Assembly: GCA_013152945.1 (NCBI GenBank)
Contig: JAADFL010000032.1
Span: forward strand, 1 to 40,986
Source of the DNA: Deltaproteobacteria bacterium
GTDB taxonomy: Bacteria; Myxococcota_A; JAADFL01
Reading direction: 5' to 3'
Length of the DNA: 40,986 nucleotides
The position numbers were made by a program, and so were the translations under genes. Below, one piece after another: positions 1-40,986 of this stretch. The notes beneath the pieces are model-generated. The model was given only the letters and a program-made list of their open reading frames with translations. It was not told the DNA's origin and ran no database searches. How positions within the stretch are numbered: the stretch's first letter is position 1; the number at the start of each line of letters is the position of its first letter.

Positions 1-2390
1 AAGTAAGCCGGTACCTTTTCCAGGTCTTTCTTGTTCCTTGATGGCATGATAATGGTCTTCACGCCTGCATGCCTGGCGGCTATTACCTTTTCCCGTATTC
101 CTCCGACCGGCAACACGTTTCCAATCAGCGTGATTTCTCCTGTCATGGCGAGCCTGGGCTGCAGCGGGCGGTTCGTCAGCAATGAAATGATCGCGGTTAC
201 AATGGTAACACCTGCACTGGGACCGTCCTTGGGCACTGCACCTGCCGGGAAATGCACGTGAAAGTCATGTTTTTTCAGCATGTCGCCGTCTATGCCGAGT
301 TCAGGCGCAATGGACTTGACATATGAAAAAGCAAGCTGTGCCGACTCACTCATCACGTCACCAAGTTGACCGGTGAGCTTGAACCTGCCGTTTCCGGGCA
401 TCATGGATGCCTCGATGAACAATATGTCTCCTCCAAAAGGCGTCCATGCAAGGCCTGTTGCAACCCCGGGATCGAGATCCCGTACCGCGAACTCGCTTTC
501 GAACACGGGCGGGCCCAGGTAATCCGCAACATTCTTGGTGGTAATGGTTTGCTTTTTTTTCTTGCTTACTTTGCCTTTTGCTATCTTGGTCGCAATCTTA
601 CGACAGACCTTGCCAATCTCTCTCTCGAGATTTCTTACCCCTGCCTCCCTCGTATAGTCCATTGCAATTTTCTTCAGGGCTGCATCGGAAAAGCTTATTT
701 GAGAAGAGTTGATGCCGTTTTCTTCCCTCTGGCGTGGAACCAGGTAACCGGAAGCTATCTTAACCTTTTCTTCAACGATGTACCCTGAGAGCCGTATAAC
801 TTCCATCCTGTCCAACAGGGGCCGCGGAATGGTTTCGAGCTGGTTGGCCGTTGTAATAAAGAAAACCTGGGACAGGTCGAACGGCACATCCAGGTAGTGA
901 TCGAGGAAGTTGTTGTTTTGTTCCGGGTCAAGGGCCTCGAGCAGGGCGCTGGAAGGATCTCCCCGCCAATCCGAACCCACTTTGTCGATCTCGTCGAGCA
1001 TTATCAACGGATCCCTGGTGCCTATCCTTTTAAGAGTTTGCAAGAACTTTCCGGGCATGGCACCCACGTATGTCCGGCGGTGTCCCTTTATTTCAGCTTC
1101 ATCTCTCATTCCACCCAAAGAGAATCTGAAGAATTTTCTTCCGAGGGCCTCGGCAATACTTCGCCCGAGAGATGTCTTGCCCACGCCGGGCGGGCCTGCC
1201 AGGCACAGTATGGGTCCGTGCTTGGCTGCATTGAGTTTTCTAACTGCAAGGAACTCCAGGATTCTGTTCTTGACTTCTTCGAGGCCGTAGTGATCGCGAT
1301 TTAGTATGCGTTGTGCTCTGTTTATATCCACTTTGCCGGCACTTGTCTTCGCCCAGGGAAGATCGCAGAGCCAATCCAGGTATGTCCTGATGACATTGAA
1401 TTCGGCTGATTCAGGAGAGAGCAGCTTCAAGCGGCCCAGTTCCTCCTTTGCCCGTTTTTCCGCTTCCCGGGGCATCTTGGCTTTCTTGATCCTGTCTTCG
1501 TACACATCCGATGCCAGGCTCCTGGAATCCTTTTCTTCCCCAAGCTCCTTTCGTATGGCCTTGAGCTGTTCCCGCAGGAAGAATTCTTTCTGATTCTTTT
1601 CTATTTTCTCCTGTATTTCCTTTTGTATTTTCTTGCTGATCTCCAGTTTGTTGAGTTCGCCCATGAGGAATTCCAAGCCTGCTTTGAGCCTGGCATTGAC
1701 ATTCAGCTCGGCCAGGAGTCTTACCTGTTCCTCTTTTTTCAGCCCGAACTGGGATATGACGAAATCCGCGAGATGTCCCGGTGAATCCAGGTTCAAGGCT
1801 GCGAGCACTGCTTCGTTCGGGATTTTCGGATTTCCCTCTACAAACTTCTGTACCACTTCCTGGATTGCGCGAGTCAATCCGTCCAACTCCTTGGTATCGT
1901 GGATCCGGTCTTCCAGGTGTTCCACGTCGGCAACCAAGTAAGGTTGTCTTCGAACCTCCTTGACAGGTCTACTGCGTTTCATGCCCTGAACTACCAAGGT
2001 GATCCTTTTATCCGGCAATTGTATTTTCTTTAATATCTTTGCGGTTGTTCCAATGTCCGGCAGCTCCGAGATTTGAGGATTGGGACTGGTGCCGGCTTTT
2101 GCCGGGACAAATAATATGAAATCGCTGTTTGCAGTGGCCGAGGTCACAATTTGAAGCAACGGCCCGTCATCCATGGGAATAGGTACCATCATGCCCGGGA
2201 ATAGGACGATGTCGGGAAAAGGAAGGACGAAGAGTCTTTTTGGCAGACTATCCTCGATTCTCGCCAGGCTTTGCAGGTCTCCTCCCGCCATGGTATCCGG
2301 ACCTATTATATCGTCCGGTTCCCTCGGATTTTTGGAATCCGTATTATCCCGTGCCCCTGAAGCTTTGTTCTTGTTTTCTTTCTCGCTCAT
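1..2390 (-). CDS. lon: ATP-dependent protease Lon (3' end cut by window)
   Basis: Cytoplasmic AAA+ serine protease that degrades misfolded and regulatory proteins. About 796 residues are visible, and Lon is usually 780-820, so only the last few dozen are missing past position 1. Reading from ATG 2390 there is a Lon N-terminal substrate-binding domain (starting near RLFVLPFPDIVLFPGMMVP), a charged coiled-coil region, an AAA+ module with Walker A GPPGVGKTS and a LDEIDKV Walker B, and the C-terminal protease domain. That domain carries the catalytic Ser in KDGPSAG and the Lys of the dyad in GGIREKVIAA. The start is supported by GGAGAGG about 6 nt upstream. The extra N-terminal stretch of about 45 polar residues before the Lon domain is longer than in E. 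coli. The gene is divergent from the DUF362 gene. The family assignment is secure. Confidence 0.97.
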   Translation of the reverse strand, partial: MSEKENKNKASGARDNTDSKNPREPDDIIGPDTMAGGDLQSLARIEDSLPKRLFVLPFPDIVLFPGMMVPIPMDDGPLLQIVTSATANSDFILFVPAKAGTSPNPQISELPDIGTTAKILKKIQLPDKRITLVVQGMKRSRPVKEVRRQPYLVADVEHLEDRIHDTKELDGLTRAIQEVVQKFVEGNPKIPNEAVLAALNLDSPGHLADFVISQFGLKKEEQVRLLAELNVNARLKAGLEFLMGELNKLEISKKIQKEIQEKIEKNQKEFFLREQLKAIRKELGEEKDSRSLASDVYEDRIKKAKMPREAEKRAKEELGRLKLLSPESAEFNVIRTYLDWLCDLPWAKTSAGKVDINRAQRILNRDHYGLEEVKNRILEFLAVRKLNAAKHGPILCLAGPPGVGKTSLGRSIAEALGRKFFRFSLGGMRDEAEIKGHRRTYVGAMPGKFLQTLKRIGTRDPLIMLDEIDKVGSDWRGDPSSALLEALDPEQNNNFLDHYLDVPFDLSQVFFITTANQLETIPRPLLDRMEVIRLSGYIVEEKVKIASGYLVPRQREENGINSSQISFSDAALKKIAMDYTREAGVRNLEREIGKVCRKIATKIAKGKVSKKKKQTITTKNVADYLGPPVFESEFAVRDLDPGVATGLAWTPFGGDILFIEASMMPGNGRFKLTGQLGDVMSESAQLAFSYVKSIAPELGIDGDMLKKHDFHVHFPAGAVPKDGPSAGVTIVTAIISLLTNRPLQPRLAMTGEITLIGNVLPVGGIREKVIAARHAGVKTIIMPSRNKKDLEKVPAY

Positions 2391-2467
2391 CGCCCTCTCC
2401 GGCTTTCGAAACTGATTTTTTTGGTCGAAAAGAACCGCATATCTTGAAATAAGGTCGAAACCGTGGT

Positions 2468-2497
2468 TTGTCAACGGACAATATTGCGTGTTATTGA
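2468..2497 (+). promoter_or_regulatory. Candidate promoter with small inverted repeat, lon/DUF362 intergenic
   Basis: In the divergent gap there is a -35-like TTGTCA (2468-2473), an 18-nt spacer and a -10-like TATTGA (2492-2497), placed 38 nt ahead of the DUF362 start. The -35 box lies within a perfect palindrome TTGTC-AACG-GACAA (2468-2481), which could be an operator. This rests on motif matching by eye only. Confidence 0.3.
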
Positions 2498-2534
2498 ATT
2501 CAACCTTGGAGAGGAGCCGAAAAAGGAGTCACAA

Positions 2535-3737
2535 ATGCATGTTGCCAGAGTCATTTTGGCCGGCGCAAAGAGGTATGAACGGCAAGAACTGGATGTTGCC
2601 CTGGAAAAGGTCTTCAACGGACTGGGTGGAATACAAAAATTTCTTCCGGGCAACGGCAAGACCGTGCTGCTGAAGCCGAACTTTCTCGTGCCAAAGAGAG
2701 AAGAGTCCGCAGTTACAACTAATCCGCATTTTATTGCGGCTGTTGCAAGGATGGTTCGAAAACACCACCAGGGGCCCATATTGGTGGGTGACGGGCCGGG
2801 TCTGGGAACAGCCAACCTCGTGGCGAAGAAATTGAATCTACACGACCTGTTGGAGCCGTACAATGTAAAAATAGTGGATTTCATAGAAACCCTGCCTGTA
2901 AAAGGAGGCGGTGATTTCGGGCCTATGGACTTTGCAAAACCCCTGGTGCAGGCTGATGCGGTCATCAACCTGCCAAAGGTGAAAACACACGGGCAGATGT
3001 ATTTCACCTGTGGAGTCAAGAACTGTTTTGGCGCTTTTGTGGGCCTGGACAAGTCGAGGTTGCACCTGACCGCCGGCAGGGATTACAGGACGTTCGCCAG
3101 GTTGCTGATAGAGACATGGAAGAGGGTCGCGCCAGTGCTTACCATTGCAGACGGTGTTACGGCATTGGAAGGCAACGGGCCGGGCAACGGTGACCCCAGG
3201 TTCCTGGGCCTTATTGCCGGTTCCGGCAATGCCATGGCATTGGACAGGGTAATAGCGGAGATCCTCGGATTCGATCCATCGGGTATACCCGTACTTGCAG
3301 AAGCGAAGACCATGGGCGAACCTTTTACCGACCTTCCGCAAATCCAGGTAATGGGTGATCCCCTGGATATGTTCAAAGTCAAGGACTTCAAGCCGGCAAT
3401 TGATGTCTCGCCGGTGTACAATGCCAATCTTCCGGGTTTCGTCGCTGATTTCATGAGAAAATACTGGACCAGCAGGCCCGTGGTAAATCATGGCAAGTGT
3501 ACAAGGTGCGGCCAGTGCGTGAAGCATTGCCCGGCGACAGCCATGGAAATACGGGCCGGCCGGCACAATAGGTCCGAGTCATTGCAAATCGATCTCGATG
3601 CATGCATTCGTTGTTTCGTCTGCCAGGAGATTTGTCCCGAAGGCTCAATCTCGGTTGCTAAGGGGCCTTTGCTCAAGGCCTTTGGCTTGGGGGAAAGCCT
3701 GCTGATGAAGACTTCCAGGAGATTGGGATTGCACTGA
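2535..3737 (+). CDS. DUF362 domain protein with two 4Fe-4S ferredoxin motifs
   Basis: Predicted iron-sulfur protein of 400 residues. Residues 1 to about 300 form a DUF362 domain (recognisable stretches: KTVLLKPNFL, GDGPGLGTAN, INLPKVKTHGQ, GVKNCFG). The C-terminus carries two ferredoxin-type clusters: C322, C325, C328, C332 and C357, C360, C363, C367, each CxxCxxCxxxCP, so two 4Fe-4S centres are expected. The family is thought to act in electron transfer, but its substrate is unknown. I chose the ATG at 2535 because AAGGAGT sits 6 nt upstream; an in-frame ATG at 2463 would add 24 unlikely residues. The stop codon overlaps the next gene's ATG by one base, implying translational coupling to the ABC-F gene. 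Confidence 0.9.
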   Translation: MHVARVILAGAKRYERQELDVALEKVFNGLGGIQKFLPGNGKTVLLKPNFLVPKREESAVTTNPHFIAAVARMVRKHHQGPILVGDGPGLGTANLVAKKLNLHDLLEPYNVKIVDFIETLPVKGGGDFGPMDFAKPLVQADAVINLPKVKTHGQMYFTCGVKNCFGAFVGLDKSRLHLTAGRDYRTFARLLIETWKRVAPVLTIADGVTALEGNGPGNGDPRFLGLIAGSGNAMALDRVIAEILGFDPSGIPVLAEAKTMGEPFTDLPQIQVMGDPLDMFKVKDFKPAIDVSPVYNANLPGFVADFMRKYWTSRPVVNHGKCTRCGQCVKHCPATAMEIRAGRHNRSESLQIDLDACIRCFVCQEICPEGSISVAKGPLLKAFGLGESLLMKTSRRLGLH

Positions 3738-5725
3738 TGCTGGTTCTCGAGGACATCTGGGTGACACTCGGAGCAAGGGACGTACTCAAGGGAGCATTCT
3801 GGCACATAGGTGCCGGGGAAAGGGTCGGCCTGGTCGGAGTAAACGGTGCAGGCAAAACCACGTTGCTTAATGTTGCCGCAGGAAAACTGGCTCCGGACAA
3901 GGGTCGAATTCATAAAAAGAAAGGCTGGAGAATCGGCTTATTACCCCAAAGGGGTCTTGTACATGGAGGGTACAGTGTAATTGAAGAAGTTGTGGGTTCT
4001 GCGTCCGAGATAGGGCGAATTGGAAACAGGCTCGCGGAAATCGCTTCATACCTCGAGGATGTCGGATTATCCGGGGAACAAAGACGGATCCTGCTCGATG
4101 AATACGGTGAACTGGAGGCCAGGCTGTCTTTGCTCGGAGGATACGATATCGAGTCAAAGGCTGAATCCGTGCTTGAAGGTTTGGGCTTTACGGGTGATTC
4201 AAAGCACAGGCCATGCAGCGAGTTCAGCGGGGGATGGCAGATGCGTATCGGTCTGGCAAAATTATTGTTGCAATCGCCTGACGTGTTGCTCCTGGACGAA
4301 CCCACCAATCACCTGGATCTTTATTCCAGGGACTACCTCGAGGAATTCCTGGATTCGTATAAAGGGGCCGTGGTGCTCGTAAGTCACGACAGGTATTTCC
4401 TGGACGTACTGGTCAAGAGAGTAACAGAGGTCGAAGGCGGCAGGCTGAACGAGTTCAAGGGCGATTACACGTATTACGAGAAAGAGAAAAGGGAAAGAAT
4501 TTCAAGGGCAAGGGCGAATTATGAAAGAAAACTTGAAGAGATCGAGAAACACAAGAGGTTTATTGAGAAATTCAAGTACAATGCATCAAGATCCTCCCAG
4601 GTACAGAGCAGGGTAAAATATCTCGAAAAAATGGAGAAACCCGAGCCTCCATCCAAGTTGCCCAAGGTTATACGTTTCAATTTGCCCGGAACGCGAAGGT
4701 GCCCGGCGATCGTGGCCCGGCTTAAAGGCATAACCAAGTGCTATGGTGAAAACACGGTTTTTGAAGATATGGATTTCATTGTTGAGAGGAAGGATCGAAT
4801 CGCACTTCTCGGCAGAAACGGCGCAGGTAAGACCACGCTGATCAAAATGCTGGCGGGCAAGGAGACTTTTCAGTCCGGACAAAGGCATCTTGGCAAGGGA
4901 GTCACGCCTGATTACCTGGCCCAGGATGTATCATCCGTGTTGGACCGGTCAAAGACGGTTATCGGGGTCTTACTGGATATGGCGCCGTATGATTTGGTGC
5001 CGAGGTTGCGTGATTTGCTCGGGGCGTTTTTGTTTACAGGGGATGACATTGAAAAGCCTGTATCCGGGCTCTCAGGAGGTGAATTGACGAGGTTGGCTAT
5101 TGCCTCCATGTTATTAAGACAGAGTAATTTCTTGCTTCTTGACGAACCGACGAATCACTTGGACCTGGCTTCGAAGGAGGCCTTGATGAAGGCACTGGAT
5201 ACTTACGATGGAACATTGGTCTTTGTGAGTCACGACAGGTATTTCATAGATCGATTGGCCACGAAGGTCGCGGAAGTAGGGCAGGGCGGGGTTAAAATGC
5301 ATCTGGGCAACTATAGTGATCTGCTTTCCGGGAAAAAGGAGGGATTTGCTTCCGTTTACAGGGGGTCAGACAATATTGCAGGGGAAGGCAGGATCTATGA
5401 CCTGGAAGACGGTAAAAAACAATCCGTGTCCGTGGATTCGACAGCCAAGCAGAAAAGGATTGCAGCAAGACAGAGGGAAAAACAGAACAAGCGTGAAAGA
5501 CAGCGCAGGCAAAGACGAATAGCCATGTTGGAGAACAGGATATCCGAACTGGAAGAGCAACTTGATGAGATTGAAAAAAAGATGTCTTCATCCAAGGTAG
5601 CGACCGATTCCGTGAAGCTGAACGAGCTTCATAGGACAAAGGTCGAAATCGAGCAGGAGATTGACGAACTCATGACCGAGTGGACAAGGCTTGGCAATGA
5701 GTATGAAGAATCCTGTCTGGAATGA
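3737..5725 (+). CDS. ABC-F family ATPase (translation factor type)
   Basis: Soluble ABC protein of 662 residues with two nucleotide-binding domains and no membrane segment. NBD1 has Walker A GVNGAGKT (34-41), the signature FSGGWQMRIGLA and LLLDEPTNHLD. NBD2 has Walker A GRNGAGKT (about 359-366), LSGGELTRLA and LLLDEPTNHLD. The duplicated EPTNHLD motif is diagnostic of ABC-F. A charged linker between the NBDs (KREKRERISRA onwards) corresponds to the P-site tRNA interaction motif, and residues from about 575 form a basic then acidic coiled coil, as in Uup/YdiF-like members. Members act on ribosomes to relieve stalling, or in some cases protect against antibiotics; which applies here cannot be told. 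It starts on the last base of the DUF362 stop codon. Confidence 0.95.
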   Translation: MLVLEDIWVTLGARDVLKGAFWHIGAGERVGLVGVNGAGKTTLLNVAAGKLAPDKGRIHKKKGWRIGLLPQRGLVHGGYSVIEEVVGSASEIGRIGNRLAEIASYLEDVGLSGEQRRILLDEYGELEARLSLLGGYDIESKAESVLEGLGFTGDSKHRPCSEFSGGWQMRIGLAKLLLQSPDVLLLDEPTNHLDLYSRDYLEEFLDSYKGAVVLVSHDRYFLDVLVKRVTEVEGGRLNEFKGDYTYYEKEKRERISRARANYERKLEEIEKHKRFIEKFKYNASRSSQVQSRVKYLEKMEKPEPPSKLPKVIRFNLPGTRRCPAIVARLKGITKCYGENTVFEDMDFIVERKDRIALLGRNGAGKTTLIKMLAGKETFQSGQRHLGKGVTPDYLAQDVSSVLDRSKTVIGVLLDMAPYDLVPRLRDLLGAFLFTGDDIEKPVSGLSGGELTRLAIASMLLRQSNFLLLDEPTNHLDLASKEALMKALDTYDGTLVFVSHDRYFIDRLATKVAEVGQGGVKMHLGNYSDLLSGKKEGFASVYRGSDNIAGEGRIYDLEDGKKQSVSVDSTAKQKRIAARQREKQNKRERQRRQRRIAMLENRISELEEQLDEIEKKMSSSKVATDSVKLNELHRTKVEIEQEIDELMTEWTRLGNEYEESCLE

Positions 5726-5789
5726 GCAGACCTGCCGGCTTGCATTGGTTTGGCATAGTCTCGATGAAAAAGGTGAAAAGGAGTGCGAA

Positions 5790-6611
5790 ATGAAGGAATA
5801 CCAAATGTACGAGATAGAGAGAGATGGACACGTGGCGATCGTGTACCTTGACAGGCCTGAAAAGAGAAATTCTCTGGGCCGGGCTTTCTGGAACGAGTCT
5901 GCCGGCCTGTTTAATGAATTATCCGATGACAAGGAAATTCGTGCGGTCGTCCTGGCAGGCAAGGGAAGGAGTTTTTCATCCGGGTTGGACTTGTCCGAGG
6001 TTGCTGTCATGTGCCCTGAAGCGGTACAGAACAACGGCGGTGCAGCCGCACGTATGGCGGTCAAGAGTTTCATTGAAAAGGGACAGGCTGCGACAAGCGC
6101 ACCCGAGAAATGCCGAAAACCTGTCATAGCTGCCGTCCACGGGCATTGCATCGGCGCAGGGTTGGACCTTGCCGCTGCCTGTGACATACGTGTCTGCACC
6201 GGGGATGCGGTTTTTTCCTTGAGAGAGGCCATGATGGGGATAATAGCTGACGTAGGTGTGCTGCAACGTCTGCCACGAATAGTCGGCCAGGGATGGACCA
6301 GGCAGATGGCATTTACAGGACAGGATGTGGATGCCGGGCTTGCTCTTGAAATGGGCCTCGTAAACCGGGTTTTCAAGGACAAGGATGAGATGATGGAACA
6401 AGCGATAGGCCTGGCAAAGAGAATCGGGCAGGCTGCGCCCCTGGCTGTCCAGGGAGCAAAGGAAGTATTGAACTTCAGCACGGGACGGCCCGTGGAGGAT
6501 GGCCTTGCTTTCGTGGCAAGTCGGAGCGCCATGGTACTTCCTTCGGAAGATTTGATCGAGGCCTTTGCAGCTTTCCTGGAGAAGAGGAAGCCTGCTTTCA
6601 GTGGAAGTTAG
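5790..6611 (+). CDS. Enoyl-CoA hydratase/isomerase family, delta3,5-delta2,4-dienoyl-CoA isomerase-like
   Basis: Crotonase-fold protein of 273 residues. Oxyanion-hole regions are GRSFSSGLDL and HGHCIGAGLDL. The acidic residues that define dienoyl-CoA isomerases (ECH1; D176, E196, D204 in the rat enzyme) are matched by D126 (GLDL), E146 (LREAMMG) and D154 (ADVG) with the same spacings of 20 and 8, so isomerisation of 3,5-dienoyl-CoA to 2,4-dienoyl-CoA is more likely than simple hydration. I placed the start at ATG 5790, preceded by AAAAGGAG; an in-frame ATG at 5691 overlaps the ABC-F gene and adds 33 residues without similarity to the family. The neighbouring 2,4-dienoyl-CoA reductase downstream would consume the product. 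The substrate inference comes from residues and context, not experiment. Confidence 0.88.
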   Translation: MKEYQMYEIERDGHVAIVYLDRPEKRNSLGRAFWNESAGLFNELSDDKEIRAVVLAGKGRSFSSGLDLSEVAVMCPEAVQNNGGAAARMAVKSFIEKGQAATSAPEKCRKPVIAAVHGHCIGAGLDLAAACDIRVCTGDAVFSLREAMMGIIADVGVLQRLPRIVGQGWTRQMAFTGQDVDAGLALEMGLVNRVFKDKDEMMEQAIGLAKRIGQAAPLAVQGAKEVLNFSTGRPVEDGLAFVASRSAMVLPSEDLIEAFAAFLEKRKPAFSGS

Positions 6612-6671
6612 AGTCATTGCCGATACTGTTCTTTGCATACCGCAGGCTTGCAGCAATTTCCCCAAAAATTC

Positions 6672-6700
6672 TTGATATTGGAAATGGTTCTCAATATTGA
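6672..6700 (+). promoter_or_regulatory. Candidate promoter overlapped by an ATATTG/CAATAT inverted repeat
   Basis: Upstream of the dienoyl-CoA reductase gene there is a -35-like TTGATA (6672-6677), a 17-nt spacer and a -10-like TATTGA (6695-6700). An inverted repeat ATATTG (6675-6680) / CAATAT (6692-6697) with 11 nt between the arms spans the same bases, a geometry typical of a dimeric repressor operator. The gap 6612-6756 holds no gene. Confidence 0.35.
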
Positions 6701-6756
6701 ATGAAAAATGTGCGCAAAAAAAGGAAAACTGAAAAGATCAAAAAAGGAGGCAAATC

Positions 6757-8673
6757 ATGCAGCCTGGCGACTCTGTTCGAATCAAGGAGCTTGAAATAGC
6801 GAATCGTTTCGTATTTGCACCAATAAAGACGGCATTGGCCGGGACCGGAGGGGAGCCGGGTGACGATAGCAGGAGATTCTATGCAAGGATTGCAGGTGGT
6901 GGAACCGCACTAGTGACAATAGAACCGGCGGCAGTCGATACCCTGGGCCTGGAGCATCCGAAACAATTGCGCCTGCATGAAGATTCCCGTATAGAAGGCA
7001 TTGCAAGACTGGTGGACACGATTCATCAAAAAGGCGCCAAGGCAATGATACATTTGAACCATGCCGGCAGGGCGGCCAATCCCAAGGCTTCAGGAAACGA
7101 ACCAATAGCCCCAAGCGCAATGGTTTGCCCGGCTACGAATATACAGGCGCGTGAAATGAGTGTGGACGAGATCAAGAAAATTCCGGATTTATTTGCATCC
7201 GCCGCGCGCAGGGCCGTATCCGCAGGAGCAGAGGCCATCGAAATTCAATTCGGACATGGGTACCTGTTGAGCCAATTTTTTTCAGAGCGGACTAACAAGC
7301 GGCAGGACGAGTGGGGTGGTGATGAACGTGGCAGGTTGCGGTTGCCCAGGTTGGTAGTGGAAGGGGTGCGGGCTGAAACAGGCAGCATACCGGTATTGGC
7401 GCGTATTTCAGGAAAAGAGTTCGTGGAAGGAGGACTTGAACCCGGCAACCTGGCGCCTTTGTTGAAAATGCTGGAAAATATGGGTGTGGCGGCCTTACAC
7501 GTTGGAATGGGCAATGCCTGCGACAGCCCTCCATGGTATTTTCATCACATGTCCTTGCCCCGGTCTGCCCAGGAAGATGTTTTGTCCGCAATTCGCAAGA
7601 ACACGAGTTTAAAGATCATAGCTGTAGGAAGGCTGGGAAATCCTGACAGGATCGGTATGATTCTTGAGAAAGGCCTTGCAGATATGGTGGCGCTGGGCCG
7701 TCCATTGTTGGCCGATCCGGAGTTCGTATCCAAATTACTTCAAGGCCGGGAAGAGGAAATAGCATATTGTGGGGCCTGTCTCCAGACCTGCCTTGCACAT
7801 GTCAAGAAAGGAAAGCCCATAATGTGTGCCTTGAATCCCTGGACCATACTGCAACCCCTGAAGAATGGAGACGGACAGAAAAAGGTCCTGGTTGTTGGAG
7901 GCGGACCGGCCGGTATGGGGGCGGCCTTGGGAGCTGCAGAGCAGGGACACAATGTCGAACTGGTCGAACAGGCGGTCGAGCTTGGAGGCCAATTTGCCTT
8001 GGCCGTCAAGGCTCCGGGCAAGGCTATGATGGAGGCAATGGTAAAGAGCTTGCGCAAGAGAGTAGCGAAGGAATCCGCAGTGGAGGTCGTTACCGGCACA
8101 AAGGCTGATTCTGATTACATCAGGAAAAAGAATCCGGATATGGTGGTGTTGGCAAACGGCCCGGCTCCCAGGATACCGGAGATTCCCGGAATAGATGAAC
8201 AACACCTTCTGACCGGAATCGAGTACTTCGAGAATCCGAACCGGGTTAAAGGTGAGCGGGTGCTTGTCATTGGTGCGGGTATGGTCGGCATGGAGGCTGC
8301 GGAGCAGCTTGTCAACTCCGGGAAGGAAGTGGTGGCGACCAAGCGTGGTGACGAAATCGCGCCTGACATGGACCCTATTAGCCGGGCGCTTATGAAAAAG
8401 CGCATTGCCGGCAATGACCGTTTACAGGTGATGACCGGTACAACAGTGCTGAGCTTTGAAAAAAAATCGGTCAAATTAAAGAAAGGAGATGACGTAATCT
8501 ATCTCGCTCCTTTTGATACAGTAATATCGGCAGCCGGCATGGAGCCTGATGAAAGCCTTTATAATGCGTTGAACGACGAACCTTTCAAGGTGCAACTGGT
8601 GGGTGATGCAAAACAGCCGGGTTCGATTGAAAAGGCATTTTGGGATGGTCTGGTTACAGGGCGGGGGATCTAG
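6757..8673 (+). CDS. fadH: 2,4-dienoyl-CoA reductase-type FMN/FAD/Fe-S oxidoreductase
   Basis: NADPH-dependent flavoenzyme of 638 residues that reduces 2,4-dienoyl-CoA during degradation of unsaturated fatty acids. The N-terminal TIM barrel is of Old Yellow Enzyme type (HLNHAGRA, HGYLLSQFFS with Y169 at the expected active-site position). The Fe-S ligands C338, C341, C345 and C357 have exactly the 3-4-12 spacing known for E. coli FadH. An FAD-binding GGGPAG lies near 381 and a second nucleotide site GAGMVG near 506. The family is usually about 670 residues. AAAGGAGG precedes the ATG. Related enzymes acting on other enones (trimethylamine dehydrogenase or enoate reductase types) share this architecture, so the symbol is provisional. 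The crotonase gene 145 nt upstream supports a beta-oxidation role. Confidence 0.87.
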   Translation: MQPGDSVRIKELEIANRFVFAPIKTALAGTGGEPGDDSRRFYARIAGGGTALVTIEPAAVDTLGLEHPKQLRLHEDSRIEGIARLVDTIHQKGAKAMIHLNHAGRAANPKASGNEPIAPSAMVCPATNIQAREMSVDEIKKIPDLFASAARRAVSAGAEAIEIQFGHGYLLSQFFSERTNKRQDEWGGDERGRLRLPRLVVEGVRAETGSIPVLARISGKEFVEGGLEPGNLAPLLKMLENMGVAALHVGMGNACDSPPWYFHHMSLPRSAQEDVLSAIRKNTSLKIIAVGRLGNPDRIGMILEKGLADMVALGRPLLADPEFVSKLLQGREEEIAYCGACLQTCLAHVKKGKPIMCALNPWTILQPLKNGDGQKKVLVVGGGPAGMGAALGAAEQGHNVELVEQAVELGGQFALAVKAPGKAMMEAMVKSLRKRVAKESAVEVVTGTKADSDYIRKKNPDMVVLANGPAPRIPEIPGIDEQHLLTGIEYFENPNRVKGERVLVIGAGMVGMEAAEQLVNSGKEVVATKRGDEIAPDMDPISRALMKKRIAGNDRLQVMTGTTVLSFEKKSVKLKKGDDVIYLAPFDTVISAAGMEPDESLYNALNDEPFKVQLVGDAKQPGSIEKAFWDGLVTGRGI

Positions 8674-8675
8674 AA

Positions 8676-8701
8676 CATGGAATATAAATATGCATTCCAT
8701 G
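8676..8701. terminator. Inverted repeat in convergent gap (possible bidirectional terminator)
   Basis: A perfect 8-bp inverted repeat CATGGAAT (8676-8683) / ATTCCATG (8694-8701) with a 10-nt loop lies between the reductase stop (8673) and the lapB stop (8739). Position between convergent genes suggests transcription termination, but no strong T-run follows on either strand. Confidence 0.4.
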
Positions 8702-8738
8702 ATTCCGAATCGAAGAAAAATGGAGGTTCCGGGCGGTA

Positions 8739-10004
8739 CTAGGCAAAGGTTGAGGCATCTTCACTTTTTGCCATTTTGGTGTTGTTCGCGGTTTCTTCCG
8801 AATTGCTCAAAGGTCGAGGTTCGGGCGGGGCCACTGCCCTGATGGTGTCCCAAGACCTGCATTGGGGGCACTTCCACAACATTTCATTGGTTTCCAGCCC
8901 GCATTTTGCGCACTGATAAGTTTTCCTTCCCTGATCGAGCCTATCCAGCAAAGACCGGTATTCATCCAATGCCTCGTTGATACGGTTCTCGGCAAGCAGG
9001 GCGGTTCCAAGACTTTTTCGTGCCTCCAGACTTGTTGGATTGAGTTCTACCGCCTTTCGCAGCTCGGCTATGGCTCCAACAGGATCGCCTTTTTTGTAAA
9101 GGTATCTGCCAAGAATAAAATGAGCATTAGGGTCTTTGTCATGCTTTACAAGGACTTCCCGTAAAGTCTTTTCAAGGGTTTCACTCCTGCCCAAACGCTC
9201 GTAAGCTTGCTCCAGCCTGCTGAACACCAGGTTGGCGAACTGCGGGGCCACTCTCATTATCCTTGTCCAGGCTGCAATGGCCGCCCTCACATCTCCCTCG
9301 TCGAGATGGAGTTCACCCATTGACAACATTGCATCAATACAAGCCGGGTCTATTGAAAGAGCCTTTTTGAAACATTTCTTTGCGCTTGACAAGGCATTCT
9401 CTTTCATCTTTTGTCTGCCGAGTTCGGCCTGCAGGTGAGCCAACACGTTGTCTTCCTTGTGTCCCCCGGCCTTGGCCAGGCGTTGGCGTATGGAAAAAGC
9501 CTGCTCCCAGTCCTTGATCTCTTCATACAGTTCTGCCAACTCGCTCATCACGTCCCGATTATTCCGGTCTTTTGAAAGGACCTCTTCAAAGGTCGCGACA
9601 GCTCTCTTTACGAAACCGGCCTTTTTGTAATCCATGGCCAGGTTGAAATAAGCCTGCATTTGTGTTTTCTCGTCGAGTCCCGGCCGCAGGATGATATTTT
9701 GATGTATCCTGATTGCTCGATCTATTTCTCCTTTTCGCCTGAAAAGGTTGCCCAGGGCAAAGTAGATTTCCACGGTTTCCGAATTAATCTGGACGACCTT
9801 GGTTAGTTCCTCTATGGCGGCATCATGGTCGTTTTCGAGGATATAATTTACACCTCTAACATATGCCCTTTTTTCCAACTCGTGGGCATCCGCCTTTTTC
9901 CTTTTTCCGGCTCTGTGGATTGCCTTGGTCATAAGAAATGCGATTACCAGGCCCGTGATGAGCGCAGCCGCAATCCACGGCCCATGAGTTGCGAGTAGGT
10001 TCAA
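8739..10004 (-). CDS. lapB: LapB/YciM-like TPR protein with C-terminal rubredoxin-type knuckle
   Basis: Inner-membrane-anchored TPR protein of 421 residues. One N-terminal TM helix (about 8-26) is followed by a basic stop-transfer stretch, a long TPR array and a C-terminal metal knuckle CAKCGLETNEMLWKCPQC. This is the LapB architecture; in E. coli LapB recruits LpxC to FtsH and so controls lipopolysaccharide synthesis. It is somewhat longer than the 389-residue E. coli protein. The start is TTG 10004, overlapping the lapA stop as TTGA with GGAGAG 5 nt upstream, so the two are translationally coupled. FtsH is also encoded in this window. Whether LPS control is conserved in this lineage is inference. 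Confidence 0.88.
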   Translation of the reverse strand: MNLLATHGPWIAAALITGLVIAFLMTKAIHRAGKRKKADAHELEKRAYVRGVNYILENDHDAAIEELTKVVQINSETVEIYFALGNLFRRKGEIDRAIRIHQNIILRPGLDEKTQMQAYFNLAMDYKKAGFVKRAVATFEEVLSKDRNNRDVMSELAELYEEIKDWEQAFSIRQRLAKAGGHKEDNVLAHLQAELGRQKMKENALSSAKKCFKKALSIDPACIDAMLSMGELHLDEGDVRAAIAAWTRIMRVAPQFANLVFSRLEQAYERLGRSETLEKTLREVLVKHDKDPNAHFILGRYLYKKGDPVGAIAELRKAVELNPTSLEARKSLGTALLAENRINEALDEYRSLLDRLDQGRKTYQCAKCGLETNEMLWKCPQCRSWDTIRAVAPPEPRPLSNSEETANNTKMAKSEDASTFA

Positions 10005-10381
10005 GACTGCTCTCCGCCATCACGGCCGGATTCCTGATGCAAAACAGGCTGGTTGGCCGCCAAGTCTGAAACAGGCACTACTTCACCTGTCAATGCCAGG
10101 TTCCTTGTCCTTGTTATCTCCATTTCCAGCGCCTTGATCTTGTTCCTCAACTTTTTGACCCTGCCCTTGTGACGAAGCCACTGCGTGAGCAATGCGATAA
10201 GTCCCACTGCAATTCCGGCGACCAGGGCCAGTAGGATGGCAGCCCCCAGGGGCATGGGACGTGATCGTAAGATCCAAAAGTCGAGAATCGCCGGTTCCGA
10301 ATTTTCCCGGATGAACTCGAATGCAGCAAGTCCGAGCACGGCACCCGACAGTAATAAAGTGGAAATCTTGATAACACCCAT
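10001..10381 (-). CDS. lapA: LapA-domain inner-membrane protein
   Basis: Small membrane protein of 126 residues with two TM helices (about 5-23 and 43-66), the second followed by a basic coiled coil (HKGRVKKLRNKIKALEMEI) and a polar tail. The topology and the immediately following lapB match LapA (formerly YciS), the small partner of LapB. Its ATG overlaps the upstream HIT gene's stop as TAATG, and its stop overlaps lapB, so HIT, lapA and lapB form a tightly coupled operon. Confidence 0.85.
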   Translation of the reverse strand: MGVIKISTLLLSGAVLGLAAFEFIRENSEPAILDFWILRSRPMPLGAAILLALVAGIAVGLIALLTQWLRHKGRVKKLRNKIKALEMEITRTRNLALTGEVVPVSDLAANQPVLHQESGRDGGEQS

Positions 10382-10881
10382 TATCGTGTGCTCCCTATAA
10401 TTTGTTTGAAGTGGGGGCTCAATTTTTTATAGGTTGCAGCCAATCCTTCGGAAATTACACGGACCGCCCCGATTACCGGCATCATGTTGTTATCACCGTT
10501 CCACCTTGGAACAATATGAAAATGCAGGTGTTCTTCCAACCCTGCACCAGCCACCCTGCCGAGGTTGAAACCCACATTGAAACCGTGGGGCCCAATGGCG
10601 TTCCTCAAGGCTGAAACAGATTTCCTGACGGTTTCCGTAAGATCCTGATATTCCTCGATTGTCAGTTTCAGCGGATCTCCCTCGTGTCTGAACGGTGCTA
10701 CAAGTACATGGCCGTTGGTATACGGATATTTATTGATTATCACGAAACAATGCCTGGACCTGGCTAATATGAAAGTCTCATCGTCATTGTTTAACTTCGG
10801 GTATTCACAAAGGAAGCATGCCTTCTCAGCGGGCTGATCGATGTACTCCATGCGCCATGGCGCCCAGAGTGTTCCTCCCAT
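10381..10881 (-). CDS. HIT family protein (Ap4A hydrolase/phosphorylase-like)
   Basis: Cytoplasmic nucleotide-binding protein of 166 residues. The N-terminus LWAPWRMEYI and the Cys pair in CFLC are typical of the bacterial subgroup with a zinc site, and the histidine triad HLHFHIV lies near residues 120-126. Members hydrolyse or phosphorolyse dinucleoside polyphosphates or related nucleoside phosphoramidates; the substrate here is not determinable. It sits 33 nt after rpsA, at the position that ihfB occupies between rpsA and lapA in E. coli. The Shine-Dalgarno sequence is weak (AAGAAAG). Confidence 0.9.
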   Translation of the reverse strand: MGGTLWAPWRMEYIDQPAEKACFLCEYPKLNNDDETFILARSRHCFVIINKYPYTNGHVLVAPFRHEGDPLKLTIEEYQDLTETVRKSVSALRNAIGPHGFNVGFNLGRVAGAGLEEHLHFHIVPRWNGDNNMMPVIGAVRVISEGLAATYKKLSPHFKQIIGSTR

Positions 10882-10914
10882 ATCTTTCTTTTGCCCCGCT
10901 ACCCGGAAACCGGC

Positions 10915-12747
10915 TCAGTCTTTTGGATCCGAGTCGGCCGAAGGTTCCCCTGCGGATTCGTCGCTTGACTGTAATTTTTCTTCTTCCTCCTCCTCCTGAA
11001 CTTTCAGACCACCCAATTTGTCACCCAGCAACGAACCAAGAGTAACCGAGTCACCTGATTTGGATTCAAGGTATTCTTTTACCTTTTCTCCTTCTGCAAT
11101 TCCTTTTGCGGAAAGAGCAATCCTGCGTTCTCCCCTGTCAGCCGCAAGTATTTCAGCAGTGATATAATCGCCTGCCTTGACCACGCCCTTTTCATCATCC
11201 GATTTGTTCTGGGACAGATCCTGAGGCTCTATGATGCCTTCGATCCCCCGTTCCAGCTCTACGAATGCACCATAATCACCGACCTTCAATACCTTGCACG
11301 TAACCACCCGCCCTATGGGATACTTCTGTGGGATGGAATCCCAGGGGTCATCGGTCAGTTGTTTTATTCCCAGAGAGAATCTTTCATTTTCGACATCGAT
11401 GTTCAACACCACCGCCTCAACCTCCTCGCCCTTGGTGAACAATTCACCGGGATGCTTCACGCGATAGGTCCAGGAGATATCGGAGATGTGCACCAAGCCG
11501 TCGATACCCTCTTCAATACCGATGAATATGCCGAAATCCGTAATATTGCGGATTCTGCCTCTAATGATAGATCCTACAGGGTACTTACTCGTAAGCAAAG
11601 TCCACGGGTTGGGCTCAACCTGCTTCATGCCGAGGCTTATCCGTCTGTTGTCATTGTCGAGATCGAGTACGACCGCCTCTATGGTGTCGCCGATTGCAAC
11701 TACTTTTGATGGGTGCTTAACCCGCCTGGTCCATGACATCTCCGAGACGTGGACCAAGCCCTCTACGCCTTCTTCGAGTTCGATAAATGCCCCGTAGTCG
11801 GCCAAGCTTACAACTTGCCCTTTTACTTTTGTGCCCGGCTTGTATCTTTCCGGTACCAACTCCCATGGGTCGACGGTAAGCTGCTTGATTCCGAGACTTA
11901 CCCGTTCGGAATCCGGATCGAATTTCAGGACTTTGACGTCGACTTCCTGTTCTTCTTCCACAACATCCTTTGGGTGATTCACTCTTCCCCAACTCATGTC
12001 GGTAATGTGCAGCAATCCGTCTATACCACCAAGGTCCACAAAGGCCCCGTACTCGGTTATATTCTTGACCCTGCCCTTGAGAACCGCTCCTTCTTCGAGT
12101 CTTTCGAGTGTTGCCTTTTTCTTGGCCTTCTCTTCTTCCTCCTTCAAGGCCCTGTGTGAAAGCACGATGTTGCCACGTTTTTTATTGAACTTGATTATTT
12201 TGAAGTTACGTTTTTCGCCGATGAGCTTTTCCAGGTTTCTTACAGGCCTGGTATCGACCTGTGAACCAGGCAGGAAAGCCTTTACGCCTATGTCTACGGA
12301 CAATCCCCCTTTGACCCTGGATACTATGGTTCCCTCGATAATTTCTTCATCTTCATAGGCTTTTCCGATCTCATGCCAAATTTTCAGCCGGTCGGCTTTT
12401 TCCTTGGAAACCTTGCAGCTACCTGTTTCATCTTCGCATGACTCCAAAAAGACCTCGATGTTGTCGCCCTCCTTGACATTGATGTTTCCATCGACGTCCT
12501 TGAATTCGTACAATCGGATTATCCCTTCGGACTTGTAACCTATGTCTACCCATACCTTGCCGCCGCTCGAGTCCTTCTTGTCCTCTTCGATCTTGAGAAC
12601 AACTCCCTTTACAATGGAGCCCTCCTGGAACTGCATCCTCGTTGAGTACGAACTTTCGAATAGCTCTGCGAAGTTTTCCTCGCCGGTTTCTCCCGTTTGA
12701 TTTTCTTCGGTCATTTCCATTTTTCCTGTCTTTTCCTGATCCGTCAT
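10915..12747 (-). CDS. rpsA: 30S ribosomal protein S1
   Basis: RNA-binding ribosomal protein of 610 residues needed for initiation on structured mRNAs. Six S1 OB-fold repeats are visible. Repeats 3-6 are the most regular, each with a YGAFVDL-like or FGIFIGI-like core and a downstream SLGIKQL-type end; repeats 1 and 2 are divergent, as usual, and bind the ribosome. The protein has an unusually acidic N-terminus of about 35 residues and an acidic, Glu/Ser-rich tail (EEEEEEK onwards), making it longer than the 557-residue E. coli S1. AGGAG and AGAGAG stretches precede ATG 12747. A separate promoter lies at the end of the upstream kinase gene. Confidence 0.97.
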   Translation of the reverse strand: MTDQEKTGKMEMTEENQTGETGEENFAELFESSYSTRMQFQEGSIVKGVVLKIEEDKKDSSGGKVWVDIGYKSEGIIRLYEFKDVDGNINVKEGDNIEVFLESCEDETGSCKVSKEKADRLKIWHEIGKAYEDEEIIEGTIVSRVKGGLSVDIGVKAFLPGSQVDTRPVRNLEKLIGEKRNFKIIKFNKKRGNIVLSHRALKEEEEKAKKKATLERLEEGAVLKGRVKNITEYGAFVDLGGIDGLLHITDMSWGRVNHPKDVVEEEQEVDVKVLKFDPDSERVSLGIKQLTVDPWELVPERYKPGTKVKGQVVSLADYGAFIELEEGVEGLVHVSEMSWTRRVKHPSKVVAIGDTIEAVVLDLDNDNRRISLGMKQVEPNPWTLLTSKYPVGSIIRGRIRNITDFGIFIGIEEGIDGLVHISDISWTYRVKHPGELFTKGEEVEAVVLNIDVENERFSLGIKQLTDDPWDSIPQKYPIGRVVTCKVLKVGDYGAFVELERGIEGIIEPQDLSQNKSDDEKGVVKAGDYITAEILAADRGERRIALSAKGIAEGEKVKEYLESKSGDSVTLGSLLGDKLGGLKVQEEEEEEKLQSSDESAGEPSADSDPKD

Positions 12748-12844
12748 AAAAATCTCTCTAGCTCCTTTTCAAAGTAAAAATTTCCGGAGCCGAAAAACCG
12801 GCCACGGGCGGGCGTTCTCTTGTTCCCGCGAATCAAAGGTTATC

Positions 12845-12874
12845 TAAATACCCGACTACTACCACGATAGTCAA
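12845..12874 (-). promoter_or_regulatory. Candidate rpsA promoter
   Basis: Reading the minus strand, TTGACT (12874-12869), an 18-nt spacer and TATTTA (12850-12845) form a sigma70-like promoter overlapping the kinase stop codon. It would give an rpsA leader of about 90 nt that includes a GCCG/CGGC hairpin with a T-rich loop near 12790-12805. S1 autoregulates in E. coli through its leader; a similar role here is speculation. Confidence 0.45.
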
Positions 12875-14679
12875 GGACTGCTTTCGGCTTTCTCGATTTG
12901 TTGTATGATATTTTTAATTTGTTGCGAGTCCCTGGCGCCGGGTTTCAATCGCAGGTATTTCTTGTAATAGGCCTTTGCCGTTTTCATTTTTTGTTGGCCC
13001 ATGTAACATGTGCCCAACTTCTTATATGCATTGGCCATGTTCTTGTTATACTTGATGGCCTTCCTGTAATTCATGATAGCCGCCTTTATCTCGCCTTGCA
13101 GAAATAGTTCATTACCTTTCTTATAATAAGCTATTGCTGATTTTATTCTGCTCGTACGGGCAATTCTTGAACCATGACGTTTTTTCTTCTTGTGCACGGA
13201 ACTTTTCGAGCCGGGGGGAGAAATATTTGCATTGGCATTGGAGGCATGGAGGTCTTGCTTGGATTCGGTTCCTTGCTTCCCGGAAGAGCCGGCCTGCTGT
13301 TGCGTGCCATTATTGACATGCCCGCTGTTCCTATTGTCGTTGGATGCAGTCGCATTTGTTTTTACATTTTTTATATCGTTTGCCGCGCCCGTATCAAGGG
13401 CCCGGTTTTTTTTGCCGGCAAAAACGAAATAGAGAACGACTACAAGAATTATGGCTGCGATACCCATTCCGGAGAAAATGAGCATCCTGTGTTTGCCTCC
13501 TTTGACCGGTACCATTACTGGTTCTTCCGCTGTCAAAGGCGGTGTAGAGGAAGGCGGGGCGGCTTTTACAGCAATAGGAGGCCGCCCTTGACCGTTCATT
13601 GTCGGGAAAGGCGTTTCAGTGGAATCCGGTACTCCATCTTGCCCGGTGTCTACTTGGGCAATCGGCTTTTTTGCCGCCGGCAAGGGAACAGGCTTGCTGG
13701 CCACCGGAGAACCTATTTTTATCGCCTCGAGAGCTTGTTCAAGTTCGGCCTTGAATTCCAGGGCCGATGATTGTCTCCTGTTCCTGTCTTTTTTCAGGGC
13801 CCTCATGCAAACCGTTTCCAAGGGACCTGGAACCTCCGGCCTGATCCTGGAAGGCGGGACCGGTGGTTCGAGCAGGTGTTTCGTGACGATTCCCATTGAT
13901 GTGGGCGCATGAAAGGGAATGTCCTTGGTAAGCATCTGGTAAAGAATTACACCCAAGCTATAGATGTCCGACCTTGAATCCAATGGTTCACCTTTGGCCT
14001 GCTCCGGACTCATGTACTCGGGAGTTCCACACACCACACCTGCCTTGGTGAGATTGGCAGCCGCAATTTCGTCTTCCTGCGGGTCCAGGACTTTTGCTAT
14101 GCCAAAATCCAGCACCTTGACGAAATCCTCGCCATCCCGTCGTTTTTCGATAAGGATGTTCTCGGGTTTGAGGTCCCTGTGAACGACCTTGTGTTCATGA
14201 GCTTCCGCCAAGGCACTACAGACTTGTGAGAGGATGTTGACTATCCTTTTCGCAGGCAAGGGGAATTCGTTTTCTATCAGTTCCCCGAGTTCAATGCCTT
14301 CGACGTATTCCATGGCCATGAAAAGACATCCGTCTTCAGCAGTGCCGAAATCTATGATGTTGATGCTGTTGGGGTGATTCAACCTGCTTGCAGCCCTGGC
14401 TTCCCTGTGAAAGCGCTTTGCCAAGTCCGGGTCGCCGACCATGTTCTGGTGGAGTATCTTAAGGCAGACTTTCTTGCCCAAGGATATCTGTTCGGCCCTG
14501 TACACCTTGCCCATGCCGCCTTGACCAATCAACTCGAGGACAAGGAAATTGTCTTTGATCTTTCGGCCGATATAGGGGTCGGCCGAAGGCTTTTTGGCTG
14601 CCTCGACATTTGCCCCGCACCTGGGACAGAAACGTATTCCCTCTTCGATATTGAAATTACATTGTGGACAGGTCGTCAC
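12871..14679 (-). CDS. Membrane Ser/Thr protein kinase with N-terminal zinc ribbon and C-terminal TPR
   Basis: Hanks-type kinase of 602 residues. Domains in order: zinc ribbon with CxxC pairs C4/C7 and C18/C21; kinase domain about 44-320 with glycine loop GQGGMGKV, K74, HRDLKPEN (catalytic D169), DFG 191-193 and the activation-segment end GTPEYMSPEQ; a Pro/Ser-rich linker; one TM helix (about 399-421); an Asn/Ser/Lys-rich segment; and TPR repeats at about 525-595. The TPRs would be extracytoplasmic if the kinase is cytoplasmic. All catalytic residues are present. The start is GTG 14679 with GGGAG 10 nt upstream. It is divergent from an FHA protein with the same zinc-ribbon start, suggesting a kinase and phosphothreonine-reader pair. 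Confidence 0.92.
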   Translation of the reverse strand: MTTCPQCNFNIEEGIRFCPRCGANVEAAKKPSADPYIGRKIKDNFLVLELIGQGGMGKVYRAEQISLGKKVCLKILHQNMVGDPDLAKRFHREARAASRLNHPNSINIIDFGTAEDGCLFMAMEYVEGIELGELIENEFPLPAKRIVNILSQVCSALAEAHEHKVVHRDLKPENILIEKRRDGEDFVKVLDFGIAKVLDPQEDEIAAANLTKAGVVCGTPEYMSPEQAKGEPLDSRSDIYSLGVILYQMLTKDIPFHAPTSMGIVTKHLLEPPVPPSRIRPEVPGPLETVCMRALKKDRNRRQSSALEFKAELEQALEAIKIGSPVASKPVPLPAAKKPIAQVDTGQDGVPDSTETPFPTMNGQGRPPIAVKAAPPSSTPPLTAEEPVMVPVKGGKHRMLIFSGMGIAAIILVVVLYFVFAGKKNRALDTGAANDIKNVKTNATASNDNRNSGHVNNGTQQQAGSSGKQGTESKQDLHASNANANISPPGSKSSVHKKKKRHGSRIARTSRIKSAIAYYKKGNELFLQGEIKAAIMNYRKAIKYNKNMANAYKKLGTCYMGQQKMKTAKAYYKKYLRLKPGARDSQQIKNIIQQIEKAESSP

Positions 14680-14958
14680 GCCGAATGTACTCCCTTAATG
14701 TCCAAGATTCGCCTTTCCTGCCGATGCCCGGAAAGCATGAAAGCAGTCTCTAAAAAAGTCAAGTTACTTACATCAACCACCATGGTTTCATCCATGGAAC
14801 ACATCTTTATATCCTTGTAGAACCGATCCTTCAACAAAAAATTCTTCTTACGTATTTCTCTACTTGACCGGTTGCCTCAGGTTCTGCTAATGACAAAGTT
14901 CAAACAGTTTTTTCAGTGCGTGGAGTTTGCACTGTAGCGTCGGAAAAGGGGTGTTTAG
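14680..14958. promoter_or_regulatory. Divergent intergenic region between kinase and FHA genes
   Basis: This 279-nt gap must hold the promoters of both divergent genes. I see no convincing coding sequence. The only structure noticed is a pair of CCATGG palindromes 6 nt apart (14780-14785 and 14792-14797), which could form a hairpin or a paired binding site. No unambiguous -35/-10 pair was assigned. Confidence 0.3.
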
Positions 14959-16005
14959 ATGATCACCTGCCCACAATGTGGAAAAGAAAATGCCGATAAC
15001 TTCAACTACTGCCTGGAATGCGGGGCGGAACTTGTTCCCAGGCAGCCTGCCGCGGAAACTCAACCAACTGGAACGGAACAGGCTGTACCGCCGGCTGACG
15101 AAGACTTTCAGGAGGTCGGCGAAGATTTTGTCGAGCCCATACCTCTGACTGAGGTTAAGAGCCCGCCTCCTAGGGAACAGGGCCAGGAACCAGGATCATC
15201 CGGTCCCGGCGCCGGGGAGCCTCCTCCCAAAATTCGTGCTTGTCCGGTTTGCGGCAACCATGTTCCGGAAGGCTTTCGTTTTTGCGGCAAATGCGGAGCA
15301 CCTATCAATGATGCAGGTACATCGCCCCAAGCCGCTCCGGCTTCAGAACCCGCGGGTCCCATGGGATATCTGGTGCTGATAGAGCCGGACGGCAGCGAAG
15401 GAGGGCAATATCCCCTGGAACAGGGAGAAACCGTCTGTGGGAGAATGGAAGGAAAGATTCTGTTTCTCGAAGACGAGTACTTATCGCCTAAACATGCTGT
15501 TTTCACCTTTGAGAACGGAAAGCTCGTTGTACAGGACGCAGGCAGCTTGAACGGTATTTTCTTCAGGATACAGGGGGAAGTAGTTATCGAACAGGGTGAC
15601 AGTTTCAGAATCGGCAAGCAGTTCCTCAAGTTCGAAGATTTGTCCCGTTTAGAGGTGGTGGCATCACCTGATGAGGGAGATGATACCGTGCTTTGGGGCA
15701 GTCCGGTGGGGGACATGTGGGGACGAGTCGTACAGATAATTGAGGGCGGACACCGTGGTAATGTTTACTTGCTCAACAAGGATGAGGTTGTCCTTGGAAG
15801 AGAAAAGGGAGATATTACATTTCCGTACGATGGCTTTGTATCGGGCAAACATGCGAAACTCTCCAATCGTGGGGGAAATTTTATATTGACCGACCTTGGA
15901 AGCAGCAATGGAACTTTTATTAGGCTCCGAAAGCCCAAGGAACTCAAGCAGAACGATCTTCTTCTGGTAGGCCAGCAACTTCTCCGGGTGGACCTGAAAG
16001 GATGA
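14959..16005 (+). CDS. Double zinc-ribbon, double FHA domain protein
   Basis: Soluble protein of 348 residues. Zinc ribbon 1 uses C4/C7 and C18/C21, and zinc ribbon 2 uses C95/C98 and C109/C112, separated by a Pro/Glu-rich linker. Two FHA domains follow: about 136-230 (VCGRMEG, LSPKHAVF, SLNGIF) and about 255-345 (VLGREKGD, VSGKHAKL, SSNGTF). FHA2 has the canonical Gly-Arg, Ser-x-x-His and Asn-Gly features of phosphothreonine recognition, while in FHA1 the serine is also kept (SPKH). Its first residues (TCPQCG) mirror those of the divergent kinase. The likely role is to read kinase phosphorylation; the zinc ribbons may mediate oligomerisation or binding. Neither partner is proven. Confidence 0.92.
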   Translation: MITCPQCGKENADNFNYCLECGAELVPRQPAAETQPTGTEQAVPPADEDFQEVGEDFVEPIPLTEVKSPPPREQGQEPGSSGPGAGEPPPKIRACPVCGNHVPEGFRFCGKCGAPINDAGTSPQAAPASEPAGPMGYLVLIEPDGSEGGQYPLEQGETVCGRMEGKILFLEDEYLSPKHAVFTFENGKLVVQDAGSLNGIFFRIQGEVVIEQGDSFRIGKQFLKFEDLSRLEVVASPDEGDDTVLWGSPVGDMWGRVVQIIEGGHRGNVYLLNKDEVVLGREKGDITFPYDGFVSGKHAKLSNRGGNFILTDLGSSNGTFIRLRKPKELKQNDLLLVGQQLLRVDLKG

Positions 16006-16133
16006 AAAAATTTCTTGATTCAATGCGGGCCTCATGATAGCAACACGGTTCTTTAGTTTTTTCGGCTGGTTGTCGAAAGGGAAGTAAGTTTGTTCGATCA
16101 TTTGTCGCTTTTTCAGGAAGGGAGAGGAGGAAG

Positions 16134-16412
16134 ATGAAAAAATCTGATTTGATCGCGGCCATAGCCGCAAAGGCGAGAATTTCTCATAAGGCGGCCGAGG
16201 ACGTGGTCAATACAATCTTCGACACATTGAAAAAGGCATTGGCAAGAGGAGAGCGTATCGAACTCCGCGGCCTTGGGTCATTTTCAGTAAAGAAATACGA
16301 TCCGTATACCGGCAGGAATCCCAAGACCGGTGGAAAAATAGAAGTGAAGGAGAAACGTCTCCCTGTATTCAAAACCGGCAAAGAACTTCAAAAGCGGGTC
16401 AATTCCGGCTAG
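16134..16412 (+). CDS. HU/IHF family DNA-bending protein (copy 1)
   Basis: Nucleoid protein of 92 residues, standard length for the family. It has the signature GLGSFSVKKYDPYTGRNPKT with the Arg-Asn-Pro intercalating tip, and starts MKKSDLI. The IHF-type tail (RLPVFKTGKELQKRVN) suggests it pairs with another subunit; a second copy at 37974-38264 is a plausible partner. GGGAGAGGAGG precedes the ATG. No clear hairpin terminator follows, only a T7 run. Confidence 0.95.
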   Translation: MKKSDLIAAIAAKARISHKAAEDVVNTIFDTLKKALARGERIELRGLGSFSVKKYDPYTGRNPKTGGKIEVKEKRLPVFKTGKELQKRVNSG

Positions 16413-16752
16413 AGGGCTTTTTTTAAAAATTGTCTTGACCCGACAGGTATGCTGATTTTCCTTTCGACGTTCGATAAGCGGAATCAGTGCATTATTCAGC
16501 CTATTGATGAGTTGCCTCCGCCCAGGGCCAATGACATTAAGAGAGAAACTGCCATCTCGTAAGACTTGGGTCAATCCCCATCCAATAACAAGAACCGGCG
16601 CCAGCCCCTTCGAGAGCGAAGCTGCAACGTGGAAATTACTTTTGGTAAAGACGCAAGAGGCGAATTTTTCATGAGTTATCCGGTGAAGCAAAGACAGGCC
16701 TTGCAGATGGGCATACGTGTGCACAAGCGTGCAAACGAAAACCCCAGTGGAT
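16413..16752. other. 340-nt convergent gap without a recognised gene
   Basis: The gap lies between the 3' ends of the IHF/HU gene and the Hsp70 gene. Both strands have long open frames (minus 16284-16793, plus 16566-16772), but neither product resembles a family I know, neither start has good support, and the minus frame runs over the IHF/HU gene. A small hairpin TGCAC-aagc-GTGCA (16720-16733) lies 20 nt past the Hsp70 stop. It may be decayed sequence or hold an undetected RNA. Confidence 0.35.
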
Positions 16753-18525
16753 CTATGAGAATATTTTTCTAAGCCAGCCGAAGAAATGAGCAAAAAGTCC
16801 TTGCCCTTTCAAAGGCGGCGATTGTTTTATCGGGGGCGGCAAAGATCCTGCTTGACTCTCTTTTACAGGGGACCGGTCCTTGGGCTGTGGATATTGTCCT
16901 TCGGATGAAGCCGGCGCAGCTTCTTCTCCGGATGAATCAGGCTCAAGCGGTGCATTTACAGATGATGATTGGTGGAGCTGTTTTCTCACAGAATCACCTG
17001 TTCCGGTAATGGAAAGCTCTGAAACAACTTTTTTTCGTGTCTCCATGTCCATGGCTTGTACTGTGAGGATACACTCCTGGCTAAGGGAAAACTGTACCGC
17101 ATAGCTGGACTTTTGCCCTGAAACAGCCTTTTCTCCTGAAATCTTCACGGTGCCCAGGAACTCGTTGTCGTCTATGTTCATTCCTTCACCCTGGAAGACA
17201 GGGAGTTCGAACACACCGTCGGGACCGGGAGTCGCCGATATCTTGATATGCTTTTTGAATGGAAGCATGGTGTTCCTGTCAATTACCCTGATACATCTGC
17301 CTCCCGGAGCGCCGAGTGAAATGGACATGGGGAGCACGTCCTTGAAAACGAATTTCCTGCCTCCACCATTGAGGGAGCCAGCCAGTAAAGCCGTACCCAG
17401 GGCCACAGCCTCGTCAGGGTGCACCGACTTGCTGGGTTCGCGCTTGAAATTTTCGAATATCTTTTCGTGAATCAATGGAAACCTGCTTTGTCCGCCTACG
17501 AGAATTATCGCATCCAGGTCCGAAGGCGTCAGCCTGCAATCATTCAACACATCTTTGCATACATCCATTGTTCTATCGACCAGGTCCTGCGTAAGTGAAC
17601 GCAGTTCATCCACTGTCACTTTTCGTTCAATATTCCATGGCTTTCCGCCGACCTTTGCCACGAATGGGACGTTGATCATGGTATTCGCCACTGTCGACAG
17701 CTCGACCTTTGCCGCTTCACATGCTTCGCGCAGCCTTTGCACGACAACCGGGTACCTTGCCAGGTCCACGCCTGTTTCTTCGAGGAATTCATACAGGACC
17801 TGGCTCAACAGCCTGTTGTCGAAATCAACTCCTCCAAGAAACGTGTCACCACCTGAAGCCACCACATTGAATTCCGAATCCTTAATTTCCACTATGGAAG
17901 CATCGAAGGTTCCTCCTCCTAGATCATACACCAATATGCGCTTGTTCATGTTCTTCTGGAGGCCGTAAGCAAGAGCCGCCGCCGTCGGCTCGCTGATTAT
18001 TCTTTCCACGTGCAGGCCGGCAAGACGGCCCGCCTCTTTTACCGCGTTTCTTTGCCGTTCACTGTAGAACGCGGGCACACTTATTATTGCTCTGGATACC
18101 TTGGAAACCAGGTAATCTTCGGCGACCTCCCTGACTTCCTTTAAAATCAACGATGACACCTCGGGCAGAGTCAGGACTTTATCACCAAGCTTGACTCCTA
18201 TTCCGTCACCCTGGGTCGGTATTAGTTCATATGTAAAGTACCTCCGTATTTCCTGCACCTTTGGCGAGCTGAAGCGTAGTCCGACCAATCTCTTGGAACC
18301 GTACACGGTGTTCCTTGGATTGATGAGCATTTGTCTCTTTGCCGGATATCCAATCAGTATTTCTCCATTTGCATCCACGCCCACTACGGAAGGTATGGTA
18401 TTATATCCCCTTTTCGAAGGAATGATCCGGGCATGCGCTCCCTCTACCACTGCGCCACAGCTATTGGTGGTTCCGAGATCGATTCCTATTACAGCGTCTT
18501 GTTCCGACATCGAAGCTTTCACCAT
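16753..18525 (-). CDS. Hsp70-like chaperone lacking the C-terminal lid
   Basis: DnaK-family protein of 590 residues. The actin-type ATPase domain is complete: IGIDLGTTNSCGAV (about 13-26), YDLGGGTFDAS (about 195-205), GGQSRFPLI. A beta-type substrate-binding domain covers about 395-510 (VLPMSISLGAPGG, FQGEGMNIDDNEFLG). There is then no alpha-helical lid; instead a Pro/Ser/Glu-rich linker (about 515-572) ends in GLFAHFFGWLRKIFS, an amphipathic and probably membrane-seeking helix. No DnaJ or GrpE gene is nearby, so this is not the housekeeping dnaK. The start may be ATG 18525 or the in-frame ATG 18510. It begins 4 nt after the response regulator stop, so the two are one transcription unit. Confidence 0.9.
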   Translation of the reverse strand: MVKASMSEQDAVIGIDLGTTNSCGAVVEGAHARIIPSKRGYNTIPSVVGVDANGEILIGYPAKRQMLINPRNTVYGSKRLVGLRFSSPKVQEIRRYFTYELIPTQGDGIGVKLGDKVLTLPEVSSLILKEVREVAEDYLVSKVSRAIISVPAFYSERQRNAVKEAGRLAGLHVERIISEPTAAALAYGLQKNMNKRILVYDLGGGTFDASIVEIKDSEFNVVASGGDTFLGGVDFDNRLLSQVLYEFLEETGVDLARYPVVVQRLREACEAAKVELSTVANTMINVPFVAKVGGKPWNIERKVTVDELRSLTQDLVDRTMDVCKDVLNDCRLTPSDLDAIILVGGQSRFPLIHEKIFENFKREPSKSVHPDEAVALGTALLAGSLNGGGRKFVFKDVLPMSISLGAPGGRCIRVIDRNTMLPFKKHIKISATPGPDGVFELPVFQGEGMNIDDNEFLGTVKISGEKAVSGQKSSYAVQFSLSQECILTVQAMDMETRKKVVSELSITGTGDSVRKQLHQSSSVNAPLEPDSSGEEAAPASSEGQYPQPKDRSPVKESQAGSLPPPIKQSPPLKGQGLFAHFFGWLRKIFS

Positions 18526-18529
18526 GCCT

Positions 18530-19183
18530 TCATTGGAGTCGAAGCCATCCCTTGGACAGGGCGGTCGTCACCGCCTCCACCCGTCCGGCTGCCCCAAGTT
18601 TCTTATAGATACTCTGTAACCTGGACCTCACCTTTCTCTGGGAAAGCTCCAGGACGTGACTCGTTTCCTTGTTGGATAGACCACGCGCCACCATGGACAA
18701 GACGTCTTTTTCCTCTTGGCCCAATGGACATCCATCATCATTGGGAATGCTTGTCTCGAGGCTCCTGAAGAGATTCAGGAAACGCCTTGCTATAACCGGC
18801 TGTAACACGCTACCGCCTTCGTGGACGATGCGTATCGCCTCTGCTACCTTTGAAGGCGGAGTCGATTTAAGCACATAGCCGCTCGCCCCGGAACGTATCG
18901 CTTCAAAGACCTTGTCTTCGTCTTCGAAGGCGGTCCACACGAGAACTTCCGGCCTGTGCCCCTTTCCCGTGTTCAAATGAGCAAGCATCTCAAGTCCATC
19001 CATTCGTAATAGCTCGAGATCGAGCACAACAACGTCGACTTCCAACCTTTCCAACTCATTCAGTGCAGTCTCGGCATCAAGGCTGGAACCAACGAGCCGG
19101 ATCCATCCAATTGTTTCCAAAACCTTGGACAAGCCTTTCAAGGTTTTGGGTTGGTCTTCTACTATGTAAACCCTTATGCTCAA
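18530..19183 (-). CDS. NarL/LuxR-type response regulator
   Basis: Two-domain regulator of 217 residues. The receiver domain (1 to about 120) has the acidic pair E9/D10, phospho-acceptor D55 (VVVLDL), a Thr/Ala switch region (VWTAFED) and the conserved Lys (YVLKSTPP). A LuxR-type helix-turn-helix occupies about 150-215 (EKDVLSMVARGLSNKETS). The start is TTG 19183 preceded by AGGGTGGG. No histidine kinase gene is adjacent, so the partner is unknown. The Hsp70 gene follows after 4 nt, suggesting that they share a pathway. Confidence 0.93.
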   Translation of the reverse strand: MSIRVYIVEDQPKTLKGLSKVLETIGWIRLVGSSLDAETALNELERLEVDVVVLDLELLRMDGLEMLAHLNTGKGHRPEVLVWTAFEDEDKVFEAIRSGASGYVLKSTPPSKVAEAIRIVHEGGSVLQPVIARRFLNLFRSLETSIPNDDGCPLGQEEKDVLSMVARGLSNKETSHVLELSQRKVRSRLQSIYKKLGAAGRVEAVTTALSKGWLRLQ

Positions 19184-19452
19184 AACCCACCCTATTTAAA
19201 CGAGCATAATACTGTTAATTTATTATAAGAACCAGGTAAAAGTCAAAGAATCACCGGTATGAGAATGAATTGTCCCGATTTTTAACCCTATTTTTGTAAA
19301 AATACTTCGTTTCCGGTAACCATTAATGTTCCCGCCAATAAGCGGTGGACAGCTTCGAATGGATAATTTATATTTTGCAGGATTGTTGGATAGCTGTACC
19401 CTGCTGCCCAAGGAGTGCATTTCGGAAAATCGGCATATGCGAGGAGGTCGGC

Positions 19453-20949
19453 ATGGCGGTTAGGAAAAATTCAAAGATTACGGAAACAAATATTGGCGGT
19501 ACGGGCCGTATCGTGGCAGAGACCATTATCTCGATAGGCTTTTCAGCCGCCGCTGTTTTCGCTGTTTTCTTTCTGGGATGTTCCGGAAACCCGGGCCAGG
19601 GTCAGGTCAAGATGACACTCACGGCCGAACCCGCCTCGATACCTGCCGACGGCAGGAGCTTCAGCCTGATAACCGCCAGTGTCCAGGGGGCCCCGGACGG
19701 AAGTTCGGTTGCATTCGGAACCAGCTTGGGCTCGTTCGACCCTGATGTAGCGGACATGACGCAGGACAGCAGGGACCTGGCCGGAGGTATTGCCAAGGTC
19801 AAGCTCTATTCGGGTTCAGTAAAGGGAAATGCTACGGTTACGGCAGTGCTTGAAGAGGCGATTTCAAAGAGTATCCAAGTCGAATTCACGGCTACGCCTC
19901 AACCTGATCCCAGGAATATCCAATTTTCATGTCAATCGGTCAATATTGCGGGTTTTACCACAAAAGGGGCGCAAATGGAATGTACCCTGGTGGTCAAGGA
20001 CGAAAATTCGAACCCCCTGCCTTACGATGCACTGATTCCCCTGGTAGAGCTCAAGGCAGAGGCCGGAGGATTTTCCGGACCCCTTGAGCAGGACAAGGAC
20101 GATTACGAGTCTTCAAATTATATTTTGCACTACGTGTACAAGACAAGCCTGGGCAGCAGACCCGTGGATGTGGAACCGGACCAGGTGTTGGGAGAAGAAA
20201 GCAGGAACAAGACCGGAGGCACGGCGAATCCCAGGGACGGGCTGGTTACACTCTTGGCTGTCGTGAAAGGCAGGGAACATTGTGACGGCCAAATCGTGGA
20301 CAATGAATGCAGTGGTTTTTTCGATGATTTGCCCGAACCCTTTGTCGACGTGGATGACGATGGCGTTTACACACCAGGAGTGGATAAGTTCCTGTACGAC
20401 CAAGATGGCGACCAGAAGGCCGGCAACGGCAATGGCAAATGGGACCGGGAATGGCCGATAGGAAAGTGGGTAAAAGTGCTTTGGAGCGGCCCGCCGAAAA
20501 CGGATAATCCGCCTGTGACCGAGATCAGCCCAATGCACGCCAAGATAGAAGATTGCGGTGAGGCCGAATTCTCCGTACAGGTGCTGGATGAAAACCTGAA
20601 TCCACCTGCGGCAAATGAAGGCGGTGGAGATTTGAGCATAGATGTCGACGGCGGCAGCCTCAAGAGCGGTGTTAGTTCATTGACCTTGCCCAGTACCATG
20701 GGGATGGTCATTGATGACAAGACCGGCAAGGTAACTTCGTTTCTGGATCTTCATGATTCCTATAGGATCAAGTTTTTCATTATTGATTCGAACTGTGAGG
20801 GAGCCGACAACGACGGCGTTTTTGAAGACGGTTCCGTGACTGTAACCATCTCCAGCCTGTACAAGGGGCCGTATCCGGAATTCGGCAGTGACTATACCCC
20901 GGATACATTCGACGATGTTGTGCTCAAAGCCACGCTGAGCGTAGATTAG
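19453..20949 (+). CDS. Predicted lipoprotein with bacterial Ig-like domain
   Basis: Secreted lipoprotein of 498 residues of unknown function. I chose ATG 19453 because GAGGAGG precedes it; an upstream in-frame ATG at 19345 would add 36 unlikely residues. The N-terminus is long and polar before a hydrophobic stretch ending in the lipobox FLGC. An invasin-type Ig-like domain follows (TLTAEPASIPADGRS, FGTSLGSFDP). A mid-protein Asp/Gly-rich segment (DVDDDGVYTPGVDKF, DQDGDQKAGNGNG) looks like calcium-binding loops. It lies 37 nt ahead of the chemoreceptor-like fusion gene on the same strand and may be co-transcribed with it. Confidence 0.82.
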   Translation: MAVRKNSKITETNIGGTGRIVAETIISIGFSAAAVFAVFFLGCSGNPGQGQVKMTLTAEPASIPADGRSFSLITASVQGAPDGSSVAFGTSLGSFDPDVADMTQDSRDLAGGIAKVKLYSGSVKGNATVTAVLEEAISKSIQVEFTATPQPDPRNIQFSCQSVNIAGFTTKGAQMECTLVVKDENSNPLPYDALIPLVELKAEAGGFSGPLEQDKDDYESSNYILHYVYKTSLGSRPVDVEPDQVLGEESRNKTGGTANPRDGLVTLLAVVKGREHCDGQIVDNECSGFFDDLPEPFVDVDDDGVYTPGVDKFLYDQDGDQKAGNGNGKWDREWPIGKWVKVLWSGPPKTDNPPVTEISPMHAKIEDCGEAEFSVQVLDENLNPPAANEGGGDLSIDVDGGSLKSGVSSLTLPSTMGMVIDDKTGKVTSFLDLHDSYRIKFFIIDSNCEGADNDGVFEDGSVTVTISSLYKGPYPEFGSDYTPDTFDDVVLKATLSVD

Positions 20950-20986
20950 AGTTGAGCGTAAACTAGTACGAACGTGCACGGAAAGC

Positions 20987-23900
20987 ATGATGAAATTTCG
21001 CTTGCTATTGCTTGAGGCTATGCTGGGTATAATTGGGGGAATGCTCCTAAGCGGGATGGGTATATACCTGGAGGCAGAGGGCGTCGGCTATTTTGCTGTT
21101 TTAACTGCAGGTGGGGTGCTGGGTTTTCTTCTGACTATTCTGTTCTATTTTTCGTATGCGGCTGTCCGTAAGAAATCACAAGACACTGTGTACGGCCGGG
21201 TACTGGATTCTGTTGCATCCGGTGATTTGACCGAAGGAGCCTTGCCTGCGGATTCGGGTGGTCTGGGAGACGAATTCCTTTGGAAACTGAGGGACATGGT
21301 TCTCAACTTGAGGCGTGTCGTGGGTAAAGTCCAGGCCGTAAGCGAGAGAGTGAAAGAAGTGTCCACCGAGGTCTCGGAGCGGTCCAGGAACCTCATGGAG
21401 GTTTCCAGGAGCCAGACTCGGATCACGGATGCCACTTTTTCCGCTGTTGAAGACATGTTCGAATCTTTGCAAAAGGTCGGCGCGAGTTTGTCGAAGATAG
21501 ATGATTTGGCAATGGATACATCGACGGAATTGGACGACATGCTCCATTCGATAGACGAGGTCGATCGCGTATTGGGAGAATTATCCGACTTTGTGGCGGA
21601 ATCTGCGACAGCCGTGCAGGAGATGAACGCCAATATTGCACAGGTGGCGGACAATGCGAAAGACTTGAACATGGTGACTGAAGAAACCGAGGTCTCCATG
21701 AACGCCATGGACAGGGATATCGCTTCGGTTGAAAAGAGTGCGAGTGAGGCTGCCGATCTGTCCGTAAGAACCGCTGTTCAAGCCAATGAAGGCAGGGAGG
21801 TGATAAAGGATGCCCTGGACAGCATGAGCAAGGTGGCCCAGGCTGTGGCAGAGGTGAGTGAAAAGATGGGCAACCTGGACAAGCGTTCGGAAGAAATAGG
21901 CTCAATCGTTGGTATGATATCCAACATTGCCGATCAGACCAACCTGCTTGCCTTGAACGCCTCGATAATTGCCGCCCAGGCTGGAGAAAGGGGCCGGGGG
22001 TTTGCTGTGGTTGCCTCGGAAATCAGGTCCCTGTCGGAGCGAACCAGGAGATCCACAACCGATGTGGCGGACCTCGTTGAGAGTGTACAGGGCGAAATTG
22101 CAGAGGCCGTGGACAAACTGGAAGAGAGCAACATTATTGCAGGCAAGGGCACCGAGCTGGGTGCTGCGGCGGAACAGGCCTTGATGGAGATCCTGGAACA
22201 GACCAAGGAGGCGTCGGAACAAATGAGTTCCATAGCCTCTGCAACCAAGAGACAGGCGGAGTCAAGCAAGAAAATCACAAAGGCTACCAGGCAGGTCGGT
22301 GAGATGGTCGGCCAGGTAAGCACGGCTGCTCTTGAACAGGCGAAGACGAGTGCCGAGATTGCAAAAAAGGCGAGACTCCTGGAGGAACTTTCCTTAAAGG
22401 CCAAGGGAGACGTAAGCGAACAAGCGAACGGTTCCAGGGCCATCAGGGAATCCATGAAAAGGGTGACAGGCCTACTTGAAGATGTTCAAAAGGCCAGCCA
22501 TGAGCTTTCCGAAGGAGGAGATAGAGTCAGAGTCGCCATGGGTGAGATACAGCAACAGACCAGGGATGTGTCCTCGAGTTCCACTGCCTTGTCCAATGCA
22601 GTCGACCAGTTGAAATTGGAGGCCATACTTCTTGATGATGAAGTGCACAAGTTCAAGCTTCCGGTCGCCAGCCGGGGCGGGACCGTCCGGATGGGTATCA
22701 TCGAACGCGAGGTCGTTGAGGCAACCCGTGGGCTCGATCCTGCACATATGACCAGCCTGTCGCAGGTGGAAGTATTGTCGTGTCTGTACGATGGGCTTGT
22801 GGCATGGGGCGAGGCCATGGAACTGGTTCCGGCCTTGGCTGAGAACTGGGAAGTCGGGGAGGACGGCAGGGTCTACCGTTTCAAGTTGAGGACAGATGTT
22901 TCTTTCCAGAACGGCCGGGACTTGACTGCCTGGGATGTCAAGTTTTCCTTTCAACGAACACTTGACCCAAAGAATGATTCACCGAACTCCTGGATCTTTA
23001 CCGACCTGGAAGGGGCCGATGAATTCGCTTCCGGAAGATCCGAGGAAGTTTCAGGTTTGAGTGTGCTCGGGGACCATGAAATTGAAATACGATTGAAAAG
23101 CCCGCGTTCTTTCTTTCTCTATGCCCTGACCATGGCCGGTGCGTACATTGTTTCCAGTAAAGGCCGGGGTATCGACCCGCAGGTGTACTCGGGAACAGGA
23201 CCATATAAGCCGGCCGGCTATGAAAAGGGCAAAGTAATCAAGATGGAAAAGAACCAGAATTATTTCAGGCAGGACAGGCCGCACCTCGATTTCATCGAGT
23301 TCAGATCCGGATTTCCGGACAGGAATGCCATGCTGGCTGCATTGCGACAGGGTGACATCGATATTTCTCTCGACCTGCCTGCAGGTTTCAAACTTGATCC
23401 TACGGATAACATGGGCCGACTGAGCATTGTCAGCATGGTGCAACTCTCCACGCACATGTTCGGTTTTCAATGCCAGACTCCACCGTTCAACGACAAGAGG
23501 GTCAGGCAGGCTCTCAAGTTGCTGATGGATGCTTCCGCATATATGGAAAAAAGGGGAGGGACGAGCATAAGGGCAAGGGGCATTATTCCACCGGGTATGC
23601 TGGGTTATGATGCCGAGCGCGAACCGTCCAGAATGGATATTCCGAAGGCCAGGAAGCTCTTGAGGGAAGCCGGGATAAACGAAGGATCGGTAATCACGTT
23701 TTGGAACAGGAACACGGATACGGGTGTAAAGGAAGAGATGGATGCTCTCTTCGGATCGTTCAGTGAGGCCGGCCTTGAACTCGAAATAATAGATGTGGAT
23801 GCCCCGGAGTTCTGGAAGTTGATGAGACAGGGCAGGTTGCCATTCTTCCGCACGACCTGGATAGCGGACTATCCGGACCCTGACATGTTTCTCTACTTCC

Positions 23901-24187
23901 TTTGCAACTCCAAGGCTCAAAACCTTTACAACATAGGTTACGTGAACGACAAGGTTGATGAGTTGACGGGCAGGGCACGCGAAATTCTGGACAAGGATGT
24001 AAGAGCTGCCATGTACAGGGAAGCTGAAGATCTGATCCAGGAGGATACACCTTTCATTCCAATATACCATGACAGGGCATTTGCAGCACACAAACCGGAG
24101 ATACACGGCTGCCAGTTATACTTGGCACCGCCTCCCATAAGGCTTTACGAAATCTGGCTTTCGGAATTTACAGGCCGGCAGCGTTAG
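20987..24187 (+). CDS. Fusion of chemoreceptor signalling domain and family-5 peptide/solute-binding protein
   Basis: Single frame of 1066 residues. Order: two TM helices with a very short periplasmic loop (about 4-27 and 34-58), a HAMP-like stretch (about 65-135), a long MCP coiled coil with its conserved tip near 306-355 (SNIADQTNLLALNAS, RGRGFAVVASEIRSLSERT), and from about 560 to the end an SBP_bac_5 (OppA/DppA-type) domain (AENWEVGEDGRVYRFKLR, NGRDLTAWDVKFSF, TGPYKPAGYEKG). No TM segment separates the two halves, so by standard topology the binding protein would lie in the cytoplasm with the signalling coil, the reverse of a normal receptor with a periplasmic sensor. No chemotaxis genes or ABC transporter genes are adjacent. 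Domain identities are firm; function is unknown. Confidence 0.92.
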   Translation: MMKFRLLLLEAMLGIIGGMLLSGMGIYLEAEGVGYFAVLTAGGVLGFLLTILFYFSYAAVRKKSQDTVYGRVLDSVASGDLTEGALPADSGGLGDEFLWKLRDMVLNLRRVVGKVQAVSERVKEVSTEVSERSRNLMEVSRSQTRITDATFSAVEDMFESLQKVGASLSKIDDLAMDTSTELDDMLHSIDEVDRVLGELSDFVAESATAVQEMNANIAQVADNAKDLNMVTEETEVSMNAMDRDIASVEKSASEAADLSVRTAVQANEGREVIKDALDSMSKVAQAVAEVSEKMGNLDKRSEEIGSIVGMISNIADQTNLLALNASIIAAQAGERGRGFAVVASEIRSLSERTRRSTTDVADLVESVQGEIAEAVDKLEESNIIAGKGTELGAAAEQALMEILEQTKEASEQMSSIASATKRQAESSKKITKATRQVGEMVGQVSTAALEQAKTSAEIAKKARLLEELSLKAKGDVSEQANGSRAIRESMKRVTGLLEDVQKASHELSEGGDRVRVAMGEIQQQTRDVSSSSTALSNAVDQLKLEAILLDDEVHKFKLPVASRGGTVRMGIIEREVVEATRGLDPAHMTSLSQVEVLSCLYDGLVAWGEAMELVPALAENWEVGEDGRVYRFKLRTDVSFQNGRDLTAWDVKFSFQRTLDPKNDSPNSWIFTDLEGADEFASGRSEEVSGLSVLGDHEIEIRLKSPRSFFLYALTMAGAYIVSSKGRGIDPQVYSGTGPYKPAGYEKGKVIKMEKNQNYFRQDRPHLDFIEFRSGFPDRNAMLAALRQGDIDISLDLPAGFKLDPTDNMGRLSIVSMVQLSTHMFGFQCQTPPFNDKRVRQALKLLMDASAYMEKRGGTSIRARGIIPPGMLGYDAEREPSRMDIPKARKLLREAGINEGSVITFWNRNTDTGVKEEMDALFGSFSEAGLELEIIDVDAPEFWKLMRQGRLPFFRTTWIADYPDPDMFLYFLCNSKAQNLYNIGYVNDKVDELTGRAREILDKDVRAAMYREAEDLIQEDTPFIPIYHDRAFAAHKPEIHGCQLYLAPPPIRLYEIWLSEFTGRQR

Positions 24188-24500
24188 AGCCGCCACCGAT
24201 ACAAGGCAAACATTATGGCCGGGCGAAAAAAGCGAGCAACCATCTGTTTTTATATTGATTTACATGGGGTATCGAAACCAAAAACAGCCGAAGCATCGCG
24301 ATCCATAACCGGACTATTGAATAAGACTTCCGTGAAGCTCTTTCGGAAGATGCAGAAGGCGTGGCTGCATTCGAAGGGAGGCAAAATGAGCCTTAAGGCT
24401 GTCTCTGTTCAATCAGGCCTAATCCGCCTTGACCCCGGCCTTGATCGCGGCTAATCTCCCTCTTGATTGACTATTAAAAACGTCGATTCCGGAGTTCATC
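24188..24500. other. 313-nt gap before the MtnA-like gene
   Basis: Apart from the small frame at 24386-24454, I see no recognisable gene, no RNA gene and no strong terminator. A longer plus-strand frame (24215-24454) contains that small frame in-frame; its product resembles no family I know. Confidence 0.35.
24386..24454 (+). CDS. Possible 22-residue leader peptide
   Basis: ATG 24386 is preceded by a strong Shine-Dalgarno AAGGGAGG about 6 nt upstream and opens a 22-residue frame (begins MSLKAVSVQSGL, ends DPGLDRG). It ends 46 nt before the MtnA-like start. It could be a leader peptide or chance; its sequence has no obvious attenuator codons or membrane segment. Confidence 0.25.
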   Translation: MSLKAVSVQSGLIRLDPGLDRG

Positions 24501-25544
24501 TTGGTTGTACCCGACAAGGACCTGCCGTTCATATTGAGGCGCGAAAACACGGCCAGGTATGAAGACGGCTGCGTTGTACTCCTCGACAGGCGGGTATATC
24601 CCCTTGAAATAAAGTTCCAGCGATGTGACACGCCTGCTGCAGTCGCCCGGGCGATTTCAGACATGGTGACTCAGGGCGCAGGACCTGCCTTTGCAGCCGG
24701 ATTTGCAATGGCCCAGGCGGCAAGGACCTGCAAGGGCCTGTCAATCGAAAGAAGCGAGGACATACTTTCGAAAGCAGTGCTTGAGCTGTCAAGCGCCAGG
24801 CCTACCAATAAAGCGCCTTTTAGGATGGCAATAAGGATGAAGAAAATAGCCATCTCGGCAATCGAGTCCGGCAAAGACGCGGAAACAGCCTGTCTCGACC
24901 ACGCAGAATACGTATTCGATCGGTACTTCGAGCGATCCAAGGCTGTCGGCCGCCATGCGGCCGAGGTTATCGGCCAGGGGGATATACTTACTCACTGCTT
25001 TGCAGAGGCCATGCTTGCAGAGGTTTTGTTATCCCTGGGTAAAGGCCGTAGACTCATAGTTTCCGAAACCAGGCCTTATTTCCAGGGGGCCAGATTGACA
25101 GCAAAGATGGCGCTCGATCTCGGTATTGAAGTTATGATAATCCCGGATTCTGCAATGGGAAGCATTCTTCTTGAACATGATGTCGCGGCTCTTGTGACCG
25201 CAGCAGACAGTGTTACCCTGGACGGACATGTCGTAAACAAGATCGGAACCTACCTGGCGGCACTGGCGGCAAAAGCAAGCCAAGTGCCGTATTTTGTGTT
25301 GTGTTTCGGTCCTGATCAGAATAGGGCCGGCAAGGAAGACGTGGAGATAGAGCAAAGGCCGGAAAACGAATTGCTCGAAATCTCGTCCAGGCGAATAGCA
25401 GCATCCGGAGCATCCGGTTACCTGCCTGCTTTCGATGTGACACCACCGGAACTCATTACCGCGTACATCACGCACAGGGGTGTGTTCGAGCATCCGGCGG
25501 CATTGGCGGCCTGGGGTATGGGGACCGCCCCGAGAGAAGATTGA
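24501..25544 (+). CDS. MtnA/eIF-2B-like sugar-phosphate isomerase family protein
   Basis: Protein of 347 residues related to methylthioribose-1-phosphate isomerase and eIF-2B alpha/beta/delta. Recognisable parts: DGCVVLLDRRVYPLE, MVTQGAGPAFAAGFAMA, ILTHCFAEAMLAE, SETRPYFQGARLTA and VVNKIGTYLAALAAKA. The catalytic Cys motif of MtnA (THCNxG) is altered to THCFAE: the Cys remains but the following residues differ. The catalytic Asp region GADRIAANGD is AADSVTLDGH, keeping the Asp. This divergence suggests a different substrate from MtnA (perhaps a ribose-phosphate isomerase-like activity). The start is TTG 24501 with GGAG 6 nt upstream. No methionine-salvage genes are nearby. Confidence 0.82.
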   Translation: MVVPDKDLPFILRRENTARYEDGCVVLLDRRVYPLEIKFQRCDTPAAVARAISDMVTQGAGPAFAAGFAMAQAARTCKGLSIERSEDILSKAVLELSSARPTNKAPFRMAIRMKKIAISAIESGKDAETACLDHAEYVFDRYFERSKAVGRHAAEVIGQGDILTHCFAEAMLAEVLLSLGKGRRLIVSETRPYFQGARLTAKMALDLGIEVMIIPDSAMGSILLEHDVAALVTAADSVTLDGHVVNKIGTYLAALAAKASQVPYFVLCFGPDQNRAGKEDVEIEQRPENELLEISSRRIAASGASGYLPAFDVTPPELITAYITHRGVFEHPAALAAWGMGTAPRED

Positions 25545-25591
25545 GAAATGAACTTTTTTAAAAACGAGATACGGCTTAAAGGTGTGATTTC

Positions 25592-27757
25592 ATGAAGACG
25601 GTGCTGATCCTACTCATGATGTTGGCGCCCGTGAATACATGGGGCAGGAGCCCGGGAAATAACGCAACCGCAAGGCTTGCGCCCATGTTGCGAACCATGG
25701 CGATGCTGTCCAACATGAAAAGCATGGCCCCAAAAATGGCCCTAAATGTCATTTTGACAAGGCAAAATTGGTATTTAGGTCCCGATAATCTCATGCCTGT
25801 TTACATCGACAGCAGCGATCCAGCGGGCTTGGTTGAAAAACTGCGTGCCGGGGGAGCCGTTGTTTCAAGGCCCGTGGCAGGGGTCGTGCCTGCGCGAATT
25901 CCCGTGTCCCTGCTCTTCGAACTGTCAACGCGGCCTGATATCAAGTGGGTGGAACAGGCGCCTTATCACACGATCCTGCTGGACAAGAGTCTGCCCGATA
26001 TCCGGGGCGACAAGGCCCATCGCGGAGATGGTCTGTCCACGGCATATGACGGCAAAGGAGTGATCCTTGGAATCGTGGATACAGGTATTCAATGGAACCA
26101 TCCTGATTTCCTGGACCAAAGCGGCCACACGCGATGTCTGTATCTCTGGAATCAGCAGGCCGACAAGGAAGACCGGCACCCGCCGAAAGGCTTTTTCATG
26201 GGGAATGAGTGCACAAGGCAAGACATGGAGAGCCGCAAGTGCCAGTCTGCGGACTGGATGGGCCACGGCACGCATTGCTGTGGAATAATGGGAAGCAGTG
26301 GTGAACCCTATACCGGTGTGGCGCCGGGCGGGGAGTTCATCATGGTTGCCGTCATGGATTTCAGCTTTCTTGTGGATGGCGTGAGGTACATATTCGACAA
26401 GGCGGAGTCACTCGGCAGGCCGGCCGTGGTCAACCTGAGTCTGGGCGGCCATGACGGGCCTCACGACGGAACCGCGTTGGAATCCAAGGCACTAAGCTCA
26501 CTCACCGGGCCGGGCAAGATCATCATTGCAGCCGCGGGTAACGAGGGGAGTTCTTTTATTCATCTCTCGTACGAGTTGACTGATGAGCCCAAGAGAACCA
26601 GGGTTGTGGTTACGGAAAATTCAATGCCCATCGGTTCCAGAGAATCCGCTGCAGTAATCAACATCTGGGCCGAGAAACCGGATGCGCAGTTTGCCGTGGA
26701 GATGTTGTCCAAGGACGGCGATGTCATACAAGCGACACCTTGGTTATCGGCGACAGGTTCAAATATTACAGGTGATTTCAAACAGGATTCGGTCGTGCTC
26801 GGCGGGTATATACTCGAGACAGCCGGTGGAGCATCGCCTGAAAACGGCAAGTATGCCATGAGGATCACCATTGCCCCGTCAAGTGATCCCAACACGTACG
26901 AGGGCAGCGGGTACAAATATTACCTGCTTGGAAAAGGCAGAGGCGGTTTTCATGCCTGGTGCCTGGAGGCTGCCGGTTACAGGACGGCATCCCATTTTCA
27001 GGATCAGAACGAACCAGGCACTACGGCCGGCGACAACCGTTTCAGTGTCGGTATGCCGGCCACAGGCAAAGAAATAATAGCTGTTGCCGCGTACAACACC
27101 AAGAATAAGTGGACCGATGTTGATGGAAACGACCATACCGGTGACTGGCAGGTCGGGACGATTGCCGATTTTTCGAGCCGCGGGCCTTCCCTGGACGAAT
27201 CATTGAACGGCATCAAGCCGGAAGTAGCGGCACCCGGCCAGATAATAGCCAGCGCGGCATCCGCGGTAGGCTCCACGCTTTTCGGCAAGGAGCTGTTGGT
27301 AGACGACGAACACCTTTTAATGCAGGGGACCAGCATGGCCTGCCCGCATGTTTCTGGGGCGGTCGCATTGTTGCTCCAGGCAAATCCGAGTCTCGACCCT
27401 GAAGGAATCGAGCACATTTTAAGTCTTTCCTCAAGAAGAGACGAGTTCACCGGCAATGATTTGCCGAATCCGGACTTTGGTTACGGCAAACTCGATGTTC
27501 AGGCGGCACTCAAGATTGTGGAACAGGAAAAATGCGAACAGGAAGAGGGCAGGATATACACAAAGAAAGGTGAATGTCTGACATTGGATGAAATTTGTGC
27601 AAGACAAGGCCCAGGCTGGGTTGTGCAAGACGGGATGTGCGTAAACCACGTGGAAACCGGAGGATGTTCTTCTCTTGGAAAGAGCGCACACCTGTCTTTG
27701 GGATTGCTGCTTGTCTTTGCATTTTTTACAGCCAGGTTTCGGCGCCGGGGCGCGTAG
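25592..27757 (+). CDS. Secreted subtilisin-family (S8) protease with MYXO-CTERM-like tail
   Basis: Exported serine protease of 721 residues. A signal peptide (about 1-17) leads to a pro-region with an inhibitor-like segment, then the S8 domain with D163 (GIVDTGIQWNHPDF), H225 (GHGTHC), the oxyanion region AAAGNEGSS and catalytic S581 (GTSMACPHVSG). A large insertion, probably a beta domain, sits between the His and Ser motifs. The C-terminus has a Cys-rich segment, then GGCSSLG, a hydrophobic stretch and FRRRGA, a tripartite surface-sorting tail like MYXO-CTERM. AAAGGTG precedes ATG 25592. The catalytic triad is intact, so it is probably active at the cell surface. Confidence 0.93.
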   Translation: MKTVLILLMMLAPVNTWGRSPGNNATARLAPMLRTMAMLSNMKSMAPKMALNVILTRQNWYLGPDNLMPVYIDSSDPAGLVEKLRAGGAVVSRPVAGVVPARIPVSLLFELSTRPDIKWVEQAPYHTILLDKSLPDIRGDKAHRGDGLSTAYDGKGVILGIVDTGIQWNHPDFLDQSGHTRCLYLWNQQADKEDRHPPKGFFMGNECTRQDMESRKCQSADWMGHGTHCCGIMGSSGEPYTGVAPGGEFIMVAVMDFSFLVDGVRYIFDKAESLGRPAVVNLSLGGHDGPHDGTALESKALSSLTGPGKIIIAAAGNEGSSFIHLSYELTDEPKRTRVVVTENSMPIGSRESAAVINIWAEKPDAQFAVEMLSKDGDVIQATPWLSATGSNITGDFKQDSVVLGGYILETAGGASPENGKYAMRITIAPSSDPNTYEGSGYKYYLLGKGRGGFHAWCLEAAGYRTASHFQDQNEPGTTAGDNRFSVGMPATGKEIIAVAAYNTKNKWTDVDGNDHTGDWQVGTIADFSSRGPSLDESLNGIKPEVAAPGQIIASAASAVGSTLFGKELLVDDEHLLMQGTSMACPHVSGAVALLLQANPSLDPEGIEHILSLSSRRDEFTGNDLPNPDFGYGKLDVQAALKIVEQEKCEQEEGRIYTKKGECLTLDEICARQGPGWVVQDGMCVNHVETGGCSSLGKSAHLSLGLLLVFAFFTARFRRRGA

Positions 27758-28006
27758 GGCCTAACCAAATGTACTTATGTGTCACAAATATATGAGGGCG
27801 GACATGGCCCGCTTATAATATGATTGTGTATAAAGAGGAGATTCAATAAAGTTAACACCAAAATCAGGAAACCCAAAAAAGGACGGTGGTTCCTCTCCTT
27901 GATAATTCATAGGCATTTTTCAACGTAAAGTGCTCGGTGGACGATTGGAGTTATTTCACGGTTTCGTCTTTCCCCATTGTTCGAACATATCCATGACCGG
28001 GAAAAA
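27758..28006. other. Convergent gap between S8 protease and coaBC
   Basis: No gene is recognised in these 249 nt. A TATAAT (27814-27819) occurs, but no good -35 or downstream frame goes with it. A short GGGC/GCCC hairpin near 27795-27809 is the only structure seen; no clear terminator was found. Confidence 0.3.
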
Positions 28007-29209
28007 TTATTGCTTTACCTTTTCCAGGAGACTCCTGACCGAGTCGAGTATCCTGTGGGCCATGCTCGACTTGCTCATCAAGGGTAATTCGCTCCTGGCG
28101 CCGAAACGATCAAGCATAATCCCGGCATTGACCTTGCTTTCAAAGCCCCTGTCTTCTGCCGAGATATCATTGCCGACTATGGCATCCAGGCCCTTACGGA
28201 AAAGCTTGTTTTTTGCACGTTCCTCGACGTCTTTGTATTCTGCAGCAAAGCCGATAACCACCCTGCCTTTACTCTTATCCTTCAAACCGGATAAAATATC
28301 GACAGTTCTCTCGAGTACGAGATTCCATGAGCCGGCCTTTTGTTTCTTGCCCACCGTTTTTTCGGAAGGCTTGTAGTCGGCCACTGCGGCGTTCATGATC
28401 AACATGTTGCATTTTTCAAACTCGGCCATGGTTTGTGCAGCCATTTCTTCGGCTGTCTTGACCGCGATGTTCCTTATGCCTGTCGGTTCTTCCAGGAAAG
28501 TCGGACCGTGTATCAGGGTAACGTTGGCCCCTCTTGACCTTGCGGCCCTTGCAAGGGCGAAGCCCATTCGGCCCGTGGAACGGTTGGAGAGAAAACGAAC
28601 GTCATCAAGAGGCTCTCTTGTTGGTCCTGCTGTCACCAGAATATTCAGTCCGGAAAAATCCAAATCGCGAAATAATCCTTCCACTTCGGCAACTATATCC
28701 TGCACAGGCGGCAACCTGCCTTTTCCTGTATAACCACAGGCCAGTTCTCCGGATGCGGGTTCGAGGATCCTGAACCTCGCCGACCTGGCGAGTGTTTCCT
28801 CGTTCGCCTTGTAAAAAAAGTTGTCGTACATATTGGAGTTCATGGACGGACACAACAATACCGGGCACCTGGAAGCCAATAGGAAGGTTGACAAGAAGTC
28901 GTCTGCAACACCACTTGCAGCCTTTGCAATAAAGTTTGCCGTAGCCGGAGCAATTACAATCGCGTCAGCCCAGTCAGCCAGGGCTATGTGGCCGATCGCC
29001 TGTTCTTCTTCCATGGAGAACAGGGAGGTTCTAACAGGGTTGCCGCTCAATGCCTGAAATGTCAGGGGAGTCACGAACCTGGTAGCAGCGTCCGTCATGG
29101 CTACTTTTACAACAGCTCCCTTGTCTTTAAGTCTTCTTACAAGTTCGCAAGACTTGTACGCAGCTATACCTCCGGTTACACCCAGAAGAACTTTTTTTTC
29201 CTTCAACAT
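28007..29209 (-). CDS. coaBC: Bifunctional phosphopantothenoylcysteine decarboxylase/synthetase
   Basis: Coenzyme A biosynthesis enzyme of 400 residues, normal length. The N-terminal flavoprotein CoaC part has GVTGGIAAYK, the catalytic His in IGHIAL, the PSMNSNM motif (usually PxMNxxM) and the Cys in ELACGYTGKGR. The C-terminal CoaB part has ILVTAGPTREPLDDVRF, SNRSTGRMG, and a central NAAVADYKP. It joins cysteine to phosphopantothenate using CTP, then decarboxylates the product. The start ATG 29209 has AGGAGG 5 nt upstream, which lies within the end of the upstream amidase-like gene; the 7-nt overlap suggests coupled translation. Confidence 0.96.
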   Translation of the reverse strand: MLKEKKVLLGVTGGIAAYKSCELVRRLKDKGAVVKVAMTDAATRFVTPLTFQALSGNPVRTSLFSMEEEQAIGHIALADWADAIVIAPATANFIAKAASGVADDFLSTFLLASRCPVLLCPSMNSNMYDNFFYKANEETLARSARFRILEPASGELACGYTGKGRLPPVQDIVAEVEGLFRDLDFSGLNILVTAGPTREPLDDVRFLSNRSTGRMGFALARAARSRGANVTLIHGPTFLEEPTGIRNIAVKTAEEMAAQTMAEFEKCNMLIMNAAVADYKPSEKTVGKKQKAGSWNLVLERTVDILSGLKDKSKGRVVIGFAAEYKDVEERAKNKLFRKGLDAIVGNDISAEDRGFESKVNAGIMLDRFGARSELPLMSKSSMAHRILDSVRSLLEKVKQ

Positions 29210-31344
29210 GCACGCCTCCTGGAGGCCAAGAGCCCCAGCAGGAGCATACCAAGGTATATATCAAGCCCACCATGACCAGAAGCTCCGCAACCACAACCAT
29301 TATCCTTTGCACCTCCATGGTCGGAGATATCCGTGCCTGAAGGCAGGCAACAGGCTTCCGGGCAACCCAATCCACTTACCTTGCTTTCCGTAGGACCACA
29401 GGCCCTGCTTTTGTCTATACATCGTCCGCCAAGGGCAATACATCGGCCTGTGTCAGTGCCGGTGTTTGTATCCGTGCCGGTATCAGTATCTGTGTCTGTA
29501 TCAGTATCCGTGTCTGTATCAGTATCCGTGTCCGAATCTATATCTGTGTCCGAATCTGTGTCAGTATCAGTATCTATGTCAGTGTCAGTGTCTGTGTCTG
29601 TATCTGTGTCAGTATCAGTATCCGTGTCAGTATCAGTATCTACGTCAGTGTCTGTGTCTGTGTCTGTGTCAGTATCCGTGTCCGAATCTGTGTCAGTATC
29701 AGTATCTATGTCAGTGTCAGTGTCTGTGTCTGTATCCAAGTCTGTGTCAGTGTCTGTATCTGTGTCTGTATCCGAATCTCCTGAAAACCGGTTTTCTGAT
29801 CCGGGTGTAATCTGGTCAAATACCTTGAAGTCAAACGAGTTGTCATCTGTGTCGCTTCCATCCGGCCACCTGCCGATTGCCTTGCCGGGTTCGTCAGGAG
29901 CAGGCAGGCCTTCGCCTGCAAAAAACGTGGTTTGGTCAAAAGCACCGTAACCAACCGCATCTGCTGTTGTACCCTTATACCTTAAAACCAGGTTGTCCGG
30001 ACCGTTCTGCAGGTTGGCAAGAGGATCGATCATGTCTGCTCCCGGAACACTGTCGTCCTGGGCAATGACAAAATATCCGTGCGATCCGATGGTCATTGAG
30101 TCCAGTTTGATTGTTGCATAAATCTTGCCGTCGTTTCCGTTCACAGCTTCGAGCAGGAAGTTATCGAGTGCAAGGTCCGGGGGCCCTTTAAGCTCGATGA
30201 AACAACCGGCATCAGGTCCCTTGGTGTCATACAAAAGCTCGTTTATCACTACCTTTGCAGGCGGTTCGACAGACTCCTCTTCAACTGTTTCAACGGTATT
30301 GTCTGAAGATTCAGACTGTCCGTACTCATCGGCGTCAAGGCCTGCATCCGGCTCTAATCCGTCAGGCTCCGATTCCACGGCCGCATCTTTTTCAGTACTC
30401 TCGGCAACGGTTTCAGCTTCGGCGCTCTCCAATGTCTCTTTCCCAGCTTCTTCTTCTGTCTTGCAGCCTGCGGTTGGAGTGAGCGCTATGCTGGACCAGG
30501 TTTTTGCATACGCATTGGCGGAAATAATCGATACGTTTCGTTGGCCGCCGAAATAACCTTTCGCCTGTGCAATGACCGTGTAGTCACCAAGGGAGATGTC
30601 GGGAACTATGAAATACCCGCTGGTATTGCAAATCACATCCGTAACATAATCGCCTGTATTGGTTTGAACCGTAACTCTTGCAAGGGGAATGCCTGCGTTT
30701 TGGTCGTTGATGTCACATTCCCTGATAAATCCGACCAAGTCTCCAATAGGGTGTTTAGAAGCCAGAATTGACATGAAATTATCCCAATTCCAACCAGGCC
30801 CCGGGTTGGACTCCGATCCATGGTTCGGAGTTTCATCTCTTCCGAGAATGTGGGACCTGTCTTCCGTGATGTTGTATTTCCAGACCAGGTACCTGGTCAA
30901 TTCGGCTGTGGATTGGTAGAGCATGTCCGGGTGATCCGAGTCGCTTCCCCATCCTTCGAGAGCGACTCCTATGGAGTTGGTGTTGAAACCTCCCACGAAA
31001 TAGGCGATGTCCTTCTCGCTTACCATCTGAGTGACCTCACCGGTCGTGGCGTTAATGACATAGTGGGCGCTTACCCCGGACGATGGATTCTGGAATGTTG
31101 TTATGATTCCCGTGTACGTGCCGGCCATGGAAAAGACCACATACTCGATGGGATTATCATTTGGCCTGTCTTTGACGCTGTAGTTTCCATCGGCAGCCGG
31201 TTCGACGACAGCCTTGGGATATTCCGGTGTGGTTAGTACGGGCTTGGCTTGCTTTTCCAGGACCAAGCCTTTTTGCGGGTTACAACCCGCAACTATTAAG
31301 ATCGCCGTTGTAAGGAAAACCAAGTGATTAGCGAATGATTTCAT
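29203..31344 (-). CDS. Lipoprotein with degenerate amidase_2 fold, Asp-Thr repeat and MYXO-CTERM-like tail
   Basis: Surface protein of 713 residues. The signal peptide ends in lipobox VAGC (C21). Residues about 60-195 have the N-acetylmuramoyl-L-alanine amidase type 2 fold (NPSSGVSAHYVIN, NSIGVALEG, NPGPGWNWDNF), but all three zinc-ligand positions look changed: the usual His of IHxT is in VFSMAG, and the HxDPGP motif reads ESNPGP. A carboxypeptidase-regulatory-like beta domain follows (about 205-290), then an acidic linker, a lamin-tail-like domain (about 365-500, VVINELLYDTKGPD), an Asp-Thr low-complexity stretch, a Cys-rich segment and a tail NGCGCGASG, hydrophobic helix, SRRRAC. It overlaps coaBC by 7 nt. 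It probably binds peptidoglycan rather than cutting it; that is inference. Confidence 0.85.
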   Translation of the reverse strand: MKSFANHLVFLTTAILIVAGCNPQKGLVLEKQAKPVLTTPEYPKAVVEPAADGNYSVKDRPNDNPIEYVVFSMAGTYTGIITTFQNPSSGVSAHYVINATTGEVTQMVSEKDIAYFVGGFNTNSIGVALEGWGSDSDHPDMLYQSTAELTRYLVWKYNITEDRSHILGRDETPNHGSESNPGPGWNWDNFMSILASKHPIGDLVGFIRECDINDQNAGIPLARVTVQTNTGDYVTDVICNTSGYFIVPDISLGDYTVIAQAKGYFGGQRNVSIISANAYAKTWSSIALTPTAGCKTEEEAGKETLESAEAETVAESTEKDAAVESEPDGLEPDAGLDADEYGQSESSDNTVETVEEESVEPPAKVVINELLYDTKGPDAGCFIELKGPPDLALDNFLLEAVNGNDGKIYATIKLDSMTIGSHGYFVIAQDDSVPGADMIDPLANLQNGPDNLVLRYKGTTADAVGYGAFDQTTFFAGEGLPAPDEPGKAIGRWPDGSDTDDNSFDFKVFDQITPGSENRFSGDSDTDTDTDTDTDLDTDTDTDTDIDTDTDTDSDTDTDTDTDTDTDVDTDTDTDTDTDTDTDTDTDTDIDTDTDTDSDTDIDSDTDTDTDTDTDTDTDTDTGTDTNTGTDTGRCIALGGRCIDKSRACGPTESKVSGLGCPEACCLPSGTDISDHGGAKDNGCGCGASGHGGLDIYLGMLLLGLLASRRRAC
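29450..29779 (-). repeat. Asp-Thr codon repeat inside the amidase-like gene
   Basis: A block of about 330 nt repeats the plus-strand hexamer-like units GTGTCT/GTATCA/GTATCC, read on the minus strand as alternating Asp-Thr with occasional Ser, Ile, Val, Leu and Gly. It encodes a flexible acidic spacer between the lamin-tail-like domain and the C-terminal anchor. Length is likely to vary between strains and to cause assembly errors. Confidence 0.9.
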
Positions 31345-31567
31345 GAAAGCACCCCGTTGTGTGCGAAGCGATATCGGTTTTTCAAATACATACCTTAATT
31401 AAACAGTCTGCCTTCAGGATGTTCAATCGTCAAGCCTTGATATGCGCCTGAATTCCGCAATAGGAGTTGGGGAGAGGGGGACCGTTACCTCTGTGGAAAG
31501 AAGGACCGGGGATGAGGGAGTTTGGCTTTTTTAGTGCTATGAAGTATTAAGGGGTAACAGAGATTGG

Positions 31568-32082
31568 ATGGAACAAGGAGTTATGTGTAAGAATAATACG
31601 GATAAAACAGTAGAGTTAATCAAGGAAGCCTTCAATGATATTCCATACCCTGGCGATGAGAATATTACTTATAAAAATCAATATGTGATGAAATCTATGA
31701 AGGCAATCAGATGGCAAGTTTTTTTCGTGGCAAAACATGGCATGAAATCACTTTGAAATTACTCCAAGATGAATACAATTGTGATGGTTCAGCGTGTCTT
31801 GCATTTATGTCACCGGAAGCCTTCAGATATTACCTTCCTGCATACATGATTATTGGCGTTACAGAATATGAAGAAGCTGATCTTATAGGAGATGCAGCTA
31901 TATATGCCCTCTCTCCTCCTCAAGATAATGGTTTAATCGAATCTTGGTCTCAAAAAATTTCTGTATTCTCAGAAAAACAAAAAGAAATTATTGCAAAATT
32001 TTTGCAATTTATGCATGAGAATTATGAAATAAATGATGAGAGTTTAATAAATGCATTGTGTTATTGGAATAGAAATACATAG
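31568..32082 (+). pseudogene. DUF6714-like gene split by a frameshift
   Basis: Two overlapping frames together make one DUF6714-type protein. Frame A (31568-31756) gives KEAFNDIPYPGDENITYKNQ, the usual start of the family, then drifts into unrelated sequence. Frame B continues with CDEIYEGNQMASFFRGKTW (from 31684), LAFMSPEAFRYYLPAYMI and IYALSPP, ending at 32082. One missing base near 31675-31684 would join them. The function of DUF6714 is unknown. The segment is clearly AT-richer than its surroundings. It is either a true pseudogene or a sequencing error. Confidence 0.75.
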
Positions 32083-32174
32083 CAATGGCGCTACAGCCCG
32101 CCGATAACCGCAAAGAAAACACCGTGAGTATCGGCAGCTGATCTTTGACGTAATATTTCTTGTGGAGATAATTA

Positions 32175-32579
32175 ATGTCTGAATTATTGCTAAGTATTAT
32201 TCCCGTTATTGTGCTTTTCGTGGTTTTGTCATCATTTGCATATTTCTACCTTGGAGGAAGGAAGAAGGATCAGTTGGAAGAGGGAAAGGTGCCATTGTTT
32301 CAAGAACAATGTGGCGGTAGGTTTGATGGCTTTAATTTAACTATCCCTTTTGTCCGTCATACGATGTACCAAGAATTTATTGTGATCGGTTATGGTAAGA
32401 AGAGATATATAATAAACTATACAGATTTAAATTCGGTCAGCCTAAAACGGTACTTATTCTCGAAAGGTATAATCTACTCACATAGCAGAGTGGATTTGCC
32501 GCGATCTATAATAATTTGGTCACGTTCTCCAGAGAAAGTCATTGAATTAATTAAGGATAAAAATATTGAGGTCGAATAG
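32175..32579 (+). CDS. Small membrane protein of unknown function
   Basis: Protein of 134 residues with one N-terminal TM helix (about 5-27, IIPVIVLFVVLSSFAYFYL), a basic segment GGRKK, then a soluble domain with alternating beta-strand-like stretches (FIVIGYGKKRYIINYTDL, RSIIIWSRSPEKVIELI). I do not recognise the family; the pattern resembles small PH-like sensor domains, but this is a guess. GGAG lies about 8 nt upstream of ATG 32175. The codon use is AT-rich like the preceding DUF6714 remnant, suggesting the two arrived together. Confidence 0.6.
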   Translation: MSELLLSIIPVIVLFVVLSSFAYFYLGGRKKDQLEEGKVPLFQEQCGGRFDGFNLTIPFVRHTMYQEFIVIGYGKKRYIINYTDLNSVSLKRYLFSKGIIYSHSRVDLPRSIIIWSRSPEKVIELIKDKNIEVE

Positions 32580-32586
32580 GGGCGCG

Positions 32587-32629
32587 AACAGCCTCCCAAC
32601 AGCCTCCCCACCCAACAGCCTCCCCACCC
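32587..32629. repeat. 16-bp direct repeats AACAGCCTCCCCACCC
   Basis: Three head-to-tail copies: 32587-32597 (truncated to 11 bp, AACAGCCTCCC), 32598-32613 and 32614-32629, the last two identical. They begin 8 nt after the stop codon of the small membrane protein gene. Confidence 0.9.
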
Positions 32630-32910
32630 AGGTTGATTTTACGGTCAGCCAAAATATGCCGTCATTTCATGAAGTTTCGCATCAGCAAAAAATCTCCCGG
32701 CGCGCAAACACTGGTCATTCACACCATGCTCAAGCCAAACAATTTGTATTTTTGTTTTCCGGACTACGGTAGATTTTTCACCTGGAAATTCCCTTAAAAA
32801 AACAGACCGACACGCCAGATACTCATTTCATGCATGGTCCCGATTTTTTCACTCCTTATATCTGGTTGAAATCACGGGTATATCCGGCCTTCAAAAAATC
32901 AACCACGGTA

Positions 32911-32931
32911 GGGAGGGATCGGGGAGGGATC
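32911..32931. repeat. Tandem GGGAGGGATC repeat
   Basis: GGGAGGGATC occurs at 32911-32920 and again at 32922-32931, one base apart, 17 nt ahead of the kinase start. It is purine-rich on the plus strand and too far away to be the kinase Shine-Dalgarno for ATG 32948. Confidence 0.8.
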
Positions 32932-32947
32932 CATATTTGACTAATAC

Positions 32948-34750
32948 ATGGAACATGACCTACTTATTGGAACAGCAATGAGTGATGTTGAACAAGGTAA
33001 AGTATTCGGGAAGTACAAACTGCTTGCCCATCTCGCAACAGGGGGAATGGCGGATATTTTCCTGGCAAGGCAGACAGGCATAGCCGGGTTTGAAAAACTC
33101 TTGGTAATCAAGCGCATACTTCCCCACCTGGCCAGGGAAGAATTCTTTGTAAAGATGTTTCTGGACGAGGCCAGGATAGCAGCCAGGTTAAACCACCAAA
33201 ATGTAGTCCAGACCAATGACCTGGGATGCGAGGGCGGCCAATACTTCATAGCCATGGAATTTTTGGAGGGCGAGAGTCTTGCCGAAGTAATGCGGTATGT
33301 CTACAAGCTTAAAGAACGGATACCACCGTATATTGCGGCAGGAATAATGCTACAGGCATGTGACGGCCTTCATCACGCTCATAGTATGGTCGGGCCGGAT
33401 GGAAAGCCCATGCGCCTGGTTCACAGGGACGTTACGCCTCAAAACATCTTTGTATTATACACGGGCGGGGTTAAATTGATGGACTTCGGAATAGCAAAGG
33501 CGACCTACCGGAGTTCTCATACCACTACAGGCACACTCAAGGGCAAGTTCAAGTACATGTCACCTGAACAGGTAAAGAATCTACCCCTGGATGCGCGATC
33601 TGATGTCTTTTCGGCAGGTGTTGTTTTCTGGGAGATGCTTACAGGCCGTAGGCTGTTCAGTCAGTCTACTGAGTTGGATATACTGACAGCCATTGCCCAG
33701 CAGGATGCGCCCAAGCCTTCAACAGTCAACCCGGATGTTCCGGGCGAACTCGAAGAAATCGCGATGCGTGCTCTTAGGAGGTCCAGGGAAGAAAGGTACC
33801 AGTCCGCTGCAGAAATGAGAATGGACCTTGCAACAGCTATTAAGCAAAGCAATGAGCCGTCGGACACTGTAGCAATCGGTGAATACGTTCGCTGGCTTTT
33901 TTACGATCGCATGGTTGAAAAGCAATTATTGGTCAAAAAGGCATTGAGCCATGGAGCTGATCTCGGGGAAGCCTTATTCAATGAGCTTCCGGGCGCAGGG
34001 TCCGATAGTTCACCTTCCGGACAAGCGAGTGATGGATTGACGCCGGAACGTTCCAGTATTAAGTCCGAAACTCCAAATGAAAAAGAGAAGGAGGCGGCAG
34101 CCGGCCGACCCAAAGACTCTGCAACAGGTCAGGGCAAGGCGGAATTGTGGAAGACAGCTTCTCTTGTACTCCTGGGCTTGATATTTCTCGTTTCTGCGAT
34201 TTTACTGTTGCTTGAACCGTGGTCAAAAAGTGTAAATGACAAGGTGGAGCCCTTGCCTCCTCTGCTTTTTAACAATAAGGCAACAACGAATGCTGACTCT
34301 GTTGCTGGGCCTGCCGGTGCAACACTGAAGAAAAATCGAATCGGCGAACAGGGCGGGCAAGACGCGGAACAAAACCGAGCACAAAAAAAGCATGTTGAAA
34401 ATAAAAGTGAGCAACCAGATGAATCCAGGATCAGCAAGAAAAAACATGAAGCCATAAGTTACAAAGGCAATAGAGCTAAAAACAAGCGAAAAAGGCCTGA
34501 GAAAAAGTTCAAGAAAAAACATATAGAAAAGGCAGGCCTTGCAGCTCCTGGAAAGTTGAGATTCGATACAATCCCTTGGACTACTGTGTACTTGGGCGGT
34601 AAAAAACTGGGGGTAACCCCGCTTGTAGATGTGAAGTTGCCGCCCGGCCGTCATGTACTCCGGGTTGTCAATGAAGCAAAAAACATCAACAAGAAAATAG
34701 AGGTGCAAATAAGGGAAGGAAAAACTACTGTAAAGTGGTTCAGATTTTAG
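32948..34750 (+). CDS. Membrane Ser/Thr protein kinase with C-terminal PEGA domain
   Basis: Myxobacterial-type Hanks kinase of 600 residues. Kinase domain about 20-300: ATGGMADIFLA glycine loop, K55 (VIKRI), HRDVTPQN (catalytic D161), DFG 179-181, YMSPEQVKNL. A Pro/Ser-rich linker leads to a single TM helix (about 402-422), then a long Lys-rich spacer (about 440-530) and a PEGA domain (about 534-600, RFDTIPWTTVYLGGKKLGVTP). PEGA domains are extracytoplasmic beta modules that may sense or bind the envelope. ATG 32978 (residue 11) is an alternative start; neither has a strong Shine-Dalgarno. The 3' end overlaps the convergent ftsH stop by 11 nt. Confidence 0.93.
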   Translation: MEHDLLIGTAMSDVEQGKVFGKYKLLAHLATGGMADIFLARQTGIAGFEKLLVIKRILPHLAREEFFVKMFLDEARIAARLNHQNVVQTNDLGCEGGQYFIAMEFLEGESLAEVMRYVYKLKERIPPYIAAGIMLQACDGLHHAHSMVGPDGKPMRLVHRDVTPQNIFVLYTGGVKLMDFGIAKATYRSSHTTTGTLKGKFKYMSPEQVKNLPLDARSDVFSAGVVFWEMLTGRRLFSQSTELDILTAIAQQDAPKPSTVNPDVPGELEEIAMRALRRSREERYQSAAEMRMDLATAIKQSNEPSDTVAIGEYVRWLFYDRMVEKQLLVKKALSHGADLGEALFNELPGAGSDSSPSGQASDGLTPERSSIKSETPNEKEKEAAAGRPKDSATGQGKAELWKTASLVLLGLIFLVSAILLLLEPWSKSVNDKVEPLPPLLFNNKATTNADSVAGPAGATLKKNRIGEQGGQDAEQNRAQKKHVENKSEQPDESRISKKKHEAISYKGNRAKNKRKRPEKKFKKKHIEKAGLAAPGKLRFDTIPWTTVYLGGKKLGVTPLVDVKLPPGRHVLRVVNEAKNINKKIEVQIREGKTTVKWFRF

Positions 34751-36665
34751 AGCCGGATTCTTTGGTTCTATTATTGCAAATCTTGCGTACTTCATCTCCG
34801 TCTATAGTCTCTTTTTCCAACAATACGGATACGAGCTTGGCCACATCTTGCCTGTGTGATTCTATTATCTTCTTTGCGCGTTCCATCTGGCCTTCCACTA
34901 TATTCCTCACTTCCTGGTCTATCGTATCAGCGACCTTGTCGCCGTACTCCTTCCTTGATCCAAGGAACATATCCGCCGGCGTCTGTAGAAAAGCATTTCT
35001 TTCAGGGGCTAATCTGATAGGCCCCAGGGTGTCGCTCATACCGTACTCGACTACCATGGCCCTTGCCGCATCTGTCGCCCGTGCCAGATCGTTTGCCGCA
35101 CCGGTAGATGCTTCACCGAAGAATACCAGTTCAGCAGCTCTTCCACCGAGCAAGGCGGCAATCTTTCCTTCAAGCTCGGTTTTTGTCATCAGATACCTGT
35201 CTTCCGTTGGAGTTTGCCATGTCAATCCAAGTGCCCCCATGCCCCTTGGAACAATAGTCACCTTTTGCACAGGATCCGCGCCTGGCACGCAAGAGCCGAC
35301 AATTGCATGGCCCATTTCGTGGTGAGCGACTATCTTCCTCTCGGTGGGATTTATCAGTCTGTTCTTCTTTTCAAGGCCTGCCACGATTCTGTCAATCGCC
35401 CTATCTACATCCAAGCCGGTGACCTCATCTGCTCCCCTGCGGGCTGCAAGCAGTGCCGCCTCGTTCAAGAGGTTGGCCAGGTCGGCTCCTACAAATCCGG
35501 GTGTCCTTGCAGCCACCTCGTCCAAGTCAACATCCTCCGAGAGCTCGACATCCCTTGCGTGTACCTCGAGTATGGCTCTACGGCCCGCCCTGTCCGGTTT
35601 GTCGACCAGGACCTGTCTGTCGAATCGTCCCGGGCGAAGTAAGGCAGGATCCAGAATTTCAGGCCGGTTGGTGGCGGCAAGTATTATTACCCCGGTTGTA
35701 GTATCGAAACCATCCATTTGAACCAGTAACTGGTTCAAGGTCTGTTCCCTTTCATCGTTGCCGCCTGTAAGGCCTCCGGCTCCCCTACTCTTGCCGAGGG
35801 CATCCAACTCGTCGATGAATACAATGCACGGTGCATTCTTTTCGGCTTGTGCAAATAAATCCCTAACTCTTGCGGCACCTACTCCAACAAACATTTCGAC
35901 GAATTCAGCACCTGAAATCGTGAAAAACGGGACATGTGCCTCGCCTGCCACGGCCCTGGCCAGTAAGGTCTTTCCGGTCCCGGGAAGACCGACCAGAAGC
36001 ACGCCCTTTGGGATGCGTGCCCCGATCCGTGCATAGCGTTGCGGTTCCATTAGAAAGGTCACCACCTCTTGCAATTCCTCTTTGGCTTCATCAACGCCGG
36101 CTACGTCATCGAAACCTGTTTCCACGTCATTCTCGCCGTGTATTTTTACCCTGCTCTTGCCGAAAGCCATGACTCCCTGGCCTGCCTGTCCCATGCGTTT
36201 CATCATGTAAAACCAGAAGGCTATCATGATACCCAGCGGCAATATCCACGAGAGCAATGTCTCTATTATCCCAGGCTGTTCAATTCTACCGGAATAGATT
36301 ATTCCCGCCTTGTCGAGTTGCGCTACCAGGTCCTTGTCACCTCCAACCCGAATCGCCTTTACATTGGGCCTGTTCCAGAATGACAAGGAAGAGGAATTGT
36401 CATTTTCTGTTGGGGCAGGGGGCGGAGTAGGGCCGTTGCTTGGAATATTCTGAACAGTTCCCGGCTTGTTGCCTCCGGTCCTTCCAAAGACCTCTGTTTC
36501 TCCCACCCAGACCTGCGTAAAGGCTCCGGCCTTAACCATTTGTTTAAACTTGCTGTAAGGAACTGTTTTGACTCCCGGTCTGAAGGACTTGTTGAGCATC
36601 CATAGAAAAATCAAAGCGACAATCACATAGAAAAGTGTGAATTTCAGCTTACGATTGTCGAGCAT
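34740..36665 (-). CDS. ftsH: ATP-dependent zinc metalloprotease FtsH
   Basis: Membrane-anchored AAA+ metalloprotease of 641 residues, typical length. TM helices at about 8-24 and 136-156 flank a periplasmic domain. The AAA module has Walker A GLPGTGKT, the [17 protein letters not shown] pore region and the SRH ([11 protein letters not shown]). The protease domain has the zinc site HEMGH (usually HEAGH) and the later Asp ligand region. It degrades membrane and soluble substrates, including LpxC in E. coli through LapB, which is also encoded in this window. GGGAG lies 6 nt before ATG 36665. The periplasmic region contains a Pro/Asn-rich insertion of about 40 residues. Confidence 0.97.
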
Positions 36666-36757
36666 TTTCGTCTCCCAAAATCTTTTTTCTATTCGGCTTC
36701 AGGTACCTTGGATATTTTGGAACTTTTATAAAGAAATCCAATAATTCCACAGGGGTA

Positions 36758-37801
36758 CTAATTATCCCACCCTCCGAGATCCGTATCCTCCTCTATGGCT
36801 TCGTTATCCTCCTTTCGATGAGCAAGGAATGCAACGATTGCCGAAAGTAATAAGGCCAGGAAGATCCCGCCGTACCAGTAGTATCTGGACACGTATCCTG
36901 CGAATCCTTCCCTTGGCACTTGGAGCTTTTCGCAGAGTGCATAGGTGAAAGGCGCGTTCTTTTGGTCTTCCTTGATTCTGCCGGTTACGAAGACGATGTT
37001 TTTCAAAAAGCCCGCACTCGGTCCATCTTTTTGGCTTGCCTTCTCCAAGCCGCCATCTCCTTCGAGAGCCTTGACACAAACAGGGCCGTTTGCGGCAACG
37101 AGCCTGCCCCTGTAAAGCAGCGCAGTGCCCGGAACCGATGAAACTTTTATCAAGAAGGAATCTTTGATGCTGACTCCGACTACCAGGCTTCCGAGTAATT
37201 CGCTGTCCTTTTGAATCGGTATCTCTGTAACCAGATCCACGGATCCCTCTCCACTGGAAATCCACCTCTGCAAAATATTTGTTTCACCTTTTGCAATTCT
37301 TTTTGCTGCATCCTTGGCTGCCTTCTGTCCTGAAAAGGTTACCTTGGATGTCTTAAAAGCGATGGTCCCGTCTTTTTTTACTATTATCCCATAGTCAGCG
37401 CCCACAGCGGGCAATTCGTCGATGGCAAGCAGCATGTCCATTACCTGGATCCCGTTACGGCCCAGCTTTTCTTTCCAATCCGCAGTGTCACCGGAAAGAA
37501 ATCTCGCTATAACCTCTGTCAACGGGAAATCTCCGATATCCCCGACTCTGACCGGTGGCCTGTTTAGAAGGTTTTGCCCTATGGATAAAAAGGTGGATTC
37601 AACGGTTTTTGAGAGTTTTTCCTTGAAAATCGGAACCTTTCCATTAAGTTTCTTTTGCAGTTTCTCGACAGCTTCCTTTCGTTTTTCAATTTCGATCTTG
37701 CCCGAGTGATACCAACCGCCGACACCGGCGACGACTAAACAGGTAAGCACGATTATTACTATTTTCCCACCGGGCCAACTTTCATGACCGCCACTACTCA
37801 T
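36758..37801 (-). CDS. Two-TM membrane protein with extracytoplasmic sensor-like domain
   Basis: Protein of 347 residues of unknown function. TM1 is at about 13-30 and TM2 at about 308-328, with a short acidic cytoplasmic tail ending GGWDN. The extracytoplasmic part begins with a coiled coil (about 35-60), and its core has strand patterns reminiscent of a Cache/PAS-like sensory fold (DYGIIVKKDGTIAFKTS, LLGSLVVGVSIKDSF). No kinase, HAMP or enzymatic output domain is attached, so it may signal through a partner. AAAGGAT precedes ATG 37801. It lies 92 nt upstream of ftsH on the same strand, so co-transcription is possible. Confidence 0.7.
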   Translation of the reverse strand: MSSGGHESWPGGKIVIIVLTCLVVAGVGGWYHSGKIEIEKRKEAVEKLQKKLNGKVPIFKEKLSKTVESTFLSIGQNLLNRPPVRVGDIGDFPLTEVIARFLSGDTADWKEKLGRNGIQVMDMLLAIDELPAVGADYGIIVKKDGTIAFKTSKVTFSGQKAAKDAAKRIAKGETNILQRWISSGEGSVDLVTEIPIQKDSELLGSLVVGVSIKDSFLIKVSSVPGTALLYRGRLVAANGPVCVKALEGDGGLEKASQKDGPSAGFLKNIVFVTGRIKEDQKNAPFTYALCEKLQVPREGFAGYVSRYYWYGGIFLALLLSAIVAFLAHRKEDNEAIEEDTDLGGWDN

Positions 37802-37878
37802 ATTAAAATCCTTTCCTGTCTATTCTGCACGTCGATGGTTTAAAGTTTATGGCCTTGTAAAACTTTAGGAGAGGTTTC

Positions 37879-37959
37879 ATGGGACAGTTTTTATCGTACT
37901 TTTTCACGCCTTTCCTCTCCAATATCATAGGATCCATAGTTGATGCTACGACTTTTTAG
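37879..37959 (+). CDS. Possible 26-residue hydrophobic small protein
   Basis: On the plus strand, in the gap between two minus-strand genes, ATG 37879 is preceded by a strong Shine-Dalgarno (AGGAGAGG, 4-5 nt upstream) and opens a 26-residue frame (begins MGQFLSYFFTPFLSN, ends DATTF). The product is almost entirely hydrophobic and could be a single-pass membrane peptide. I see no matching promoter or antitoxin RNA and cannot name a family. Confidence 0.35.
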   Translation: MGQFLSYFFTPFLSNIIGSIVDATTF

Positions 37960-37973
37960 GAATCTTTCAAGGT

Positions 37974-38264
37974 TTACTTATCGAGTTTACCTCCATTGAT
38001 CCTCTTTTGCAGTTCTCTGCCTACCTTGAATACCGGCAGCCGCTTCGGCTTGACATTGATTCGTTCCCCTGTCTTGGGGTTCCTTCCGGTATAACTTTCA
38101 TAACTCTTTGTCCAGAAGGAGCCAAAGCCCCGAAGTTCAATTCGATTGCCTTTTGCCAAGGCATCCTTCATGGAGGACAAAATGATGTTGATTACGTCTT
38201 CAGCCAATTTTACGCTTATGCCGCGTTTTTCAGCCACGATTTGAATCAAGTCGCTTTTCTTCAT
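37974..38264 (-). CDS. HU/IHF family DNA-bending protein (copy 2)
   Basis: DNA-bending protein of 96 residues starting MKKSDLIQIV, with the family signature GFGSFWTKSYESYTGRNPKT and the RNP tip. I chose ATG 38264 because GGAGTG lies about 6 nt upstream; a TTG four codons earlier is in frame but unsupported. Its C-terminal RLPVFKVGRELQKRIN closely matches copy 1 at 16134, so the two may be partner subunits. It begins 40 nt after the tRNA-Sec end with no terminator visible between them, so it may be transcribed from the tRNA promoter. Confidence 0.94.
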   Translation of the reverse strand: MKKSDLIQIVAEKRGISVKLAEDVINIILSSMKDALAKGNRIELRGFGSFWTKSYESYTGRNPKTGERINVKPKRLPVFKVGRELQKRINGGKLDK

Positions 38265-38304
38265 ATTACACTCCAATTACTCTTTTTACCTCTATGCTCC
38301 CAAA

Positions 38305-38401
38305 TGGCGGAGACGCACGGGAATCGAACCCGCCGTGAACGAGCCTATCGCCCACCGCCGGTTTTGAAGACCGGGAGATCCACCAGGACCTTTCCGCCTC
38401 C
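38305..38401 (-). tRNA. selC: tRNA-Sec (anticodon UCA)
   Basis: Selenocysteine tRNA of 97 nt including an encoded CCA (complement of 38305-38307). Features in order on the minus strand: acceptor 5' strand GGAGGCGG; a 6-bp D stem (AGGTCC/GGATCT) with a 4-nt loop, diagnostic of tRNA-Sec; anticodon stem CCGGT/ACCGG with loop CTTCAAA, giving anticodon TCA; a long variable arm of about 21 nt forming an 8-bp wobble-containing stem; and a T arm with GGTTCGATTCC. The acceptor pairs over 7 bp; the eighth position is a G-G mismatch, unlike the usual 8-bp acceptor. The T stem closes with a G-U. It implies the cell makes selenoproteins, though none was found in this window. Confidence 0.95.
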
Positions 38402-38408
38402 AAAAAAC

Positions 38409-38437
38409 TGTGTACCCGGACTTTTGCCTACAGTCAA
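38409..38437 (-). promoter_or_regulatory. tRNA-Sec promoter
   Basis: On the minus strand TTGACT (38437-38432), a 17-nt spacer and TACACA (38414-38409) form a sigma70-like promoter. The -10 box ends 7 nt before the mature tRNA 5' end (38401), so transcription probably starts at or very near the first tRNA base, leaving little or no 5' leader for RNase P. Confidence 0.6.
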
Positions 38438-38546
38438 GGCACTAGAGATATTATTTTCTTTTGTAAGCCAACTTGCCCCACGGCCCCAAGAGACGTGCCT
38501 TGAAAGGATGGCCTTGGTATAAATCCAACAAATGGCTTGCGTCCGG

Positions 38547-40235
38547 CTACTGTTCGCCCACAGGAACAAACTTGATGACCACACGATCCTGCTTTGATAC
38601 GACTTCGTCACCGACCTTGAGCTTTTCCCAGCCTGTGTACGGCTTTCCATTCAGGGTCATGTTCTCCTGGAGGGGCCTTGCTACCCAGGGGCTCCTTGGA
38701 CCTGCCGCAAGTACTTCGAGGTAATTGTCCTTGCCTGCCACCAGGTCTCCTTGATCACCGAGGACGAAACCGGACTGTTTAAACAGGCCCAAGTCATACT
38801 CGTGAAGTTCCGCGTCCACTATGAGCTTGCCGTCCGGCCCATAAATTTCGATGCCGACTCCCCTTGGGAATACCTTGCGAGTAAGGATTCCGGCCATCAA
38901 TATACCCAGTAATATGGCAATGACTATCAGCACAGGAAGCCAAATGGGCACGGAACCTGCCACGAACTCGAGGGTCCACGGCAATTTTGGACTCTCTTTT
39001 CTTGGTTCAATGGTAACTTTGAGCTCTTTGAAGCCTTTGTCCAGCACAGGACTCACTTCCACATTAAAGACAAGGTTCGCATCAACAGCCTCATCGCTTT
39101 GTAAAATCTTACCCTTGTTGATATTGTTTTTTAAAACTAGTTCGAACGCATCGCTCTTTCCATTGTTGGTTTGCGTGTCCGGGACATGAATGACTTTTCC
39201 AACAGGACCTGTTACGACCTTCAATGAGGGCGGATCGACCTTGATTGAAATTACTTTAACGTTGATATCGAAGTGGGGAAGATCGTTTACTAATATAAGT
39301 TTGAGTTTTTCAGCTTTGCCTTTGGGTATTCGCCAATGGACCTTCTTGTCCTCGGTTGCGGATCGGAGTTTGAGGGTTCCCCTGTTCCATTCATGCTTGG
39401 ACTTGAGCTTAAGAAATGTTGCAGGGGCTTTTTCAAGGAGATCCGCCAGCCTGGAAAGGAGCAGGCTTGGTTTTACCTGCTCGATTTCAACATTGTTCTT
39501 TCCAAAGACCTTGTTGAAGAAGGAAAGGTCGTTGTTTTTCGAAAGGTTGAGAACTGCTACTTTGTAGGTAAAGAATTTGAGGTTTAACTTGGCGTTCATG
39601 TCCAGACCCCATGGAGCTTTTCCCTTTGCATATTTCGAGTTCTTTGCCGGGTTATGCTCGCAGTCTGTTACGAATATGACCAGGTGTTGGGCATTAGGGT
39701 CTTTGTGCGCAAGGTTGTCTATAGCGCCCTTGATAGCGTCGCCGAGGTCGCAGGTGTTTGAAGCCAGCGTGCTCGTTGCTTTCAGCAATGCCTTTGACAG
39801 GGCCTTGGCCCTGACTGCCTTTGTCTTGGGATCGACCGGCTCGCCGAACATGTAATGTGACCTGTCTCCATACCTTACAATGGAGAAGGCCGTGCCCGGA
39901 GCCGATGCCTTGAAGAGAGTCAAAGTCGCTGCCGCCATCTTTTTCCAGGCACCACTTTTGACTGTTTCTTTGTTTCCACCGATCACGCAAAGCAGGTCGA
40001 CGGAAGACGTGCCCTTCAGCGCCAAGATTCCGAACTTGGCCAAGGTATCTTGAGCGGCAGTCGACAAGCCCTGGTTGGATTGCCCCGCGGTTTTCGCCGC
40101 ATGTCTCCCTTTTACCCTTCTGCTCCTTGCCATGGATGCCTGCGAAAAACATAACAGCAAAGCCCCAAACAGCAGGGCGGCCGTGGTTGCGCGCTTGATA
40201 ACAAATGGAACATAATCATGTTCAGTTAGTTTCAT
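38547..40235 (-). CDS. Secreted/membrane VWA-like protein with C-terminal FHA-like domain
   Basis: Protein of 562 residues. A signal peptide or anchor at about 13-33 is followed by a Lys/Arg-rich segment. A von Willebrand A-like domain covers about 80-270, but the metal-site DxSxS motif is lost (VIGGNKET in place of VIDxSxS), while the later T and D positions (NTCDLGDA, FVTDCEHN) remain. Beta-rich repeats follow, then a TM helix (about 432-452) and a C-terminal cytoplasmic domain about 460-560 with FHA-like spacing (VLGDQGDLVAG, LNGKPYTGWEKLKVGDEV). GGAGTG precedes ATG 40235. The role is unknown; it could link an extracytoplasmic binding surface to phosphosignalling inside, but the FHA call is tentative. 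Confidence 0.75.
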   Translation of the reverse strand: MKLTEHDYVPFVIKRATTAALLFGALLLCFSQASMARSRRVKGRHAAKTAGQSNQGLSTAAQDTLAKFGILALKGTSSVDLLCVIGGNKETVKSGAWKKMAAATLTLFKASAPGTAFSIVRYGDRSHYMFGEPVDPKTKAVRAKALSKALLKATSTLASNTCDLGDAIKGAIDNLAHKDPNAQHLVIFVTDCEHNPAKNSKYAKGKAPWGLDMNAKLNLKFFTYKVAVLNLSKNNDLSFFNKVFGKNNVEIEQVKPSLLLSRLADLLEKAPATFLKLKSKHEWNRGTLKLRSATEDKKVHWRIPKGKAEKLKLILVNDLPHFDINVKVISIKVDPPSLKVVTGPVGKVIHVPDTQTNNGKSDAFELVLKNNINKGKILQSDEAVDANLVFNVEVSPVLDKGFKELKVTIEPRKESPKLPWTLEFVAGSVPIWLPVLIVIAILLGILMAGILTRKVFPRGVGIEIYGPDGKLIVDAELHEYDLGLFKQSGFVLGDQGDLVAGKDNYLEVLAAGPRSPWVARPLQENMTLNGKPYTGWEKLKVGDEVVSKQDRVVIKFVPVGEQ

Positions 40236-40383
40236 CGTTCACTCCGCAATCAATAGTCCAGACACCAGTTAAACAGTTAAAAAACGGATAACATCTACAT
40301 GCCTATTCTTGCAAGGACAAAACCTATTTTCTAGTATAACTCCAGCAGTCATGTAAAACTTTCATAATAATCTTTTTCATGAA
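40236..40383. promoter_or_regulatory. Short gap upstream of the VWA-like gene
   Basis: These 148 AT-rich nt should hold the promoter of the VWA-like gene. No single -35/-10 pair stands out, and there is no gene or RNA that I recognise. Confidence 0.25.
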
Positions 40384-40986
40384 TCATGGGCTGCCGGACC
40401 CGGAAATTGAAGAATGCATTGCATTTCTGTTTTTTGACTCCAGGCTTACAAGCTTCACTTGAGTGCGGACTATTTTTTTAAACGGGTACATCATGTCGAA
40501 GTACCCAAGGCCGATATCGAATGCGAAACCTGCAACAGGAAGGGGAGGTAGGATGATGTACCTGGCTGACATGGCGTGTACACTGCCATTGCCGGCCCGG
40601 AAGGTAACTTTTCCCGATTGCTTGGGCTTTTCAGGGTATCTCGCATTGCGTGCAATGCTGCACGGTCAAAGGTTTTGAATCCTGATGAGCGATAGATTCG
40701 TTGATTGATTATTCCATTACGGCCTATTGTTATTTCCACAAGTGCCATTATTCTGTTGCCGTATCCCTGTCCATCGTATGCCTTGCTGTTGAGGTCAAAG
40801 GCGGCCGATTTCCTTTCGAGTTCTTCTTCTTTGCCATCGTAGATCAGATGCTTGCCACCCGTAATTGGCTGCATCCCGCAGGTAACTGCTCCACCATTTC
40901 TGAACAGTCCCGGTCAGCCATGGAACGGACACCCTGGTAATCGAAGAGTCCTGGACCGTGGAAAAATCCGGTTTCCACGTATGGGC
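40384..40986 (-). pseudogene. TonB C-terminal-domain protein, frameshifted and cut by window end
   Basis: Minus-strand remnant of a TonB-family protein spread over several frames. The middle frame (40491-40916, with ATG 40874) carries the TonB core: AYDGQGYGNRIMALVEI, TIGRNGIINQRIYRSSG, FDRAALHAMRD. After about 40640 the family-like sequence continues in another frame: ARYPEKPKQSGKV, LPVAGFAFDIGLGYFD, ending at 40384. Upstream, the middle frame meets a stop at 40914-40916 and a third frame is open from the window edge down to 40844. At least one and probably two frameshifts are present. TonB C-domains contact outer-membrane receptors. Either it is a decayed gene or the assembly has errors here. 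Confidence 0.7.

Follow-up and report, generated by a model that had tools for sequence, protein, structure and literature searches.

A predicted membrane-anchored chemoreceptor carrying a peptide-binding protein domain, probably cytosolic, behind its signaling coil

Solute-binding proteins (SBPs) are usually regarded as extracytoplasmic, and the locus described here raises the question of what one of them is doing behind the signaling coil of a chemoreceptor (MCP), and on which side of the membrane it lies. The window, i.e., the whole stretch of DNA analyzed, is the 40,986-nucleotide contig C32 of a 4.84-Mb metagenome-assembled genome (MAG; 218 contigs, approximately 94% complete) of a deltaproteobacterium placed in Myxococcota_A; the relatives with which it was compared share only the phylum. 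The sequence is best read as a class III-like chemoreceptor whose sensor, a domain captured from a peptide SBP, sits at the C-terminus in the cytosol. We put at roughly 60% the probability of this reading, in which a peptide-binding protein that once worked in the periplasm has been joined in frame to the end of the signaling coil of a membrane-anchored receptor, stays in the cytoplasm and serves as its sensor. The sequence itself establishes the domain order, the full length of the domains, the absence of any transmembrane (TM) segment or export signal ahead of the SBP, and a join that falls at natural domain borders.

Domain architecture of the fusion protein

The features of the gene are as follows.

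20987-24187, + strand: complete ORF of 1066 amino acids, membrane hairpin, MCP signaling coil and SBP_bac_5 (frame and Pfam)
21008-21070, + strand: TM helix 1, residues ~8-28 (hydropathy)
21086-21163, + strand: TM helix 2, residues ~34-59, followed by RKK (hydropathy and sequence)
21164-21316, + strand: residues 60-110, HAMP-like by alignment with L070 and others, without a Pfam HAMP match
21317-22660, + strand: coiled coil of the MCP, residues 111-558, reaching the natural C-terminus (Pfam and alignment)
21839-22303, + strand: Pfam MCPsignal, residues 285-439 (Pfam)
21917-22021, + strand: conserved hairpin tip ADQTNLLALNASIIAAQAGERGRGFAVVASE (alignment of MCPs)
22661-22711, + strand: linker PVASRGGTVRMGIIERE, residues 559-575, from the MCP end to the mature SBP start, without a signal peptide (alignments and frame check)
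22712-24184, + strand: SBP_bac_5 domain, residues 576-1066, with the Pfam core at 22820-23917 (Pfam and structure relatives)
23708-23710, + strand: R908, aligned with DppA R383 (alignment; gap just before R908)
23867-23869, + strand: D961 in WIADYPDP, aligned with DppA D436 (alignment)

The original prediction described a single unbroken frame encoding two N-terminal TM helices, a complete MCP coil with its conserved tip, and a full family 5 solute-binding domain, and each of these elements holds. The 1066-codon frame starts with ATG and is open from end to end without interruption, and hydropathy places both helices at the N-terminus. Aligned against other MCPs from this genome and phylum, residues 1-558 make up a whole receptor, within which MCPsignal (PF00015) is matched with an E-value of 8e-43 and 146.7 bits against a cut-off of 34.6. 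The SBP_bac_5 match (residues 612-977; E-value 1.4e-80, 271.6 bits) covers positions 1-365 of the 368 in the profile. Relatives of solved structure are the peptide-binding proteins of ABC importers for the C-terminal part (8upi at 6e-56, 3zs6 and 1dpp) and the cytoplasmic domains of chemoreceptors for the middle part. The hairpin tip is conserved with MCPs of the phylum and is of the same type as that of the genome's other full-length MCP. In the adaptation helices there is one strict match to the methylation site consensus (TAALEQAKTS, residue 446), together with two weaker patterns.

A HAMP-like stretch had also been proposed; residues 60-110 do resemble HAMP, but only when aligned with MCPs that have a HAMP, among them the genome's own, and no Pfam HAMP match is found in the 1066-residue protein even at E<10. 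Pfam recognizes only MCPsignal and SBP_bac_5, and the N-terminal helix-turn-helix (HTH) DNA-binding domain of SgrR is absent. Structure prediction from three sequences gave a mean pLDDT of 33.8, which is too low to use.

The join between the MCP and SBP domains

The MCP part ends as other MCPs do, with LDDEVHKFKL, and then continues, where MCPs of the same genome and phylum terminate at LDEEVGRFSL or LQKEVIRFKV. From residue ~563 (RGGTVRMG..LDPAH), the alignment matches the mature start of exported SBPs (RGGTLRMA..); unlike those proteins, the fusion has no signal peptide or lipobox upstream of the SBP domain. No signal peptide, lipobox or TM helix is present at the join in any frame. A frameshift or a missed start of an SBP gene can be ruled out as an explanation because the other two + strand frames are full of stops and contain no signal peptide. 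In the frame itself, none of the possible starts around the join, at residues 553, 569 and 588, precedes a hydrophobic signal. Hydropathy shows nothing between residues 540 and 575, which rules out a missed TM segment there and bears out the claim that no membrane segment separates the two domains; a frameshift or missed TM segment near the join, named in the original prediction as fatal to it, was thus sought by frame check and hydropathy and not found. Codon usage is alike across the join, with r=0.81 between the two halves and 0.81-0.82 to the neighboring genes, and position-specific GC is similar on both sides. The join looks like an in-frame fusion accompanied by loss of the export signal.

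Topology and side of the membrane

Only two TM segments are detected by hydropathy; beyond residue 70, no 19-residue window has a Kyte-Doolittle mean above 1.13, a value reached within the SBP fold. The two helices are separated by an acidic loop (EAEG) of approximately five residues, and RKK follows the second. Read by the positive-inside rule, these charges strongly suggest an N-in/C-in hairpin that would leave both coil and SBP in the cytosol. From the charge distribution, together with the intact CheA/CheW/CheR/CheB cluster of the genome, the coil is expected in the cytoplasm and hence the SBP as well. The proposal that binding domain and signaling coil lie on one side of the membrane is supported, there being no TM segment or export signal between them, and the cytoplasmic option that it offered gains from the N-in/C-in hairpin, the missing export signal, the presence of CheA and CheW in the genome, and a sister clade that is fused to a kinase and lacks TM segments (below). 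Its other option, inverted insertion, finds no support; it contradicts the charge pattern and would separate the coil from CheA.

There is no periplasmic ligand-binding domain between TM1 and TM2, as there would be in class I. The class III feature of a membrane anchor without a periplasmic domain is present, in the form of the two-helix hairpin; the class III feature of a sensor before the HAMP/signaling domain is absent, as the SBP comes after the MCP. Hairpin-type MCPs without a periplasmic domain are found in relatives within the phylum as well (L005, L006). Since the receptor has no periplasmic sensor, the SBP would take its place.

The same genome encodes a further protein in which an SBP is fused to a cytoplasmic domain (L091 7330-9891, - strand; G000:C44). 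This single chain consists of a MalK-type ATPase, one TM segment and SBP_bac_1, adjoins MalF/MalG-like permeases, and has its ATPase inside and its binding protein outside, the two being separated by the TM helix VAVILLLALFAGLVYF. It provides a same-genome control: where the SBP must work outside, a TM helix is present, and the MCP-SBP fusion has none.

Relatives of the SBP domain and its binding pocket

In a phylogenetic tree of 32 SBP_bac_5 domains, the MCP-fused domain groups with two domains of L056, a single protein from a distant relative, with support of 99/98 and apart from exported SBPs. A second tree of 36 domains, for which eleven SBPs were added and several long branches removed, recovered the same clade with support of 99/99. 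This sister relationship appears well supported though not beyond doubt, as the SBP branches are long. L056 (1283-7093; G215:C43) is a protein of ~1936 amino acids comprising a Ser/Thr kinase, AAA_16 and two C-terminal SBP_bac_5 domains, with no credible TM segment. A colinear protein is encoded in a second genome of the same genus (L138 1416-7226; G455:C264), which shows the kinase-AAA_16-SBP_bac_5 fusion to be genuine, and a fragment occurs in a third genome of the family. L056 and L138 look like a second case of a cytosolic SBP_bac_5 on a signaling protein.

The MCP-fused SBP domain is 26% identical to DppA over 516 aligned columns. In DppA, R383 holds the carboxylate of the dipeptide and D436 its amino group (PMC12136057). 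D961 aligns with D436 and is nearly invariant in the family alignment; R908 aligns with R383, although this match depends on an adjacent gap and is less secure than that of D961.

Chemotaxis and transport genes of the genome

The genome has three MCP-domain genes and one complete Che cluster (G000:C22), in the order CheY-CheA-CheW-CheW-HEAT-CheR-CheB-CheY; the HEAT-repeat protein between CheW and CheR is 681 residues long (L071 4432-6477). FliG is present, as are five PilT-family genes above the cut-off. FliG is seemingly split over two frames near its C-terminus (G000:C155:765-1425), with another FliG_C piece on C98, possibly through a sequencing error or contig break. Elsewhere, a short TM protein with a partial MCP domain adjoins a CheA-like protein with Hpt and HATPase, in which Pfam detects no CheW domain (L077 6644-9721; G000:C43).

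There are two SBP_bac_5 genes, the MCP fusion and an exported-looking gene on C119. No Opp/Dpp permease was recognized in the ~94% complete genome, the ABC permease matches being MalF/MalG-like, iron/phosphonate-like and TupB-like (tungstate). The fusion therefore has neither the export signal or lipobox nor the cognate Opp/Dpp permease that mark an ABC importer SBP, and the suggestion that it might partner with a permease is unsupported at this level of completeness.

Distribution of the architecture

No second MCP-SBP_bac_5 fusion was found with the whole protein in 95 genomes of the phylum, with a junction fragment in 377 genomes of the phylum, in 90 genomes of one class, in plasmids, or in scans of genome contigs and viral contigs, and the literature searched did not describe an MCP bearing a C-terminal SBP_bac_5. 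The search for homologs with the same domain order, which the original prediction had proposed, thus leaves the architecture a singleton from one MAG. An Allorhizobium plasmid match of 69% resolved into two neighboring genes, one encoding an exported SBP and the other an MCP whose N-terminal region is globin-like. Long SBP frames in relatives (L052, L054, L060, L062, L064, L066 and L068) contain only SBP_bac_5 by Pfam, bar one sub-threshold match, and seem to be ordinary exported SBPs whose frames run on in GC-rich DNA. A 1164-residue Leptolinea protein has a TM segment between a peptidase and the SBP and is not cytosolic.

That protein (L133 2805-6299, - strand; Leptolinea plasmid AP024711.1) is annotated as hypothetical and comprises Peptidase_MA_2, the TM segment and then SBP_bac_5; it may be a protease at the cell surface that is coupled to a peptide binder. 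In one family, two genomes encode an OppC-type permease and SBP_bac_5 in one frame (L053 2391-5261, - strand; L059 2122-4638, + strand).

Proposed mechanism and alternative explanations

The SBP domain probably acts as the sensor of the receptor for a ligand in the cytosol, with di- or oligopeptides as the likeliest candidates. Its movement between open and closed states would be passed through the 17-residue linker to the membrane-proximal end of the coil, which is where the C-terminus of a receptor sits, and the resulting change in the coil would set the activity of the genome's CheA, with flagella or type IV pili as the output. Several points weigh against this reading: the fusion comes from a single genome and a fragmented MAG and hence allows no conservation argument, no HAMP is recognized, the R908 match is gap-dependent, the branches of the SBP trees are long, and the mean pLDDT is 33.8.

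The fragmentation into 218 contigs and the lack of a second genome with the fusion are what speak for an assembly artifact, in which an MCP gene and an SBP gene were wrongly joined. We regard this as very unlikely, as the join is in frame and falls exactly where the MCP ends and the mature SBP begins, both natural borders, the SBP signal peptide is missing, GC and codon usage are uniform across the join, and only one other SBP_bac_5 gene exists in the genome; an artifactual join at both borders would be a strange coincidence. There is a slim chance that the SBP is a cytosolic tether linking the receptor to an ABC permease, such that it reports transport rather than free cytosolic ligand. The position of a receptor C-terminus at the membrane-proximal end of the coil would bring it near a possible permease, but no Opp/Dpp-type permease was found, and SBPs dock with permeases on the periplasmic face.

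A periplasmic location of the SBP, whether because the whole protein is inserted the other way round or because an internal start yields a C-terminal part that is exported on its own, would agree with the normally extracytoplasmic location of SBP_bac_5 proteins (PMC9602780). It is nevertheless highly improbable: the charges favor N-in/C-in, the internal starts at residues 553, 569 and 588 lack a hydrophobic signal, an inverted MCP coil would be unable to meet CheA, and the genome uses a TM helix in its MalK-SBP fusion. A cytosolic SBP might also sense no small ligand at all, and serve as a docking or chaperone-like module or be a tolerated, neutral C-terminal extension. Such a role would suit a singleton architecture with no conservation data, and cytosolic proteins of other functions occur among SBP Pfam matches (PMC9602780), but the full length of the domain, the conserved Asp of the DppA pocket and the attachment of the sister domains likewise to a signaling protein make it somewhat unlikely.

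Comparison with known systems

In E. coli dipeptide chemotaxis, a free-standing DppA in the periplasm contacts the periplasmic domain of Tap. The fusion resembles this system in its family 5 SBP fold, in the pocket Asp (D961), with R908 a less secure counterpart of the Arg, and in the pairing of an SBP with a chemoreceptor (DppA structure, PMC12136057), but its SBP is joined to the receptor in one chain. Class III chemoreceptors (IIIc/IIIm, PMC8396549) are likewise membrane-anchored, with a cytoplasmic signaling coil and no periplasmic sensor; their sensor precedes the signaling domain, being either membrane-embedded or situated between membrane and HAMP/signaling domain, whereas here the SBP follows the signaling domain. 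The zinc-binding CZB domain of Tlp6 and TlpD is a C-terminal sensor behind the MCP coil (PMC9665402), as the SBP is here, but those receptors are soluble and their sensor is small.

SBP Pfam domains are known as sensors in cytosolic signaling proteins (PMC9602780). In SgrR/DsvR, a C-terminal SBP_bac_5 acts as a sensor inside the cell (PMC13060122), with an N-terminal HTH in place of the MCP; E. coli SgrR is 18% identical to the MCP-fused SBP domain and is without the peptide-type Asp motif in the alignment. L056 and L138 come from the same phylum and share the C-terminal SBP_bac_5, with no TM segment and sister SBP domains in both trees, but have two SBP copies and, in place of the MCP, a kinase as their output. 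Cytosolic SBP_bac_5 sensors and C-terminal chemoreceptor sensors are therefore already known, and an MCP with a C-terminal SBP_bac_5 appears to be new, in one genome.

If the SBP is inside, the receptor would report the internal nutrient state, and the fusion offers a ready construct for asking how an MCP coil responds when a Venus flytrap closes at its C-terminal end. Evenly balanced, in our judgment, is the more specific proposal of a chemoreceptor for intracellular peptides whose SBP_bac_5 domain is part of a small clade that has gone from the periplasm to cytosolic sensing, on a chemoreceptor and a Ser/Thr kinase, in this phylum. Together, the MCP and kinase fusions suggest that peptide SBPs can move into the cytosol as sensors beyond SgrR.

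Elsewhere in the window (12871-16005), a zinc-ribbon Ser/Thr kinase with TPRs adjoins a zinc-ribbon FHA protein on the opposite strand.
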